Positions 1-45,443 of a DNA stretch of 45,443 nucleotides are shown here, one piece after another (the stretch's first letter is position 1; the number at the start of each line of letters is the position of its first letter). Below the pieces are notes generated by a model. That model saw nothing but the letters and a program-made list of their open reading frames with translations. It was not told where the DNA came from and ran no database searches. A program made the position numbers and the translations under genes. The stretch covers positions 1-45,443 of IMG/VR virus record IMGVR_UViG_3300028883_000071; one strand, 5' to 3'. Source of the stretch: a virus.

Positions 1-761
1 TGGACGCCGGATTTTTGAGTTTGGAGCGTCGCGGACGGTACCGCTTGCACCCCTGCGAAACCGTACCAGGCACCGCTAAGTGGCTCGAAGCCGTACAGGG
101 CACGGTTTCAGGAGGGCAGGGGGGGGGTGGTGAAACCGTGCAGAGCACGGATTCAGGCAGGGAGTCGTTACCAGGTACGGATTCAGGCAAACAGGGGGCG
201 CTGCCGTTGGATCCCGAAGCGGTGCAGGGTACGGTTTCGGGAAAGCGGGCGACACGCGAAACCGTGCAGGGCACGGATTCAGCAGGGGGAGGGGCTCCTG
301 GAGGGGTGCCTGGTACGGTTTCGGGGGGTCCCATTACAGACAGACAGACAAACGACAGACAGACAGACAAGCTAGGAGAGATCGCGGGGGTGATCGCGGG
401 ACACCTGGCAAGCCTGACACCGGACCTCAAAAGCGAGGACGCCCGTCGGATCCTCGAGGGCGACCTGGCGAACATCGAGCGCAGGGTGGAGCATTGGTCG
501 ACCTCGGTGCCGGGGGTGAAAGAGAAGGGCAGGGCTTGGGCTCTGCAGGTGCTCGAGCAGGAGATCCCGCCGGCGGTCGCACGGTTCCGTGCAACAATGA
601 TCGGGGTCAAAAAGCAGGAGCCGCTGGGTTTCGCGCACTATTTCCTCACGTATTGGCTGCCGCGGTGTGTGCCGTACAAGGTGCCGAAGCGGGGGGCAAG
701 GCGCGAGGCGCCGATTGAAGCGCCGGAGCCGACGGGTGAAACGCGAGGGGGTGTCTTTTGA
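1..761 (+). CDS. Replication initiator, lambda O-like, 3' portion (gene continues from 45067)
   Basis: This is the rest of a gene whose 5' end is at 45067-45304. Joined across the circle it gives about 332 residues. The N-terminal third is a winged helix (residues about 25-97, ending LSLERRGRYRLH at the start of this window). The middle is a repetitive linker (EAVQGTVSG, ETVQGTDSA) whose DNA is a set of palindromic repeats, followed by an acidic-helical C-terminal domain (about 205-332). This matches the plan of phage lambda O, where the origin iterons lie between the DNA-binding N-terminal domain and the C-terminal domain that contacts P. The next gene is a helicase-loader-type ATPase and overlaps by 4 bp, as O and P are adjacent. 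Function is inferred from architecture and context; no residue motif proves it. The frame is open only with nine G at 119-127; the other copy at the window end has eight. Confidence 0.75.
   Translation, partial: DAGFLSLERRGRYRLHPCETVPGTAKWLEAVQGTVSGGQGGGGETVQSTDSGRESLPGTDSGKQGALPLDPEAVQGTVSGKRATRETVQGTDSAGGGAPGGVPGTVSGGPITDRQTNDRQTDKLGEIAGVIAGHLASLTPDLKSEDARRILEGDLANIERRVEHWSTSVPGVKEKGRAWALQVLEQEIPPAVARFRATMIGVKKQEPLGFAHYFLTYWLPRCVPYKVPKRGARREAPIEAPEPTGETRGGVF
57..322 (+). repeat. Seven palindromic iterons inside the initiator gene; candidate replication origin
   Basis: Seven 23-bp imperfect palindromes start at 57, 87, 132, 162, 216, 258 and 300. The consensus is GAAACCGTGC, three spacer bases, GCACGGTTTC. 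Centre spacings are 30, 45, 30, 54, 42 and 42 bp, all multiples of three because the array is translated in frame. Copies at 87, 132 and 258 are closest to perfect; copy 1 has lost its right half and copy 7 its left half. By analogy with lambda ori these would be initiator-dimer binding sites. The assembly junction falls inside this array. Confidence 0.8.
336..370 (+). repeat. GACA tetranucleotide microsatellite next to the iterons
   Basis: Two blocks of tandem GACA units interrupted by AAC, translated as ITDRQTNDRQTDK. It is the least GC-rich stretch near the iterons and follows them directly, where lambda has its easily melted A+T-rich element. It may serve as the unwinding element or as a flexible linker; the sequence does not decide. 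Confidence 0.6.
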
Positions 762-1891
762 GTGATCGACTGGCGGACAAGGGCGAGGGGGTGGTGTTCC
801 GGTGCAGCTATCCGGGGTGCCCGTACGCCGCGGAGATGCGCTGGCACGAGGGGCGCTGGGTCCGTGCGGGGCAGCACTGCGGGTATCACCGCGAGCTGGC
901 AGCGGACGACCCGCGTATCGAACAGCAGCGGGAGCACGCGGCGCGTGTGCTGGAAGCGCGGGGGCGTGGCCTGGCGATCGGTGCAGCGCTGCAGTGCGAC
1001 ACCCTGGACGAGCCGACGGACGAGGAGATCCTGGCGAAGGTGGGGCGGTGCCAGGTCGAGGGGTGCGACGAGGTGGCGGCGCACTTTGTTTCCCCGTGGG
1101 GACCGGATCCTCGGACGCGAAAACCGACCGGGTACAAGATTATTTCGACGGGTCGGGGGCTGTGCGCAGCTCACGCCGAGGAACGGGACAAGCGTGAGGC
1201 GGCAGACGAGCTGCTCGCCAAGCGTAAGGAAGCGGACCGCAAGCGTCGCGAGTTTGAGGCCCACCTGATCGCCGACCTGGTCGAGCAGGGCTTCCCTCGT
1301 GAGTCGGTCGTAAAGTTCGCCTCAGGCGATCTGGAACTGTGGGACGAGGACAATGTGACGCGGGACCAGGTCAAGGAGATCGAGGCGTACCTGGAAAGCG
1401 GGACGGACGACTGGCGGGTCGTGATCCTCACCGGTGCGCAGGGTCGCGGCAAATCGGCGCTGGCGACGCTGCTGGCGGTCCGTCAATGGCGAAAAAATCC
1501 GGGCTGGCATCGGTCGAGGCTGCGCCGTATCGAGGACCGTCCCTTTCGCGACAAGCTGAACGGAGCTCACGACGACGAGGCACGGGATCTGCGTGAGGGG
1601 GTGATGGAGCGCCCGCTGTTCCTGGTGTGGGACGAGGCGGGAACCAAGCCGACGGACTACGGCTGGAGCTTGTGGCGCGAAATGCTGGAAGCGGCGCGCC
1701 GGAGGCGAGTGCGTCTGCTGGTGGCGTCGAACCGGACCCTCGACGGGCTGCGCCGTGCCGAGATGGACAGCAGCGACGACGGGATGCCGAAGGTATTCAG
1801 CAGGCTGCACCAGGTCGGGAACTACGGGCTCGAGGTGTCGGGGATCGACAAGCGGGACCCGAGCGCAAGGCGGAAAGGGGCGGCGGCATGA
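758..1891 (+). CDS. AAA+ helicase loader (DnaC/lambda P functional analogue) with N-terminal zinc motifs
   Basis: 377 residues, TTG start in a TTGA overlap with the initiator stop. Walker A is GAQGRGKS (about residues 225-232), Walker B is LFLVWDEAG (about 288-296), and a sensor-1-like LLVASNR follows. This set is typical of DnaC/DnaA-clade ATPases that load the replicative helicase. The N-terminus has two probable zinc sites: Cys16-x4-Cys21 with Cys41-x2-His44, and a second C-x4-C...C-x2-H group around residues 97-137. The middle (about 140-200) is charged and probably coiled coil. No helicase is encoded nearby, so it would recruit the host DnaB. The loader role rests on the ATPase motifs plus position after the initiator; another DNA-acting AAA+ function is possible. 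Confidence 0.75.
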   Translation: MSDRLADKGEGVVFRCSYPGCPYAAEMRWHEGRWVRAGQHCGYHRELAADDPRIEQQREHAARVLEARGRGLAIGAALQCDTLDEPTDEEILAKVGRCQVEGCDEVAAHFVSPWGPDPRTRKPTGYKIISTGRGLCAAHAEERDKREAADELLAKRKEADRKRREFEAHLIADLVEQGFPRESVVKFASGDLELWDEDNVTRDQVKEIEAYLESGTDDWRVVILTGAQGRGKSALATLLAVRQWRKNPGWHRSRLRRIEDRPFRDKLNGAHDDEARDLREGVMERPLFLVWDEAGTKPTDYGWSLWREMLEAARRRRVRLLVASNRTLDGLRRAEMDSSDDGMPKVFSRLHQVGNYGLEVSGIDKRDPSARRKGAAA

Positions 1892-3066
1892 GGGGCAAGG
1901 TGTGGCCGTACCCGGAGGGGTCGGCGTTTGATCGGATCCTGGAGGCGATCCACCAGCAGGACCGTCCCTGGACGCGCGAGGCGCTGGGGTCGGAGCTGGG
2001 GCTGGGGGACGTGACTCAAAGCCTCCGTTACCTGATCCGGACGGGCTGGGTGGCGCGTGACTCGTATGTCGGCGGGTATGTGCCCGGCCGGACGATGGCA
2101 GAGAAAAGCGAGGAGGTGTCGATGGCGCGGGGACCGTGCAGCTATTGCGGCGAGTGGCAACAACGGGGGCTGGTGTCGGTCAAGGTGAAGGGGCGCAGCC
2201 GTGGGCTGTGGTGCCGTCGCTGCCGTTGCCGTCACCTGCCCGAGGACCATCTGACGCCGGCGCAGCTGCGCGAGGCGCGCGACAGGTACGGCCGGATCCT
2301 GTCGCCGCTGGGGTCGGGGATTGCTGCGGGGGTGTTCGAGCTGAACGAGGAGGGGCTGCTGCGGTCAAACGTAGACTCCAAGCGACCAGAGGACACTCCG
2401 GGCGCGGTCCCGGACGGGACGGCGGTCGACCAGGTAGCCGACGCCGGCGACGGTGTAGGCGATGGCAAAGGCGACCAGCTCGAGCAGCAGGTCAAGAAAA
2501 AGGGTGTCGGTGCGTCTCATCGAGCCTCCGAAGTAGTGAACAAAGGTACAGTAAAAAAGGGGGCGTCGCGCAAACGGACGCGCCCTGTCGAGGGAAAAAC
2601 CTGCGAGGAGTGTGGGGTCGCGCGCGAGGACGTGTTACGTCGCAAGCTGCCGGGACGCGGTCCCGCGGAGATCTGCGGGGAGTGCTGGCAGGCGGCGCGT
2701 AAAACGACCCGTCGCGGGGCGTCAATCGTGCAGCAGCTCGAGGCGGGGGCTGTGGACGACCGGGTCACCTTGGCACCGTTCCCTCGTGGGCAGACGTTCC
2801 GTGAGAGGCTGCAGCGCAGCCTACGTCTCGACCCGCTGGCGAAGGACCGTACAGCGTCGATCGTCGGGGTCGACAAACGGGTGCGCAGGGGCAAGCGAAA
2901 CGGGGGGCGGTGCTGCGACTGCGGCGGTGAGGCGGGGTGGCGATCGGTCGGGGGCCGTTGCTGGGAGTGCGAGCTGGCCGCTCGCGCCGCGAAACCCGCG
3001 GAGGTGGTGGACGTGCAGACGTTCCGTGCACTCAATCGTGCGCAAAAGCTGCAGGAGGCGGCGTGA
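1888..3066 (+). CDS. Multi-zinc-ribbon protein, function unknown
   Basis: 392 residues from an ATG in an ATGA overlap with the loader. The first 70 residues look like a winged helix (EALGSELGLGDVTQSLRYL, then wing GWVARDSYVGGYVPGR). Three separate zinc-ribbon-like pairs follow: CSYC...CRRCRC, CEEC...CGEC and CCDC...CWEC, separated by a charged low-complexity stretch (about 165-235). A second ATG at 2122 in the same frame has a strong Shine-Dalgarno (GAGGAGGT) and would make a product that begins at the first zinc ribbon. Between the replication genes and the terminase, it could be a DNA-binding accessory, a transcription factor for late genes, or linked to packaging. I do not recognise the family. 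Confidence 0.7.
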   Translation: MRGKVWPYPEGSAFDRILEAIHQQDRPWTREALGSELGLGDVTQSLRYLIRTGWVARDSYVGGYVPGRTMAEKSEEVSMARGPCSYCGEWQQRGLVSVKVKGRSRGLWCRRCRCRHLPEDHLTPAQLREARDRYGRILSPLGSGIAAGVFELNEEGLLRSNVDSKRPEDTPGAVPDGTAVDQVADAGDGVGDGKGDQLEQQVKKKGVGASHRASEVVNKGTVKKGASRKRTRPVEGKTCEECGVAREDVLRRKLPGRGPAEICGECWQAARKTTRRGASIVQQLEAGAVDDRVTLAPFPRGQTFRERLQRSLRLDPLAKDRTASIVGVDKRVRRGKRNGGRCCDCGGEAGWRSVGGRCWECELAARAAKPAEVVDVQTFRALNRAQKLQEAA

Positions 3067-3251
3067 ACGTGCAGGCACCGGGGGAGGTGTGGTTACGTGT
3101 GGCCGAGGGGCCTGTTCCGGAGGGGTGGGAACAGGGGCAGCCTCTGCCGGGTGAGCTGCGTCGTGTCCCGGTGACCGCGGAACGTCTGCCGGACGGCCGT
3201 CTGGCGCTGGTGTTGGTGGGTCTCTATGCGGACCAGGAGGGGGACGAGTGA
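3063..3251 (+). CDS. Small unknown protein between zinc-ribbon gene and terminase
   Basis: 62 residues, GTG start in a GTGA overlap with the upstream stop, and its own stop overlaps the terminase start in the same way. It is acidic and contains WLRVAEGPVPEGW and a beta-rich LALVLVGLYADQEG end. It has no recognisable motif. The tight overlaps on both sides are the main support that it is translated. Confidence 0.6.
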   Translation: MNVQAPGEVWLRVAEGPVPEGWEQGQPLPGELRRVPVTAERLPDGRLALVLVGLYADQEGDE

Positions 3252-5047
3252 GCGGGCAGCTGGTGGAGATCATTCGGCGCGTGTTGCGTGGCGTGCTGGG
3301 TCGTTTTTTTGTGACGCAGGACGGGCAGCCGAAGCGCTTGCACGAGTACCAGGTCGAGGCGGTGCAGAAGATCACCTCGGGGGTGCTGGCGCAGAAGCCG
3401 GTGACGATCCTGCTCGACTTTGCCCGCCAGGCGGGCAAAACGGAAACGATCGCGTTTGTGATCACCTTCCTCGGGATCCTGGTGGTGGTGCTCAAATCGC
3501 TGTTTGTGAGCTGGCGTCGTCGCTTCCCAAACGGGTTTGTGGTGGTCGGTTTCGCGCCGTCGGACGCGAAACAGGCGAAGGAGGTCCTCGCTCGTACGAA
3601 ACAGGTCTACAAGCGATGGGTCGCGTTTATGCGACCCTTTGTTTCGGGGTTGACGGTGTTCGCGGACAGCGCCGAGCAGTATCATGTCGGCGTGCGTGGC
3701 GAGGGCGATATTGAGATCACCTGGCTCAAAATCGACGTGCGCACGGCGGGCGACAAATCGGGCGGGGTGGAAGGGTCGAGTCCGAACCTGGTTTTCGTGG
3801 AAGAGGTGCAGGACGTCTCAGAAACGACGTTTTACGCGAAAATATACCCGTCTGTTTCAGAGACGGGCGCGCCTTTGCTGGTGGCGGGCACGGCCGGCGA
3901 TCACCGAGACCTGCTCTGGCGGATCCGTCAGAGTGTCAAAGCCTACCCGGAGCGGCGGGTGGTGGCGTTCTATGACCGAGTGAAACGTCGCGCCGCGGGC
4001 GCGAAAAACTGGCTCGCGACGTTCGACGAGCTGGTGCGTGTCCTCGGCATCGACTCCCCGGTGATCCGTGCGAAGTATTTCGGGGAGTACGCGGACGAGG
4101 AGGGGAACCTGGTCTCGGAGGCGCGCTGGCGGAAAATCCTCATCCCGGAACAGCACGAGGGGGCGCTGGCGCACCTGCGGCGGATCCAACACCCGCTCGA
4201 GCTGCTGGAGCTGTCGATCCCGGAGGGGTGGGGGGTGGCGGTCGCGCTGGATGTGGCCCGTACAACGGACCGGACGGTGCTCAAGCTGGGGCTGGTCGAT
4301 TATACCGACCGGGAGGCACGTACGGCGGCGATGGAGACGCTCGGCAGCGAGTACCGTCCCCAGGTGTACGAGATCTATTCGCACAGCTGGTACGGCGGGG
4401 TCGACTACCTGGACCAGGTGCAGGGGGTGGACGATCCGCAGCTGGGGCATATCGACGGGGTCGCGGAGCTGCTGCCGGACGAGGTCCGTCCGCTGCTGAA
4501 CGAGTTCGCGGTCGATGCGACGGGGGACCGTGGCGATATGGTCGCTCACCTGGAGCGCGAGGGGTTCAACGTGCTGCCCTGTCAGTTCAGCGGGTCGGAC
4601 ACGATGGGGAACGACCTGGACAACACGATCCGCGAGAACCGTTACGGGATCGTCTGCGCGCCCTGGTACACCGGGCGGGACGTATGGGCGACGGTCGCGA
4701 GCGCTGGTGGCGGATCCCTGCCTGTGTCGGCGACGTCGAAGCCGCCGGAAAAGTGGGACGGGTACGCTCACGAGGAGTACTCGCGCAATTATCACGAGTT
4801 CACGAACTGCGCGCGGATCTACAGGTCGAACCAAACAATTAAGCTGAAACACCCGGACGACGGTCCGGACGATTATGTCGATGCGTCGATCCTGCTGGTG
4901 CAGTCGGCGAAAGCGGGCGAGCCCTTGCCCTGGGACGTGCTGGAGCGTTCCCGCGGATCTCAGCGGATTATGTCGGGCGCTTCGCAGCGGATCACCGCGG
5001 GCGGGTCCCCGATCGCGGGCGGGGGCCGTCGCGGGTCGAGGTATTAG
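3248..5047 (+). CDS. terL: Terminase large subunit (ATPase and nuclease)
   Basis: 599 residues, GTG start. This is the packaging motor that cuts concatemeric DNA and pumps it into the prohead through the portal. The ATPase half has an adenine/Walker A region FARQAGKTE (about 58-66) and Walker B LVFVEEVQD (about 181-189) ending in the catalytic Glu. The C-terminal RNase H-like nuclease half has acidic residues in VALDVAR (about 334), VDATGDRGD (about 421) and DYVDA (about 541). The length is usual for the family. It is translationally coupled to the preceding short gene and is followed by a terminator-like hairpin. The packaging strategy (cos or pac) cannot be told from this gene. Confidence 0.92.
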   Translation: MSGQLVEIIRRVLRGVLGRFFVTQDGQPKRLHEYQVEAVQKITSGVLAQKPVTILLDFARQAGKTETIAFVITFLGILVVVLKSLFVSWRRRFPNGFVVVGFAPSDAKQAKEVLARTKQVYKRWVAFMRPFVSGLTVFADSAEQYHVGVRGEGDIEITWLKIDVRTAGDKSGGVEGSSPNLVFVEEVQDVSETTFYAKIYPSVSETGAPLLVAGTAGDHRDLLWRIRQSVKAYPERRVVAFYDRVKRRAAGAKNWLATFDELVRVLGIDSPVIRAKYFGEYADEEGNLVSEARWRKILIPEQHEGALAHLRRIQHPLELLELSIPEGWGVAVALDVARTTDRTVLKLGLVDYTDREARTAAMETLGSEYRPQVYEIYSHSWYGGVDYLDQVQGVDDPQLGHIDGVAELLPDEVRPLLNEFAVDATGDRGDMVAHLEREGFNVLPCQFSGSDTMGNDLDNTIRENRYGIVCAPWYTGRDVWATVASAGGGSLPVSATSKPPEKWDGYAHEEYSRNYHEFTNCARIYRSNQTIKLKHPDDGPDDYVDASILLVQSAKAGEPLPWDVLERSRGSQRIMSGASQRITAGGSPIAGGGRRGSRY

Positions 5048-5180
5048 GCTCACGCCTCCGGGAGCCTGATCGGAGACGGGGGCGAAAACAAAACCGGGTT
5101 TGTTTGTTTTGAGGTGTAGTATAGCGGACTGAATGGGTCTCGCCGGGGATGGCGGGAAAACAACCCTACCAAAAAAACGC

Positions 5181-5233
5181 AAGCGCAGCGCCGCGACCTG
5201 AAAGGGTCGAGGGCCTGCGCTTGTCCTGTTTTT
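5181..5233 (+). terminator. Possible terminator between terL and the head operon
   Basis: AAGCGCAG (5181-5188) pairs with CTGCGCTT (5215-5222), with an inner GACC/GGGTC stem, followed by TTGTCCTGTTTTT. An A-run just upstream could extend the stem. The 202-base gap 5048-5249 also holds an A+T-rich inverted repeat (AAACAAA...TTTGTTT) around 5085-5107. It is the main break in an otherwise packed operon, so it may mark the early/late boundary. I could not fix a convincing late promoter in it. Confidence 0.5.
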
Positions 5234-5249
5234 ACGCGCGCGAGGAGAA

Positions 5250-6239
5250 ATGAACGGTCGCCCCATCCCTGGCTTTGTCTGCTGGAAAGAGCAAAACCCC
5301 GACTCGCCCTGTGGCCGGATCTACGAGGCTGAGGTGCAGGAGGTGGAGGGCAAGCTCGTGCCGCAGGAGTACAGCCGGGCCTGCGAGGAGTGTGGGGCGG
5401 TGTTGACGATTGTCCCCGACGTGCGCCCGTACAAGGGTTTGATCGCCGCGGACGGGAAACAGACGGGGCCGAAAACGCAGCAAGGGAAAAAGCGCAGCGC
5501 GAAAAATGGCGAGAAGGTCGACCCGGACAAGCGCAAGGGGAACCAGCACGCGGCGAAGCACGGCGGGTATTTGAAACAGTCGCTTGTGCTGCAGGCGCAG
5601 CCGGGCCGCTGGGATATATGCCAAGCCTGCCCGGTGTTCGAGGCGTGTGACGAGGGGTATTTCGCGGTCTGTATGCGTCAGGCGGCGAGTGTGGCCGAAC
5701 ACCAGCAGGTGCTGCTGGAGTCGGGAAAGGATCCCGAGCAATTCCGCGGCACGGCGGCACGTTTCGGCGCGCAGATGATGGACGTCCTGACCCAGCTCAC
5801 CGCGGCGGTTTCGGTGCGCGGGGTGGTGATCGACACGGTCGCGACGGACAAGAAGGGCGAGCCGATCTACTTGGTGAAAACGGACCCGAAAACCGGGGCG
5901 ACGCTGTACGAGACCGACGAGGCGGGTCGTGTTCGCCTCGACGGCAACGACGACCCGATCCCCCAGCGTGTGCCGCTATTCAACCCGGTCGCAAACCCGG
6001 CGGTACAAAACGCGATCCAGCTGTTTGATAAACTGAAACTCAGCCCGGACCAAACTCTCAGCACGCCGAAAACGGCGAAAGAGAGCGAGAACCAGGGGAC
6101 GCTGGCGGACGCTCTGGCGGGGTTGTTTGGGGTGGCGGGCGATCGCGGCGCGGTGCTGGATGGCGACGAGCAGCTGCCGGAGAGGGGCTCGGATCTGCTG
6201 CCGGGGTCGACGTTTGAAAACGACGAGGTGACCGAGTGA
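5250..6239 (+). CDS. Possible terminase small subunit or packaging-associated protein
   Basis: 329 residues from ATG with a good Shine-Dalgarno (GAGGAG). It sits between terL and the portal gene. Residues about 85-110 include KGNQHAAKHGGYL, which resembles the NGN-x-A-x-KHG-Y stretch near the start of many phage small terminases. It also has a CEEC pair near residue 47 and a cysteine cluster CQACPVFEAC about residue 125. The C-terminal half is extended and acidic. No other candidate small terminase lies near terL. The assignment is tentative; it could be a portal-associated protein instead. Confidence 0.5.
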   Translation: MNGRPIPGFVCWKEQNPDSPCGRIYEAEVQEVEGKLVPQEYSRACEECGAVLTIVPDVRPYKGLIAADGKQTGPKTQQGKKRSAKNGEKVDPDKRKGNQHAAKHGGYLKQSLVLQAQPGRWDICQACPVFEACDEGYFAVCMRQAASVAEHQQVLLESGKDPEQFRGTAARFGAQMMDVLTQLTAAVSVRGVVIDTVATDKKGEPIYLVKTDPKTGATLYETDEAGRVRLDGNDDPIPQRVPLFNPVANPAVQNAIQLFDKLKLSPDQTLSTPKTAKESENQGTLADALAGLFGVAGDRGAVLDGDEQLPERGSDLLPGSTFENDEVTE

Positions 6240-8824
6240 ACGGATGGCGACAGGACCAGGCAGCCCTGCGGGACCGTCTCTCGCGACAGCGCGAGGGGTC
6301 TGAGTCCCGTGTGATCCTGTCAACCCCGCCTGATCTGCGCGGCGTCCGTGGGGTTCCCGCGGATCTCGCCGCGGCATCTCTTCCCGCCGGCAACGGCGAG
6401 ACGGCGCCGGATAACCGTTTCGACGCCCTGGGGTCGATCGTGCACCGTCCCGGCGGGTACGGGACGCTCGACTGGAAGCTGGAGAGTGTCTATCGCAACG
6501 GATGGCAGGCGGTCGAGGACGTGCAAAAGGACGCCTCGGTCCGTCAGGTACTCGCCATGAGTACGGACCGTGTCCTGGACGGCGGGATCGAGGTTTTCCC
6601 GCCTGAGAACGCCTCGCGCGCAGAGAAAGAGGCGGTCGGGATCATGCGCGGGTGTCTCGAGGCGAGCCGTGATCCCCTGGTCGGCATGGTGCAGACGATG
6701 GTCCGCTATGGCCGTCTCTTTTCCTGGACGATCGCCGAAAAGGCGCTCGCGCTGGGGACGGGCACCCTCAGCGGGTACCGTGTCCTGGACCGTCTCGCGG
6801 TCCGTTACCCCCGTTACTGGCGCGCCGCGGTGACGAAAACGGGGCAGGTCGAGGGGTGGGTCTACCTGAAACAGGGGTACAAGCGCTCAAAATCGGCCTA
6901 TCCGCCAAACCGTTTCCTGCATCTCGTGTTCCGTGACCTGTCGAGCCCGTATGGCGACAGCCCGATCGACGTGCTGGCGCTGCTGGTGTGGCTCAAAACC
7001 CGGGTCGCGCTGGTCAAAAGCGGGACGTATATCGAGGACTATGCGACGCCGATGCGGCAGGCGCGGCGCGACACCAGCTCGGGGGACGTGCGCAACTGGA
7101 CGCAGACGTTTTCCCTGCTCGAGGACATTATCGAGCGGACGGAGAGCGAGGTGGGGGTGGTGATGCCGCCGGGGTACAAGCTGGAGCTGATGGAAGCGCA
7201 GCGCGGCGGGTTCGACGTATTCGAGAAGGGTGTGGGGTTGTTCGACTCGCAGATCGCGAAAGCGCTGGAGTGGTCGCCGCTGATGGCGGACCAGGCGCGG
7301 GGAGTGTCGGGCAGCTACGCACAGACGAGCGCTCACAGCGACGCCGGGCAGCCGACGCGGCACCTGGAGAGGCTGATTGTCGCCCGCAGGCTGCAGCGCG
7401 ACCTGGTGGACCCCTTGCACCGTCAGAATTTCCCCGCCGTGGTCCGTCCGCCTCGTATCGCATTAAACCGTGACCGAAACGAGAGCCTCGTCGATCTGAT
7501 GCTGTTTTCGCAGGGTGCGGTCAACCTGATCGACCGGGGGCTGGAGATCGCCGCGGAGACGGTGTACGAGCTGGCGCAGATCCCGGAACCGGGCAAGGGG
7601 CAGAAACTGCTGACGCCGGGCCGGACGGCCGCGGGGTCGCAGGGGATCCCGAACCAGGCGCTCGCGCTGCGGGACGACCCGCTGGGGGGCGCGCTGGTGC
7701 AGCTGCTGGGGTCGATGGAACGGGGCACAGACGGCAAGCTGGCGCTCAAGGGCGAGAAGGGCGCGACGGCGCTGCAGAACCTGGCTCGCGCGGTCGAGGT
7801 CGAGGTGGATCCCCCGAAGGGGGTGGCGGTGTCGCAAAAAAGCGGCGACGGTCACGATCACACGCTCGCCGCGGGGGACGGGGCGGGTCGTCCGCAAAAC
7901 GGCCGGGAACGTGCGGAAAGCCTGGGAGTCCAGGAACAGACGCTCTCGCGGATTGTGACGGCGGGCCAAGAGGGCACGGCGGACAAGGTCGAGGGGTGGA
8001 TCGCTGCCGGGCTGGCGCGTGCGCGCGGCATCCTGGAAAGCGGCAGCGTGTCCGCGGTGCCGGGGTTCAGCCTGGAGGCTGAGGTCGACGAGCTGGCGGA
8101 TCCGCTGGAGGTGGCGGTGTGGCGTGCCGGGTTTGTCGGCGCGTCGTTCGACACCCTGGGCTATTTGAAAGCACGGGACCGTGCAGCGGGCCGTGCAACG
8201 CTATCCCTCGAGGACGACTGGAACCGCAGCAGCTGGAACGCTCGCGACCTGGGGCGTGAGGCGCTGGGGATCGACGGGGCCGAGGCGGCGATGGCGGCGC
8301 TCGAGCGCTGGACCGTGCTGGAACGTCCCGCGTTTGCAACGCTGGCGGAAAGCCTGCGCGCCCGGTGTTTGACGGTGGCGGGTGCAACGGCACAGGAGAT
8401 TGAGGGAGTGTTCCGTCAAACGCTGCTCGAGGCGCTGCGTCAGGGGTGGAATTACCAGGCGTTTGTCGAGGCGGTGTCGGACCGGACCTCGGGGTTTACG
8501 GCGCAGCATTTGGAGCTGGTGTACCGGGAGAACACCCGCCAGGCGTACGCCGAAGTACGCCGGGCAAACCAGGCGGCAAACCCGGCGGTTCGTGCCCTGA
8601 TCTATTCCGCCGTAAACGACAGCCGGACGCGCCCTGCGCACCGTGCGCTCGACGGCCTGGTCCGTCCGCAAACGGACCCGATCTGGCAGCAGGTTTATCC
8701 GCCCTGGGAGTGGGGCTGCAGGTGTGTCGTGTTCAGCGTTTACAGCTGGGACGACGAGGAAGAGACAAGCGACGAGGACCTGGCGAAAAAACTCGCCGGG
8801 TTCCCGGGTCGATACGGGAGCTAA
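6236..8824 (+). CDS. Portal protein fused to MuF head-morphogenesis domain
   Basis: 862 residues, GTG start overlapping the previous stop. Residues about 50-450 resemble Mu gp29-type portals (DUF935), for example VLAMSTDRVLDGG and the WVYLKQGYKRS...YPPNRFLHLVFRD region. The portal forms the dodecameric DNA channel at one head vertex. The last 120 residues are a MuF (Mu gp30/SPP1 gp7) domain, with RTRPAHRALDGLVRP and PPWEWGCRCVVFSVYSW, where the conserved His and CRC are intact. Separate portal and MuF genes are usual in Mu; here they are one frame. The central stretch (about 500-600) is low in homology and probably a linker. Confidence 0.88.
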   Translation: MNGWRQDQAALRDRLSRQREGSESRVILSTPPDLRGVRGVPADLAAASLPAGNGETAPDNRFDALGSIVHRPGGYGTLDWKLESVYRNGWQAVEDVQKDASVRQVLAMSTDRVLDGGIEVFPPENASRAEKEAVGIMRGCLEASRDPLVGMVQTMVRYGRLFSWTIAEKALALGTGTLSGYRVLDRLAVRYPRYWRAAVTKTGQVEGWVYLKQGYKRSKSAYPPNRFLHLVFRDLSSPYGDSPIDVLALLVWLKTRVALVKSGTYIEDYATPMRQARRDTSSGDVRNWTQTFSLLEDIIERTESEVGVVMPPGYKLELMEAQRGGFDVFEKGVGLFDSQIAKALEWSPLMADQARGVSGSYAQTSAHSDAGQPTRHLERLIVARRLQRDLVDPLHRQNFPAVVRPPRIALNRDRNESLVDLMLFSQGAVNLIDRGLEIAAETVYELAQIPEPGKGQKLLTPGRTAAGSQGIPNQALALRDDPLGGALVQLLGSMERGTDGKLALKGEKGATALQNLARAVEVEVDPPKGVAVSQKSGDGHDHTLAAGDGAGRPQNGRERAESLGVQEQTLSRIVTAGQEGTADKVEGWIAAGLARARGILESGSVSAVPGFSLEAEVDELADPLEVAVWRAGFVGASFDTLGYLKARDRAAGRATLSLEDDWNRSSWNARDLGREALGIDGAEAAMAALERWTVLERPAFATLAESLRARCLTVAGATAQEIEGVFRQTLLEALRQGWNYQAFVEAVSDRTSGFTAQHLELVYRENTRQAYAEVRRANQAANPAVRALIYSAVNDSRTRPAHRALDGLVRPQTDPIWQQVYPPWEWGCRCVVFSVYSWDDEEETSDEDLAKKLAGFPGRYGS

Positions 8825-8828
8825 AGCG

Positions 8829-10313
8829 ATGCCGAAACCGACAGAAAAAGAGCGGGCCGCTCGCAAGCAAAAAGAGTACGAGCAGCTGCAGCAGGTGGCG
8901 CTGGTGTCGCCCGTGCCGGAGGTGCTGGCGTCGGACGCGGCGGGTGCGGTCGGCAAATACGGCTGCACCGAAGCGGATCTCGCGGCGCTGCGTGGGCTGG
9001 ACAACCCACCTCTCGACTCGCTGGGTCTGGACGACTTCGGCGTGAGGTCGTTTGCGGTGACGAGCGACCTGTTGACGCAGATCCACACTCGTTTCCGTCC
9101 GGAGCACATGGAGCATATCGCCGAGCTTTTGAACGGTCGCCCGGTGATGATCAATCACGAGCTGTTTGATCTGGCTCGCGGTCGCTGGATCCTGCCGCAA
9201 CTGGTGCACGAGGAGGTCGAGGATCGTTTTGAGTCCGGCGGCCGTCGGATGGCGGGGGTGATCTACGCTCGCCTCGCGCTGCCGATGCCCGACGAGGAGG
9301 ATCTGTATAACAAGGTCGCCTCGGGCATTGTGGGGGTGTCGATCGGGGTCCACCCGACTCAGTGGACGTGCGGGATCTGCGGGCAGGACTACCGGACCAC
9401 TGCCTGCTCTCACCTGCGCGGGGAAGAGTACAACGGCCGCCAGGCGTTTGTCTGGTGGGAGATGCCGCCCGGGTCAAACGCCTATGTCCGCGAAGCCTCG
9501 CTCGCCTGGGATGGCGCGGCGAGTGGCAGTGGACCTCGCGGGAACCTGTCGGCGGATCTGCGAGACGGGAAGGTCCCGGGGTGGGACTTGACGAACGAAA
9601 AGGACCAGCTCGACCTGGGGGGTGCCGGGTTGAACGCTGGGGACGACTTGAAGGGCTCGACACGCGAGCCTGATAGAGAAAGGGCGCCTGACGCCCGAGG
9701 AGAGCACGAGATGGAGTGGAACAAAGAACTCCGGGCGCTCGCGGCGCGCCTGGGATTGAACCCGGACGAGGCGGGTGTGACGCCGGAGAGTGTGTTGTCG
9801 ATGGCAGCAAGCGACCAGGTCGAGATCCTGTCCGCGTCCGAGAAGGGCAAGCTCGTGGGTGAGCTGGAAAAGGCACGGAACGCCACCCGCGAAGGCCGTC
9901 TCGCTGCGTTCAGCGAGAAACTCAAGGGCTCCGGCCTGGCGCCGGCGGTGTTGGGGATGGTGGAGGCGCTTGCCTTGTGCCTGTTGGAGCCATCCGAGGA
10001 GCTGTCGGTTTTGTCCGCGGCGGACGAGGGCGACGAGCCGAAAAAGGTGCCGGTGCTGACGCACCTCGAGCAGCTGTTTGTCCAGGTGGCCGACTTGTCG
10101 GCAAAGGGGGAACTGCTGGACGAGGAGGCGCTCGGCGCGCGTACCCCGGACGACACGTCCGAACCGGGCGAAAGTGTGGATCCCGAGCAGGCGCTGCACG
10201 AGGCGACGCTGCGGATCCAGGCGGACGCCGCAGACGAGGGGCGTGAGCTGTCCTATGAGGCGGCGCTGTCCCTGGCGATGAAAGCACGTAAGCGGGAGCG
10301 CGCGGCGAAGTGA
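8829..10313 (+). CDS. Prohead protease fused to scaffold
   Basis: 494 residues from ATG 8829, 4 nt after the MuF stop. The N-terminal 300 residues match phage prohead-protease proteins that carry a cysteine knuckle: VGVSIGVHPTQWTCGICGQ (about 163-185), then TTACSHLRGEEYNG (about 190-203). The C-terminal 200 residues are highly acidic and helical, ending LSYEAALSLAMKARKRE like the scaffold part of Mu gpI. In this family the protease matures the prohead and the scaffold directs capsid assembly. The catalytic residues cannot be assigned with confidence by eye. A nested start for the scaffold part is listed separately. Confidence 0.75.
   Translation: MPKPTEKERAARKQKEYEQLQQVALVSPVPEVLASDAAGAVGKYGCTEADLAALRGLDNPPLDSLGLDDFGVRSFAVTSDLLTQIHTRFRPEHMEHIAELLNGRPVMINHELFDLARGRWILPQLVHEEVEDRFESGGRRMAGVIYARLALPMPDEEDLYNKVASGIVGVSIGVHPTQWTCGICGQDYRTTACSHLRGEEYNGRQAFVWWEMPPGSNAYVREASLAWDGAASGSGPRGNLSADLRDGKVPGWDLTNEKDQLDLGGAGLNAGDDLKGSTREPDRERAPDARGEHEMEWNKELRALAARLGLNPDEAGVTPESVLSMAASDQVEILSASEKGKLVGELEKARNATREGRLAAFSEKLKGSGLAPAVLGMVEALALCLLEPSEELSVLSAADEGDEPKKVPVLTHLEQLFVQVADLSAKGELLDEEALGARTPDDTSEPGESVDPEQALHEATLRIQADAADEGRELSYEAALSLAMKARKRERAAK
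9711..10313 (+). CDS. Nested scaffold protein from an internal in-frame start
   Basis: ATG 9711 is in frame with the protease gene and has a strong Shine-Dalgarno (GAGGAG at 9697-9702) 8 nt upstream, unusual inside a coding region. It would give a 200-residue product starting MEWNKELRALAARLG, made only of the acidic helical scaffold domain. Lambda Nu3 (inside C) and Mu Z (inside I) are established precedents for such nested scaffolds. Expression is inferred from the ribosome site, position and composition. Confidence 0.65.
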   Translation: MEWNKELRALAARLGLNPDEAGVTPESVLSMAASDQVEILSASEKGKLVGELEKARNATREGRLAAFSEKLKGSGLAPAVLGMVEALALCLLEPSEELSVLSAADEGDEPKKVPVLTHLEQLFVQVADLSAKGELLDEEALGARTPDDTSEPGESVDPEQALHEATLRIQADAADEGRELSYEAALSLAMKARKRERAAK

Positions 10314-10384
10314 CCGCGGCGGTTTCCTGATCAATGAGGGGCCGCTCAACGGTCCAAAAGTGAACCGAACAAGGAGAGAGGACG

Positions 10385-10798
10385 ATGGCTCCGACTCACG
10401 ACCTCGGGCTGCTGCCCGAAAAACCGCGCAAGGCGTACGCGGCGGAGGCGCTGACCCAGTACGGGCTGGTCCGCCTGAACAGCGACGGCGAGCTGGAAAT
10501 GTGCGACACGCAGGGGGAAGAGGCAGACGGCTGGGTAGACCGTGCTTATGCCGCGGACGACCTGGTGACCTACTACAAGGCTGGACGCCTGGCAACGGTA
10601 ATCGGCGACAAAACCTCGGTCGTGCTGGGTGCGCGTTTGACTCCCAGCGCCGAAGGATCCCCGGCGACGCCGGGCCGCAGCGAGCTGGCGGCATCGGGCG
10701 ACTACGCGATCGGCCAGGCGCTCGAGACCCCGTCCGCAGACGGTGACGTGATCGCGTTCGAGGCGGATTTCAGCGCCGGACGCTGGGCAAAAGCCTAA
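10385..10798 (+). CDS. Head decoration/stabilisation protein
   Basis: 137 residues, ATG after AAGGAGAGAGG. It is a small beta-rich protein with repeated short strands and a GQALETPSADGDVIAFE motif near the end, like DUF2190/lambda D-type capsid-decoration proteins that bind the expanded shell. It lies directly before the major capsid gene, the usual place for decoration genes. There is no catalytic motif. Confidence comes from position, size and the general pattern. Confidence 0.65.
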   Translation: MAPTHDLGLLPEKPRKAYAAEALTQYGLVRLNSDGELEMCDTQGEEADGWVDRAYAADDLVTYYKAGRLATVIGDKTSVVLGARLTPSAEGSPATPGRSELAASGDYAIGQALETPSADGDVIAFEADFSAGRWAKA

Positions 10799-10827
10799 CC
10801 GATTGAACACCCTCGAGTGAGGGATCT

Positions 10828-10849
10828 GGCGGGCGTGCAAGCGCCCGCC
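10828..10849 (+). other. Hairpin between decoration and capsid genes
   Basis: GGCGGGCG (10828-10835) pairs perfectly with CGCCCGCC (10842-10849) over a 6-nt loop, without a following U-run. It may set relative mRNA levels or stabilise the downstream capsid message rather than stop transcription. Confidence 0.5.
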
Positions 10850-10896
10850 CTGGTTGGAACAAAACGAAACACGACTGATACGAGGAGGGTCGCACG

Positions 10897-11889
10897 ATGG
10901 CGACGAAAGTAGCTGGACACTATCTGCAAGTGTTGAGCCACTTCTCGCAGGAGAAATACCGGGACCGGGGAGACTATGTCTGGAAAAACCTGTTCCCGTT
11001 GGTTTCTGTCGAGAAGTTGAGCGACGAGTTCGCAGTATGGGACCTCAACCCAGTGGAGCTGGACATTGCCGCAGCGGTGCCGGATTCGGTTCCGCCCCCG
11101 CTGATTGTCGGCGACAGCCCGACAACTGACAGCTACCTGCTCAAGCGGTACCGTTTGGCGAGCAGGATGGAAAAAACGCAGCTGTCCAATGAGGACGCGA
11201 TTATCCGGACGCGCAAGCGTCACGCGAACAAGATCCTCAAGCTGCTCAATCTCGGTGCTGAAAAGCGTGTGATCGACACGGTCCTCAGCACGGACAACAT
11301 GGACCTCAACGGCGCCGCCTCGACGGCCTGGAATAACGACGCGGCGGACATTGAGAAAATGTGCGACGTGGCGGACGAGGCGGTCTACGACGAGACCGGT
11401 GTGATCACGAATAAGATCGTGATGAACTGGTCCGACTGGCTCAAGCTGAAGTATAACCCGCGGATCCGCAAGCTGCTCGACGAGCAGAACAAGGTCCAGC
11501 AGATCGAAAACCCGCAGGTGCTGCGCAAGCTGTTCGGCAAGGACCTGATCATCTCGACGCGCAAGTACAACAGCGCAAACCGTGGGCAAACGGCCTCGTA
11601 CGCGGACCTCTGGACCTCCGGCAAAATCCTGTTTGCCTATGTGGCGCCCGAGGACGAGATCGGGGTCGACACGATGACTCTCGGCGCGACGTTCCAGGGT
11701 ATGCTGGACGAGGTCGGCGAACTGCTGCAGGATCCCTCGGGCGAGGGTGGCGTCTCGGTCTATATGAACGAGTACGATATGCAGCCGGTCGATCAAACCC
11801 GGACGGTCAAGCTGGTCGGCGAGATCCTGCAGCAGGAGAAGCTGCTGGACGCCAACTGCGGGTACCTGATGACGAGCTGCATCGAGTAA
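10897..11889 (+). CDS. Major capsid protein (HK97-fold expected)
   Basis: 330 residues from ATG after GAGGAGG. It follows portal, protease/scaffold and decoration in canonical order. It contains an early region REKYRDRGDYVWKNLFP-like in composition, a central helix-rich segment and a C-terminal LFAYVAPEDEIGVDT stretch typical of the P-domain of lambda E/HK97-like capsids. It is flanked by hairpins on both sides, often seen around highly expressed capsid genes. No delta domain is apparent, in line with a separate scaffold. Confidence 0.8.
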   Translation: MATKVAGHYLQVLSHFSQEKYRDRGDYVWKNLFPLVSVEKLSDEFAVWDLNPVELDIAAAVPDSVPPPLIVGDSPTTDSYLLKRYRLASRMEKTQLSNEDAIIRTRKRHANKILKLLNLGAEKRVIDTVLSTDNMDLNGAASTAWNNDAADIEKMCDVADEAVYDETGVITNKIVMNWSDWLKLKYNPRIRKLLDEQNKVQQIENPQVLRKLFGKDLIISTRKYNSANRGQTASYADLWTSGKILFAYVAPEDEIGVDTMTLGATFQGMLDEVGELLQDPSGEGGVSVYMNEYDMQPVDQTRTVKLVGEILQQEKLLDANCGYLMTSCIE

Positions 11890-11927
11890 CAGCAGCTCGC
11901 CCGAAAGGGCTCAATCTGTTCGCGCTA

Positions 11928-11949
11928 CCCTGCCGGGCGACCGGCAGGG
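11928..11949 (+). other. Hairpin after the capsid gene
   Basis: CCCTGCCGG (11928-11936) and CCGGCAGGG (11941-11949) form a 9-bp stem closed by GCGA. There is no U-tract, so this is more likely an mRNA-stabilising or attenuating element than a full terminator. Confidence 0.5.
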
Positions 11950-11979
11950 TGGTGGGGGCGCAACGAGGCAGGAGGTCTC

Positions 11980-12339
11980 ATGCCGAAAATCGAGATCACA
12001 AAAGCAGTCGCGCACCAGGAGCTTTTTAAGCACTTCAAGCTGGGGGTCCAGGAGGTGACGGACAAACAGCGCGAGGTGCTGATCCGTGACGGGTACGCGC
12101 GAGATGTGCAGGCGGGCAAGCCTGCCGGTGAGGGCGCTGTCCAGCCTGCCGACCTGACGGTCGCACAGCTGAAAGAGCAGCTCACCTCGGCGGGGGTGGA
12201 GATACCCAAAGGGGCAAAAAAGGCGGACCTGGTCGAGCTGCTGGTGGCACAGCAGGCGGCGGGATCCGACGACGAGAACCAGGCGGACGCCGGCGACAGC
12301 ACGGAGTCCGAGGAGGATAAAGACAATGCGGAAGAGTAA
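11980..12339 (+). CDS. Small head protein with HeH/LEM-like domain
   Basis: 119 residues. Residues about 53-80 (LTVAQLKEQLTSAGVEIP, then KADLVELL) form a HeH/LEM-like helix-extended-helix fold, common in phage head-completion proteins. The tail is very acidic (DSTESEEDKDNAEE). The N-terminus (HFKLGVQEVTDKQREVL) resembles small connector proteins after the capsid gene. It overlaps the next gene by 14 nt. Likely a structural or head-completion role. Confidence 0.6.
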   Translation: MPKIEITKAVAHQELFKHFKLGVQEVTDKQREVLIRDGYARDVQAGKPAGEGAVQPADLTVAQLKEQLTSAGVEIPKGAKKADLVELLVAQQAAGSDDENQADAGDSTESEEDKDNAEE

Positions 12340-12823
12340 CCCTCTTCTCTGGCTGGTGCTGGGGGTGCTGCTGGTGGCAGTGGTTGCCGCAGCGCCAACA
12401 GGGTCGGCGAACCACTATTTCGACGGACCCGCGAAGTTTTTGGGGTCCTGGGTGGCGGTTCAGTACGACCTCTGGATCGGTGACGACCTGGAGGTGACGG
12501 ACGACGCGGCGGTCGGGGGTGACCTGACGGTCACCGGCGACGCGTCGATCGGGGACAGCCTGGCGGTGACAGGAAACCTCACCTCTGCAGGGGTTGTGCG
12601 TGGAATTGCGCTCGGTGGGGTGTCGGTCGATACGCTGGTATTCAGCGCGGCGACAACGGATACGCTCGCCTGGTCGGGTGTGACGGTGACAGACAAGGTC
12701 GCGGTCACGGCGATCGGGGACCCGGGCGGGTATTTCTACGCGGAAGTATTGGCGGACCAGGTCGCGATCCATGCCGAGGCGAGTAATTCGGCCGAGTATG
12801 TGATCCTCTTGCTCCGGCGATAA
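12326..12823 (+). CDS. Exported beta-repeat protein of unknown function
   Basis: 165 residues, ATG 9 nt after AGGAGG. It starts with a clear export signal (basic MRKSN, hydrophobic LLWLVLGVLLVAVVAAA, likely cleavage near GSA-N). The mature part has short repeats (DLEVTDDAAVGGDLTVTG, DASIGDSLAVTG) that read as a parallel beta-helix, as in phage fibre or appendage proteins. A Sec signal on a protein in the head-connector operon is unusual. It may decorate the lysogen surface, act in superinfection exclusion, or be a structural protein whose hydrophobic N-terminus is not cleaved. Confidence 0.65.
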   Translation: MRKSNPLLWLVLGVLLVAVVAAAPTGSANHYFDGPAKFLGSWVAVQYDLWIGDDLEVTDDAAVGGDLTVTGDASIGDSLAVTGNLTSAGVVRGIALGGVSVDTLVFSAATTDTLAWSGVTVTDKVAVTAIGDPGGYFYAEVLADQVAIHAEASNSAEYVILLLRR

Positions 12824-12833
12824 GGGAGGCGGG

Positions 12834-13400
12834 ATGAAACCGAGACTCTTTTCTCTGCAGGCGCTGGCGCTAGTGGTCGGTTTGCTGCTGTTGGCCGGAG
12901 GGGTTGCTTTCGGGCAGCCTGTCTCGGTCGCGACGGCCTCCGACACGGCGTTTGTCGGCGCAGGTGGCAGCGGAGACGTCGATCTGTATTTCCCGATCAC
13001 CCGCGACGCCGGCAGCTGGGAGGGGCGGATCCTGACGGACGAGGTCGGGCAGGGTCCTGCCGATTCGATCCTGGCGGGCTGGCGCCCGGTGTGGGTCACG
13101 TCGAGCGACACCCTGGCTCTGCTGCCCTGGACGGCGGCGGCGATCGACACAAACACGGAACTCTCGGGATCTGCGAACTGGCTCGCCCTGGTGACGGGCA
13201 GCGGGTACGAGATCGCGGACAGCAGCTGGAGACGTTTGCTGCCCGCTGTGCCGAGCGACACCAGCTCGCCCTTGCCCCTGCTGCGGTCGGTCAACAGTGC
13301 GACCAGCTGGGAAGGTGTGCAGCTGCGTGTCCGTGTGTACGGGTCGGAAAACGACTCGGTGCTGGTGCGTGGCGAGTGGCGCTGGCGTCGATACGACTAA
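12834..13400 (+). CDS. Second exported protein, unknown function
   Basis: 188 residues, ATG after GGGAGGCGGG. The N-terminus MKPRLFSLQALALVVGLLLL followed by AGGVAFGQ is a textbook signal peptide. The rest is beta-rich (DVDLYFPITRDAGSWEGRIL, VQLRVRVYG, RGEWRWRRYD) with no recognised motif. It lies 10 nt after another signal-peptide gene and before the connector genes, so the two probably act together. The mature protein is secreted or periplasmic if the signal works. Family not recognised. Confidence 0.65.
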   Translation: MKPRLFSLQALALVVGLLLLAGGVAFGQPVSVATASDTAFVGAGGSGDVDLYFPITRDAGSWEGRILTDEVGQGPADSILAGWRPVWVTSSDTLALLPWTAAAIDTNTELSGSANWLALVTGSGYEIADSSWRRLLPAVPSDTSSPLPLLRSVNSATSWEGVQLRVRVYGSENDSVLVRGEWRWRRYD

Positions 13401-13416
13401 CAACCCCCGAGGCGTC

Positions 13417-13442
13417 CACCCGGGCGCATAGCTGCCCGGGTG
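13417..13442 (+). other. Hairpin between exported-protein and connector genes
   Basis: CACCCGGGC (13417-13425) pairs with GCCCGGGTG (13434-13442) around an 8-nt loop. No U-tract follows. It separates the exported pair from the connector genes and may modulate read-through. Confidence 0.5.
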
Positions 13443-13466
13443 CCCTATCGGGAATGTGAGGACGGT

Positions 13467-14000
13467 ATGAGCTGGGACACGGTACGAGTCGGGCTGATCC
13501 AGGCAGCGTGCAAACCTGCCCGTGTCGATTTCTCGGACGAGGTCGGCGCGACGGAGAGCTGGGACACGACCTCCCTGCTGGCGCTGTGGGACGAGGCGCT
13601 GCAGGAGGTGCAGGAACGTCTCCTCGCGGTCTATGAGGATGGGGTGTCTGTGGTGTCCGCCTGGTCGGTGGAAAGTACCTGTCCCGCGAGTGTTCGCAGG
13701 CTGGTCACGATGCGCGCCGCGGTGCTGTGCTGGGAGCGTTCCCCGCAGACGGGCGCGAACGAGGCTTTCCTGGAGCGGATCCGCCGCCGTGCGGATCAAA
13801 CGCTCAATCGGTACGTGGAAGGTCCGCCGGAGGGGCGTGAGCTACTGGCGGACGACGGAACGGTCCTCGCGGACCGTGCCGCGCTTGGCAAGCTGGTGAC
13901 GGGCGAGTCGGACGAGCTGCGTTTGTGGAAACGTGGCGCACCGATCGACCCGTACGCCGGCACCTCGACGACGGAAAGGGTAAAACGTGAGCTGGGTTGA
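13467..14000 (+). CDS. Head-tail connector protein (Mu gp36-like, tentative)
   Basis: 177 residues from ATG 13467. It is mostly helical, with RLVTMRAAVLCWERSPQTG followed by FLERIRRRADQTLNRYVEG, the pattern of DUF1320/Mu gp36-type adaptor proteins that bind below the portal. The position (after capsid and head proteins, before the tail-completion candidate) fits. It overlaps the next gene by 14 nt. The family call is by pattern and order, not a definite motif. Confidence 0.55.
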   Translation: MSWDTVRVGLIQAACKPARVDFSDEVGATESWDTTSLLALWDEALQEVQERLLAVYEDGVSVVSAWSVESTCPASVRRLVTMRAAVLCWERSPQTGANEAFLERIRRRADQTLNRYVEGPPEGRELLADDGTVLADRAALGKLVTGESDELRLWKRGAPIDPYAGTSTTERVKRELG

Positions 14001-14454
14001 CCTGCCGCGGGTTGCCGCTGCCGGGCTGCAGAGTTTGCTGGCGTCCGAGCAGGCGGTCGCGATCCTGGGACACAAGGAGACGGTCGAGGTGTTCGGCGGA
14101 TCGAGACGTCCGGAGAGGTGGCCGTCGGTTCAGTTTTCGCTGTCGCGGTCGCGTCTCGAGCCGGGCGCGCGTGTGCTGACGGCGTTTGTCTGGATCATGC
14201 TGCGCTCGGAAAAAGAGACGGACGATGCGGCGAGTGTCTGGTCGGGTCTCGACGGGCTGGAGCGTGTCCTGGTCGAGGATATGGAAGCCCACCCGGACCG
14301 TCTGGTCGGCAACGGTGTCGCTCACCGTATCACTCGCCTCGAGTCATTCTCGGCGGTGTGGCCGGCGGACAACGAGCAGGACTCGGCACCGTTTGCAGTG
14401 GGGGGTCGTGTCGAGATCGACTTCGAGCTGTACGACGGAACGCTGGAGGGGTAG
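13987..14454 (+). CDS. Probable tail-completion/head-tail joining protein
   Basis: 155 residues, GTG start within the end of the previous gene. An alpha/beta pattern with strands VQFSLSRSRLEPG, AFVWIMLRSEKE and VEIDFELYDG suggests a tail-terminator or neck protein fold. The order adaptor, this gene, later tail tube agrees with a tail-completion role. No motif is diagnostic. Confidence 0.5.
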   Translation: MSWVDLPRVAAAGLQSLLASEQAVAILGHKETVEVFGGSRRPERWPSVQFSLSRSRLEPGARVLTAFVWIMLRSEKETDDAASVWSGLDGLERVLVEDMEAHPDRLVGNGVAHRITRLESFSAVWPADNEQDSAPFAVGGRVEIDFELYDGTLEG

Positions 14455-14457
14455 AAG

Positions 14458-14880
14458 ATGGGAGAACGTGTGCGAGTACAGGTGCACGACCCGGCGGGTT
14501 TTCCCGGACGGTGCGCAACGCGCGGGACGGTGATCCCGAACCCTACACCGGAGGAGGTGGAGCGCTGCCGTGTGAGCCCGGTCGGGTCGATCCTGCCGGG
14601 GGTGGACGAGGCGGCGAGTGTTGAGGGGGGTGTTTCGGCTACGCCTCGCAATGACCTGACGCAGATCCGCGGGGTGAGCGAGGAGCTGCAGCGGGGGCTG
14701 CACCAGGCGGGGATCCTGACGGTCGCGGACCTGGTGGCCGCGGACCTGGCGGACCTGGAAAACGTGCCGGGCATCGGTCCCTCGACTGCCCGGAAAATCC
14801 GCGACGCAGCGGTCGGGGTGATGAATAGACCCGACTTGACGAGCAAGTCGGGGCACCCTACGGACGAGGGGGAGGAGTAA
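14458..14880 (+). CDS. Helix-hairpin-helix protein in the connector region
   Basis: 140 residues. The C-terminal half is a helix-hairpin-helix domain: DLTQIRGVSEELQRGLHQAG, then ADLENVPGIGPSTARKI (about 68-122), with the PGIG hairpin that normally contacts the DNA backbone. The N-terminus is short and beta-like. In a head-tail gene cluster it may bind the genome end at the neck or be a structural use of the fold. Overlapping translation signals join it to its neighbours. Confidence 0.65.
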   Translation: MGERVRVQVHDPAGFPGRCATRGTVIPNPTPEEVERCRVSPVGSILPGVDEAASVEGGVSATPRNDLTQIRGVSEELQRGLHQAGILTVADLVAADLADLENVPGIGPSTARKIRDAAVGVMNRPDLTSKSGHPTDEGEE

Positions 14881-14883
14881 GCG

Positions 14884-15381
14884 ATGGACCAGGCGAAAGC
14901 GAAACCTGCCGCGGCGGGTAAAAAGCGGAACGTGTTCCTCAAGCTGCTCGGCTATGTCGGCGGGGCGGTCGGGACGGTGTACGGGTGGATCGGTGCGGAC
15001 CAGGTGGTGCAGCTGTTGGCGCAGGTCCCGGTCCTGTCGGGTCTGCCGGGGTGGGGTGTGCAGGCTGTGGCGGGGCTGCTGGGAGTGATCACCGGCGGAT
15101 CTGCGGCGCGTGACCTGATCCCGAACACGACCTGGACGCTGGCGGTCGATTGGTGTTTCGATCGTGTGCTGATCCCCTGGGGACGCCGCTGGGCACGTCG
15201 AATAAGCCGGCAGGGCTTCGCGCGTCACGGGAGCGACTGGCAGCAGCGCGAGGATCGTCTGCGTTTCGGGTCGATCACCGCGCAAGCGTCCGCCGTGGCG
15301 CAGCAGTTCGCGAAGCGTTTCCCGGACCTGGGGAAAGCGATGGACGAGGCGCTGCACGAGGACGACGCAACACAAGGCTAA
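14884..15381 (+). CDS. Hydrophobic protein before the tail tube gene, unknown
   Basis: 165 residues with a good ribosome site (GAGGAG). After a basic, alanine-rich N-terminus come two hydrophobic stretches (about 22-40 and 55-75, LLGYVGGAVGTVYGWIG and GVQAVAGLLGVITGG), possibly membrane-spanning. The C-terminal half is amphipathic and basic. It could be a small membrane protein tied to the holin two genes later, or a structural protein. No family recognised. Confidence 0.5.
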   Translation: MDQAKAKPAAAGKKRNVFLKLLGYVGGAVGTVYGWIGADQVVQLLAQVPVLSGLPGWGVQAVAGLLGVITGGSAARDLIPNTTWTLAVDWCFDRVLIPWGRRWARRISRQGFARHGSDWQQREDRLRFGSITAQASAVAQQFAKRFPDLGKAMDEALHEDDATQG

Positions 15382-15462
15382 TCTGTCGGGTTTTCTCGAC
15401 GTTCAGCAGCTGACGGAAAGCAACAAAACGCGACAACATAACCGCTCACGCGGGAGGAAACG

Positions 15463-16251
15463 ATGGCAAGTGTGAAAAGCATCCGTAAGGTCGACCGGAT
15501 GGTCGGCGTGATCCTGTTCGAGGATGCGGACGGGACCCTGCGCGAGGCGGGGACGTTCAAAAACGCCGTATTGACGGACAACTCGCAGCCGTTGCAGGTC
15601 CCCCACTCGGACGACATGGAAAGCGACCAGCTCAATGGGGCAATGGATTGGGAGCTGCAGCTGGAGCTGGCGAGCCTGAACGACTATTTCCTCGCCGGAA
15701 TGTACGGCGCGACCCGTACCGCAACGGGGAGCCGTCACCTGGTGATGGCGGAAGCGGCGACGGTTCCGGCGACACCTTTCCAGGTGACGCTGGACAACGC
15801 GACCGGGGTGGAGATTATCTCGGTTCGGAACGCGGACGACTCGGTCGAGTACGAGGTGCTCGACTCGGAGGGGACGGCGGTGGCCGGCGAGAGCTGCGTG
15901 TTTGATGGGACCGATACGCTGGAGTTTGCCTCGGGCGACGAGGCAGAGTCGATCCTGGTGCGGTACCTCTACACCGACAGCAGCTCGGGCGTCCGTGTGA
16001 CGATGCCGTCCGCACCGACTCGTCCCCGTTTCCGCATGGTTTCGAGCGGGCAGGTGCTGGACAGCAAGCGCTCGGGCGGGAAGGTGTCCGACGTGGTGGT
16101 CAATATGGCGAAGGTCGAGCGGAAGAGTGGTTTCCGCTGGGGCGGCAACGCGCAGGAGCTGGTCGGGACGCAGTTCACCTTTAAGGTGGTGAACGAAACC
16201 GACGGCGACCTGGTGTTTGACTTCGGCCGCACGACCGCTGCAGCGAGCTAA
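15463..16251 (+). CDS. Major tail (tube) protein, probable
   Basis: 262 residues, ATG after GGGAGG. It is a beta-rich protein with an inserted 15800-16000 domain of Ig-like character (VTLDNATGVEIISVRN). The N-terminal VKSIRKVDRMVGVILFEDAD and C-terminal FTFKVVNETDGDLVFDFG resemble siphovirus tail-tube subunits. It is the first gene after the connectors, upstream of the chaperones and tape measure, the standard tube-gene position. An 81-nt gap before it may hold an internal expression signal. Confidence 0.65.
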   Translation: MASVKSIRKVDRMVGVILFEDADGTLREAGTFKNAVLTDNSQPLQVPHSDDMESDQLNGAMDWELQLELASLNDYFLAGMYGATRTATGSRHLVMAEAATVPATPFQVTLDNATGVEIISVRNADDSVEYEVLDSEGTAVAGESCVFDGTDTLEFASGDEAESILVRYLYTDSSSGVRVTMPSAPTRPRFRMVSSGQVLDSKRSGGKVSDVVVNMAKVERKSGFRWGGNAQELVGTQFTFKVVNETDGDLVFDFGRTTAAAS

Positions 16252-16343
16252 GTGTGGAGCGGGTGGCCTGCTACCTGGCGCACGCCCCCTGCGCTTTGCA
16301 GGCTGCCCGCTACCCTTTGAAACAGGTTTACCCCGGAGAGGGA

Positions 16344-16838
16344 ATGATGCCGGAACGACTTGTGCAGCATGACACCGCGAAAACAATGGTCGCGACGATC
16401 CTCGGGGTGATGCAGTGGGTTTTCGGTCCCTGGTCCCTGTTGTACCAGGCGGTCGTCCTGCTGCTGATCCTGGACTTGTTTCTCGGGCTCTGGTCGGCAC
16501 TGGCGCACGGTCATTTTTCCTCGGCGAACCTATTTCTCAAAACGGGCAAAAAAATCCTGGCATACCTCAGCCTCGCGATCCTGGCGCAGGTGGCGGTCCT
16601 GGTCAATGGTCACGCGCAGACAATCGGGGGCGCCTGGGGTGGGGTGTTCGGGATCCTGACGCTGGTCCCCTCGGGTGTGGGGGTGTGGATCCTGGCGACA
16701 GAGTGGGAGTCGATCGCGGAGCACGTCCGCGCGCTCACAGGCTGGCAGTCGTTTCCCTCCCTGCAGGTGTTGGCGGGATGGGCCTCAGCGGTGAAAGAGG
16801 CGCTGCAAAGCAGCGAGGAAAAGCGTGGCGAATCTTAA
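16344..16838 (+). CDS. Holin (phi29/Cp-1-type, Phage_holin_4)
   Basis: 164 residues from ATG 16344 (GGAGAGGGA upstream, second ATG directly after); the longer reading from 16254 lacks a ribosome site. Three hydrophobic helices: about 17-33 (VATILGVMQWVFGPWSLLYQ), 35-55 (LLLILDLFLGLWSAL) and 70-115. The segment FSSANLFLKTGKKILAYLSL matches the KT-x-K-x-L region of this holin family. Holins form lesions in the inner membrane at a set time so the endolysin can reach the cell wall. It sits between two tail genes, with no endolysin nearby. Confidence 0.75.
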   Translation: MMPERLVQHDTAKTMVATILGVMQWVFGPWSLLYQAVVLLLILDLFLGLWSALAHGHFSSANLFLKTGKKILAYLSLAILAQVAVLVNGHAQTIGGAWGGVFGILTLVPSGVGVWILATEWESIAEHVRALTGWQSFPSLQVLAGWASAVKEALQSSEEKRGES

Positions 16839-17316
16839 CTCGACCAGTATGCTCGGCAGCGGTCCGCCGGTGTTTACGTGTCCCTCGTTCGGGGAGATTG
16901 TGCTGGACGGGGACGACGCGAAACGTGCGGTCGTCCGTGGCCGTTTCGAGGAGGTGCCGCTGGGGGAAAGCCGGACGCTGCTGTCGGGCGAGGCGGTGCA
17001 GACGGTGCTGGGGATCCGTGCGTATTGGGAGATCAAGCTGCCGGTGACGACCGCGGACACGGCGCGCTCGCTGGCGCTGGTGTGGACGGCGGCGAAGAAA
17101 AAGCTCGGGGTGAGGTTTTGTCCCGCGCGCGACCGTTCAATCTATGAGATGGAAGTGCTCAACGACGGACCGTTTCCCCTGGAACATTTCCAGGACAACC
17201 GATCCCTCGGGATGAAGGTGACGCTCAAGTTTCGGTCCCGTTACCTGCTGCAGGAGATCCCGTTACCTCTGGACGTGTGGGTCGGGTGGAGCGACGGGCA
17301 GGGCTGGCAAGTTTAG
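16825..17316 (+). CDS. Tail protein, unknown
   Basis: 163 residues, GTG start overlapping the holin end. It is a beta-rich protein (VVRGRFEEVPLG, YWEIKLPVTT, MKVTLKFRSRYLLQ) lacking transmembrane segments. Position between tail tube and chaperone genes suggests a minor tail or tube-associated protein. No recognised domain. Confidence 0.5.
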   Translation: MANLNSTSMLGSGPPVFTCPSFGEIVLDGDDAKRAVVRGRFEEVPLGESRTLLSGEAVQTVLGIRAYWEIKLPVTTADTARSLALVWTAAKKKLGVRFCPARDRSIYEMEVLNDGPFPLEHFQDNRSLGMKVTLKFRSRYLLQEIPLPLDVWVGWSDGQGWQV

Positions 17317-17325
17317 GAGTGTTCG

Positions 17326-18051
17326 ATGGGAAAAGCAAACGTCTATTTGTACGGCGCGACCGGGCTGGCATCGACCGGGCAGACGGTCCGCTTGCAAACC
17401 CTGGACGGCCAAACCAACTACTCGCTCACCGAGGTGGGAAACGGGTGGTACGGCGACGACGAGGACTCCGATGTGCCGGCCGGATATTATAACGTCCAGG
17501 TGTACTCCGGCGGGGCCTGGAGCACGGTCGAAACGGGCGGGCCGAAGTATATGCCGGGCAGCAATCACGCGGCGCACTTCGCGGGGCACGGGACCGGCGC
17601 AAACGGGTCAATCGGTGCCGCGGATATTCCGTACAACACGATCCACTCGGGGCACATTATCGCCCGGAACGTGCTCGGGTCACATATCGCGCTCGAGGGG
17701 ATCGAGGCGGAACACCTGGCGGACCTGGCGCTGACGATCGACAAGCTCAAGGTGTGGGTGTATCGCGAGGTGACGGTGACCGGCACGGAAAGCAGCCCGG
17801 AGACGTTCGACTTCGCGACGGACCTCGGCGAGGACGACTTCGGCAACGTGATCCCGTCCGCCATGACGCCCGAGCCTATCGTGATCCTGGGGGCGCGCAG
17901 TGAAGAAAAGGCGCGGATCGAGGACCTGGTGCAGAATGTCTCGACGCAGTTTACGGGGATCAAGCTGGCGAAACCGGACGGCGGGGGGACCTGCAAGGTC
18001 GACCTGGTGATCATCCAGGGGAACCCGTGGACCGAAAGCGCGGGGTCGTGA
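17326..18051 (+). CDS. Tail structural protein with fibre-like segment
   Basis: 241 residues from ATG after TTTAGGAG. The N-terminal 75 residues are a beta-sandwich-like domain (VYLYGATGLASTGQTVRLQT). Residues about 115-145 (HSGHIIARNVLGSHIALEG, then EAEHLADLALTIDKLKV) have the heptad/amphipathic pattern seen in phage fibre collars. The C-terminal part is beta-rich. It lies just upstream of the tail chaperones and may be a fibre-like decoration of the tail tube. Function is not certain. Confidence 0.5.
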   Translation: MGKANVYLYGATGLASTGQTVRLQTLDGQTNYSLTEVGNGWYGDDEDSDVPAGYYNVQVYSGGAWSTVETGGPKYMPGSNHAAHFAGHGTGANGSIGAADIPYNTIHSGHIIARNVLGSHIALEGIEAEHLADLALTIDKLKVWVYREVTVTGTESSPETFDFATDLGEDDFGNVIPSAMTPEPIVILGARSEEKARIEDLVQNVSTQFTGIKLAKPDGGGTCKVDLVIIQGNPWTESAGS

Positions 18052-18617
18052 TGAAACTACCGGACGAGGTGGCCGCAGCGGTCGAGCGTGTGCAGCACTT
18101 ATTCCAGGGCGACGGGTACCGAACCCGTGGCGAGATCGAGGACGACTGGCGCGAGCAGGCGTCGAAGCTGGTGGCGGTGTGTCGATTAAACGGCACGGAG
18201 TACGAGATCCCGTTGCCGGGGGTGTGGGACCAGCTGCGGATCGACCAGGTCGCTGCGGATCTGTCCGCGGGTAAAATCGACGACCTGCAGGCGATCGGGG
18301 AGTACAAGGCGACGCTCGACCTGGGGCTGGAGGCGCGCCGTGCGTTCGCCGCACACGACCCGTTGCCGGATCCACCCGCGCGGGGGTCGAACGCCTGGCA
18401 GCAGCGTGTCGATCGTGCGCTTTTGGAGCTGAACGTGCTCGGCGCTGACGAGTGGTTTTCGGCGTTCTGGTCGGTGATGCAGGGGCTGCACGACGAAAAA
18501 AAAAAGGAGCTGGCGCAGGTGTCGGCGAGGTCGTCGAGGACTTTCGCCTTACTGCTGCGCTCCTATACGAGCACTCCGGGGTCGGATGGCGAGAGGTCTA
18601 CGGTCTCGGAGGGTTGA
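18051..18617 (+). CDS. Tail assembly chaperone G-like protein
   Basis: 188 residues, ATG in an ATGA overlap with the previous stop. It is a helical protein located before the tape measure, the place of lambda G. It ends in frame at 18617 if no shift occurs. The A10 run at 18496-18505 lies in codons DEKKK (about residues 148-152), where a -1 shift produces the longer GT product. G and GT chaperones coat the tape measure before tube assembly. The low sequence similarity among G proteins means the call rests on context and the shift signal. Confidence 0.75.
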   Translation: MKLPDEVAAAVERVQHLFQGDGYRTRGEIEDDWREQASKLVAVCRLNGTEYEIPLPGVWDQLRIDQVAADLSAGKIDDLQAIGEYKATLDLGLEARRAFAAHDPLPDPPARGSNAWQQRVDRALLELNVLGADEWFSAFWSVMQGLHDEKKKELAQVSARSSRTFALLLRSYTSTPGSDGERSTVSEG

Positions 18618-18706
18618 CCCTGCCGCAGCTGCAGGCGGTGATGGAGGGGGTCGCGGAGAAAATCCGACTCCGAAACGAGGCGATTGAGGAGGCGCGGTCC
18701 AGGTGA
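18051..18706 (+). CDS. Tail assembly chaperone GT by -1 programmed frameshift
   Basis: Reading through A10 (18496-18505) with a -1 slip fuses the first about 152 residues of the G frame to the frame ending at 18706, giving about 218 residues. The added tail LTAALLYEHSGVGWREVYG, then LTLPQLQAVMEGVAEKI is a compact helical T-like domain. The downstream frame lacks its own start with ribosome site at the right place, which favours the fusion. Frameshifted G/GT pairs before the tape measure are conserved in tailed phages. The ratio of products cannot be judged here. Confidence 0.75.
18496..18505 (+). promoter_or_regulatory. A10 slippery sequence for -1 frameshift
   Basis: Ten consecutive A. The upstream frame reads GAA AAA AAA AAG and the downstream frame reads AAA GGA. 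GGAGC follows directly. Homopolymer A slips with tandem AAA lysine codons are a known -1 signal. It is the only long A-run I noticed in this GC-rich genome. Confidence 0.8.
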
Positions 18707-18712
18707 TTGAGA

Positions 18713-19249
18713 TCAAAGAGAGAACTCAAGACCTGCGCGCGCAGAAACACCAGACCAATTCGCCGGGCCGGTTTTAATGGAGCGGAAAGACAACCCAAAC
18801 AGAGCCGATAACGGCTTACTCGGGGCGTTTCTGAACTCAACCTCAATCTGGTACCCTGCGGAAACCCGCAAGGAATCTGCGCCGGGAATAATAAACAGCG
18901 GCGCAACAGAAAACGAAACGACGCGAGACAGGGGGTGAGCGGCGATGCCGACAGCGAACGAGTGAGCGTCAAGGCTGATTTTCCCGTTTTCGATCCAGTC
19001 AAACCCGCCCGGTCGCTGGATCGTGTCGGACCCCTTGAAAGACTGGTAATCTGTTCTGAGGTCAATATGCGACGATACAACGGCAGCGAACGCAGCAAAG
19101 GCGATAGCGGATCCCGTCTCGACGTAAGAGGCGACCTCGTGATTGCGTTCGCCGGCAAAGTATTTGTCGGCATAGACGCCAAACGTCACGTCCGCACCGA
19201 ACGCGCCATTTGTAGCCACCAGGCAGAAAAATAGAAAAAGGCGTTTCAT
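18713..19249 (-). CDS. Outer-membrane beta-barrel protein (Lom/OmpX-like moron)
   Basis: 178 residues, minus strand, ATG 8 nt after AAGGAG. Signal peptide MKRLFLFFCLVATNGAFG, likely cut before ADV. The mature part alternates polar and hydrophobic residues in strands (IAFAAFAAVVSSHIDLRTDY, VVSFSVAPLFIIPGA, ALFGLSFRSI) and ends in a barrel-type strand SARAGLEFSL. Size matches eight-stranded Lom/OmpX/Ail barrels (about 150-190 residues). Such prophage proteins alter the surface of lysogens (adhesion, serum resistance or phage exclusion). It has its own promoter, opposes all surrounding genes, and has lower GC. The family call is by pattern; the final residue is Leu rather than the usual Phe. Confidence 0.7.
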   Translation of the reverse strand: MKRLFLFFCLVATNGAFGADVTFGVYADKYFAGERNHEVASYVETGSAIAFAAFAAVVSSHIDLRTDYQSFKGSDTIQRPGGFDWIENGKISLDAHSFAVGIAAHPLSRVVSFSVAPLFIIPGADSLRVSAGYQIEVEFRNAPSKPLSALFGLSFRSIKTGPANWSGVSARAGLEFSL

Positions 19250-19281
19250 TGCCTACGCTCCTTGACAATCGAGTTCAGCAA

Positions 19282-19310
19282 AAAGTAGGTCAGAGGACGG
19301 TTGCGGTCAA
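19282..19310 (-). promoter_or_regulatory. Sigma70-type promoter of the moron gene
   Basis: On the minus strand TTGACC (19305-19310) is followed by exactly 17 nt and then TACTTT (19282-19287). Start of transcription would be near 19275, giving a leader of about 26 nt to the ATG at 19249. This independent promoter is typical of morons expressed in lysogens. Confidence 0.7.
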
Positions 19311-19330
19311 GTCGAAAAGGGTGCTATTTT
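19301..19330 (+). promoter_or_regulatory. Divergent promoter for the C4-like RNA/antirepressor transcript
   Basis: TTGCGG (19301-19306), 18 nt, then TATTTT (19325-19330) with an extended -10 TGC just before it. Transcription would start near 19337, inside the palindrome at 19336-19353. Its -35 overlaps the -35 of the minus-strand promoter, so the two promoters compete. Confidence 0.55.
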
Positions 19331-19335
19331 GCACT

Positions 19336-19353
19336 TGACCCTATATAGGGTCA
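19336..19353. promoter_or_regulatory. Perfect 18-bp palindrome, probable operator
   Basis: TGACCCTATATAGGGTCA is an uninterrupted palindrome at the predicted start of the antirepressor transcript. It is a likely protein-binding site. It differs from the operators at 33.8 kb (GACACC-N4-GGTGTC), so a different regulator, perhaps of the host, may bind it. Confidence 0.65.
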
Positions 19354-19360
19354 CGGCGAA

Positions 19361-19457
19361 CATAGTCAGCGAAGCCTCTTGGCCGGGGCTTCGCACCACA
19401 ACCGATGTTCCTTTTTGGGGAGTCCGGGGTGCCGCAAGGTCCCGGGGGCTGACTATG
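19361..19457 (+). ncRNA. C4-like antisense RNA upstream of the antirepressor gene
   Basis: A closed three-stem fold is visible. The outer stem CATAGTCAGC (19361-19370) pairs with GCTGACTATG (19448-19457). Hairpin 1 is GCGAAGCC (19369-19376) with GGCTTCGC (19387-19394). Hairpin 2 is CCGGG (19424-19428) with CCCGG (19441-19445), capped by GCC-GCAA-GGT. The single-stranded stretch TTCCTTTTTGGGGAG (19408-19422) is complementary to 15 nt over the Shine-Dalgarno of the downstream gene, with one G-U pair. In phages P1 and P7, c4 RNA of about 77 nt, cut from the same transcript, blocks ant expression by pairing in this way. I could not run a covariance search; the assignment rests on structure, complementarity and the ORF6N neighbour. 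Confidence 0.8.
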
Positions 19458-19466
19458 GCCCGCCAG

Positions 19467-19481
19467 CTCCCCAGAAAGGAA
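19467..19481 (+). promoter_or_regulatory. Target of the antisense RNA over the antirepressor ribosome site
   Basis: CTCCCCAGAAAGGAA contains the Shine-Dalgarno (AAAGGA) 6 nt before the ATG at 19487. Its reverse complement matches 19408-19422 at 14 of 15 positions, the other being a G-U pair. Pairing would hide the ribosome site. Confidence 0.75.
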
Positions 19482-19486
19482 TACCT

Positions 19487-20344
19487 ATGATGTCCGATGC
19501 ACGACCTACCACAAGCCGCCTGCCTGCACCAGGCGCAGCGATCCCGAGGGAGATGATCTACCGGGTCCGAGAGTGTCATGTGATGCTCGACCGCGACCTG
19601 GCGACGCTGTACGGAACAACCCCCGGACGGATCAACCAAGCGTACAAACGGAACAAGGAGCGGTTCCCCGCCGACTTCGCCTTTCTCCTGAAAAAGGGCG
19701 AGGTTCCGGTAAGGTCACAAAATGTGACCTTAGAAAAAGGGAAGCATTACCGCTATCTCCCCCGAGCGTTCACGGAGCACGGCGCCTTGATGTTGGCGAA
19801 CGTGTTGCGCAGCGAGCGGGCGGTGCAAGCGTCGATCGCGATTGTCCGTGCGTTTGTCGAGATGCGGGACCGTGAGGCGACCCGCTGGAAAGCGGCGCGG
19901 GAGATCGGGCAACTCCGTTTCGAGCCTGCTCGGGTCTTGGACGAGATCCGGCGGCGCGGTTACCCGGTCGCTCACGCGACGAAAGAGATGGGTCTGCCAC
20001 CCTCGACAGTGAAAAGCTGGCAGTACCGGGGCGGCGGCAACCCCCAGCCTCAGAATTACGCCCGCGCGCTGGAGTGGCTTAGAAAACACCGTCCTCTTGT
20101 TGAGAGTGAAGCGCTGCCGGCACTCTCGGCCCTGGTCGAGGTTCGGTCAGCGCCCCAACTAGAGCCGTGGCTCAGGACCTGGCTCGACGACCCGGAGGTC
20201 GCTTTACGTTACGGGGTGACCGAAGAGGAGGCGGCGATCCTGGCCGCATGGAACCCGAAGGCGAAAACGGTTACGGGGACTGCTTTCCCGGCGCTGCTAA
20301 TGTGCGTGCGCCATGTCTTGCGCTACACTGCTGAACTCGAATAG
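19487..20344 (+). CDS. ORF6N-domain antirepressor
   Basis: 285 residues from ATG 19487 (ATG ATG; SD AAAGGA). The N-terminal 120 residues match the ORF6N domain: VMLDRDLATLYGT, then INQAYKRNKERFPADFAFLL, then YLPRAFTEHGALMLANVL, then IVRAFVEMRD. The C-terminal part has a possible helix-turn-helix (ATKEMGLPPSTVKSWQY) and a charged tail. ORF6N/KilA-N proteins are phage antirepressors and regulators that inactivate prophage repressors or act on DNA. Translation should be controlled by the C4-like RNA just upstream, and transcription ends at a strong terminator at 20365. Its repressor target, possibly the product of 33087-33827, is not shown by the sequence. Confidence 0.8.
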   Translation: MMSDARPTTSRLPAPGAAIPREMIYRVRECHVMLDRDLATLYGTTPGRINQAYKRNKERFPADFAFLLKKGEVPVRSQNVTLEKGKHYRYLPRAFTEHGALMLANVLRSERAVQASIAIVRAFVEMRDREATRWKAAREIGQLRFEPARVLDEIRRRGYPVAHATKEMGLPPSTVKSWQYRGGGNPQPQNYARALEWLRKHRPLVESEALPALSALVEVRSAPQLEPWLRTWLDDPEVALRYGVTEEEAAILAAWNPKAKTVTGTAFPALLMCVRHVLRYTAELE

Positions 20345-20364
20345 GACGACAAAAAGCCGATCCG

Positions 20365-20395
20365 GGCGTCCGCCGGAAGGCGGGCGCCTTTTTTT
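20365..20395 (+). terminator. Strong intrinsic terminator after the antirepressor gene
   Basis: GGCGTCCGCC (20365-20374), loop GGAA, GGCGGGCGCC (20379-20388) with one G-U pair, followed by seven T. It closes the island and would also affect read-through from the tail operon unless antitermination acts. Confidence 0.9.
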
Positions 20396-20412
20396 GATGT
20401 AAGGAGGGGTAC

Positions 20413-20895
20413 GTGATTGAGCTGACGATTAACAGCCGCCGAGCCGAGGTGATGTTATCCCGTATGGGAAGCCGTGCCGCGGATCTGCGTCCGCTGTGGC
20501 CGGCGGTGCAGGAGGCGCTGGCGTCGATGGCCGCTCGTCAGTTTCGCGCCGGCGGACCTCCCTCCCATCCGTGGGCGCCGCTGTCGGAAATGACCCTCGC
20601 CATGCGCCGAGAGGGGCCTTTTCCGGGGAACGCGCGGATCCTGGTGGACACGGGCGGGCTGCAGGAGTCGTGGATGGGGGGCGCTCAAAGTGTGATCCGT
20701 CCAAGCCGTGACAGCCTAGCCTATGGGTCGCGCTACACCGGACCGGGTGGGGAAGCGATCGCGAGCAAACACCAGTATGGCGGGGTATCGCGTCGCGGCG
20801 CCTGGGTCCCGAAACGTGCGATCGAGGTGACCGAGCCGGTCGCCCGGCATATCGGCGCCCTGGTCGAGCGGTTTGTTGCAAACGGGAGAGCCTGA
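20413..20895 (+). CDS. Phage virion morphogenesis protein (Mu gpG-like)
   Basis: 160 residues, GTG start after AAGGAGGGG. The pattern fits tail-completion proteins of the Mu G/P2 S group (Phage_tail_S): N-terminal helix LWPAVQEALASMAARQF, PWAPLSEMTLAMRREG, LVDTGGLQESWMGG, and the C-terminal WVPKRAIEVTEPVARHIG. These proteins act at the head-proximal end of the tail or in neck assembly. Its start codon lies in the right copy of the 9-bp repeat, so before the island arrived it probably overlapped the GT stop. Its position after the chaperones, rather than with the connectors, is unusual. Confidence 0.7.
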   Translation: MIELTINSRRAEVMLSRMGSRAADLRPLWPAVQEALASMAARQFRAGGPPSHPWAPLSEMTLAMRREGPFPGNARILVDTGGLQESWMGGAQSVIRPSRDSLAYGSRYTGPGGEAIASKHQYGGVSRRGAWVPKRAIEVTEPVARHIGALVERFVANGRA

Positions 20896-20897
20896 CG

Positions 20898-23006
20898 ATG
20901 CCGTCCGCTGAGGCGCTGATCAATGTAAAAACCCGCGGCACAAAAGCGGCATCGAAGGAGCTGCGGTTCCTGACGGGCACGCTCAAGAGTTTAGTCGGGG
21001 TGATCGGGCTGCGTGAGGCGGTCCGTGGCACGTTGCGCCTGTCCGAGCTGGCGGGGCAGGCAGACGGCGCGCGTGAGTCGTTTGAACGTCTCTCGAAAGC
21101 GATGGGTCGGGACGCCTCGCAGGATCTGCTGGCGATGCAGCAGGCGACGCAGGGGGTCGCGAGCGAGCTGGATCTGCTGCGGACCGGGGTCGAAGCGCTG
21201 AACAACGGGCTCGACTTCGGCGATATGATCACCGCGATGGAGTATACCTACCGTTTCACACAATCGACCGGGAAACAGTTCGGGGAGTATTGGCGGCGTG
21301 TTATGACCGGCCTGGTCCGTGGCTCGGCGCTATTCCTGGACGACGTGGGGATCAATGTGATGGGGGCCTCGGACGTTGTGGCGGCGGCGATCGAGCAGAT
21401 GCAGCAGAAAATGGGGAACCTGGGGGCCTCGTCGGACAACGCGGCGCTCGCGCTGCAGCGGATCAAAACGGCGGGGCAAAACGAGCTGCTGGACCTGGGG
21501 CGTGAGATCAACGAAGCGCTCGGGCTGCGTCAGGCACTGGTCGGGGTGGCGGACGCGCTGGAAGATATAGGGAAAAGCGATCTTGAACTGACAGCCGAAT
21601 CGCTCGAGGAGATGGGAAGGGATGCCTCGAAGCTACGGGATCAACTCGAGAGGCTAAACGCTGCGGACGAGGAGCGTCGATTACGCGCCAAGCTGCAAGA
21701 GTTTATCACACCGCGCGGCGAGCAGCTGTCGCGGTTTGGAGGCGCCGCGCAAAAACAGGCACCGGCCACGAGGACGACCGCTTTCGAGCAGGAGCTGAAA
21801 ACACTGGCAAAGCTCGGCGACGCAGAGCGGGTACGCCTTGCGATCCAATATCGAACGGCCAACGCGACTGCCGACAACGCACGTGCATACGCGAACCAGG
21901 TAGACAGGCTCCGAGAGTTACTGTCTATCCTCGAAGGGATCGAAAAAGCCCAAAACGACAAACTCGGCATCCTGTTGCCTAACTCCCCCGGCATAGATCC
22001 GTCCCTGGCGCGTGAGATCGAGTCGGCACGTTTGGCCGAGCTGGCGAGGTCGTCTGGTGGACCGCAGGCGAAGCTCCCCAGCCTGGGACTCGAGGAAAAC
22101 GCCGACGACCAAACGCTGCAGCTGTTCGAGGCGGATCTGCGGCGCGTAAACGCCACGATCGAAGTGGGAAAAAAGGGTCTGCCGGACCTGCTGGCGCTGT
22201 TGAAGAGGTGGGAGCTGCAGCTGCTGTCGGTCGGCGAGGAGGGGTATGTGACGCTGCTCGAGGCGCAGGCGGACTACAACAGCCGTGCAGCGCGCGAGGC
22301 GGACCGTGCCTCGACCCAGCGCCGGAACCAGATCCTCGCCGATGCCGAGGAGATCCTGTCCGCGGAAGAGGGAACGTACCAGGAGCGCCTGACGCAAGCG
22401 TCCGCGTTCCTACAGACGGCACTGGCGGGCGAGAAGCTGCTGGCGGACGACGTGGAAGCGATCCAGGACCGGATCGCGGAGTACAATCGCGAACTCGGGC
22501 AGCAGCAAGCCGAGCAGGCACGTTTCGCAGCGCAGACGCTGGAGCGTGTGTTCGGCAGCGCCCTGGACGAGATTGTCCGCGGGTTCCTGGATGGGGAACT
22601 CAGCGCGAAGCGTTTTTTCCGGACCTTGTTGTCGCAAATCGCGACGACGGTGCTGCAGCTGGGGGTATTAAACGCGCTGATAAACGCGCTGGTGCCCGGT
22701 GCGGGGCTGCCGACGCTGGGGAAGCTGTTCGGGGCGTTTGGCGGACAGGCGGTGCCAGGTGCCGCCGCGGGAGCGTTTATCCCGGCCACCCCGGGGGGGC
22801 AGCTGGTGAATGTCGGCGAGGGCGGTGTGCCGGAGCTGATCACGCCGCTGCCGACGCTGGAGGGGTTGTTTCAGCGATATGCGCTGCCGGCGCCGCTGGA
22901 GCCTCAGGTGGTGGTCAACGTCGGGATCCGTGGGACACTCGAGTCTCAGCGTTTTTATACCGACGTAATCAAGCGGGAAGAGGCACGCCTGGCGCGGAGG
23001 TCCTGA
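20898..23006 (+). CDS. Tail tape measure protein
   Basis: 702 residues, ATG shortly after the previous stop. It is a long, mostly helical protein with coiled-coil character from 60 to 540, a hydrophobic segment about 575-615 (LLSQIATTVLQLGVLNALINALVPG) broken here as LLSQIATTVLQLG and VLNALINALVPG, a Gly/Ala-rich stretch and a short basic end. It sets tail length and helps DNA passage. The position after the chaperone pair and before the hub protein is standard. At about 1.5 angstrom per residue it implies a tail near 105 nm, which is an estimate. Confidence 0.85.
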   Translation: MPSAEALINVKTRGTKAASKELRFLTGTLKSLVGVIGLREAVRGTLRLSELAGQADGARESFERLSKAMGRDASQDLLAMQQATQGVASELDLLRTGVEALNNGLDFGDMITAMEYTYRFTQSTGKQFGEYWRRVMTGLVRGSALFLDDVGINVMGASDVVAAAIEQMQQKMGNLGASSDNAALALQRIKTAGQNELLDLGREINEALGLRQALVGVADALEDIGKSDLELTAESLEEMGRDASKLRDQLERLNAADEERRLRAKLQEFITPRGEQLSRFGGAAQKQAPATRTTAFEQELKTLAKLGDAERVRLAIQYRTANATADNARAYANQVDRLRELLSILEGIEKAQNDKLGILLPNSPGIDPSLAREIESARLAELARSSGGPQAKLPSLGLEENADDQTLQLFEADLRRVNATIEVGKKGLPDLLALLKRWELQLLSVGEEGYVTLLEAQADYNSRAAREADRASTQRRNQILADAEEILSAEEGTYQERLTQASAFLQTALAGEKLLADDVEAIQDRIAEYNRELGQQQAEQARFAAQTLERVFGSALDEIVRGFLDGELSAKRFFRTLLSQIATTVLQLGVLNALINALVPGAGLPTLGKLFGAFGGQAVPGAAAGAFIPATPGGQLVNVGEGGVPELITPLPTLEGLFQRYALPAPLEPQVVVNVGIRGTLESQRFYTDVIKREEARLARRS

Positions 23007-23007
23007 T

Positions 23008-24876
23008 ATGATCCGCGGGACGATTCAATACTACGACGGGACCGCGTTCGACCTGGCGCTGCTGGACGTCGAGGAGTGTTGTATTGATAAACGGTACGAC
23101 GCGAACGGGATGGGGTTTATCACCCGGGACCAGCTCACGCTGCAGGTGCACGACCCGAACAAAACGGCGTTCGAGAACTTTGTCGGTCTCGGCGGGTTTA
23201 TTTCGCTGTTTGATGGCGAGGAGACGTGCCTGGCGCTCAAGTGGCCGATCGTGCCGGAGGAGTGCTGGCATGAAAACGAGACGGGGACGACGGGGCTGGT
23301 GGCGGACGATCCGCTGGGGCGTTTGAAGCGCTTGCAAGCGGACAATGAGGACGTCTGGCCGCTGGAACAGGTCGGCGATTTTCTGCCGTCCAACCTCTAT
23401 ATGATCCGGATTGAGGACTTGATCTCGCAGGGGCTGGCGCGTGTGGGGGTGGTCGAGACCTCGTTTAATTGGGCCGGGCTGGAGCTGCCGGCGCCGGAGA
23501 CGGCGACGCTGCGGACGGATCCGATCCCCGCGAGCGAGCTGTGGATCGTGCGCGGGTGGGCTCAAACCTATACAGACTCGTTCGACAGCGAGCAGTATGT
23601 CGAGCAGGCGGACCAACCTTTTTACGGGCGGACGGCGTTCGACGTGCTCGGGCTGGTGCTGCAGCTGTTCGGGGCAGTCGTCCGGATCACGTACAACAAA
23701 AACAGCGAGGGAACCTGGCAGGCGGTCGGCGAGGTGCTCGCCCGTCAGCAGCTTCCTCGCCAGTCGTTGAGCGCTCCCCTGCATCCGGAGGGGGGCTTTT
23801 GGCCGTCCGCTGGACCCTACCCCACCCCATTCTCAGAGCGTCGCGTGCTGGTGAAGCCGGCGAAGGCGTACCGTACCGGCGGGCTGCCGTATTACCAGGG
23901 CTTTCGCGTGCTGTCCTCTGGCGCGGGGTACCCGTTCAGCAAGCTCAACGAGGACGTTGAACCGACGACCCCGACGCTGACGAAAGCGGAGCGGGGGTTC
24001 CTGGGTGGACCGTCCGACTCGGTGCTGGAGCTGGATAACCCGCTGCTCAAATATGTCTGTTTCTGGTACCGTTTCCGCGTGAGTTCACAGACGGACCGTT
24101 TCTGGTACCCGCGGACGGAACTGGCGGAGGCGATGGCGTACGCCTGGCAGCGTCACCTCGGGCGCCCTGCGATCGGGGAGACGGATCCGGGCGAGGCGGG
24201 ATTGCCGGACGGGTACGACCTGGGGCCCTGGTACGGATCGGGGCAGATCCCCGGGGGGATGGAACGGGTCGAGATCGAGATTAAAGACAGCTCGGCGCAC
24301 CTGTACGACCTGTTTGAGGCGGTCGAGATGCGCGGGGCAGCGTCCGCGCGTCTCATGCCGATCGAGGTGCGGTATTACCCTTATCTCGGCGAGGCGAAGC
24401 TCGTTTTGTCGGGGTTGAACGAGTGGGAGGACGAGTACTCGGGGACGCTGGAGATCCCGGAGCTGACGGATAACCCGGACCTGCCGGCGGCGACGGGTGT
24501 GCCGATCGTGGCGGTCGAGGTGACCGACGACGGGCGGGTGCGTGTGACCTGGACGCCTCTGCGGACGGTTTCGGCGGCGGTGTTCCCGTTGACAACGATC
24601 GACGAGGACGGCAACGCGGCGACGATCACGCAGGCACAGGGGCGCAATGTTTCGACCTATACGGTCAAGCGCTGGGTCCCATCCGACGACGAAAGCGATC
24701 CGCCGGACCTGTTTCCGGGGGGTGATGCAACGGGGGGCAGCTGGGAGACTGTGGGGTCGGTCGATGGCGACCAGGTCGAGCTGTACGCGGCGCAGGCGAG
24801 GGGGGTGAAGCGCAGGTATTGGGTCTCGGCGATCACGGCCGGGCTGGCGGCAAACATTGAGGCGGGAGAGTCCTGA
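23008..24876 (+). CDS. Tail-tip/hub protein with Fn3-like C-terminus
   Basis: 622 residues. Beta-rich throughout, with a C-terminal part (about 490-620) built like fibronectin type III or receptor-binding modules: VPIVAVEVTDDGRVRVTWTP, then TYTVKRWVPSDDESDPP and YWVSAITAGLA. It lies immediately after the tape measure and before the spike gene, where siphoviruses keep distal-tail and hub genes. It overlaps the spike gene by a TGATG junction. No enzymatic motif is apparent. Confidence 0.7.
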   Translation: MIRGTIQYYDGTAFDLALLDVEECCIDKRYDANGMGFITRDQLTLQVHDPNKTAFENFVGLGGFISLFDGEETCLALKWPIVPEECWHENETGTTGLVADDPLGRLKRLQADNEDVWPLEQVGDFLPSNLYMIRIEDLISQGLARVGVVETSFNWAGLELPAPETATLRTDPIPASELWIVRGWAQTYTDSFDSEQYVEQADQPFYGRTAFDVLGLVLQLFGAVVRITYNKNSEGTWQAVGEVLARQQLPRQSLSAPLHPEGGFWPSAGPYPTPFSERRVLVKPAKAYRTGGLPYYQGFRVLSSGAGYPFSKLNEDVEPTTPTLTKAERGFLGGPSDSVLELDNPLLKYVCFWYRFRVSSQTDRFWYPRTELAEAMAYAWQRHLGRPAIGETDPGEAGLPDGYDLGPWYGSGQIPGGMERVEIEIKDSSAHLYDLFEAVEMRGAASARLMPIEVRYYPYLGEAKLVLSGLNEWEDEYSGTLEIPELTDNPDLPAATGVPIVAVEVTDDGRVRVTWTPLRTVSAAVFPLTTIDEDGNAATITQAQGRNVSTYTVKRWVPSDDESDPPDLFPGGDATGGSWETVGSVDGDQVELYAAQARGVKRRYWVSAITAGLAANIEAGES

Positions 24877-27569
24877 TGGCGTACGGTGTAAGCGATGCGG
24901 TCGAGGTGCCCCTGCTGGAGCTGGGAGAGTTCGAGGTCGGCGACGAGCTGCTGCTGATCGACTCTGGCACGGTGAAAACCGGCGACGGGGTGACCTATGA
25001 CCCGCTGGACCGTCTGCGCCAGGGGAAGGATCCGGCGACAGGATCCGAGGACCTGATCGACACCGGCGACGACCTCAGCGCGCTCGACGCGACCCGGGCA
25101 ACCAAGCTCGACGGGGTCGAAGAGGGCGCGGACGTGACCCCCGAGACGGTCCTACTAATTGGCGAGGACGACAAGGTGATGCTGCCGAACGGCAGCACGT
25201 TCGACCCATTGGACCGTCTCAGCCGGGGAAAGGATCCGGCGACGGGATCCGAGGACCTGATCGACACGGGGGACGACCTCAGCACGCTCGACGCGACCAG
25301 GGCAACCAAGCTCGACGGGATCGAGGAGGGGGCGGACGTGACGCCGGCGACGGCGCTGCTGTTGACGCCTGGCGGCACGACGACGAACCGAGAGGGGTCC
25401 AGCACTCCCATCCCGGCGGACCAAATCGCGGGGGAATTAAGCGATTTCGACAGCGCCTCAGCGTCCATCCTGCAGCTGCTCAACCGTCAGCCTTTTTACT
25501 ATGTCACCTCGGAAGCGGAACTGACAACGGCACTCGCGGCGCTTTCCGGGATCGACGGCGAGGTGGTGATTGCTGGAGACGTGACCCTGACGAGCAACCT
25601 CAGTGTTCCCAGCGCGATTACAGTCAGATTTTCCGAGATCGGTCGCCTGCTGGGGTCGGTAGACCTGACAATAGGCGGGAGAGTGGTCGCCAGCCCCCAC
25701 CATATTTTTGGCAGCGACCTGAACCTGACTCTTGCTGATACGGGACAGTGGGTTTTCCTGGAGTGGTTTGGTGCGGCGGGGAACGGCACGACGGACGACT
25801 CGGACGCGATCGACGCTGCAATCGCCGCCTGTCCCCGGATCCAACTGCAAGCCCGGTCCTACCTGGGTGGCACTCACAACGCGGTCGATTATTTGAAAAT
25901 CCGGGGCGAGGGGTCGGTCAGCGACGGCAGCGCCTACCTCTCCGGGTCGGTGATCAAGGGGAAGCTCTACTTCGCAAGCTGCGTCGGGTTCGAGCTGACC
26001 GGGTTTGGATTGTTCAATACAGCGACCGATGCCGACTGCCTTTCGGTGCGTGGCGACAGTAGTGATTTCAAAATCACAGACGTGAATACGATCGCAAACA
26101 ATCACGGTTTCCTGATCGAATCGTATGGCGGGACGACGGAGAAGGGCACGCTGACCCGTTGCCGGAGCTATGGCGGAAAGCATGGGTTTATCTGCAAAGC
26201 GGAGAAAATGAGGTATATCGACTGCTGGGCATACGATGCCTCGCAGGATGGTTGGGCACTGAAAAGCGACAACTTGCTCGGCGCGGGCAATCATGCGCTG
26301 TGCGAGGACGTGCAGCTGGTCGATTCCGGGGCGTATGGTTGCAATACGGGAATGTATATCTATGGCCTGGACGACACCTCCGAGGACAACTCGGACGGGG
26401 TTGAGCCTCCCAAGCGGATCCGCGTGCTGGGGGGCACGTTTGGCGACAGCGACCCCTCGAATGGGGTCAATATCGGGCATCTCGGCAGCGAAAGCGGCAA
26501 AACCTACCTCACGCCGGAGGATATATCCTTTGTGGGGGTCCAGTTTACCGGGAACGCGCTGCGAGCCCTGTCGGTCCGGAGGGTGGACGGGCTAAACGTC
26601 AGCGGGTGCAACTTCGGCAGCAACAGCGCAGGGGAGGCGTTTTCGGTCGATTGGGAGTTGAGCAAAAACATCTATATCGACCCGGACGACAATAACTGGG
26701 GCGGGCAGTACCCCGGAAACACAGCCTATTGGCAGTACATCGACCCGGACGCAACCTCGTTCACGGTCAACCGCAGGCAGAAATACTACCAGCTCACTCA
26801 AAAGGTGACGTTTAACAGTGGCTCGGAAAAGCCGAACGACTACAGCGTCGTCGTCGGTGCCACCAGTGGGGCGACCGGGATCGTGGTCAACCGGAACAAC
26901 TTCACGGGATCCTGGGCTGGTGGGGATGGTGCGGGTGATTTATGGCTGATCGACGTGGTGGGGACCTTCTCGGTCGGGGAAAACCTGAACATCGACGGCG
27001 GCAGCTCAAACGTGGCGACGGTGACAGCACGTCAAACCGCCGCGGTCTATATCACCTCGATTACGGGGGGGCTGCGCGGGCAGGAGATTTTTGTCCGCTG
27101 TACCGACAAATCGGGCCTGTCCGGAGACTATGCTGCACTCGGCCTGCAGGATGGTTTCATCTATGGCCGTGGCGCTGTGGCTCACCTGAAAGTGACCGAC
27201 CAGGGGGACGAGTGGAATGAGATCGGGCGCAGCACAGCCTATATAAACCAGGGGAAAATCACCTACAACGCGAGCAACATCGACGTACCATTTGACACGC
27301 GAGGGTATTGGATCTGCGACCTGACCGGCGACCTAACGGACATTACCCTGCTCGAACCTCGTTTCAAAACAAACACAGCATTTGTTTTACATCTCGACTC
27401 GAACGGTGCGGGCAGGTCGATCACCGGGTCCTGGTCCGCGTCTGCTGCGATCAAGTGGGGGGCTGCAGGGGCACCAACAAGCGTGACAAACGGAAAAGTG
27501 CTCGAGGTGGTGTTCGCGTTTGACGGGGTCTATTTCCGGGAACGGTCCCGGATTGAAACGGACTCATAG
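24876..27569 (+). CDS. Tailspike/fibre with pectate-lyase-type beta-helix
   Basis: 897 residues. The N-terminal part holds two copies of a 49-residue module (DPLDRL...GADVTP) that should trimerise or attach the spike. After a short linker comes the classic entry to a pectate-lyase superfamily helix, FLEWFGAAGNGTTDDSDAI (about 295-315), followed by right-handed beta-helix repeats to about 650. The C-terminal 240 residues are beta-rich and likely receptor-binding or trimerising. Such spikes often cut host surface polysaccharide, so a depolymerase role is likely but no catalytic residues are assigned. Confidence 0.8.
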   Translation: MAYGVSDAVEVPLLELGEFEVGDELLLIDSGTVKTGDGVTYDPLDRLRQGKDPATGSEDLIDTGDDLSALDATRATKLDGVEEGADVTPETVLLIGEDDKVMLPNGSTFDPLDRLSRGKDPATGSEDLIDTGDDLSTLDATRATKLDGIEEGADVTPATALLLTPGGTTTNREGSSTPIPADQIAGELSDFDSASASILQLLNRQPFYYVTSEAELTTALAALSGIDGEVVIAGDVTLTSNLSVPSAITVRFSEIGRLLGSVDLTIGGRVVASPHHIFGSDLNLTLADTGQWVFLEWFGAAGNGTTDDSDAIDAAIAACPRIQLQARSYLGGTHNAVDYLKIRGEGSVSDGSAYLSGSVIKGKLYFASCVGFELTGFGLFNTATDADCLSVRGDSSDFKITDVNTIANNHGFLIESYGGTTEKGTLTRCRSYGGKHGFICKAEKMRYIDCWAYDASQDGWALKSDNLLGAGNHALCEDVQLVDSGAYGCNTGMYIYGLDDTSEDNSDGVEPPKRIRVLGGTFGDSDPSNGVNIGHLGSESGKTYLTPEDISFVGVQFTGNALRALSVRRVDGLNVSGCNFGSNSAGEAFSVDWELSKNIYIDPDDNNWGGQYPGNTAYWQYIDPDATSFTVNRRQKYYQLTQKVTFNSGSEKPNDYSVVVGATSGATGIVVNRNNFTGSWAGGDGAGDLWLIDVVGTFSVGENLNIDGGSSNVATVTARQTAAVYITSITGGLRGQEIFVRCTDKSGLSGDYAALGLQDGFIYGRGAVAHLKVTDQGDEWNEIGRSTAYINQGKITYNASNIDVPFDTRGYWICDLTGDLTDITLLEPRFKTNTAFVLHLDSNGAGRSITGSWSASAAIKWGAAGAPTSVTNGKVLEVVFAFDGVYFRERSRIETDS
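24999..25349 (+). repeat. Duplicated 147-bp module in the spike gene
   Basis: 24999-25145 and 25203-25349 are near-identical copies, offset by 204 bp, encoding DPLDRLxxGKDPATGSEDLI and on to GADVTP. The differences are mostly at third codon positions, so the duplication is old enough to have drifted silently while the protein is kept. Confidence 0.85.
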
Positions 27570-27603
27570 GCGCAAGGCGGCGAACAGACAAGGAGACGCG
27601 GAG

Positions 27604-27654
27604 ATGGCGCAGGCTTTCGCAAAGGGGACCGCGACGGCGCAGGTGGCGCTGTGA
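27604..27654 (+). CDS. 16-residue leader peptide coupled to the phosphoesterase gene
   Basis: ATG 27604 has a strong Shine-Dalgarno (AAGGAG, 8 nt upstream) and opens MAQAFAKGTATAQVAL, whose stop overlaps the GTG of the next gene (GTGA at 27651). The next gene lacks a comparable ribosome site of its own, so this short frame probably delivers ribosomes to it by translational coupling. No attenuation structure is evident. Confidence 0.5.
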   Translation: MAQAFAKGTATAQVAL

Positions 27655-28991
27655 GCGCGCCGGAGGTGACGCGGGAGACGTTTGTGGCCGTGTGGAACGC
27701 GGTGCACCAGGAGAAACACCCTCACCGGATCCATGAGGTCGCGAGACGTCTGAAAATCACGTACAAGGCGGCACGGAACCGCGCCGGGAACCTCCGGCGC
27801 GAGGGGGTCGAGCTACCCTATTTCGGGAAGGGTGGCGGGTACGAGTTCCGTGCGGACCAGGCAAACCTGGACGAGGCAAAACCGATCGACCCGCCGAGCG
27901 ATCGCAAGCCGGGCAAGGAGTTCCGTGAGGAGGGGAACGACGCGACCGCGGAGGCGCGCAGTTTCGGCGAGATACACACGCTGGACGAGCTGCTGCGGCA
28001 TTGCCAGGTCGACCTCGACGTCTGGCAGGTCGAGCGACACGTCGTCAACAAGTGGCCGGTCGGGATTAAAACTCCCTCCGGGGAGATCAAAACTCAGCAG
28101 CTGATCCAGGTAAAAGCGTGGCTCAAGCGTGCTGTGCCATTGGTGACGCAGATCCCGCCGGTCCGTGCCGCGCAGGTGACGCTGGGACCGCGGCGCAAGG
28201 TGCAGCCGTCCCGATCGGGCGTGCAACGCGCGGTGATTATTCCCGACCCTCAGTTTGGGTTCCGTCGCGATATGCGGACGAGCTACCTGGACCCGTTCCA
28301 CGATCGTCAGGCTTTGGACCTGGCGCTGCAGCTGGTCGAGGAGCTGCGACCCGACCGGGTGGTCTGGCTCGGGGACGGGCAGGACCTGGCGCCCTGGTCG
28401 GACAAGTTCCTGCGGTCGCCGGAGTTTGTGTTGACGACCCAGCCGGCGATCGACGAGGAGACCTGGTGGCTCGCTGAAACCCGTCGCGCTGTCCCTGGCG
28501 CACAAATCGACCGGATCGAGGGCAATCACGACGCCAGGCTGCTCAATGCCGTGATGAAACACCTGCCGGAAGCATACGGCCTGCGTCCCGGCACGCAGCG
28601 GATCGAAGGGCCGCCGGTGCTGTCGATCCCGTACCTGCTGGGGCTGGACCAGCTGGGAGTCGAGTATCACGGACCCTATCCGGACGGGGTGGTCTGGTTG
28701 AATGACAACCTCGCGTGTGAGCACGGAGACGTCTACACCGGCGGGGCGGTCGGGACGGTCAAGCGATTGCTGGAGACGGCGCGTCACTCGAGGATCATTG
28801 GGCACACGCACGGAGTCGCGGTCGTCGATTATGAGCCCGGAAACGGGCTGTACGACGTCCATGTCGTGCAAATCTATGGCGGGCGGTGCGTGTTCGAGGG
28901 CAAAACCTACCAGGCGCGGGATCGGGTGGACGAGATCGCCGCGGCGACCAGGTATGAAACAATGAAGCCACCCCAGCCGTCCGCAGCATAG
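27651..28991 (+). CDS. Winged-helix plus calcineurin-like metallophosphoesterase
   Basis: 446 residues, GTG start in a GTGA overlap. The N-terminal 60 residues are a winged helix (IHEVARRLKITYKAARNRAG). The catalytic domain carries the metal-binding motifs in order: IPDPQFGF (about 197), WLGDGQD (about 238), EGNHDAR (about 290), CEHGDVY (about 355) and GHTHGV (about 383). The first motif is D-x-Q instead of the common D-x-H, as in several phage members. The substrate is unknown; phage relatives are often assumed to act on nucleic acids or nucleotides. A DNA-binding winged helix on the enzyme hints at a DNA substrate. It closes the late operon before a terminator. Confidence 0.8.
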   Translation: MSAPEVTRETFVAVWNAVHQEKHPHRIHEVARRLKITYKAARNRAGNLRREGVELPYFGKGGGYEFRADQANLDEAKPIDPPSDRKPGKEFREEGNDATAEARSFGEIHTLDELLRHCQVDLDVWQVERHVVNKWPVGIKTPSGEIKTQQLIQVKAWLKRAVPLVTQIPPVRAAQVTLGPRRKVQPSRSGVQRAVIIPDPQFGFRRDMRTSYLDPFHDRQALDLALQLVEELRPDRVVWLGDGQDLAPWSDKFLRSPEFVLTTQPAIDEETWWLAETRRAVPGAQIDRIEGNHDARLLNAVMKHLPEAYGLRPGTQRIEGPPVLSIPYLLGLDQLGVEYHGPYPDGVVWLNDNLACEHGDVYTGGAVGTVKRLLETARHSRIIGHTHGVAVVDYEPGNGLYDVHVVQIYGGRCVFEGKTYQARDRVDEIAAATRYETMKPPQPSAA

Positions 28992-29030
28992 CCTGCAGCC
29001 GGCGCTGATAATAAAGATTATGTATAATTG

Positions 29031-29069
29031 AGCCCGGAGGGTGCACCTGAAACCCTGTCGGGCTTGTTT
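29031..29069 (+). terminator. Terminator at the end of the late operon
   Basis: AGCCCG (29031-29036) and AGGGT (29038-29042) pair with ACCCT (29052-29056) and CGGGCT (29059-29064), followed by TTGTTT. A TATAAT at 29023-29028 just before it belongs to an A+T-rich flank. GTGCACCT is repeated at 29041 and 29074. The rest of the gap 29070-29204 shows nothing firm; a partition site could lie there. Confidence 0.75.
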
Positions 29070-29204
29070 GTGAGTGCACCTTCCCCCCTGTTATCCTGGC
29101 AGGGCTTCGAGGTGATACGTGTTCGGCCGCACGACTTGAACAGGCGCAACCCCCAGCGACAACAGCCGCCTCGCGAGCTTTTGGCTCGAGAGACGGGCCT
29201 CCTC

Positions 29205-29233
29205 TTGTTTCTTGTTCAGAACGCACCTAACTT
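29205..29233 (+). promoter_or_regulatory. Candidate promoter of the ParA operon
   Basis: TTGTTT (29205-29210), 17 nt, TAACTT (29228-29233), with the start near 29240 and a strong Shine-Dalgarno (AGGAGGGG) before ATG 29261. Both boxes are moderate matches. Confidence 0.45.
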
Positions 29234-29260
29234 TTGCCTCAGAACACACCAGGAGGGGCA

Positions 29261-30106
29261 ATGCCTGCAAAAGTGGTATCTGTTGTGATGCAGAAAGGCG
29301 GGGTCGGGAAAAGCACGATCACGTTTAATCTCGGTTACAACCTCAGCCGGTCGCACCGTGTCCTGCTGCTGGACACAGATGGACAGTACCAGCTGACAAA
29401 GCTCGCCGCGGCGGAACGGACCGCGGAGGCGACGCTGGCGAAAGCGTACGAGCTGCCGGACTCGGACCTGCGGGACTTTATTCAGCCGACCAAGTTCCGC
29501 GAGGAGGGGTCGGGACCGTTTCCTCGTTTGGGGATCGTGCCGAGCGAGTGGAACGTGAACGACGTCGACTCGGCGGTGCTTACCTGGCGACACACTCGCC
29601 TCGACCCGCAGCGGACGCTGGACAAGCTGCTCAAGCGGTCGCGGGAGGTGCTGGAGTGGTACGACGTCGTCCTGGTCGATACGCCTCCGGCGCTAAACAA
29701 CCTGACGGCAAACTCGCTGATGGCGAGCGATTACGTCCTCCTCCCTATTCAAATGAGCGACGATTTCAGCGTCGATAACCTGATGCACCCGCTGGCACTG
29801 ATCGGGGAGGTCGTGAAAGAGACGGGGGGCCGTCTCAAGCCGCTCGGCTTCATTCAGAATATGCACGATCACCGTTTGCTGATCACTCGCGCGGTCCGTG
29901 CGGACCTGGAACGCTACAGCGAAGAGACCGGCATCCCGATCCTCGAGCCGGCAATTCCGGACTCGACGGTCGTGCAGCAGGCGAACAAACTAAAGGAGCC
30001 GATCGCGGCGTACGATCACCGCAGCGCGCCAGGGCGTGCCCTGTCGCAGCTCACGCAGCTGATCGCGCGTGAGATCGGTTTGGACGGCGGCGCGAGGGGT
30101 AACTGA
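29261..30106 (+). CDS. parA: ParA-family partition ATPase
   Basis: 281 residues from ATG 29261 (SD AGGAGGGG). The deviant Walker A QKGGVGKST (residues 11-19), with the signature lysine, and Walker B VVLVDTPPAL (about 137-146) define the ParA/MinD family. There is no N-terminal helix-turn-helix, so it is of the smaller ParA type. ParA proteins move plasmids or prophages apart before division using a ParB-type partner on a centromere site. The next gene overlaps by TGATG. No ParB with a recognisable motif is present, so the partner is unknown. Confidence 0.85.
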   Translation: MPAKVVSVVMQKGGVGKSTITFNLGYNLSRSHRVLLLDTDGQYQLTKLAAAERTAEATLAKAYELPDSDLRDFIQPTKFREEGSGPFPRLGIVPSEWNVNDVDSAVLTWRHTRLDPQRTLDKLLKRSREVLEWYDVVLVDTPPALNNLTANSLMASDYVLLPIQMSDDFSVDNLMHPLALIGEVVKETGGRLKPLGFIQNMHDHRLLITRAVRADLERYSEETGIPILEPAIPDSTVVQQANKLKEPIAAYDHRSAPGRALSQLTQLIAREIGLDGGARGN

Positions 30107-31383
30107 TGGCCTCGAACAAGTTCAAACGCCTACTCGAAGAGGGGGGACGTCGGGACGAGTCCCAGCTGGCAGCGGAAGCGGCGGGGAGACTGCTGCATCG
30201 TCGTCCAGTGCCGGAAGCTGTCGAGCTGCCTGCGCACCAGGGGGACCCGCCGGAAGCTGTCGAGGCGACCGAGGACGCCTCCCCCCCACTCCCTGCGGAT
30301 CCGAAGCGAAAGCCGAAGCGGAAACGGCCGGCCAAGCCAAAGCCGGACCCGCGGAGCGAGCAGCCGGTCACGGAAACGAGCCTCCCCCCTACTCCCCAGC
30401 CCGAGGCGATTGATGGGGTGCCGCCCGAGTCGGGCCGTTATCACCTGCACCCGGACAACGTGCGCGCGGCGCTGAGGATGGAACTCGGTCGCAGCCGTCT
30501 CGCGGTCGACCTCATGCTGCACGTATACGGGGAGATTCGTCGCCTCGGGACCGGTTACCTGGACACGTCGCAGCAGACGCTGGCGGACGCGATCGACAGC
30601 CGTCGCCAGAAAATCGGCGAGAAGCTGCGGGAGCTGGAACGGTCTCGGCGTTTGATCACCTGCGAGACGTTGCGTGCGCCATACAATCGGAACATACCAA
30701 CCGGGACGCGGATCCGTCTCACGCGGCGCTTTTCGGACCTCTGCGCATTTGTTCAGGGTGACCCCTACGGGGGCAGGGTGTCCCCTGTGGGGGTGCAGGC
30801 GACCCCGTACGGTGAGCAGGGACCCCCCGCTGGTGGACAGGTGTCCCCTACTGGTGAGGGGCTACCCCCTGACAGGGTGCAGGGGTCCCCGTCTGGTGGA
30901 CAGGGGGATCCCGCCAGGGTGGACGTGCCCCCCGCAGGAGACGGCGACGGTGTGCCCGCGGGGAGCGGGGACGTGGCCTCTGCAGGTGGGGGTCGCTCTG
31001 ATAAAAAGAGTTATTCAAACAGCGAAAGAGAGAGGGTAGACTCATCCTCATCCGAAGAGGAGGGGGACGACGACGCGCTCGAACGCGCTGCAAAAAACAT
31101 CGTGGCGAGGTTTCTGGCATTGACCAGGGGCGAGATCGCTGCGCAGAGTTTTATCGCCGGGCGGGGGGACGGGTACACAACCTGGCAGGCGGACCTGATC
31201 GCCAAGCTGCAGACGTTACCCGTCGAGATTCAACAGGCGCCGCGCGAGTTCTGGTACGAGTGGCCGTTGCTGGTCTACCGTCAGCAGGCGTATCAGCAGA
31301 TCGCGTACCTGGTGCGTCGCCTGGAGTCGCAGGGGTGCGCCGAGTTTTGGGAGTGGAAAAAGCGGAAGGGAGTCAAGATATGA
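30106..31383 (+). CDS. Second winged-helix initiator, plasmid-type, with intragenic repeats
   Basis: 425 residues, start overlapping the parA stop. The N-terminus (1-110) is low-complexity and basic. Residues about 115-215 form a winged helix (LDTSQQTLADAIDSRRQKIG, then LRELERSRRLITCETL). Residues 217-279 are nine seven-residue repeats (QGDPYGG, QATPYGE, QGPPAGG and similar). A Ser/Glu-rich linker and a helical C-terminal domain (about 325-425) follow. This order (winged helix, repeat linker, C-terminal domain) is the same as in the initiator at the window ends. Beside ParA it may be the plasmid-mode initiator, or a centromere-binding partition partner. No motif decides between them. Confidence 0.65.
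   Translation: MASNKFKRLLEEGGRRDESQLAAEAAGRLLHRRPVPEAVELPAHQGDPPEAVEATEDASPPLPADPKRKPKRKRPAKPKPDPRSEQPVTETSLPPTPQPEAIDGVPPESGRYHLHPDNVRAALRMELGRSRLAVDLMLHVYGEIRRLGTGYLDTSQQTLADAIDSRRQKIGEKLRELERSRRLITCETLRAPYNRNIPTGTRIRLTRRFSDLCAFVQGDPYGGRVSPVGVQATPYGEQGPPAGGQVSPTGEGLPPDRVQGSPSGGQGDPARVDVPPAGDGDGVPAGSGDVASAGGGRSDKKSYSNSERERVDSSSSEEEGDDDALERAAKNIVARFLALTRGEIAAQSFIAGRGDGYTTWQADLIAKLQTLPVEIQQAPREFWYEWPLLVYRQQAYQQIAYLVRRLESQGCAEFWEWKKRKGVKI
30754..30942 (+). repeat. Nine 21-bp tandem repeats, candidate second origin or centromere
   Basis: Units start at 30754, 30775, 30796, 30817, 30838, 30859, 30880, 30901 and 30922. Typical units read CAG GGG TCC CCG TCT GGT GGA. The 21-bp period is two helical turns, as in plasmid iterons. 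An A+T-rich patch follows (TGATAAAAAGAGTTATTCAAA, split as TGATAAAAAG and AGTTATTCAAA, 31000-31019), unusual in this GC-rich DNA. It contains TTATTCAAA (31011-31019), two mismatches from a DnaA box. Confidence 0.75.
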
Positions 31384-31556
31384 GCCTCACCTCAACACAG
31401 TTTCAGCAGCTGCTCGTCGCGATTATGGCAGGACCGATCGCGGGGGGGTATATCTCGAACGGCGAAGCGTTTGAACAAGCCGCGGACTCGGCGCTTGAAA
31501 TGGCGCAGGAGCTGGCAGGCAGGATCACGACGGTCGAGCGACCGGGAGGCAACTGA
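31380..31556 (+). CDS. Small unknown protein between initiator and recombinase
   Basis: 58 residues, ATG in an ATGA overlap with the previous stop, and its own stop overlaps the next start. It is helical with FQQLLVAIMAGPIAGGYISN and EQAADSALEMAQELAGRI. It is too short and featureless to assign; copy-control or partition accessory roles are conceivable from its place. Confidence 0.6.
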   Translation: MSLTSTQFQQLLVAIMAGPIAGGYISNGEAFEQAADSALEMAQELAGRITTVERPGGN

Positions 31557-32341
31557 TGCCGCCGAAAGGAACGGTCGGGGAGTACAGCTGGCAGATCCCG
31601 GAGTGGGAGTTTGTTTCCCGCGGGATGGTGCAGAGTGTGCTGCGTGTGCTGGGGGCAAAGGAGTCAAAGCGTGATTACACCCTCTGGTTCCTGTTTTTCC
31701 GTTTGGGTTTACGTCCAGGGGAGGCGGTCCAGCTGACGGTCGGGGACGTGTTCGACGACGAGGGGCAGGTCCGTGACGTGCTGAGGATCCGTGCCGAGAT
31801 CACGAAAACGAAAACAGCGCGGTCGATCGCGCTGCCGGCCGAGGTGCGTAAGCAGCTCCAGCGGTACCAGGGCTGGAAGCGGAAAGCGAACAAGGCGGGA
31901 AAGCGCCGGCACCCAGGGCGTATGATCGACCAGGAACCGACGCAGCCGTTTGTCTGCCCGGCGTGTTATGATGCCGGCGAGGACCTGCCGGGCTGCGGGG
32001 TGTGCAGCGGGACGGGGTGGGTCGATCCGCCCCTGTTTGTGAGCCGTGAGCGTGGCCGCTGGGGGGAACCGCGAGGGCTGACGGTCGACCAGGTGGGGAA
32101 GATGGCGAAAGCGCTGCGGAAACAGCTGGATCTGCCGTCCTGGTTCACGGCGCACAAGGGGCGGCACTGGCTCGGGACGAGGCTGGCAAACCCGGACCCG
32201 GAACGTGAGACGGCGGGCAATCCAGTCGCCGCGCAGCGGATCCTGGGGCACGCGAGCCTGCGGACGACGATGCAGGCATACGTGAAAGTGACACCGGAAC
32301 AGCAGCGGGAAGCGCTGCGAGCACTGGACGGGGTGAGGTGA
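31556..32341 (+). CDS. Tyrosine recombinase with an inserted zinc finger
   Basis: 261 residues, mostly catalytic domain. Arg I is in GLRPGEAVQL (about 50), the H-x-x-R box is AHKGRHW (about 198-204), and GHASLRTTMQAYV (about 232-244) supplies the Tyr nucleophile. Between Arg I and the His box is an insert with CPAC and CGVCSGTG (about 134-154), a DnaJ-like four-cysteine zinc motif not normally found in Cre/Xer. A core-binding N-terminal domain is nearly absent. Following ParA and the second initiator, it may resolve multimers of a circular prophage, as Cre does in P1; it could also be an accessory integrase. Confidence 0.8.
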   Translation: MPPKGTVGEYSWQIPEWEFVSRGMVQSVLRVLGAKESKRDYTLWFLFFRLGLRPGEAVQLTVGDVFDDEGQVRDVLRIRAEITKTKTARSIALPAEVRKQLQRYQGWKRKANKAGKRRHPGRMIDQEPTQPFVCPACYDAGEDLPGCGVCSGTGWVDPPLFVSRERGRWGEPRGLTVDQVGKMAKALRKQLDLPSWFTAHKGRHWLGTRLANPDPERETAGNPVAAQRILGHASLRTTMQAYVKVTPEQQREALRALDGVR

Positions 32342-32348
32342 GCGGGGT

Positions 32349-32400
32349 ATTTCGTGAAATGAGAGGCACGTCTGGAACAAATGGCGATATATAGCGATAT
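32349..32400 (+). other. Short symmetric and repeated elements after the recombinase gene
   Basis: ATTTC-GT-GAAAT (32349-32360) is a 12-bp palindrome. GCGATAT occurs twice, at 32384 and 32394, in an A+T-rich block. It is a candidate binding or crossover site for the adjacent recombinase. No lox-like symmetry of the right size is clear, so this is only a suggestion. Confidence 0.3.
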
Positions 32401-32441
32401 TAGTGGAGCTGCCCCCCGCTGAATAACGCCGAGAGGTATCA

Positions 32442-32690
32442 ATGTCTTTCCTGCTGATCCCCCCACATTTAACCCGCGCACAGTTTCATATGACACGAGC
32501 AGCCGACCTTCTGGACCGTCTCGGTGGGCCTGTCGCGGACGAGATCCAGCAGGAGCTGGACCGTGCACGCGAACAGCTGGACGCCGCGCAGCAGCTGACG
32601 CAGCAGGCGCTGGTGCCGGACGGGGTGGAGCTGACGATCAAGCTCGGAAAGAACGGCGGGGACTTGTCGCGGTACTCGTTGACCGGGTAG
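32442..32690 (+). CDS. Small unknown helical protein
   Basis: 82 residues, ATG after GAGAGG. A long coiled-coil-like helix (AADLLDRLGGPVADEIQQEL, then DRAREQLDAAQQLTQQA) is followed by a short beta end. It converges on the minus-strand immunity operon. No family recognised. Confidence 0.55.
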   Translation: MSFLLIPPHLTRAQFHMTRAADLLDRLGGPVADEIQQELDRAREQLDAAQQLTQQALVPDGVELTIKLGKNGGDLSRYSLTG

Positions 32691-32694
32691 CTGT

Positions 32695-33087
32695 TCAGGT
32701 CCTCGGGCTGATTTTATCGACAGGCTCCGGCGGGGGATCCGTCGGGGCTGTTACCTCTTGTCCGGGTGGGGGTGCCAGGCGGTACCCGCAGAAACGGCAG
32801 ACGCGGGCGGACCAGGCGATCGACTCGCCGCAGTCGGGGCAGGGTTTGCGGTCGGGATGGGGCGGCGCCGCGGTCTCGCCAGGGGGGCGGTATGTTTCGC
32901 CCGTGGAAAGGGTGACGGTCCCGACGGCATCGGGGGGCCGTCTCTGCAGCACGATGGCGTGCACGATGGCGACCGGCAGCAGCAGCAAGCCGTACAGATA
33001 GAATCCGAGCCCGGAGTACCCTTTCGAGCTTGCGATCACCGCGGGGATCGCGGCAAGTACCAGCAGCGAAACGACCGTCTCCCACAT
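32695..33087 (-). CDS. Membrane protein with zinc ribbon, co-transcribed with the repressor
   Basis: 130 residues, minus strand. The ATG at 33087 has AGGAGG 7 nt upstream and overlaps the repressor stop (TAATG). Two transmembrane helices (about 4-18 and 26-48, VVSLLVLAAIPAVIASSKG, FYLYGLLLLPVAIVHAIVL) are followed by a proline-rich linker and a zinc ribbon CPDCGE...CRFCGYRL. The membrane part with KG, plus the CP-x-C/C-x-F-C-G ribbon, resembles widespread membrane/zinc-ribbon proteins often seen near superinfection-immunity genes. Being expressed with the repressor, it is likely a lysogen-state protein, perhaps superinfection exclusion, like rexAB after cI. Confidence 0.65.
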   Translation of the reverse strand: MWETVVSLLVLAAIPAVIASSKGYSGLGFYLYGLLLLPVAIVHAIVLQRRPPDAVGTVTLSTGETYRPPGETAAPPHPDRKPCPDCGESIAWSARVCRFCGYRLAPPPGQEVTAPTDPPPEPVDKISPRT

Positions 33088-33827
33088 TATCCCGCCTCCT
33101 GATTCCATTTTTCCAGCAGCTCGGCGTCCAGTACCTCACCGTCCACCCGTGCCTCACGAAAACGCTGGACGATCCGCTGCAGCAGCTCGTACGTCGCAAG
33201 GTAGTCCGGCAGGCTCAACCTCGCCAACAACCCCGCCTCGATCCACTGCAGCCCGATCATCCGTGCCGTTTTATCGTCCAGCAGGAACCTCGCCAGGCGG
33301 GGCGATTCGATCGCCGGCAGCGGCAGGGGTGCGCCGTACAGGTGACGCAGATCCCCGGGGGACAGCTGCGCGGGGGTGGCGTCCAGGTCGAGGGGTTCGG
33401 TCGGTTCGGCGACTAAATAGGGCTGATCGGGCTGCCCGGTCGGGATAAAGTGGCGGACGCGGACCTGGTGGTCGAGACGGTCCTGCATCTCGGCCTCAGC
33501 CTGGTGGCGTCCCGGCAGCCGTTCCCGTGCCCGTCGCAGCGCTTCGACGGTGTGCGCCGCTTTGGCATCCTGGAAGCGTCGCTCGACGTCGTCCGCCTGC
33601 AGGTCGACCTCGGTGAGACCGTACTCCAGCTCGAGCCAGGAGAGGAGCCGTTTATAGTACTCGCGACCCATCCCCGACCGTCCGCTTTTCCACTTGAAAA
33701 ACGTCGCCTTTTCAGAGACTTGGAGGGCGTTCTGTATTTCGACCGGGCGCACGCCGAGGACCTCCTCGACCAGGCGCAGGAGGTGGGGCATCGACTCTTT
33801 ACTCTCAAGAGGGGTTGACATAGACAC
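33087..33827 (-). CDS. Prophage repressor (CI-like), minus strand
   Basis: 246 residues if the GTG at 33827 is used, 244 from the ATG at 33821. No Shine-Dalgarno is evident before either, so it may be leaderless like cI from PRM. The N-terminal 65 residues contain a helix-turn-helix (RPVEIQNALQVSEKATFFKW, then SGRSGMGREYYKRL). The rest is helical, with no LexA-type Ser/Lys peptidase motif, so RecA-driven self-cleavage is not supported and an antirepressor may be the inducer. Two operators lie just upstream over the divergent promoter, and one directly abuts its start. Confidence 0.7.
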   Translation of the reverse strand: MSMSTPLESKESMPHLLRLVEEVLGVRPVEIQNALQVSEKATFFKWKSGRSGMGREYYKRLLSWLELEYGLTEVDLQADDVERRFQDAKAAHTVEALRRARERLPGRHQAEAEMQDRLDHQVRVRHFIPTGQPDQPYLVAEPTEPLDLDATPAQLSPGDLRHLYGAPLPLPAIESPRLARFLLDDKTARMIGLQWIEAGLLARLSLPDYLATYELLQRIVQRFREARVDGEVLDAELLEKWNQEAG

Positions 33828-33843
33828 CCCGAGGTGTTAGGTT
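33815..33843 (+). promoter_or_regulatory. Rightward early promoter (PR-like)
   Basis: A perfect TTGACA (33815-33820), 17 nt, TAGGTT (33838-33843). The -35 overlaps the repressor start codons on the other strand, operator 1 fills the spacer, and operator 2 lies just after the predicted start near 33850. It would drive the early genes to the right. Confidence 0.75.
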
Positions 33844-33872
33844 TATGTCTAACTGGACACCCTGCGGTGTCC
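33823..33872. promoter_or_regulatory. Pair of repressor operators
   Basis: Operator 1 is GACACC-CCGA-GGTGTT (33823-33838). Operator 2 is GGACACC-CTGC-GGTGTCC (33855-33872). Both fit GACACC-N4-GGTGTC. The centres are 33 bp apart, close to three helical turns, so two dimers would lie on one face of the DNA and could interact. Confidence 0.8.
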
Positions 33873-34193
33873 TTTCACCAGCAGCGGGGGCTGTATGTCT
33901 CGTTTTCACTCTTTCGGCGCAGCGCTGCACCGTATTCCGGGCAATCCCCTGCCCACGTATTCAGGCTCCCCTGCTGAGTCGGACTCGGGGCGCTTTCGCG
34001 CCCTGGGTCTGTCTTTACTCCAAAAGATAACGACCGCTTGCTCGCTGCGCGAGTCTAAAGTGTGCCGGATTTCGACTCAATCCCCCGCTGGCCCCCCGAA
34101 CCCAAAAAGCTGCGCCTCTGGCGTACGCAAGGCGGGGCGGGGGGCTGCTGTTTTTTTGCGGGGAGTTCGGTCGACCGGTGCAGGGAGGGTCTC
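33873..34193 (+). other. Structured leader after the early promoter, no convincing gene
   Basis: A gap of more than 300 bases between operator 2 and the first small gene. It contains a strong hairpin GGGGCGC-TTTC-GCGCCCT (33987-34004) and a second stem CTCGC-TGC-GCGAG around 34044-34056. It ends in a U-run. An open frame from 33895 (106 codons) has no recognisable fold and I do not support it. The region could be an antitermination leader (as in HK022 put) or yield a small RNA. Confidence 0.5.
34091..34157 (+). terminator. Possible early terminator before the first early gene
   Basis: GCCCCCCG (34091-34098) pairs with CGGGGGGC (34138-34145), followed by TGCTG and seven T (34151-34157). The loop is long and may fold. 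If it works, early expression needs read-through or antitermination, and the promoter would give a short RNA of about 300 nt. Confidence 0.45.
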
Positions 34194-34340
34194 ATGGAAT
34201 GGGAGCCGATCGTGAGCGCTGCTGTTCGGATCGTTTTCGGGGTGTCGATCGGGTTGTTTCTGGTCGGGCTGGTGGTGGCCTGGCGTCGATCGGGCAAACG
34301 TCTCGAGGAACACCGAGACTTGTACGTGCGGAGGTCCTGA
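34194..34340 (+). CDS. Small single-span membrane protein
   Basis: 48 residues, ATG after GGGAGGG. One transmembrane helix (IVSAAVRIVFGVSIGLFLVG) and a basic tail (WRRSGKRLEEHRDLYVRR). It is the first gene after the early leader. Size and place suit a small phage membrane effector such as a Kil- or exclusion-type protein, but nothing specific is shown. Confidence 0.6.
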   Translation: MEWEPIVSAAVRIVFGVSIGLFLVGLVVAWRRSGKRLEEHRDLYVRRS

Positions 34341-34426
34341 TGGGATGGGTGGTCGCGTACCTGGCGCTGGTCGCGCTGGGGTTGCTGTTCAATTATGGCG
34401 CTCACGGGGGGCTTCGTGAGTCCTGA
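34340..34426 (+). CDS. 28-residue membrane peptide
   Basis: The start overlaps the previous stop (TGATG). The sequence MGWVVAYLALVALGLLFNYG is almost all hydrophobic and then ends HGGLRES. It is probably one membrane helix. Tight coupling to the previous membrane gene suggests the two act together. Confidence 0.5.
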   Translation: MGWVVAYLALVALGLLFNYGAHGGLRES

Positions 34427-34937
34427 TCCCCGTCTCGACAAACCGTTGCTCGCCGGCAAGCGTGTGACGGTCCCGGCGCGCGTCCTGTGGGACGAGCTGA
34501 AACGTCGGGACCTGGTGGGCTGGTCGCCTTTGTGGGACACGGCGCGGCAGGTGGACGAGCCAGGGGTGGGGGTGTCGATCGAGGTGTATGCGACCCACCA
34601 GGCGCACGAGTTCGACAACCAGGCGGAAGCGTCCGCAGCACGTCAAAACCAGCTGCAGCGGTTCCTGAACCCGTCCCAGCTCGGGCAGCCGGGCGAGACG
34701 TTGACCTGGTCCACGGACGAGCAGGAGCTGCTTGTGCGGATCGAGGCGGTCCGGGTGGTACAAGGGGCTCAAGGTCACGGGCTGCTGTGGGAGGCGGAAC
34801 TGCGTCGGGCTGATCTCAAAACACGCGGGGGAAAGGGTGGACCAACCAGAAAAAAACGACCTGGTCGAGAGGGTGTCCGGAGTGCCGGGGCGAAAGTTGT
34901 CGCGCTCTATCCGGGGCCGTGTCCTGCAGGCGCTTGA
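34395..34937 (+). CDS. Unknown early protein
   Basis: Up to 180 residues from ATG 34395; a GTG at 34416 is an alternative. The front is alpha/beta (VTVPARVLWDELKRRDLVGW, DEPGVGVSIEVYATHQAHEF) and the end is basic and low-complexity, overlapping the next gene by 101 nt. Only the first 140 residues look under protein selection. No recognised domain. Confidence 0.5.
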   Translation: MALTGGFVSPDPRLDKPLLAGKRVTVPARVLWDELKRRDLVGWSPLWDTARQVDEPGVGVSIEVYATHQAHEFDNQAEASAARQNQLQRFLNPSQLGQPGETLTWSTDEQELLVRIEAVRVVQGAQGHGLLWEAELRRADLKTRGGKGGPTRKKRPGREGVRSAGAKVVALYPGPCPAGA

Positions 34938-35088
34938 TAGTGGCGCCTGTGAGGTGAGGTGGGAAACAGGCGGGGAGTCGATTACGCCGAACAAGTACCT
35001 CCGTGTCGTGCGAAAAGGTGGCGACCGCGGGGGCGAACCAGGACGAAACGAACCGAGAGGGGGTGGTCAAACCGAGCTGCTGAATTGA
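34837..35088 (+). CDS. Small unknown protein
   Basis: 83 residues from GTG 34837 after GGGGGAAAG. The core is beta-rich (LSRSIRGRVLQALDSG, EVRWETGGESITPNKYLRVV). It overlaps the 3' end of the preceding gene in another frame. Function unknown. Confidence 0.45.
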   Translation: MDQPEKNDLVERVSGVPGRKLSRSIRGRVLQALDSGACEVRWETGGESITPNKYLRVVRKGGDRGGEPGRNEPRGGGQTELLN

Positions 35089-35161
35089 GCGACGAGGGGG
35101 CCGTCCACCAGGTCGGACCCTGACGTCGGCAAAAACAAGCGTGGTTTCTGTTACGTGAACC

Positions 35162-35187
35162 GCTGCCCGGGCTTGCCACCGGGCAGC
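35162..35187 (+). other. Strong hairpin just before the tRNA
   Basis: GCTGCCCGG (35162-35170) pairs with CCGGGCAGC (35179-35187) around GCTTGCCA, ending 3 nt before the tRNA. There is no U-run. It could guide processing of the tRNA 5' end or protect the transcript. Confidence 0.5.
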
Positions 35188-35190
35188 AAG

Positions 35191-35262
35191 AGTGGGGTAG
35201 AGCAGTGGTAGCTCGCCGGTCTCATACGCCGGAGGTCGTGGGTTCGAGTCCCACCCCCGCCA
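35191..35262 (+). tRNA. tRNA-Met (CAT anticodon)
   Basis: A full cloverleaf can be drawn: acceptor AGTGGGG with CCCCGCC (one T-G pair and a mismatch at 1:72), D arm GAGC-AGTGGTA-GCTC, anticodon arm CCGGT-CTCATAC-GCCGG, variable AGGTC, T arm GTGGG-TTCGAGT-CCCAC, discriminator A. The anticodon is CAT. CCA is not encoded. The 1:72 mismatch recalls initiator tRNA, but the anticodon stem lacks the full three G-C pairs. A lysidine-modified tRNA-Ile also has CAT and cannot be excluded. Confidence 0.85.
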
Positions 35263-35353
35263 CAAACGTCGGCATCGGACGACGTACCGGGGAGGGGCGG
35301 TCCTGATCGTGCAGGTCGGACCGTCCCGAACCGGACAATCTGCGAGGAACGAG

Positions 35354-35734
35354 ATGCAATTCAAAACCGAGGACCTGCGGCGGCAATGGAGCGAGGCGGA
35401 CCTCGACCCCCGTTTGCGCGACCTGGTCGAGTTTGTTGACCTGGACCTGCGGCGCACCGAGGAGCGCGAGGCTGTCGTGACAAGCCTGATTCGGACCGAC
35501 AACCCTTCCAGCGTTCACGCATACGGCCGAGGGGCGGATATACGGACACGGGACTGGCCGGCGGGACTGCCGGAAGGGCTGGCTCACAAAATCAATGTGC
35601 TGTTTGTGTACGACCCGGAACGTCCAGAGAAACAGTGTGCGCTTGTCCACAACGTCGGACAGGGTACACACCTGCACCTCCAAGTGCACCCTCGCAGCGC
35701 CTGGCTAAAATCGACCGACGAGGTCGTCGGATGA
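35354..35734 (+). CDS. M15-family zinc peptidase, candidate endolysin
   Basis: 126 residues. It carries the VanY/M15 zinc-site pattern SSVHAYGRGADIR (about 52-64, His and Asp ligands) and HNVGQGTHLHLQV (about 99-111, His ligand). Small phage M15 proteins cut cell-wall peptide cross-links and serve as endolysins. It has no signal peptide or wall-binding domain, as expected where a holin opens the membrane. It is the only wall-hydrolase candidate in the window but is in the early region, far from the holin. Its stop overlaps the start of a methyltransferase. Not every such protein is an endolysin. Confidence 0.65.
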   Translation: MQFKTEDLRRQWSEADLDPRLRDLVEFVDLDLRRTEEREAVVTSLIRTDNPSSVHAYGRGADIRTRDWPAGLPEGLAHKINVLFVYDPERPEKQCALVHNVGQGTHLHLQVHPRSAWLKSTDEVVG

Positions 35735-36507
35735 AACGGGAGCCGCGGCGCCAGCGCACGATCGGCGAACACCTGCCGCTGCCGATCCCGGAGGGACGAG
35801 CGACGGTCGGGGACGCGGTGCAGATCCTGCCCGAGTTTCCGGATCTGTCGGTCGACCTGATCCTCTGCGACCCGCCGTATTTCGTCGAGTACCAGTCGCA
35901 CCGCGGGGCGCAGGTCACCGGCGCGATCGACAACGACGGCAAGGCAGACGTTCACGTCCTCATGCCGGCGCTGGCGCCGGAGTTCAAACGGGTGGTAAAG
36001 CCCGACGGCGCGGTGATCCTGTTCCAGGCGTTCGGGGACGGTGAGCGGTCCGAGATCGTCGGGCACGTCTGCCGCTACCTGCGCGAGGCAGGTTTCTTTG
36101 TCGAGCACTCGTATGCCTGGTGGAAGCACGCACCCGGGAAAAACCGTCTCGGGATGGGACGCAAAAAAGGACCGCGGAACGCGGTCGATCAAATCCTGGT
36201 CGCTGTCAATGCGCCGGGCGAGTACGTCTGGAACCGCGGGCAGAACGTGGCAAACGTGCTCGAGTTTGACCGCGGCACCCGTCGCGCTGGCGATCACCCT
36301 ACCCCCAAACCTGTCCCGCTACTCGAGGAACTGATCGACCGCTACAGCGACCAGGGCGACCTGGTGCTGGACCCGTTTTGCGGGGGTGGATCGACGCTCA
36401 AGGCAGCGCAGAAAAAGAAACGACGTTTCTGCGGGGTGGATCTGTGCGAGGAGTGGGTCGCAATGAGCAACAAGCGCCTCGGTGTGAGCGAGGCGAAAGC
36501 AGCCTAG
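35731..36507 (+). CDS. DNA methyltransferase, beta-class (N6-adenine or N4-cytosine)
   Basis: 258 residues, ATG in an ATGA overlap. The catalytic motif IV is CDPPYF (about 46-51) and the S-adenosylmethionine motif I is LDPFCGGGST (about 213-222). The order (IV first, I at the C-terminus, target region between) is that of beta-class amino-methyltransferases such as CcrM/RsrI. No restriction partner is present, so the likely role is protection of phage DNA or regulation. The target sequence is unknown. Confidence 0.85.
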   Translation: MKREPRRQRTIGEHLPLPIPEGRATVGDAVQILPEFPDLSVDLILCDPPYFVEYQSHRGAQVTGAIDNDGKADVHVLMPALAPEFKRVVKPDGAVILFQAFGDGERSEIVGHVCRYLREAGFFVEHSYAWWKHAPGKNRLGMGRKKGPRNAVDQILVAVNAPGEYVWNRGQNVANVLEFDRGTRRAGDHPTPKPVPLLEELIDRYSDQGDLVLDPFCGGGSTLKAAQKKKRRFCGVDLCEEWVAMSNKRLGVSEAKAA

Positions 36508-36518
36508 AGGGGAGAGAG

Positions 36519-37046
36519 ATGGCACGGCACGTATTTCCTGAGAATTATGGTTTCCCTGCTGCCCTGCGCAGGTCGTTCGACTCTGAGGGGTGGCCGTGGG
36601 AGCATTTCGCGCGGCACCTGCAGCTGGCACAGAAAGAGATCGGCAGCCTGGACGCGCTGGCGCTGGAGACGGGGATCCCGAAGGCAATGCTCTATGCGTA
36701 CAGCGAGGGCGGGGAAGCGCGGGCCGGGGCGAGCGATATACCGTTGCTGCGGTTCCTGGCGTTCGATGCGCTGCTCGGGTTTCCAATGGTGACTGAGTAC
36801 CTCCCCGCATTGGCGGGGTATCTGCCGGCACAGCCGCGTCCGGAGTCGGGCGAGCTGGACGGCAAGCTCGACGAGTGTGTCGAGATCTGCGAAGCGTCCG
36901 CCGGCGTGTTCCGTCAGGCATCCGAAAAGGGCAGCCTGAACGCGCTGAGTCCATCGGCACGGGCTGCGCTGCGGGACCGGATGGATCACGTCCTCAAGCT
37001 GGCGGTGACAGTGGTCGCGGAACTCGACGCAATACAAGGGGGCTGA
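36519..37046 (+). CDS. Putative CII/CP76-like phage regulatory protein
   Basis: 175 residues from ATG after GGGGAGAGAG. The N-terminal half has a helix-turn-helix-like stretch (SLDALALETGIPKAMLYAYS). The C-terminal half is a helical bundle (ECVEICEASAGVFRQASEKG, then RAALRDRMDHVLKLAVTVV). This resembles the CP76/regulatory CII family seen in P2-like phages. It lies upstream of the integrase, in keeping with a lysis-lysogeny regulator. The match is by pattern only. Confidence 0.45.
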   Translation: MARHVFPENYGFPAALRRSFDSEGWPWEHFARHLQLAQKEIGSLDALALETGIPKAMLYAYSEGGEARAGASDIPLLRFLAFDALLGFPMVTEYLPALAGYLPAQPRPESGELDGKLDECVEICEASAGVFRQASEKGSLNALSPSARAALRDRMDHVLKLAVTVVAELDAIQGG

Positions 37047-37048
37047 AA

Positions 37049-37483
37049 ATGGTCGAAAAACTGGACGACGGAGTCGTGATGCGTGAGCCAGAGTGCACGG
37101 ATCCACAACTCCCAAACCGTGACACAGAAAACGGGCGCGTGCTGGTCGAGGGGTTCAGGTGGCACCGTCGCGGCAAAGCGGGCCGGCGTTTCCAGGTGGG
37201 GGTCGGTCCGGACGGACCGGTTTTTGCGCCGCCGGGATGCGTGCCGAAGCGGGGGCTCAAGGGTGGCCTCGAGGACCGTGCAGTCGATAGCCGGGTCCGT
37301 GAACAGCGGAACCAAAAAGGGCAGTATCGCCTGCCCTGGGGCAGCCGGACGCTCACCTGGCGCGATGCCGCCGGGGACAAGCACACGTCGTACCTGGTTT
37401 GGCTCGACGTCGAACAGCTGCCCGCGGAGCTGCAGGAGACCCTGGCAACCTGGGACCGTGGCGCGCTGGAGACAGCGGCGTGA
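37049..37483 (+). CDS. Unknown protein upstream of the integrase
   Basis: 144 residues. It is basic in the middle (FRWHRRGKAGRRFQVGVG) with a C-terminal helical end. Its stop overlaps the GTG of the integrase. It may be an accessory to integration, such as an excisionase-like protein, judged only by location. Confidence 0.5.
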   Translation: MVEKLDDGVVMREPECTDPQLPNRDTENGRVLVEGFRWHRRGKAGRRFQVGVGPDGPVFAPPGCVPKRGLKGGLEDRAVDSRVREQRNQKGQYRLPWGSRTLTWRDAAGDKHTSYLVWLDVEQLPAELQETLATWDRGALETAA

Positions 37484-38574
37484 GAGCGGACCTTCCCACA
37501 TATCTCGAGCTGATCGTCGAGGGCTGGTGCAACTACCTGACGCACGAGCAGCGGAACGAACCGAGCACGGTGCGGACGTACCGCGCATCGGTCGTCCAGC
37601 TGCTGCAGGGTGTCGGGGAGGTCGGACTGGCGCTCGAGGACCGTGGGGATCTGCGGGAAAATCTCACCCTGTCCCTGATCGGGTCCTGGTACCAGTCGCA
37701 CAGCTATAAATCCTCGACGGTGTACCGTCACAGCGTCGCCGTGAGGTCGTTTTTCACCTGGTGCGAGAAGTCCGGCCACTTCGATTTTAACCCGGTGCGG
37801 CGCTGGAAGGTAAAGCGCCGCCGTGAAAATCCCCCCTATCGACCGACGACGCGCGAGGTCGAGGATCTGATCCAGTTCTGGTACAAGAAAGGTGCACCGC
37901 ACGGGATCCGAAACGCTGCGATGCTGGTCGTGCTCGCTGAGTGTGGCCTGCGTCGCTCCGAGCTGGTGGCGCTGAGGATGCAGGACGTCCAGGAGCGACC
38001 CGGTGAGGATCACTTCCTGGTGTACGTGCCGGCGATCAAGAGCGCGGACTTTCGCGAGGTGCCGCTGGGGCAGATCGAAGAGCGGGACGGCGTCAAAACG
38101 GGCAGCCTCGCCGCGAACTACCTGCACCGCTGGGTCCTGTACGCCCGCGGGCAGCTGCGCCTGCAGGACCGGGATCCACTCTTTCCGCCGATCGGGAAGC
38201 TGGCGCGAGGGGCTGCGCCGACCCGTGAGCAGCTGGTGCAGCGTTTCGGGCTATTGAAACGGATGGCGCCGGGTCGGGTCGACCGGGTGATCAAAGCCGC
38301 GACCGCGGCGACAGGTGTGCCGGCAGCAATCAGCCCCCACTCGCTGCGGCGTTTCTTCGCGTCCAATTATATCGCCGCAGGTGTGCCGGCGGAAACGGTT
38401 CGGCAGTACGGGGGCTGGTCCAGCCTCGAGGCGATGGAGCCGTATATCCGGGACGCTGGACTGATCACAGCAGGGGAAGCAACGAAGCGCTCGCCGTTGT
38501 CAAAGGCGAAAATCGACGCGCGGGACCAGGGCTGGCTACAGCTGCCCCTGCCGTTTCCCGCAGCACAGGCTTAA
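37480..38574 (+). CDS. int: Integrase, tyrosine recombinase
   Basis: 364 residues, GTG start in a GTGA overlap. A core-binding SAM-like N-terminal domain (about 1-110, VRTYRASVVQLLQGVGEVGL, FFTWCEKSGHFDFNPVRRW) is followed by the catalytic domain with Arg I CGLRRSELVAL (about 155), HSLRRFFAS (about 287) and WSSLEAMEPYI with the Tyr nucleophile (about 322). These are the standard catalytic residues for site-specific integration and excision. It is separate from the zinc-finger recombinase at 31.6-32.3 kb. A repeat-rich non-coding stretch follows, as is common for attP. Confidence 0.88.
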   Translation: MRADLPTYLELIVEGWCNYLTHEQRNEPSTVRTYRASVVQLLQGVGEVGLALEDRGDLRENLTLSLIGSWYQSHSYKSSTVYRHSVAVRSFFTWCEKSGHFDFNPVRRWKVKRRRENPPYRPTTREVEDLIQFWYKKGAPHGIRNAAMLVVLAECGLRRSELVALRMQDVQERPGEDHFLVYVPAIKSADFREVPLGQIEERDGVKTGSLAANYLHRWVLYARGQLRLQDRDPLFPPIGKLARGAAPTREQLVQRFGLLKRMAPGRVDRVIKAATAATGVPAAISPHSLRRFFASNYIAAGVPAETVRQYGGWSSLEAMEPYIRDAGLITAGEATKRSPLSKAKIDARDQGWLQLPLPFPAAQA

Positions 38575-39042
38575 AAACATTAGTTCTCGTGCCTGTTTGA
38601 CAAGCGAAACGTCGGATTATTCCCGCGGAAGGTCAGGGGAGACGGGATGGATGCCGCGGGGGTGTTGGAACGAGCGAAAGCAACGACGCAAGGTGTGCAC
38701 GCCAGTTCGGTTTTCCGTGCACAAAAACGGAACTGGACGCAGGAGGTGCACGGTTTGGCGGGGGTTTCGGGGGTGTCGATCGGGGGAAAAACGGAACTGA
38801 AAACCGCGGGATCGACAGCCTGGACGGTCGAGGTGGGTCGGACGGGCGGATCTGACAGCGGAACGGCTGGGGCGGGGGTACCCCTTTGAGTATCTGAGAC
38901 GCATGGAAAACAAGGGGGGCGGTTCAGAAAAGTTTGACTGTTTTCCAGTAGATCGCAGGGGCGACAACCCTGTCAGCAGGTCCCGGGCACCCGGGAAAGC
39001 AACGGTCCGTCGACCGTTTGAAAGCAGCGCGGGGAGGGTGTT
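38575..39042 (+). other. Integrase-proximal non-coding region, candidate attP
   Basis: A 468-base stretch without a convincing gene. It contains a 12-of-13 inverted repeat, CCAGTTCGGTTTT (38702-38714) and AAAACGGAACTGG (38724-38736), and a third copy AAAACGGAACTG (38788-38799) followed by AAAACC. These could be arm-type integrase sites. Further on, AACGGTC-CGTC-GACCGTT (39001-39018) is a palindrome that may be an operator for 39043. A possible promoter is TTGACA (38597-38602), 15 nt, TATTCC, with sub-optimal spacing. The core crossover site was not identified. Confidence 0.45.
38647..38889 (+). CDS. Doubtful small gene in the attP-like region
   Basis: 80 codons from ATG with a moderate GGGGAG upstream. 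The composition is Gly/Thr/Ser-rich and the frame runs over the repeat copies listed for the region. No family recognised. It may be chance in GC-rich DNA. Confidence 0.25.
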   Translation: MDAAGVLERAKATTQGVHASSVFRAQKRNWTQEVHGLAGVSGVSIGGKTELKTAGSTAWTVEVGRTGGSDSGTAGAGVPL

Positions 39043-39330
39043 ATGGCGGATTTATTCGGACAAGAGACCGCGACGGCAACCAGGTCGAGCGGATATGAAA
39101 AGCGGGCAGAGTGGCCGCTGCGGGGGTCGGGTCGCTGGGTCGATCGCGCCAGCTGGGACCAGGAGGTCGAAGCGGTGCAGAGTCGTTTGTGCCAGCAGGG
39201 CGAGCACGACGAGGCGCAGGCGTTCGGGGAACGTGCCGAACGTGAATGGGACCGCAGGGCGGTCCGTTGGTCGCCAGTGACCGGCAAGCCCTGGTCGCCG
39301 CGGAAAGTGAAGCGCGGCGGTTTACGGTGA
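39043..39330 (+). CDS. Small unknown protein
   Basis: 95 residues, ATG after GGGGAGGG. Contains ASWDQEVEAVQSRLCQQGEH and the basic end VRWSPVTGKPWSPRKVKRGG. Strong ribosome site and codon usage like its neighbours support it. Function unknown. It begins the next early operon. Confidence 0.6.
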   Translation: MADLFGQETATATRSSGYEKRAEWPLRGSGRWVDRASWDQEVEAVQSRLCQQGEHDEAQAFGERAEREWDRRAVRWSPVTGKPWSPRKVKRGGLR

Positions 39331-39391
39331 GGGCAGACAAGCAGCTGTCGACCGTACACACCCCGCAACAGATAAGAGAAGGGGGCAACAA

Positions 39392-40099
39392 GTGAGCAAA
39401 CCGAAAATTGTGGTCCTTTGCGGATCGAGTCGTTTTGTGCAGGAAATGGCGGTCTCTGCCTGGTTGATCGAAAGAGACGAGCGGGCGATCGCGATGAGCC
39501 TACACCTGCTGCCGCACTGGTACCCGGACTGTCCGGCGGATCACCTGGCGGAACACGAGGGTGTCGCGGCGGCGATGGACGAGCTGCACCTGCGAAAGAT
39601 CGACCTCGCCGACGAGGTTTTTGTGGTTGACCGTTTCGGGTATATCGGCAGCAGCACGGCAAACGAGATTCGCCACGCGGTCAACCGCGGGCTCCCGATC
39701 CGCTATTACAACAGCGACCCGATCGGAACGCAGGTCAAGAATATGGTTCTGGATTCAGCGGCAGAACAGCTAACAGCACTAAAAAACCTCGAGCCGTTGA
39801 AGCGGGCCACAGACACGCACAGGGCGGACAAAAACGAGGCGACCGCGTGGCCGTTTTGGGTGATTGTGCGTCCGATCGACCCCGAGGAACAGCCCGGGCA
39901 CTACGAGCTGCTCGAGGGGGTGTGGTTTAGCCGGAAAGCAGCCGAGGACCTGCTGGAGAGGCGTCGGCACGCGTACGGCAAAGAGGCGTTTGTCTACTGC
40001 GACTACGGGCACCAGAGCGGGGACTGGCGGGATCTGTGCAAGCTATCCCTCGACCTGTTCGGGGATTATCGCGAGGAAGGGGGCAACGATGGAAAATAG
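39392..40099 (+). CDS. Nucleoside 2-deoxyribosyltransferase/SLOG-like protein
   Basis: 235 residues, GTG start. The N-terminal 110 residues have the Rossmann-like pattern VVLCGSSRF (about 7-15) and ADEVFVVDRFGYIGSST, then NEIRHA (about 74-96). This is shared with the deoxyribosyltransferase/DUF4406 group within the SLOG superfamily. Those proteins bind or cut nucleotides or nucleosides. The C-terminal half is unrelated and has AWPFWVIVRPI and WFSRKAAEDLLERRR. Phage copies may act in nucleotide salvage or as anti-defence factors; nothing here settles which. Confidence 0.6.
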   Translation: MSKPKIVVLCGSSRFVQEMAVSAWLIERDERAIAMSLHLLPHWYPDCPADHLAEHEGVAAAMDELHLRKIDLADEVFVVDRFGYIGSSTANEIRHAVNRGLPIRYYNSDPIGTQVKNMVLDSAAEQLTALKNLEPLKRATDTHRADKNEATAWPFWVIVRPIDPEEQPGHYELLEGVWFSRKAAEDLLERRRHAYGKEAFVYCDYGHQSGDWRDLCKLSLDLFGDYREEGGNDGK

Positions 40100-41363
40100 C
40101 AACCTGGGGAAGCGGGCGCAGGGTGTGCTGCGGGGCGACGACGGACTCAACAACGCGATGCCGTCGGGCGAGGCTGTGGCGGCGCGCAGGTACCCGGACC
40201 TCCCGGACGAGGGGGAACGCGACCTCCTGGCGGCGCCCTGCCGCTGGTGCGGGTATAACGGGCCGGACTACTGGCAGCCCGGGACTCACCCGGAGAGTTG
40301 TCCGTGGCACAGGGTCGGGGGACGTGTCGCGAGGCGAGACCTGCTCGGGGTTGTCGCGGTGCCCGAAAAATGGAATAAGACGGGCCGGGCGGAACTCGAG
40401 AAAAAAGAAGAGGAGATCGCACGTCTACGGCAGCAGGTCGAGGACCTGTCGGCGGCGGAGCGGTGGATCAAATCGCTCAAGCGGCAAAACAAACGTCTCT
40501 CGGTGATCGACCAGCTTGCCTCGGGCAACCTGGTTCCGATGCAGGCGGGGGACGGAGGCTGGATCCTGCTCACGAGGGCGCACGCTGCGGAGATCGGCGA
40601 CGACCTCAAGCGAATCGAATCGGAAACGGTCGCGCGGACAGAACGAATGCGCGACGCAGCGCGGGCGGGGCGTCCCCTTGAAGCGCACACGATTGTTTTC
40701 GGGCGGGGCGAGGTGATGGTGCACACGGCGTATACGCACGACCTCAACCGTGTAACGGTGCACCTCCTGTCAGGAAAACACGGTCACCAGGTCGGAGAGT
40801 GGCACACCGCGCCAAAGGACGGAGAGGAGATCGCGAACATTATGGAGTCCGGGTACACCCTGGAGTTTGCAAACGAGCAGGGGCTGCAGGTGCTGGGGGA
40901 CGGGTTGGAGGTGGCGCGCGCGGCGTTACGAGCAATCGACGCCGACCCGTCGAACCAGGAGGGCATCCTGGATGCAATGCGCGCAAAATCCCGGGAACTC
41001 GGCGACCCGCACCTCAACGGGGACGCACCCGCGCAAGAGCTTCAGCGTTTGGCGACGCGGGACGAGTTCGAGGATGCCGTCGCGCAGGGGTTGCGGGAGA
41101 ACCTGCGTTTCGGTGAGGACTGGTACCTATACAACGTGGTCAACTTCGGCGCGAAGGATTTCCCCGACTGGACGGGCACGCTCGAGATCTCGTTAGCGAG
41201 CGGGGAAAAGGTTACGGTCGAGATCGGAGTGGACTGGAGCGACGACGGGGTCGGGACGGTCGGGATCCTGACGAGTGACAATCACTATACAAGCCTCGAG
41301 GACGTATACGCGGCGCTTTTCTGGCAGCAGCTGGAGTACGCGGACGAGGAGGGGGCGGCATGA
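40089..41363 (+). CDS. Large unknown protein with zinc site and coiled coil
   Basis: 424 residues, ATG overlapping the end of the previous gene. CRWCGYNGPDYWQPGTHPES, then CPW near residues 51-73 is a possible zinc site. A coiled coil (about 100-140, AELEKKEEEIARLRQQVEDL) follows. A beta-rich C-terminal domain (about 330-424, LEISLASGEKVTVEIG) ends the protein. No family recognised. Confidence 0.6.
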   Translation: MENSNLGKRAQGVLRGDDGLNNAMPSGEAVAARRYPDLPDEGERDLLAAPCRWCGYNGPDYWQPGTHPESCPWHRVGGRVARRDLLGVVAVPEKWNKTGRAELEKKEEEIARLRQQVEDLSAAERWIKSLKRQNKRLSVIDQLASGNLVPMQAGDGGWILLTRAHAAEIGDDLKRIESETVARTERMRDAARAGRPLEAHTIVFGRGEVMVHTAYTHDLNRVTVHLLSGKHGHQVGEWHTAPKDGEEIANIMESGYTLEFANEQGLQVLGDGLEVARAALRAIDADPSNQEGILDAMRAKSRELGDPHLNGDAPAQELQRLATRDEFEDAVAQGLRENLRFGEDWYLYNVVNFGAKDFPDWTGTLEISLASGEKVTVEIGVDWSDDGVGTVGILTSDNHYTSLEDVYAALFWQQLEYADEEGAA

Positions 41364-41908
41364 AACAGGAGCGCGAGGGGAGGCTGGGGCAGCCGGTCGC
41401 GGGGATCCCGCACGGTGTTGAGCTGGTCGAGGGGCAAGTGTGGCGAAAGTTCGGGCCGGGCGACTGGTGGCGAGTTCGGTCGATCTGCCTGCCGGGGTTC
41501 CCTGCTTTTGATGGCGGCGCGCCCGGGGTGTTTGTTGACACGAGGACGGACGGTGGCAGGTGGCGCACTCGTCCGGGGACCGGGTGGTTTGTTCCTGTCG
41601 AGTCGGTCGAGGGGTTTATCACCTGGATGGTTTCCTCGTTCCGTTTCCCGGAGGAGGAGGCTGAGGTCCGCTGTCCTGCCCTGGAACGTGCACACGAACT
41701 CTACAGGAAACGTGCGCCGCTGCAGGACAAGCTGGCGGACGAACTGCTCGAGATTATTAACAGCGCCGACGATCTGCTGGACGCTCAGCTGGGGGCGGCG
41801 GTGTTACGTGAACAGATCCAGGACCTCGAGGACGAGGAGGCTGTGTACGACCGGATGGCGCGGGCGTGGCCGCTGTGGGATCCGGACAACGAGGAGCGTT
41901 TGGTATGA
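41360..41908 (+). CDS. Unknown protein
   Basis: 182 residues, ATG in an ATGA overlap with the preceding stop. The N-terminal half is SH3-like (VEGQVWRKFGPGDWWRVRSI) and the C-terminal half is helical and acidic (ELYRKRAPLQDKLADELLEI). Function unknown. Confidence 0.6.
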   Translation: MKQEREGRLGQPVAGIPHGVELVEGQVWRKFGPGDWWRVRSICLPGFPAFDGGAPGVFVDTRTDGGRWRTRPGTGWFVPVESVEGFITWMVSSFRFPEEEAEVRCPALERAHELYRKRAPLQDKLADELLEIINSADDLLDAQLGAAVLREQIQDLEDEEAVYDRMARAWPLWDPDNEERLV

Positions 41909-41948
41909 CGTCCGCAGCTGCTGCAGGGGCGGGAAGGGGACGGCGAAG

Positions 41949-42077
41949 GTGCGTTTCCTGGGGCTGCTGCAGGCGCTGCAGGACCGTGGCCTGGTGTCGA
42001 TCGTGTCGACCTCGAGCGAGGCATACCGCACGGGTCGAGTCGAGTTCAAGGTGACAAAAGAGGGGGCTGTGGCATGA
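41949..42077 (+). CDS. Possible 42-residue protein
   Basis: GTG start after GAAGGGGACGG; sequence VRFLGLLQALQDRGLVSIVS then VEFKVTKEGAVA, and its stop overlaps the next ATG. It fills the only gap in this operon. An overlapping frame from ATG 41906 is Arg/Cys-rich and looks like an out-of-frame reading, so this frame is preferred. Confidence 0.4.
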   Translation: MRFLGLLQALQDRGLVSIVSTSSEAYRTGRVEFKVTKEGAVA

Positions 42078-42544
42078 GTGACTCAATCGGACGGCGGGCG
42101 ATCGCCTGGGTCTGCGGGACGGACACCGGGATCTCCTCGAAAACGATTTTCCGCGTGCTGATGGGTGAGGAGACGCAGCCCGGGCAGGTAATGGGCCGTT
42201 GGGGCGAAAGTGAGGCGGACGTTCCTCACGACTCGGCGGACTTTGGCCGCTGTTTCCGTCTCCTGAAAAAAATCCCGGAGTGGCGTGAGCGTCTGTCCGA
42301 GGTCGCGATCGTGTTCCCCGCCTGGTCGCCCTTTGTGCGCGAGTGGGAGCATCTCGAGGCGCTGTATCGGGTAGGCTATATCGAGGACGTATACCAGCTG
42401 ATAAAGCAGCTGGAAAAAGAGGGGCGTTTGATCGAGGGCTTTACGCCCTGGGGGACGACTGGCTGGGAACGAAAGCCGGACGCCGCGGTCGATCACGACC
42501 GGGGCCGCCGTGCTTTGCGTGAGTGCACGCTGGAAGCGGCATAA
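42074..42544 (+). CDS. Unknown phage protein
   Basis: 156 residues, ATG in an ATGA overlap. It contains DFGRCFRLLKKIPEWRERLS and LEALYRVGYIEDVYQLIKQL. Small early proteins of this form are common in phages of Gram-negative hosts and have no settled function. No catalytic residues can be named. Confidence 0.6.
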   Translation: MSDSIGRRAIAWVCGTDTGISSKTIFRVLMGEETQPGQVMGRWGESEADVPHDSADFGRCFRLLKKIPEWRERLSEVAIVFPAWSPFVREWEHLEALYRVGYIEDVYQLIKQLEKEGRLIEGFTPWGTTGWERKPDAAVDHDRGRRALRECTLEAA

Positions 42545-42566
42545 AACAGGAAGGAAGGGCAGGACA

Positions 42567-42704
42567 ATGGCGAAAGAGAAACAGGCGCCAGAAGTGGAGC
42601 CAAAGTTCCAGGCGGACACGGTCGCGACGATTGAGGCGACGGTGTTGGACGCGTGGCAAAGGGGCAGGTGTTCCTCGAGCTGGGAAACGGGCACCCGCTG
42701 GTGA
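42567..42704 (+). CDS. Small protein or 5' part of a frame-disrupted gene
   Basis: 45 codons, ATG with a good ribosome site (AGGAAGG). It begins MAKEKQAPEVEPKFQADTVA and ends in an Arg/Ser/Trp-rich run that looks out of frame. From 42653 the -1 frame gives a well-formed protein. One added G near 42655 would join them into a single reading (ATVLDAWAKGQVFLELG). Confidence 0.45.
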   Translation: MAKEKQAPEVEPKFQADTVATIEATVLDAWQRGRCSSSWETGTRW

Positions 42705-42967
42705 TCCAGGAGGCAACGCTGGAGGGGCAGGTCAAGAGCAGCAAGGCGGCGCCGAAGGTCGACCTCGACAAGCTACCGAAGCGCGGGCAGGGAGTCCGTC
42801 TCGACGGTGAGACCTACCTGGTCGGATCGGTGACGCCTGACAAGGGTCGCGGGTTTGCGCAGCTGATCCCGCAGGACCCCTCGGCACCGTTGCGATCGGT
42901 GAGCAAGTACACCCTGGCGCGGTGCGAGGTGGTCGGGGAGGGTTTCGGCGAGATGCCGGCGCAATGA
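42653..42967 (+). CDS. Small beta-rich protein, possibly the 3' part of the 42567 gene
   Basis: 104 codons from GTG 42653, without a clear ribosome site. The sequence GQVFLELGNGHPLVIQEATL, then GVRLDGETYLVGSVTPDKGR reads as a compact beta-barrel. It overlaps the 42567 frame by 52 nt. Either it is translated by coupling or the two frames are one gene split by an indel. Confidence 0.5.
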   Translation: MAKGQVFLELGNGHPLVIQEATLEGQVKSSKAAPKVDLDKLPKRGQGVRLDGETYLVGSVTPDKGRGFAQLIPQDPSAPLRSVSKYTLARCEVVGEGFGEMPAQ

Positions 42968-43764
42968 GGGACTCGGGCGACAGCGGACCGCGGCGGGGAC
43001 CGTTCCCCCGCGGTCCGATCGAGACCCTCGAGGAACTGCATGACGGGGAGTTTTGCGGGCGGGGGTTGTTTCGCGGGTACGGCGAAGCGGAGAAAGGCGG
43101 GGCGATGGACAAGGCAGAGAAAAATAACGGTGAGCTGCTGGTGGTGTCGGTACGGGGGCAGCGGATCGGGCGGGACCTGTCGGGCCTGGAACCGATCGAC
43201 GTGGCGCTCACGTTGGGGCGACTTCCCCGCTGGCGTGGCGCGGCGAACTGGTGGACGGTGCTGCAGCACAGCCTGCTCGTCGAGGACCTCTTGAGCCACA
43301 ACGGGCAGCCGCCGGCGGTGCTGGCGTGGGGTCTGCTGCACGACGCTCACGAGTGGTTCACGGGGGACGTCCCGCGTCCGCTGGTGACCCCTGCGCTCGT
43401 ACAGGTCCAGGACGAGATCGACCTGCTGCTCGCGCAGCGGTTCGGGATCGCCGAGACCGCGGACGAGGTGCGAAACCTGCGAGCGGCAGTCGCTTGGGGG
43501 GACGACCTGGCGCTGCTGGGGGAAGCGCAGACAGTGGCGCGGACGATCTACGAGGCGGCGCCGGAGGCGTTCGAGCCGATCGAGGAGCGTTTCGTCCGCG
43601 AGGACCAGGAGGCGGCGCGGAACCTGGTCGAGGAGTATCGCGGCGGGGTTTGGGAGACGGGGATGGTGAGCACGCCGCAGACGGCGGCAATGGCGCCGCT
43701 GGTCCGTCTCTGGCTCGAACGTGTCGAGCTGTGGGTCGAAGCGGCGAAGAGGAGGGCGGCATGA
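42964..43764 (+). CDS. HD-domain phosphohydrolase (YfbR-like)
   Basis: 266 residues from ATG 42964; a second ATG at 43105 after AGAAAGGCGGGG would trim 47 residues. The HD metal site is shown by VLQHSLLVEDLL (about 99), LLHDAHEWFTGDVPRPL (about 123-139) and the later Asp in AVAWGDDLALLG. The HDAHE-x6-D pattern is that of YfbR/5'-deoxynucleotidases. In phages these can shift the host dNTP pool or remove modified nucleotides. With the SLOG-like gene and two methyltransferases it suggests nucleotide handling in the early region. Confidence 0.7.
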   Translation: MRDSGDSGPRRGPFPRGPIETLEELHDGEFCGRGLFRGYGEAEKGGAMDKAEKNNGELLVVSVRGQRIGRDLSGLEPIDVALTLGRLPRWRGAANWWTVLQHSLLVEDLLSHNGQPPAVLAWGLLHDAHEWFTGDVPRPLVTPALVQVQDEIDLLLAQRFGIAETADEVRNLRAAVAWGDDLALLGEAQTVARTIYEAAPEAFEPIEERFVREDQEAARNLVEEYRGGVWETGMVSTPQTAAMAPLVRLWLERVELWVEAAKRRAA

Positions 43765-44048
43765 GTGAGCCGACGAGGACGTTTTACCTGGATCCGCAGC
43801 CGAGCAGGCTGCAGCGGCACCCGCTGGGGCATGAGTGGGAGCTGGAGGTGTACGACGCGCAGGGTCGCGAGGCGGGGTTGTTTACGTGGTCGGGGCTGGA
43901 GATGCCGCTCGCGGCACGGAAACGCCTGGTCGAACGTGTGGCCGCGGTGCAGCAGCTGCCGGACGAGGTGGCCGCGGGTGGCCTGGTGGTGTACCGTCGC
44001 GGCAGCTGGTGGGTCGAGTTCCGTCCCGCGCTGGCGGGGGCGGCATGA
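43761..44048 (+). CDS. Small unknown protein
   Basis: 95 residues, ATG in an ATGA overlap. Sequence GHEWELEVYDAQGREAGLFT and helical end. Packed between coupled genes. Function unknown. Confidence 0.6.
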   Translation: MSEPTRTFYLDPQPSRLQRHPLGHEWELEVYDAQGREAGLFTWSGLEMPLAARKRLVERVAAVQQLPDEVAAGGLVVYRRGSWWVEFRPALAGAA

Positions 44049-44341
44049 AACGGGGCGGGCTGATGGACCGGGTGCGTTTCACCTGGCAGGCGTGGAAGCG
44101 GTACGGGGTGGCGCGCGAGGTGGCGCTGGTAACCTTCGGCGGCGGATCGGTGCAGGTGACCGGGCAGACGGGGAGCGAAACCGCGATCGGGCGGGCGCGG
44201 GATCTGCGTAAGCTGCTCGACGATGCCGCGGACAGGATGGACCAGGAGCTGCACGAGCTGGAGGGGGACCGTGAGGCGGACGAGGCTGTCGGTTTTCTGC
44301 TGGCACGGTGCGGGGCACCAGCACAAACGAGCGAGGAGTAA
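44045..44341 (+). CDS. Small unknown protein
   Basis: 98 residues, ATG in an ATGA overlap. It has a beta-rich front (REVALVTFGGGSVQVTGQTG) and acidic helix (RKLLDDAADRMDQELHELEG). Function unknown. Confidence 0.55.
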   Translation: MKRGGLMDRVRFTWQAWKRYGVAREVALVTFGGGSVQVTGQTGSETAIGRARDLRKLLDDAADRMDQELHELEGDREADEAVGFLLARCGAPAQTSEE

Positions 44342-44344
44342 GCA

Positions 44345-45070
44345 GTGGCGAGGACTCTGGGACCTTTTGAGGTGAACCGGATCCACGAGCAGGAGGCGCT
44401 GGAAGGGCTGCGCCTGATCCCGTCGGCGAGTGTCGACCTGGTGATCGCTGACCCGCCGTATATCCTCGGAGTTTACTCCCACAAAGCGGCGGCAACGTCG
44501 AAAAACAGCCCCTGGGGCGACCTGATGAACGCCTCGGTGTGGTTTGCCGCCTGGTACCGTGAGGTCCGTCGGATCCTGAAACCGTCGGGCTCGTTTTGGA
44601 CGTTTCTGAACTGGCGGACGCAGCCGACGGTGACAAAAGCGGCGCTCGACGCGGGTTTTGTGCTGGACAGCCTGGTCGTGTGGGACCGCTGCTGGTTCGG
44701 ACCAGGTGGGGAGCGGGGGGTCCGTCCTCAGTACGAGCTGCTGGCGATTATGGGGGCGGACAAGCTGGCGATCAAAAACCGAGCAGTATCGGACGTCTGG
44801 CGCTGCAAGTGGACGGGGAACGACAAGCCTCATGGACACCGTGCCGAAAAACCGCAGGAGATCGTCGGGCGGATCCTCGACCTGTTTCCTGGGGCGCTGC
44901 TGGTGGTCGATCCTTTCGCCGGCAGCGGGACGGTTTCGGCAGAGTGCAGGGCGCGCGGGATCGACTGCGTCGCTTTCGAGATGGACGCCTCCTGGGTCGA
45001 AAAGGGCAACAAGCGCCTCGACGGGCTGACGGTGCAGGAAACGCTGGGTCTACCGGGGGAGGCGGCGTGA
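44345..45070 (+). CDS. Second DNA methyltransferase, beta-class
   Basis: 241 residues, GTG start 3 nt after the previous stop. Motif IV is ADPPYI (about 36-41) and motif I is VDPFAGSGT (about 191-199), in the beta-class order. The sequence between differs greatly from the methyltransferase at 35731, so the two probably have different targets. It overlaps the initiator by a GTGA junction, placing it right before the origin. No restriction gene is nearby. Confidence 0.85.
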   Translation: MARTLGPFEVNRIHEQEALEGLRLIPSASVDLVIADPPYILGVYSHKAAATSKNSPWGDLMNASVWFAAWYREVRRILKPSGSFWTFLNWRTQPTVTKAALDAGFVLDSLVVWDRCWFGPGGERGVRPQYELLAIMGADKLAIKNRAVSDVWRCKWTGNDKPHGHRAEKPQEIVGRILDLFPGALLVVDPFAGSGTVSAECRARGIDCVAFEMDASWVEKGNKRLDGLTVQETLGLPGEAA

Positions 45071-45443
45071 CAGGGTTGGAGGTCCGTCTGGCGCTTGGAT
45101 GCCTGGAGGTCGGCGAGCAGCTGCTGCGCAGCGATGCGGGGGGTGAGTCCCCGATCCTGCGGGCGTACGCGCTGGCAGCCTGGACCCACCTGTCCCTCGC
45201 GGCACGCGATGCAGGCTCAGACGTGATCCGAACGACCCAGGGGGAGATCACGGAGGCGATCGGGGCGGGGGAAAGCTATGGCGGCAAGGCGGTGAGGCTG
45301 CTGATGGACGCCGGATTTTTGAGTTTGGAGCGTCGCGGACGGTACCGCTTGCACCCCTGCGAAACCGTACCAGGCACCGCTAAGTGGCTCGAAGCCGTAC
45401 AGGGCACGGTTTCAGGAGGGCAGGGGGGGGTGGTGAAACCGTG
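45067..45443 (+). CDS. Replication initiator, 5' portion (continues at position 1)
   Basis: GTG 45067 in a GTGA overlap with the methyltransferase stop. Residues about 25-97 form a winged helix, with IRTTQGEITEAIGAGESYGG as the helix-turn-helix core and LLMDAGFLSLERRGRYRLH as recognition helix and wing. This is the region expected to bind the palindromic iterons. The window ends in the left half of iteron 3, in a frame disrupted by the missing G of 45423-45430. Joined through the start of the window the gene is about 332 residues. Confidence 0.75.
   Translation, partial: MTGLEVRLALGCLEVGEQLLRSDAGGESPILRAYALAAWTHLSLAARDAGSDVIRTTQGEITEAIGAGESYGGKAVRLLMDAGFLSLERRGRYRLHPCETVPGTAKWLEAVQGTVSGGQGGVVKP
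45305..45443 (+). repeat. Terminal overlap with the window start (circular assembly)
   Basis: These 139 bases equal positions 1-140 except for eight instead of nine G (45423-45430 versus 119-127). The overlap is short and ends within the iteron array, so it looks like an assembly overlap of a circular or permuted genome rather than true terminal repeats. Confidence 0.85.

Follow-up and report, generated by a model that had tools for sequence, protein, structure and literature searches.

A probable cis-acting translational-control leader upstream of an ORF6N gene in a phage tail-operon island

The DNA directly upstream of an ORF6N gene in the phage record IMGVR_UViG_3300028883_000071 (45,443 nucleotides, all of which were analysed and are referred to here as the window) contains a sequence complementary to the ribosome site of that gene, and this antisense stretch, which lies in an island of the tail operon, most likely controls the gene. 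The region from 19355 to 19486 is probably a leader that acts in cis to control translation of the ORF6N gene and has two mutually exclusive folds, a reading to which we assign a probability of roughly 0.6. Antirepressor-type genes need to be silenced in a lysogen, and several phages achieve this silencing at the RNA level.

The antisense (anti-Shine-Dalgarno) strand, TTCCTTTTTGGGGAG (19408-19422, + strand), pairs over 15 nt, with one G-U, with the target strand CTCCCCAGAAAGGAA (19467-19481, + strand), which holds the Shine-Dalgarno sequence of the ORF6N gene and ends six bases 5' of its ATG at 19487. The pairing extends to 18 pairs, three of them G-U (19406-19423 with 19466-19483). The 15-nt complementarity had been described in the initial annotation of this DNA, and it holds up well: when the 183 Shine-Dalgarno-bearing starts of the window were scored for upstream complementarity, the ORF6N start came first (39.4, with the runner-up at 26.8), and none of 20,000 shuffles, in which the ribosome site was kept fixed and the upstream part was shuffled, equalled it. 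Across the window, the antisense strand has one complementary site alone at up to three mismatches. The best of its off-target duplexes in the phage are at -28 kcal/mol or weaker versus -30 for the true target, energies so near each other that energy alone is not specific.

Table 1. Coordinates of the leader, the ORF6N gene, neighbouring features and C4 RNAs upstream of other ORF6N genes (positions refer to the window unless a contig is named)
Feature	Position	Strand	Basis or remark
Divergent 178-aa gene, same island as the ORF6N gene	18713-19249	-	Signal-peptide-like N-terminus; no family assigned by Pfam or PHROG
Perfect 18-bp palindrome TGACCCTATATAGGGTCA, operator-like	19336-19353		Adjoins the leader on its 5' side; sequence search
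Possible closing stem, 5' arm CATAGTCAGC	19361-19370	+	Partner 19448-19457 when the leader is folded in isolation
First hairpin GCGAAGCC..GGCTTCGC	19369-19394	+	In the predicted ribosome-site-blocked fold; drawable in the three-stem fold
Possible 15-codon leader ORF (ATG..TGA) spanning the antisense strand	19405-19452	+	Read from sequence; speculative
Sub-threshold c4-2 (RF02944) match	19409-19482	+	28.5 bits (gathering cut-off 41); E 5.7e-4 in a search of 401 bases with all families
Inner hairpin CCGGG..CCCGG	19424-19446	+	Folding prediction
Possible closing stem, 3' arm GCTGACTATG	19448-19457	+	Folding prediction
ORF6N-domain gene, 285 aa, annotated as antirepressor-type	19487-20344	+	PF10543 E 1.6e-28; phrog_4792 anti-repressor E 1.5e-20
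Intragenic palindrome GGTCACAAAATGTGACC, codons for RSQNVT	19713-19729		In the window's ORF6N gene
Terminator-like hairpin 3' of the ORF6N gene	20364-20389	+	Prediction
C4 upstream of ORF6N genes	L100:4802-4888, L105:643-718, L109:4783-4865, L110:4782-4862, L111:4785-4868		RF01695

The initial annotation had also placed an ORF6N gene downstream of the leader, inside an island of the tail operon, and both points are confirmed. The product of the gene that starts at 19487 matches PF10543 at 99.3 bits (cut-off 27.8; E-value in Table 1), and its family annotation suggests an antirepressor-type role. Together with the divergent 178-aa gene, it lies between a pair of tail-region genes and the genes for a Phage_tail_S protein (20413) and the tape measure (20898). 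Just upstream of the tape-measure region, a run of ten A (18496-18505) is found at the overlap of two ORFs that are one frame apart (18027-18617 and 18452-18706), and the A AAA AAG at 18500-18506 is probably the site of a programmed -1 frameshift in a tail assembly chaperone pair. Additionally, two regions of the window, 29234-32341 and 37399-38574, carry between them a gene for a ParA-like partition protein (phrog_164, E 3e-42) and a pair of tyrosine integrases, and it is possible that a phage with this combination is a phage-plasmid. The phage, whose IMG/VR record is linear, is unplaced, and the only matches of its terminase are to distant Streptomyces phages, at 22-24% identity. The operator-like palindrome that adjoins the leader is the sole perfect palindrome of at least 14 bp in the window, and no second copy of it was found with up to three mismatches. 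From base composition, approximately 0.35 palindromes of 18 bp are estimated to occur by chance in the whole window, and thus it is the position alone of this one that is notable.

The two folds and their order come from energy models, which include neither pseudoknots nor proteins. When 19361-19460 is folded in isolation, a 10-bp stem is predicted to close the RNA. This closing stem is marginal, as 80 of 2,000 shuffles (4%) match it. The three-stem RNA leader proposed in the initial annotation thus survives in part: the 10-bp closing stem and the strong hairpin at 19369-19394 can be drawn, but the stem is not exceptional among shuffles, the predicted interior differs (the three-stem drawing reaches -44.4 against a minimum of -47.9, and is therefore not the minimum fold of the isolated RNA), and the whole arrangement is predicted to be incompatible with pairing at the ribosome site. 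Once the ribosome site is included, 19361-19486 is predicted to fold as a ribosome-site hairpin of -68.2 kcal/mol (z -5.0, with 0 of 200 shuffles as good). In the predicted mRNA fold, the Shine-Dalgarno sequence of the ORF6N gene is hidden beyond chance (z -5.0; 0 of 20,000 shuffles), and the ribosome site is left approximately 1% unpaired by self-pairing in cis. The closing-stem fold and the ribosome-site pairing are predicted to be mutually exclusive. In simulated folding of a growing transcript, the closing stem is present from approximately 19460 to 19472 and the blocked form appears from 19478-19484. The blocked form is the more stable by approximately 15 kcal/mol (-72.5 versus -57.6 kcal/mol with the closing stem), and a predicted barrier of approximately 26 kcal/mol lies on the direct path from one form to the other. 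Because the closing stem is marginal, the switching half of the proposal rests on energy models.

If the leader acts in cis as predicted, then the closing stem could form during leader synthesis, and the ribosome site would be free. Transcription of the ribosome site would allow 19406-19423 to pair with it over 18 bp, giving the more stable state and turning translation off. The default state of the ORF6N gene would thus be off, with expression limited to freshly made, metastable RNA or to cases in which the long hairpin is opened. A ribosome translating an upstream frame could open it, as could a protein or a further RNA. For instance, translation of the possible 15-codon frame across the antisense strand could keep the hairpin open, although this is marked as speculation because the frame has no Shine-Dalgarno sequence. 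No terminator-like site was found between the leader and the ORF6N gene, and thus the two can share one transcript. Counting against the cis-acting reading, no sigma-70-like promoter was found upstream of the leader.

The initial annotation had called the leader a C4 RNA and had proposed the C4 covariance model as its test. C4 is built from a long P1 stem that encloses adjacent P2 and P3 stems, forms an independent stable domain, and is processed by RNase P into a stable RNA that acts in trans. Of its two antisense parts, b' occupies the P3 loop and is complementary to b2 of the target, and a', in the strand that follows P3, is complementary to a2. In the P1 record, the target lies just before icd (a2 48423, b2 48452) and another lies upstream of c4 (a1, b1). 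The leader resembles the C4 RNAs of P1 and P7 (RF01695) in that an antirepressor-type gene follows it on the same transcript, in its complementarity to a ribosome site just downstream (19467-19481, with the ATG at 19487), and in its possible closing stem. However, RF01695 gives no match in 19200-19600 even at E 10 (cut-off 45 bits), whereas it scores c4 of phage P1, the positive control, at 68.8 bits, and no Rfam family reaches its gathering level in the leader region. Unlike C4, with a' and b' divided between a strand and the P3 loop, the leader has one continuous antisense stretch of 15-18 nt (19406-19423), which lies between the hairpins at 19369-19394 and 19424-19446 and not in a P3 loop. 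Neither was an independent P1-like domain found, as the 10-bp stem is marginal and is predicted to come apart when transcription has passed the ribosome site. A second upstream target of the a1/b1 type is absent from the window at up to three mismatches, and there is no c4-a1b1 match. When six canonical C4 leaders (that of P1 and those of five ORF6N phages) were folded in the same way, a separate C4 domain was predicted with the ribosome site 30-53% unpaired, versus approximately 1% here; the site is thus free in C4 and predicted to be locked in cis in this leader. Given the lack of a covariance match, the different placement of the antisense sequence and the locked ribosome site, together with a closing stem that 4% of shuffles reach, membership of the C4 family was rejected.

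It is possible that the leader nevertheless works partly like C4, provided that the RNA is cut free. In such a C4-like scheme, the leader would be excised, keep its closing stem and repress the ORF6N ribosome site in trans, including that of incoming phages. The antisense sequence lies directly 5' of the gene whose ribosome site it matches, as in P1 c4-icd-ant, the isolated RNA can form the closing stem, and true C4 RNAs precede the ORF6N genes of other phages. Additionally, the GG at 19355 and the CGCCA at 19461-19465, read from the sequence on either side of the leader, could be C4-style flanks. Against this stand the silence of RF01695, the frequency of the closing stem among shuffles, the placement of the antisense sequence outside any P3 loop, the lack of a second a1/b1-type target, and the prediction that the antisense strand pairs in cis and so destroys the closing stem. 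Overall, we regard repression in trans by an excised leader as unlikely. A leader with two jobs, which would block translation in cis in the uncut mRNA and, when cut free with its closing stem kept, act as an antisense RNA in trans on the same site, appears quite improbable. If true, such a leader would fall between an RNA switch acting in cis and an antisense RNA of the C4 type, and would sit in a tail-operon island, not in an immunity locus.

The use of C4 on an ORF6N gene, presented as new in the initial annotation, is not new. Among 24 IMG/VR contigs with an ORF6N relative, four (L100, L109, L110, and L111) have, directly 5' of the ORF6N gene, a C4 RNA that scores above the cut-off (47-67 bits), and that of a fifth, L105, falls 0.8 bits under the RF01695 cut-off; all five proteins contain PF10543. 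Similar to the leader, the RNAs of these contigs are complementary to an ORF6N ribosome site, and in L100, L105, L109, and L111 it is the P3 loop that is complementary. In contrast to the leader, they carry a true C4 domain, which scores 44-67 bits and holds the antisense sequence in its P3 loop, and their ORF6N proteins are distant from that of the window. C4 upstream of ORF6N genes was not found stated in the literature searched; the annotation follows from public models. Since true C4 RNAs are found before ORF6N genes, it seems that silencing at the ribosome site has targeted these genes repeatedly. Should the predicted mechanism of the leader hold, silencing would be by self-blocking in cis here, in contrast to C4 acting in trans elsewhere.

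Other structured RNAs were observed in these and related contigs. A further C4 lies at 6893-6975 of L109, and positions 525-616 of L105, just 5' of its C4-ORF6N unit, weakly match c4-a1b1 (28.1 bits) and also isrK (34.1 bits). An sRNA-Xcc1-like RNA (RF02221, 45.5 bits, cut-off 53) lies directly 5' of the ORF6N gene at L107:4809-4894, and L106 and L108 have structured, C4-like leaders before their ORF6N genes that match no family. Three related C4-ORF6N contigs carry type II hammerhead ribozymes of 44-56 bits (L109:1747-1813, L110:2250-2316, and L111:1073-1139).

The sole notable sub-threshold Rfam match in the region of the leader is to c4-2, a clan relative of C4, and 19409-19482 could accordingly be read as a divergent member of that family. 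The order of stems is identical to that of c4-2 and the match has an E-value of 5.7e-4, but its 28.5 bits are 12.5 bits below the cut-off of 41. Moreover, the outer stem of the match is the antisense:ribosome-site duplex itself, and the ribosome site of the gene would, unlike in c4-2, belong to the RNA's own stem. c4-2 was absent from 238 genomes and from control genomes alike; the former result is therefore uninformative and offers no comparison with the genes that usually lie downstream of c4-2. Membership of c4-2 is thus very unlikely, although the match may reflect a C4-type ancestry of the leader and, taken together with the lack of any relative, leaves a trans-acting product possible.

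The predicted cis-acting control has a parallel in a Salmonella prophage, Gifsy-1, of which the isrK-orf45-anrP mRNA has two structures, one of them translationally inactive, upstream of anrP (PMC4825925). That mRNA is opened in trans by its own terminated short leader RNA, IsrK, and the block operates via orf45 and translational coupling (PMC4825925). Both mRNAs would have two exclusive structures of which one blocks translation, a likeness in logic only, with no sequence relation claimed. Unlike isrK-orf45-anrP, the leader in the window has no terminator and no known opener.

Single-protein queries, which may leave out near relatives, returned no close relatives of the ORF6N, capsid, and 622-aa structural proteins in viral_contigs, and none of the ORF6N protein in genome_contigs, and this protein forms a long branch of unsure position in the tree. 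DNA relatives of the leader together with the gene were absent from phage records, and neither the antisense/target pair, nor the closing stem, nor the c4-2 consensus had a match when used as patterns in viral_contigs. A comparable leader is likewise absent upstream of approximately 105 ORF6N loci, barring C4-type phage loci and operator-like palindromes, and from further distant ORF6N loci inspected by eye. With regard to loss in relatives that keep the ORF6N gene, which the initial annotation had offered as its refutation, the genes checked were distant ORF6N genes alone, and the leader was in none. The phage is thus an orphan, and none of these searches returned a relative with the leader in which its pairing could be checked for covariation. 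That the inverted repeat has no RNA role, and is due to chance, a DNA-level element, or a remnant of island insertion, would fit with the lack of relatives and of covariation and with the abundance of inverted repeats nearby (the 18-bp palindrome included), but is highly improbable given that none of 20,000 shuffles is as good and that one arm coincides with the Shine-Dalgarno sequence.

A separate sign that ORF6N genes may have their own control site is a covarying palindrome within them. This 17-bp palindrome, GGTCRCANNNTGYGACC, is present with at most one mismatch inside the gene in 89 of 150 ORF6N loci (1.6 expected from the flanks), mostly 190-260 nt from the start, and within 250 nt upstream in 18 of the 150 (0.6 expected); the genes that carry it come from many phyla (loci L008-L156), and the copy in the window is listed in Table 1. 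It is encoded as R-S-Q-x-V/A-T with a strong codon bias, AGG being used for 59 of 69 Arg and ACC for 67 of 79 Thr. Additionally, its arms covary: TCA occurs with GTG 46 times and TCG with GCG 26 times, other combinations being rare, and this paired switch requires 12 changes on the protein tree, at least six of them independent and on well-supported branches. From these sequence patterns, the intragenic palindrome looks like a control site that is kept at the nucleic-acid level, and the most obvious guess is that it is a DNA-binding site of the ORF6N protein. Among 13 genomes searched for the exact palindrome, seven of the eight that were chosen for their ORF6N genes have 1 to 5 copies, and the five others have none.
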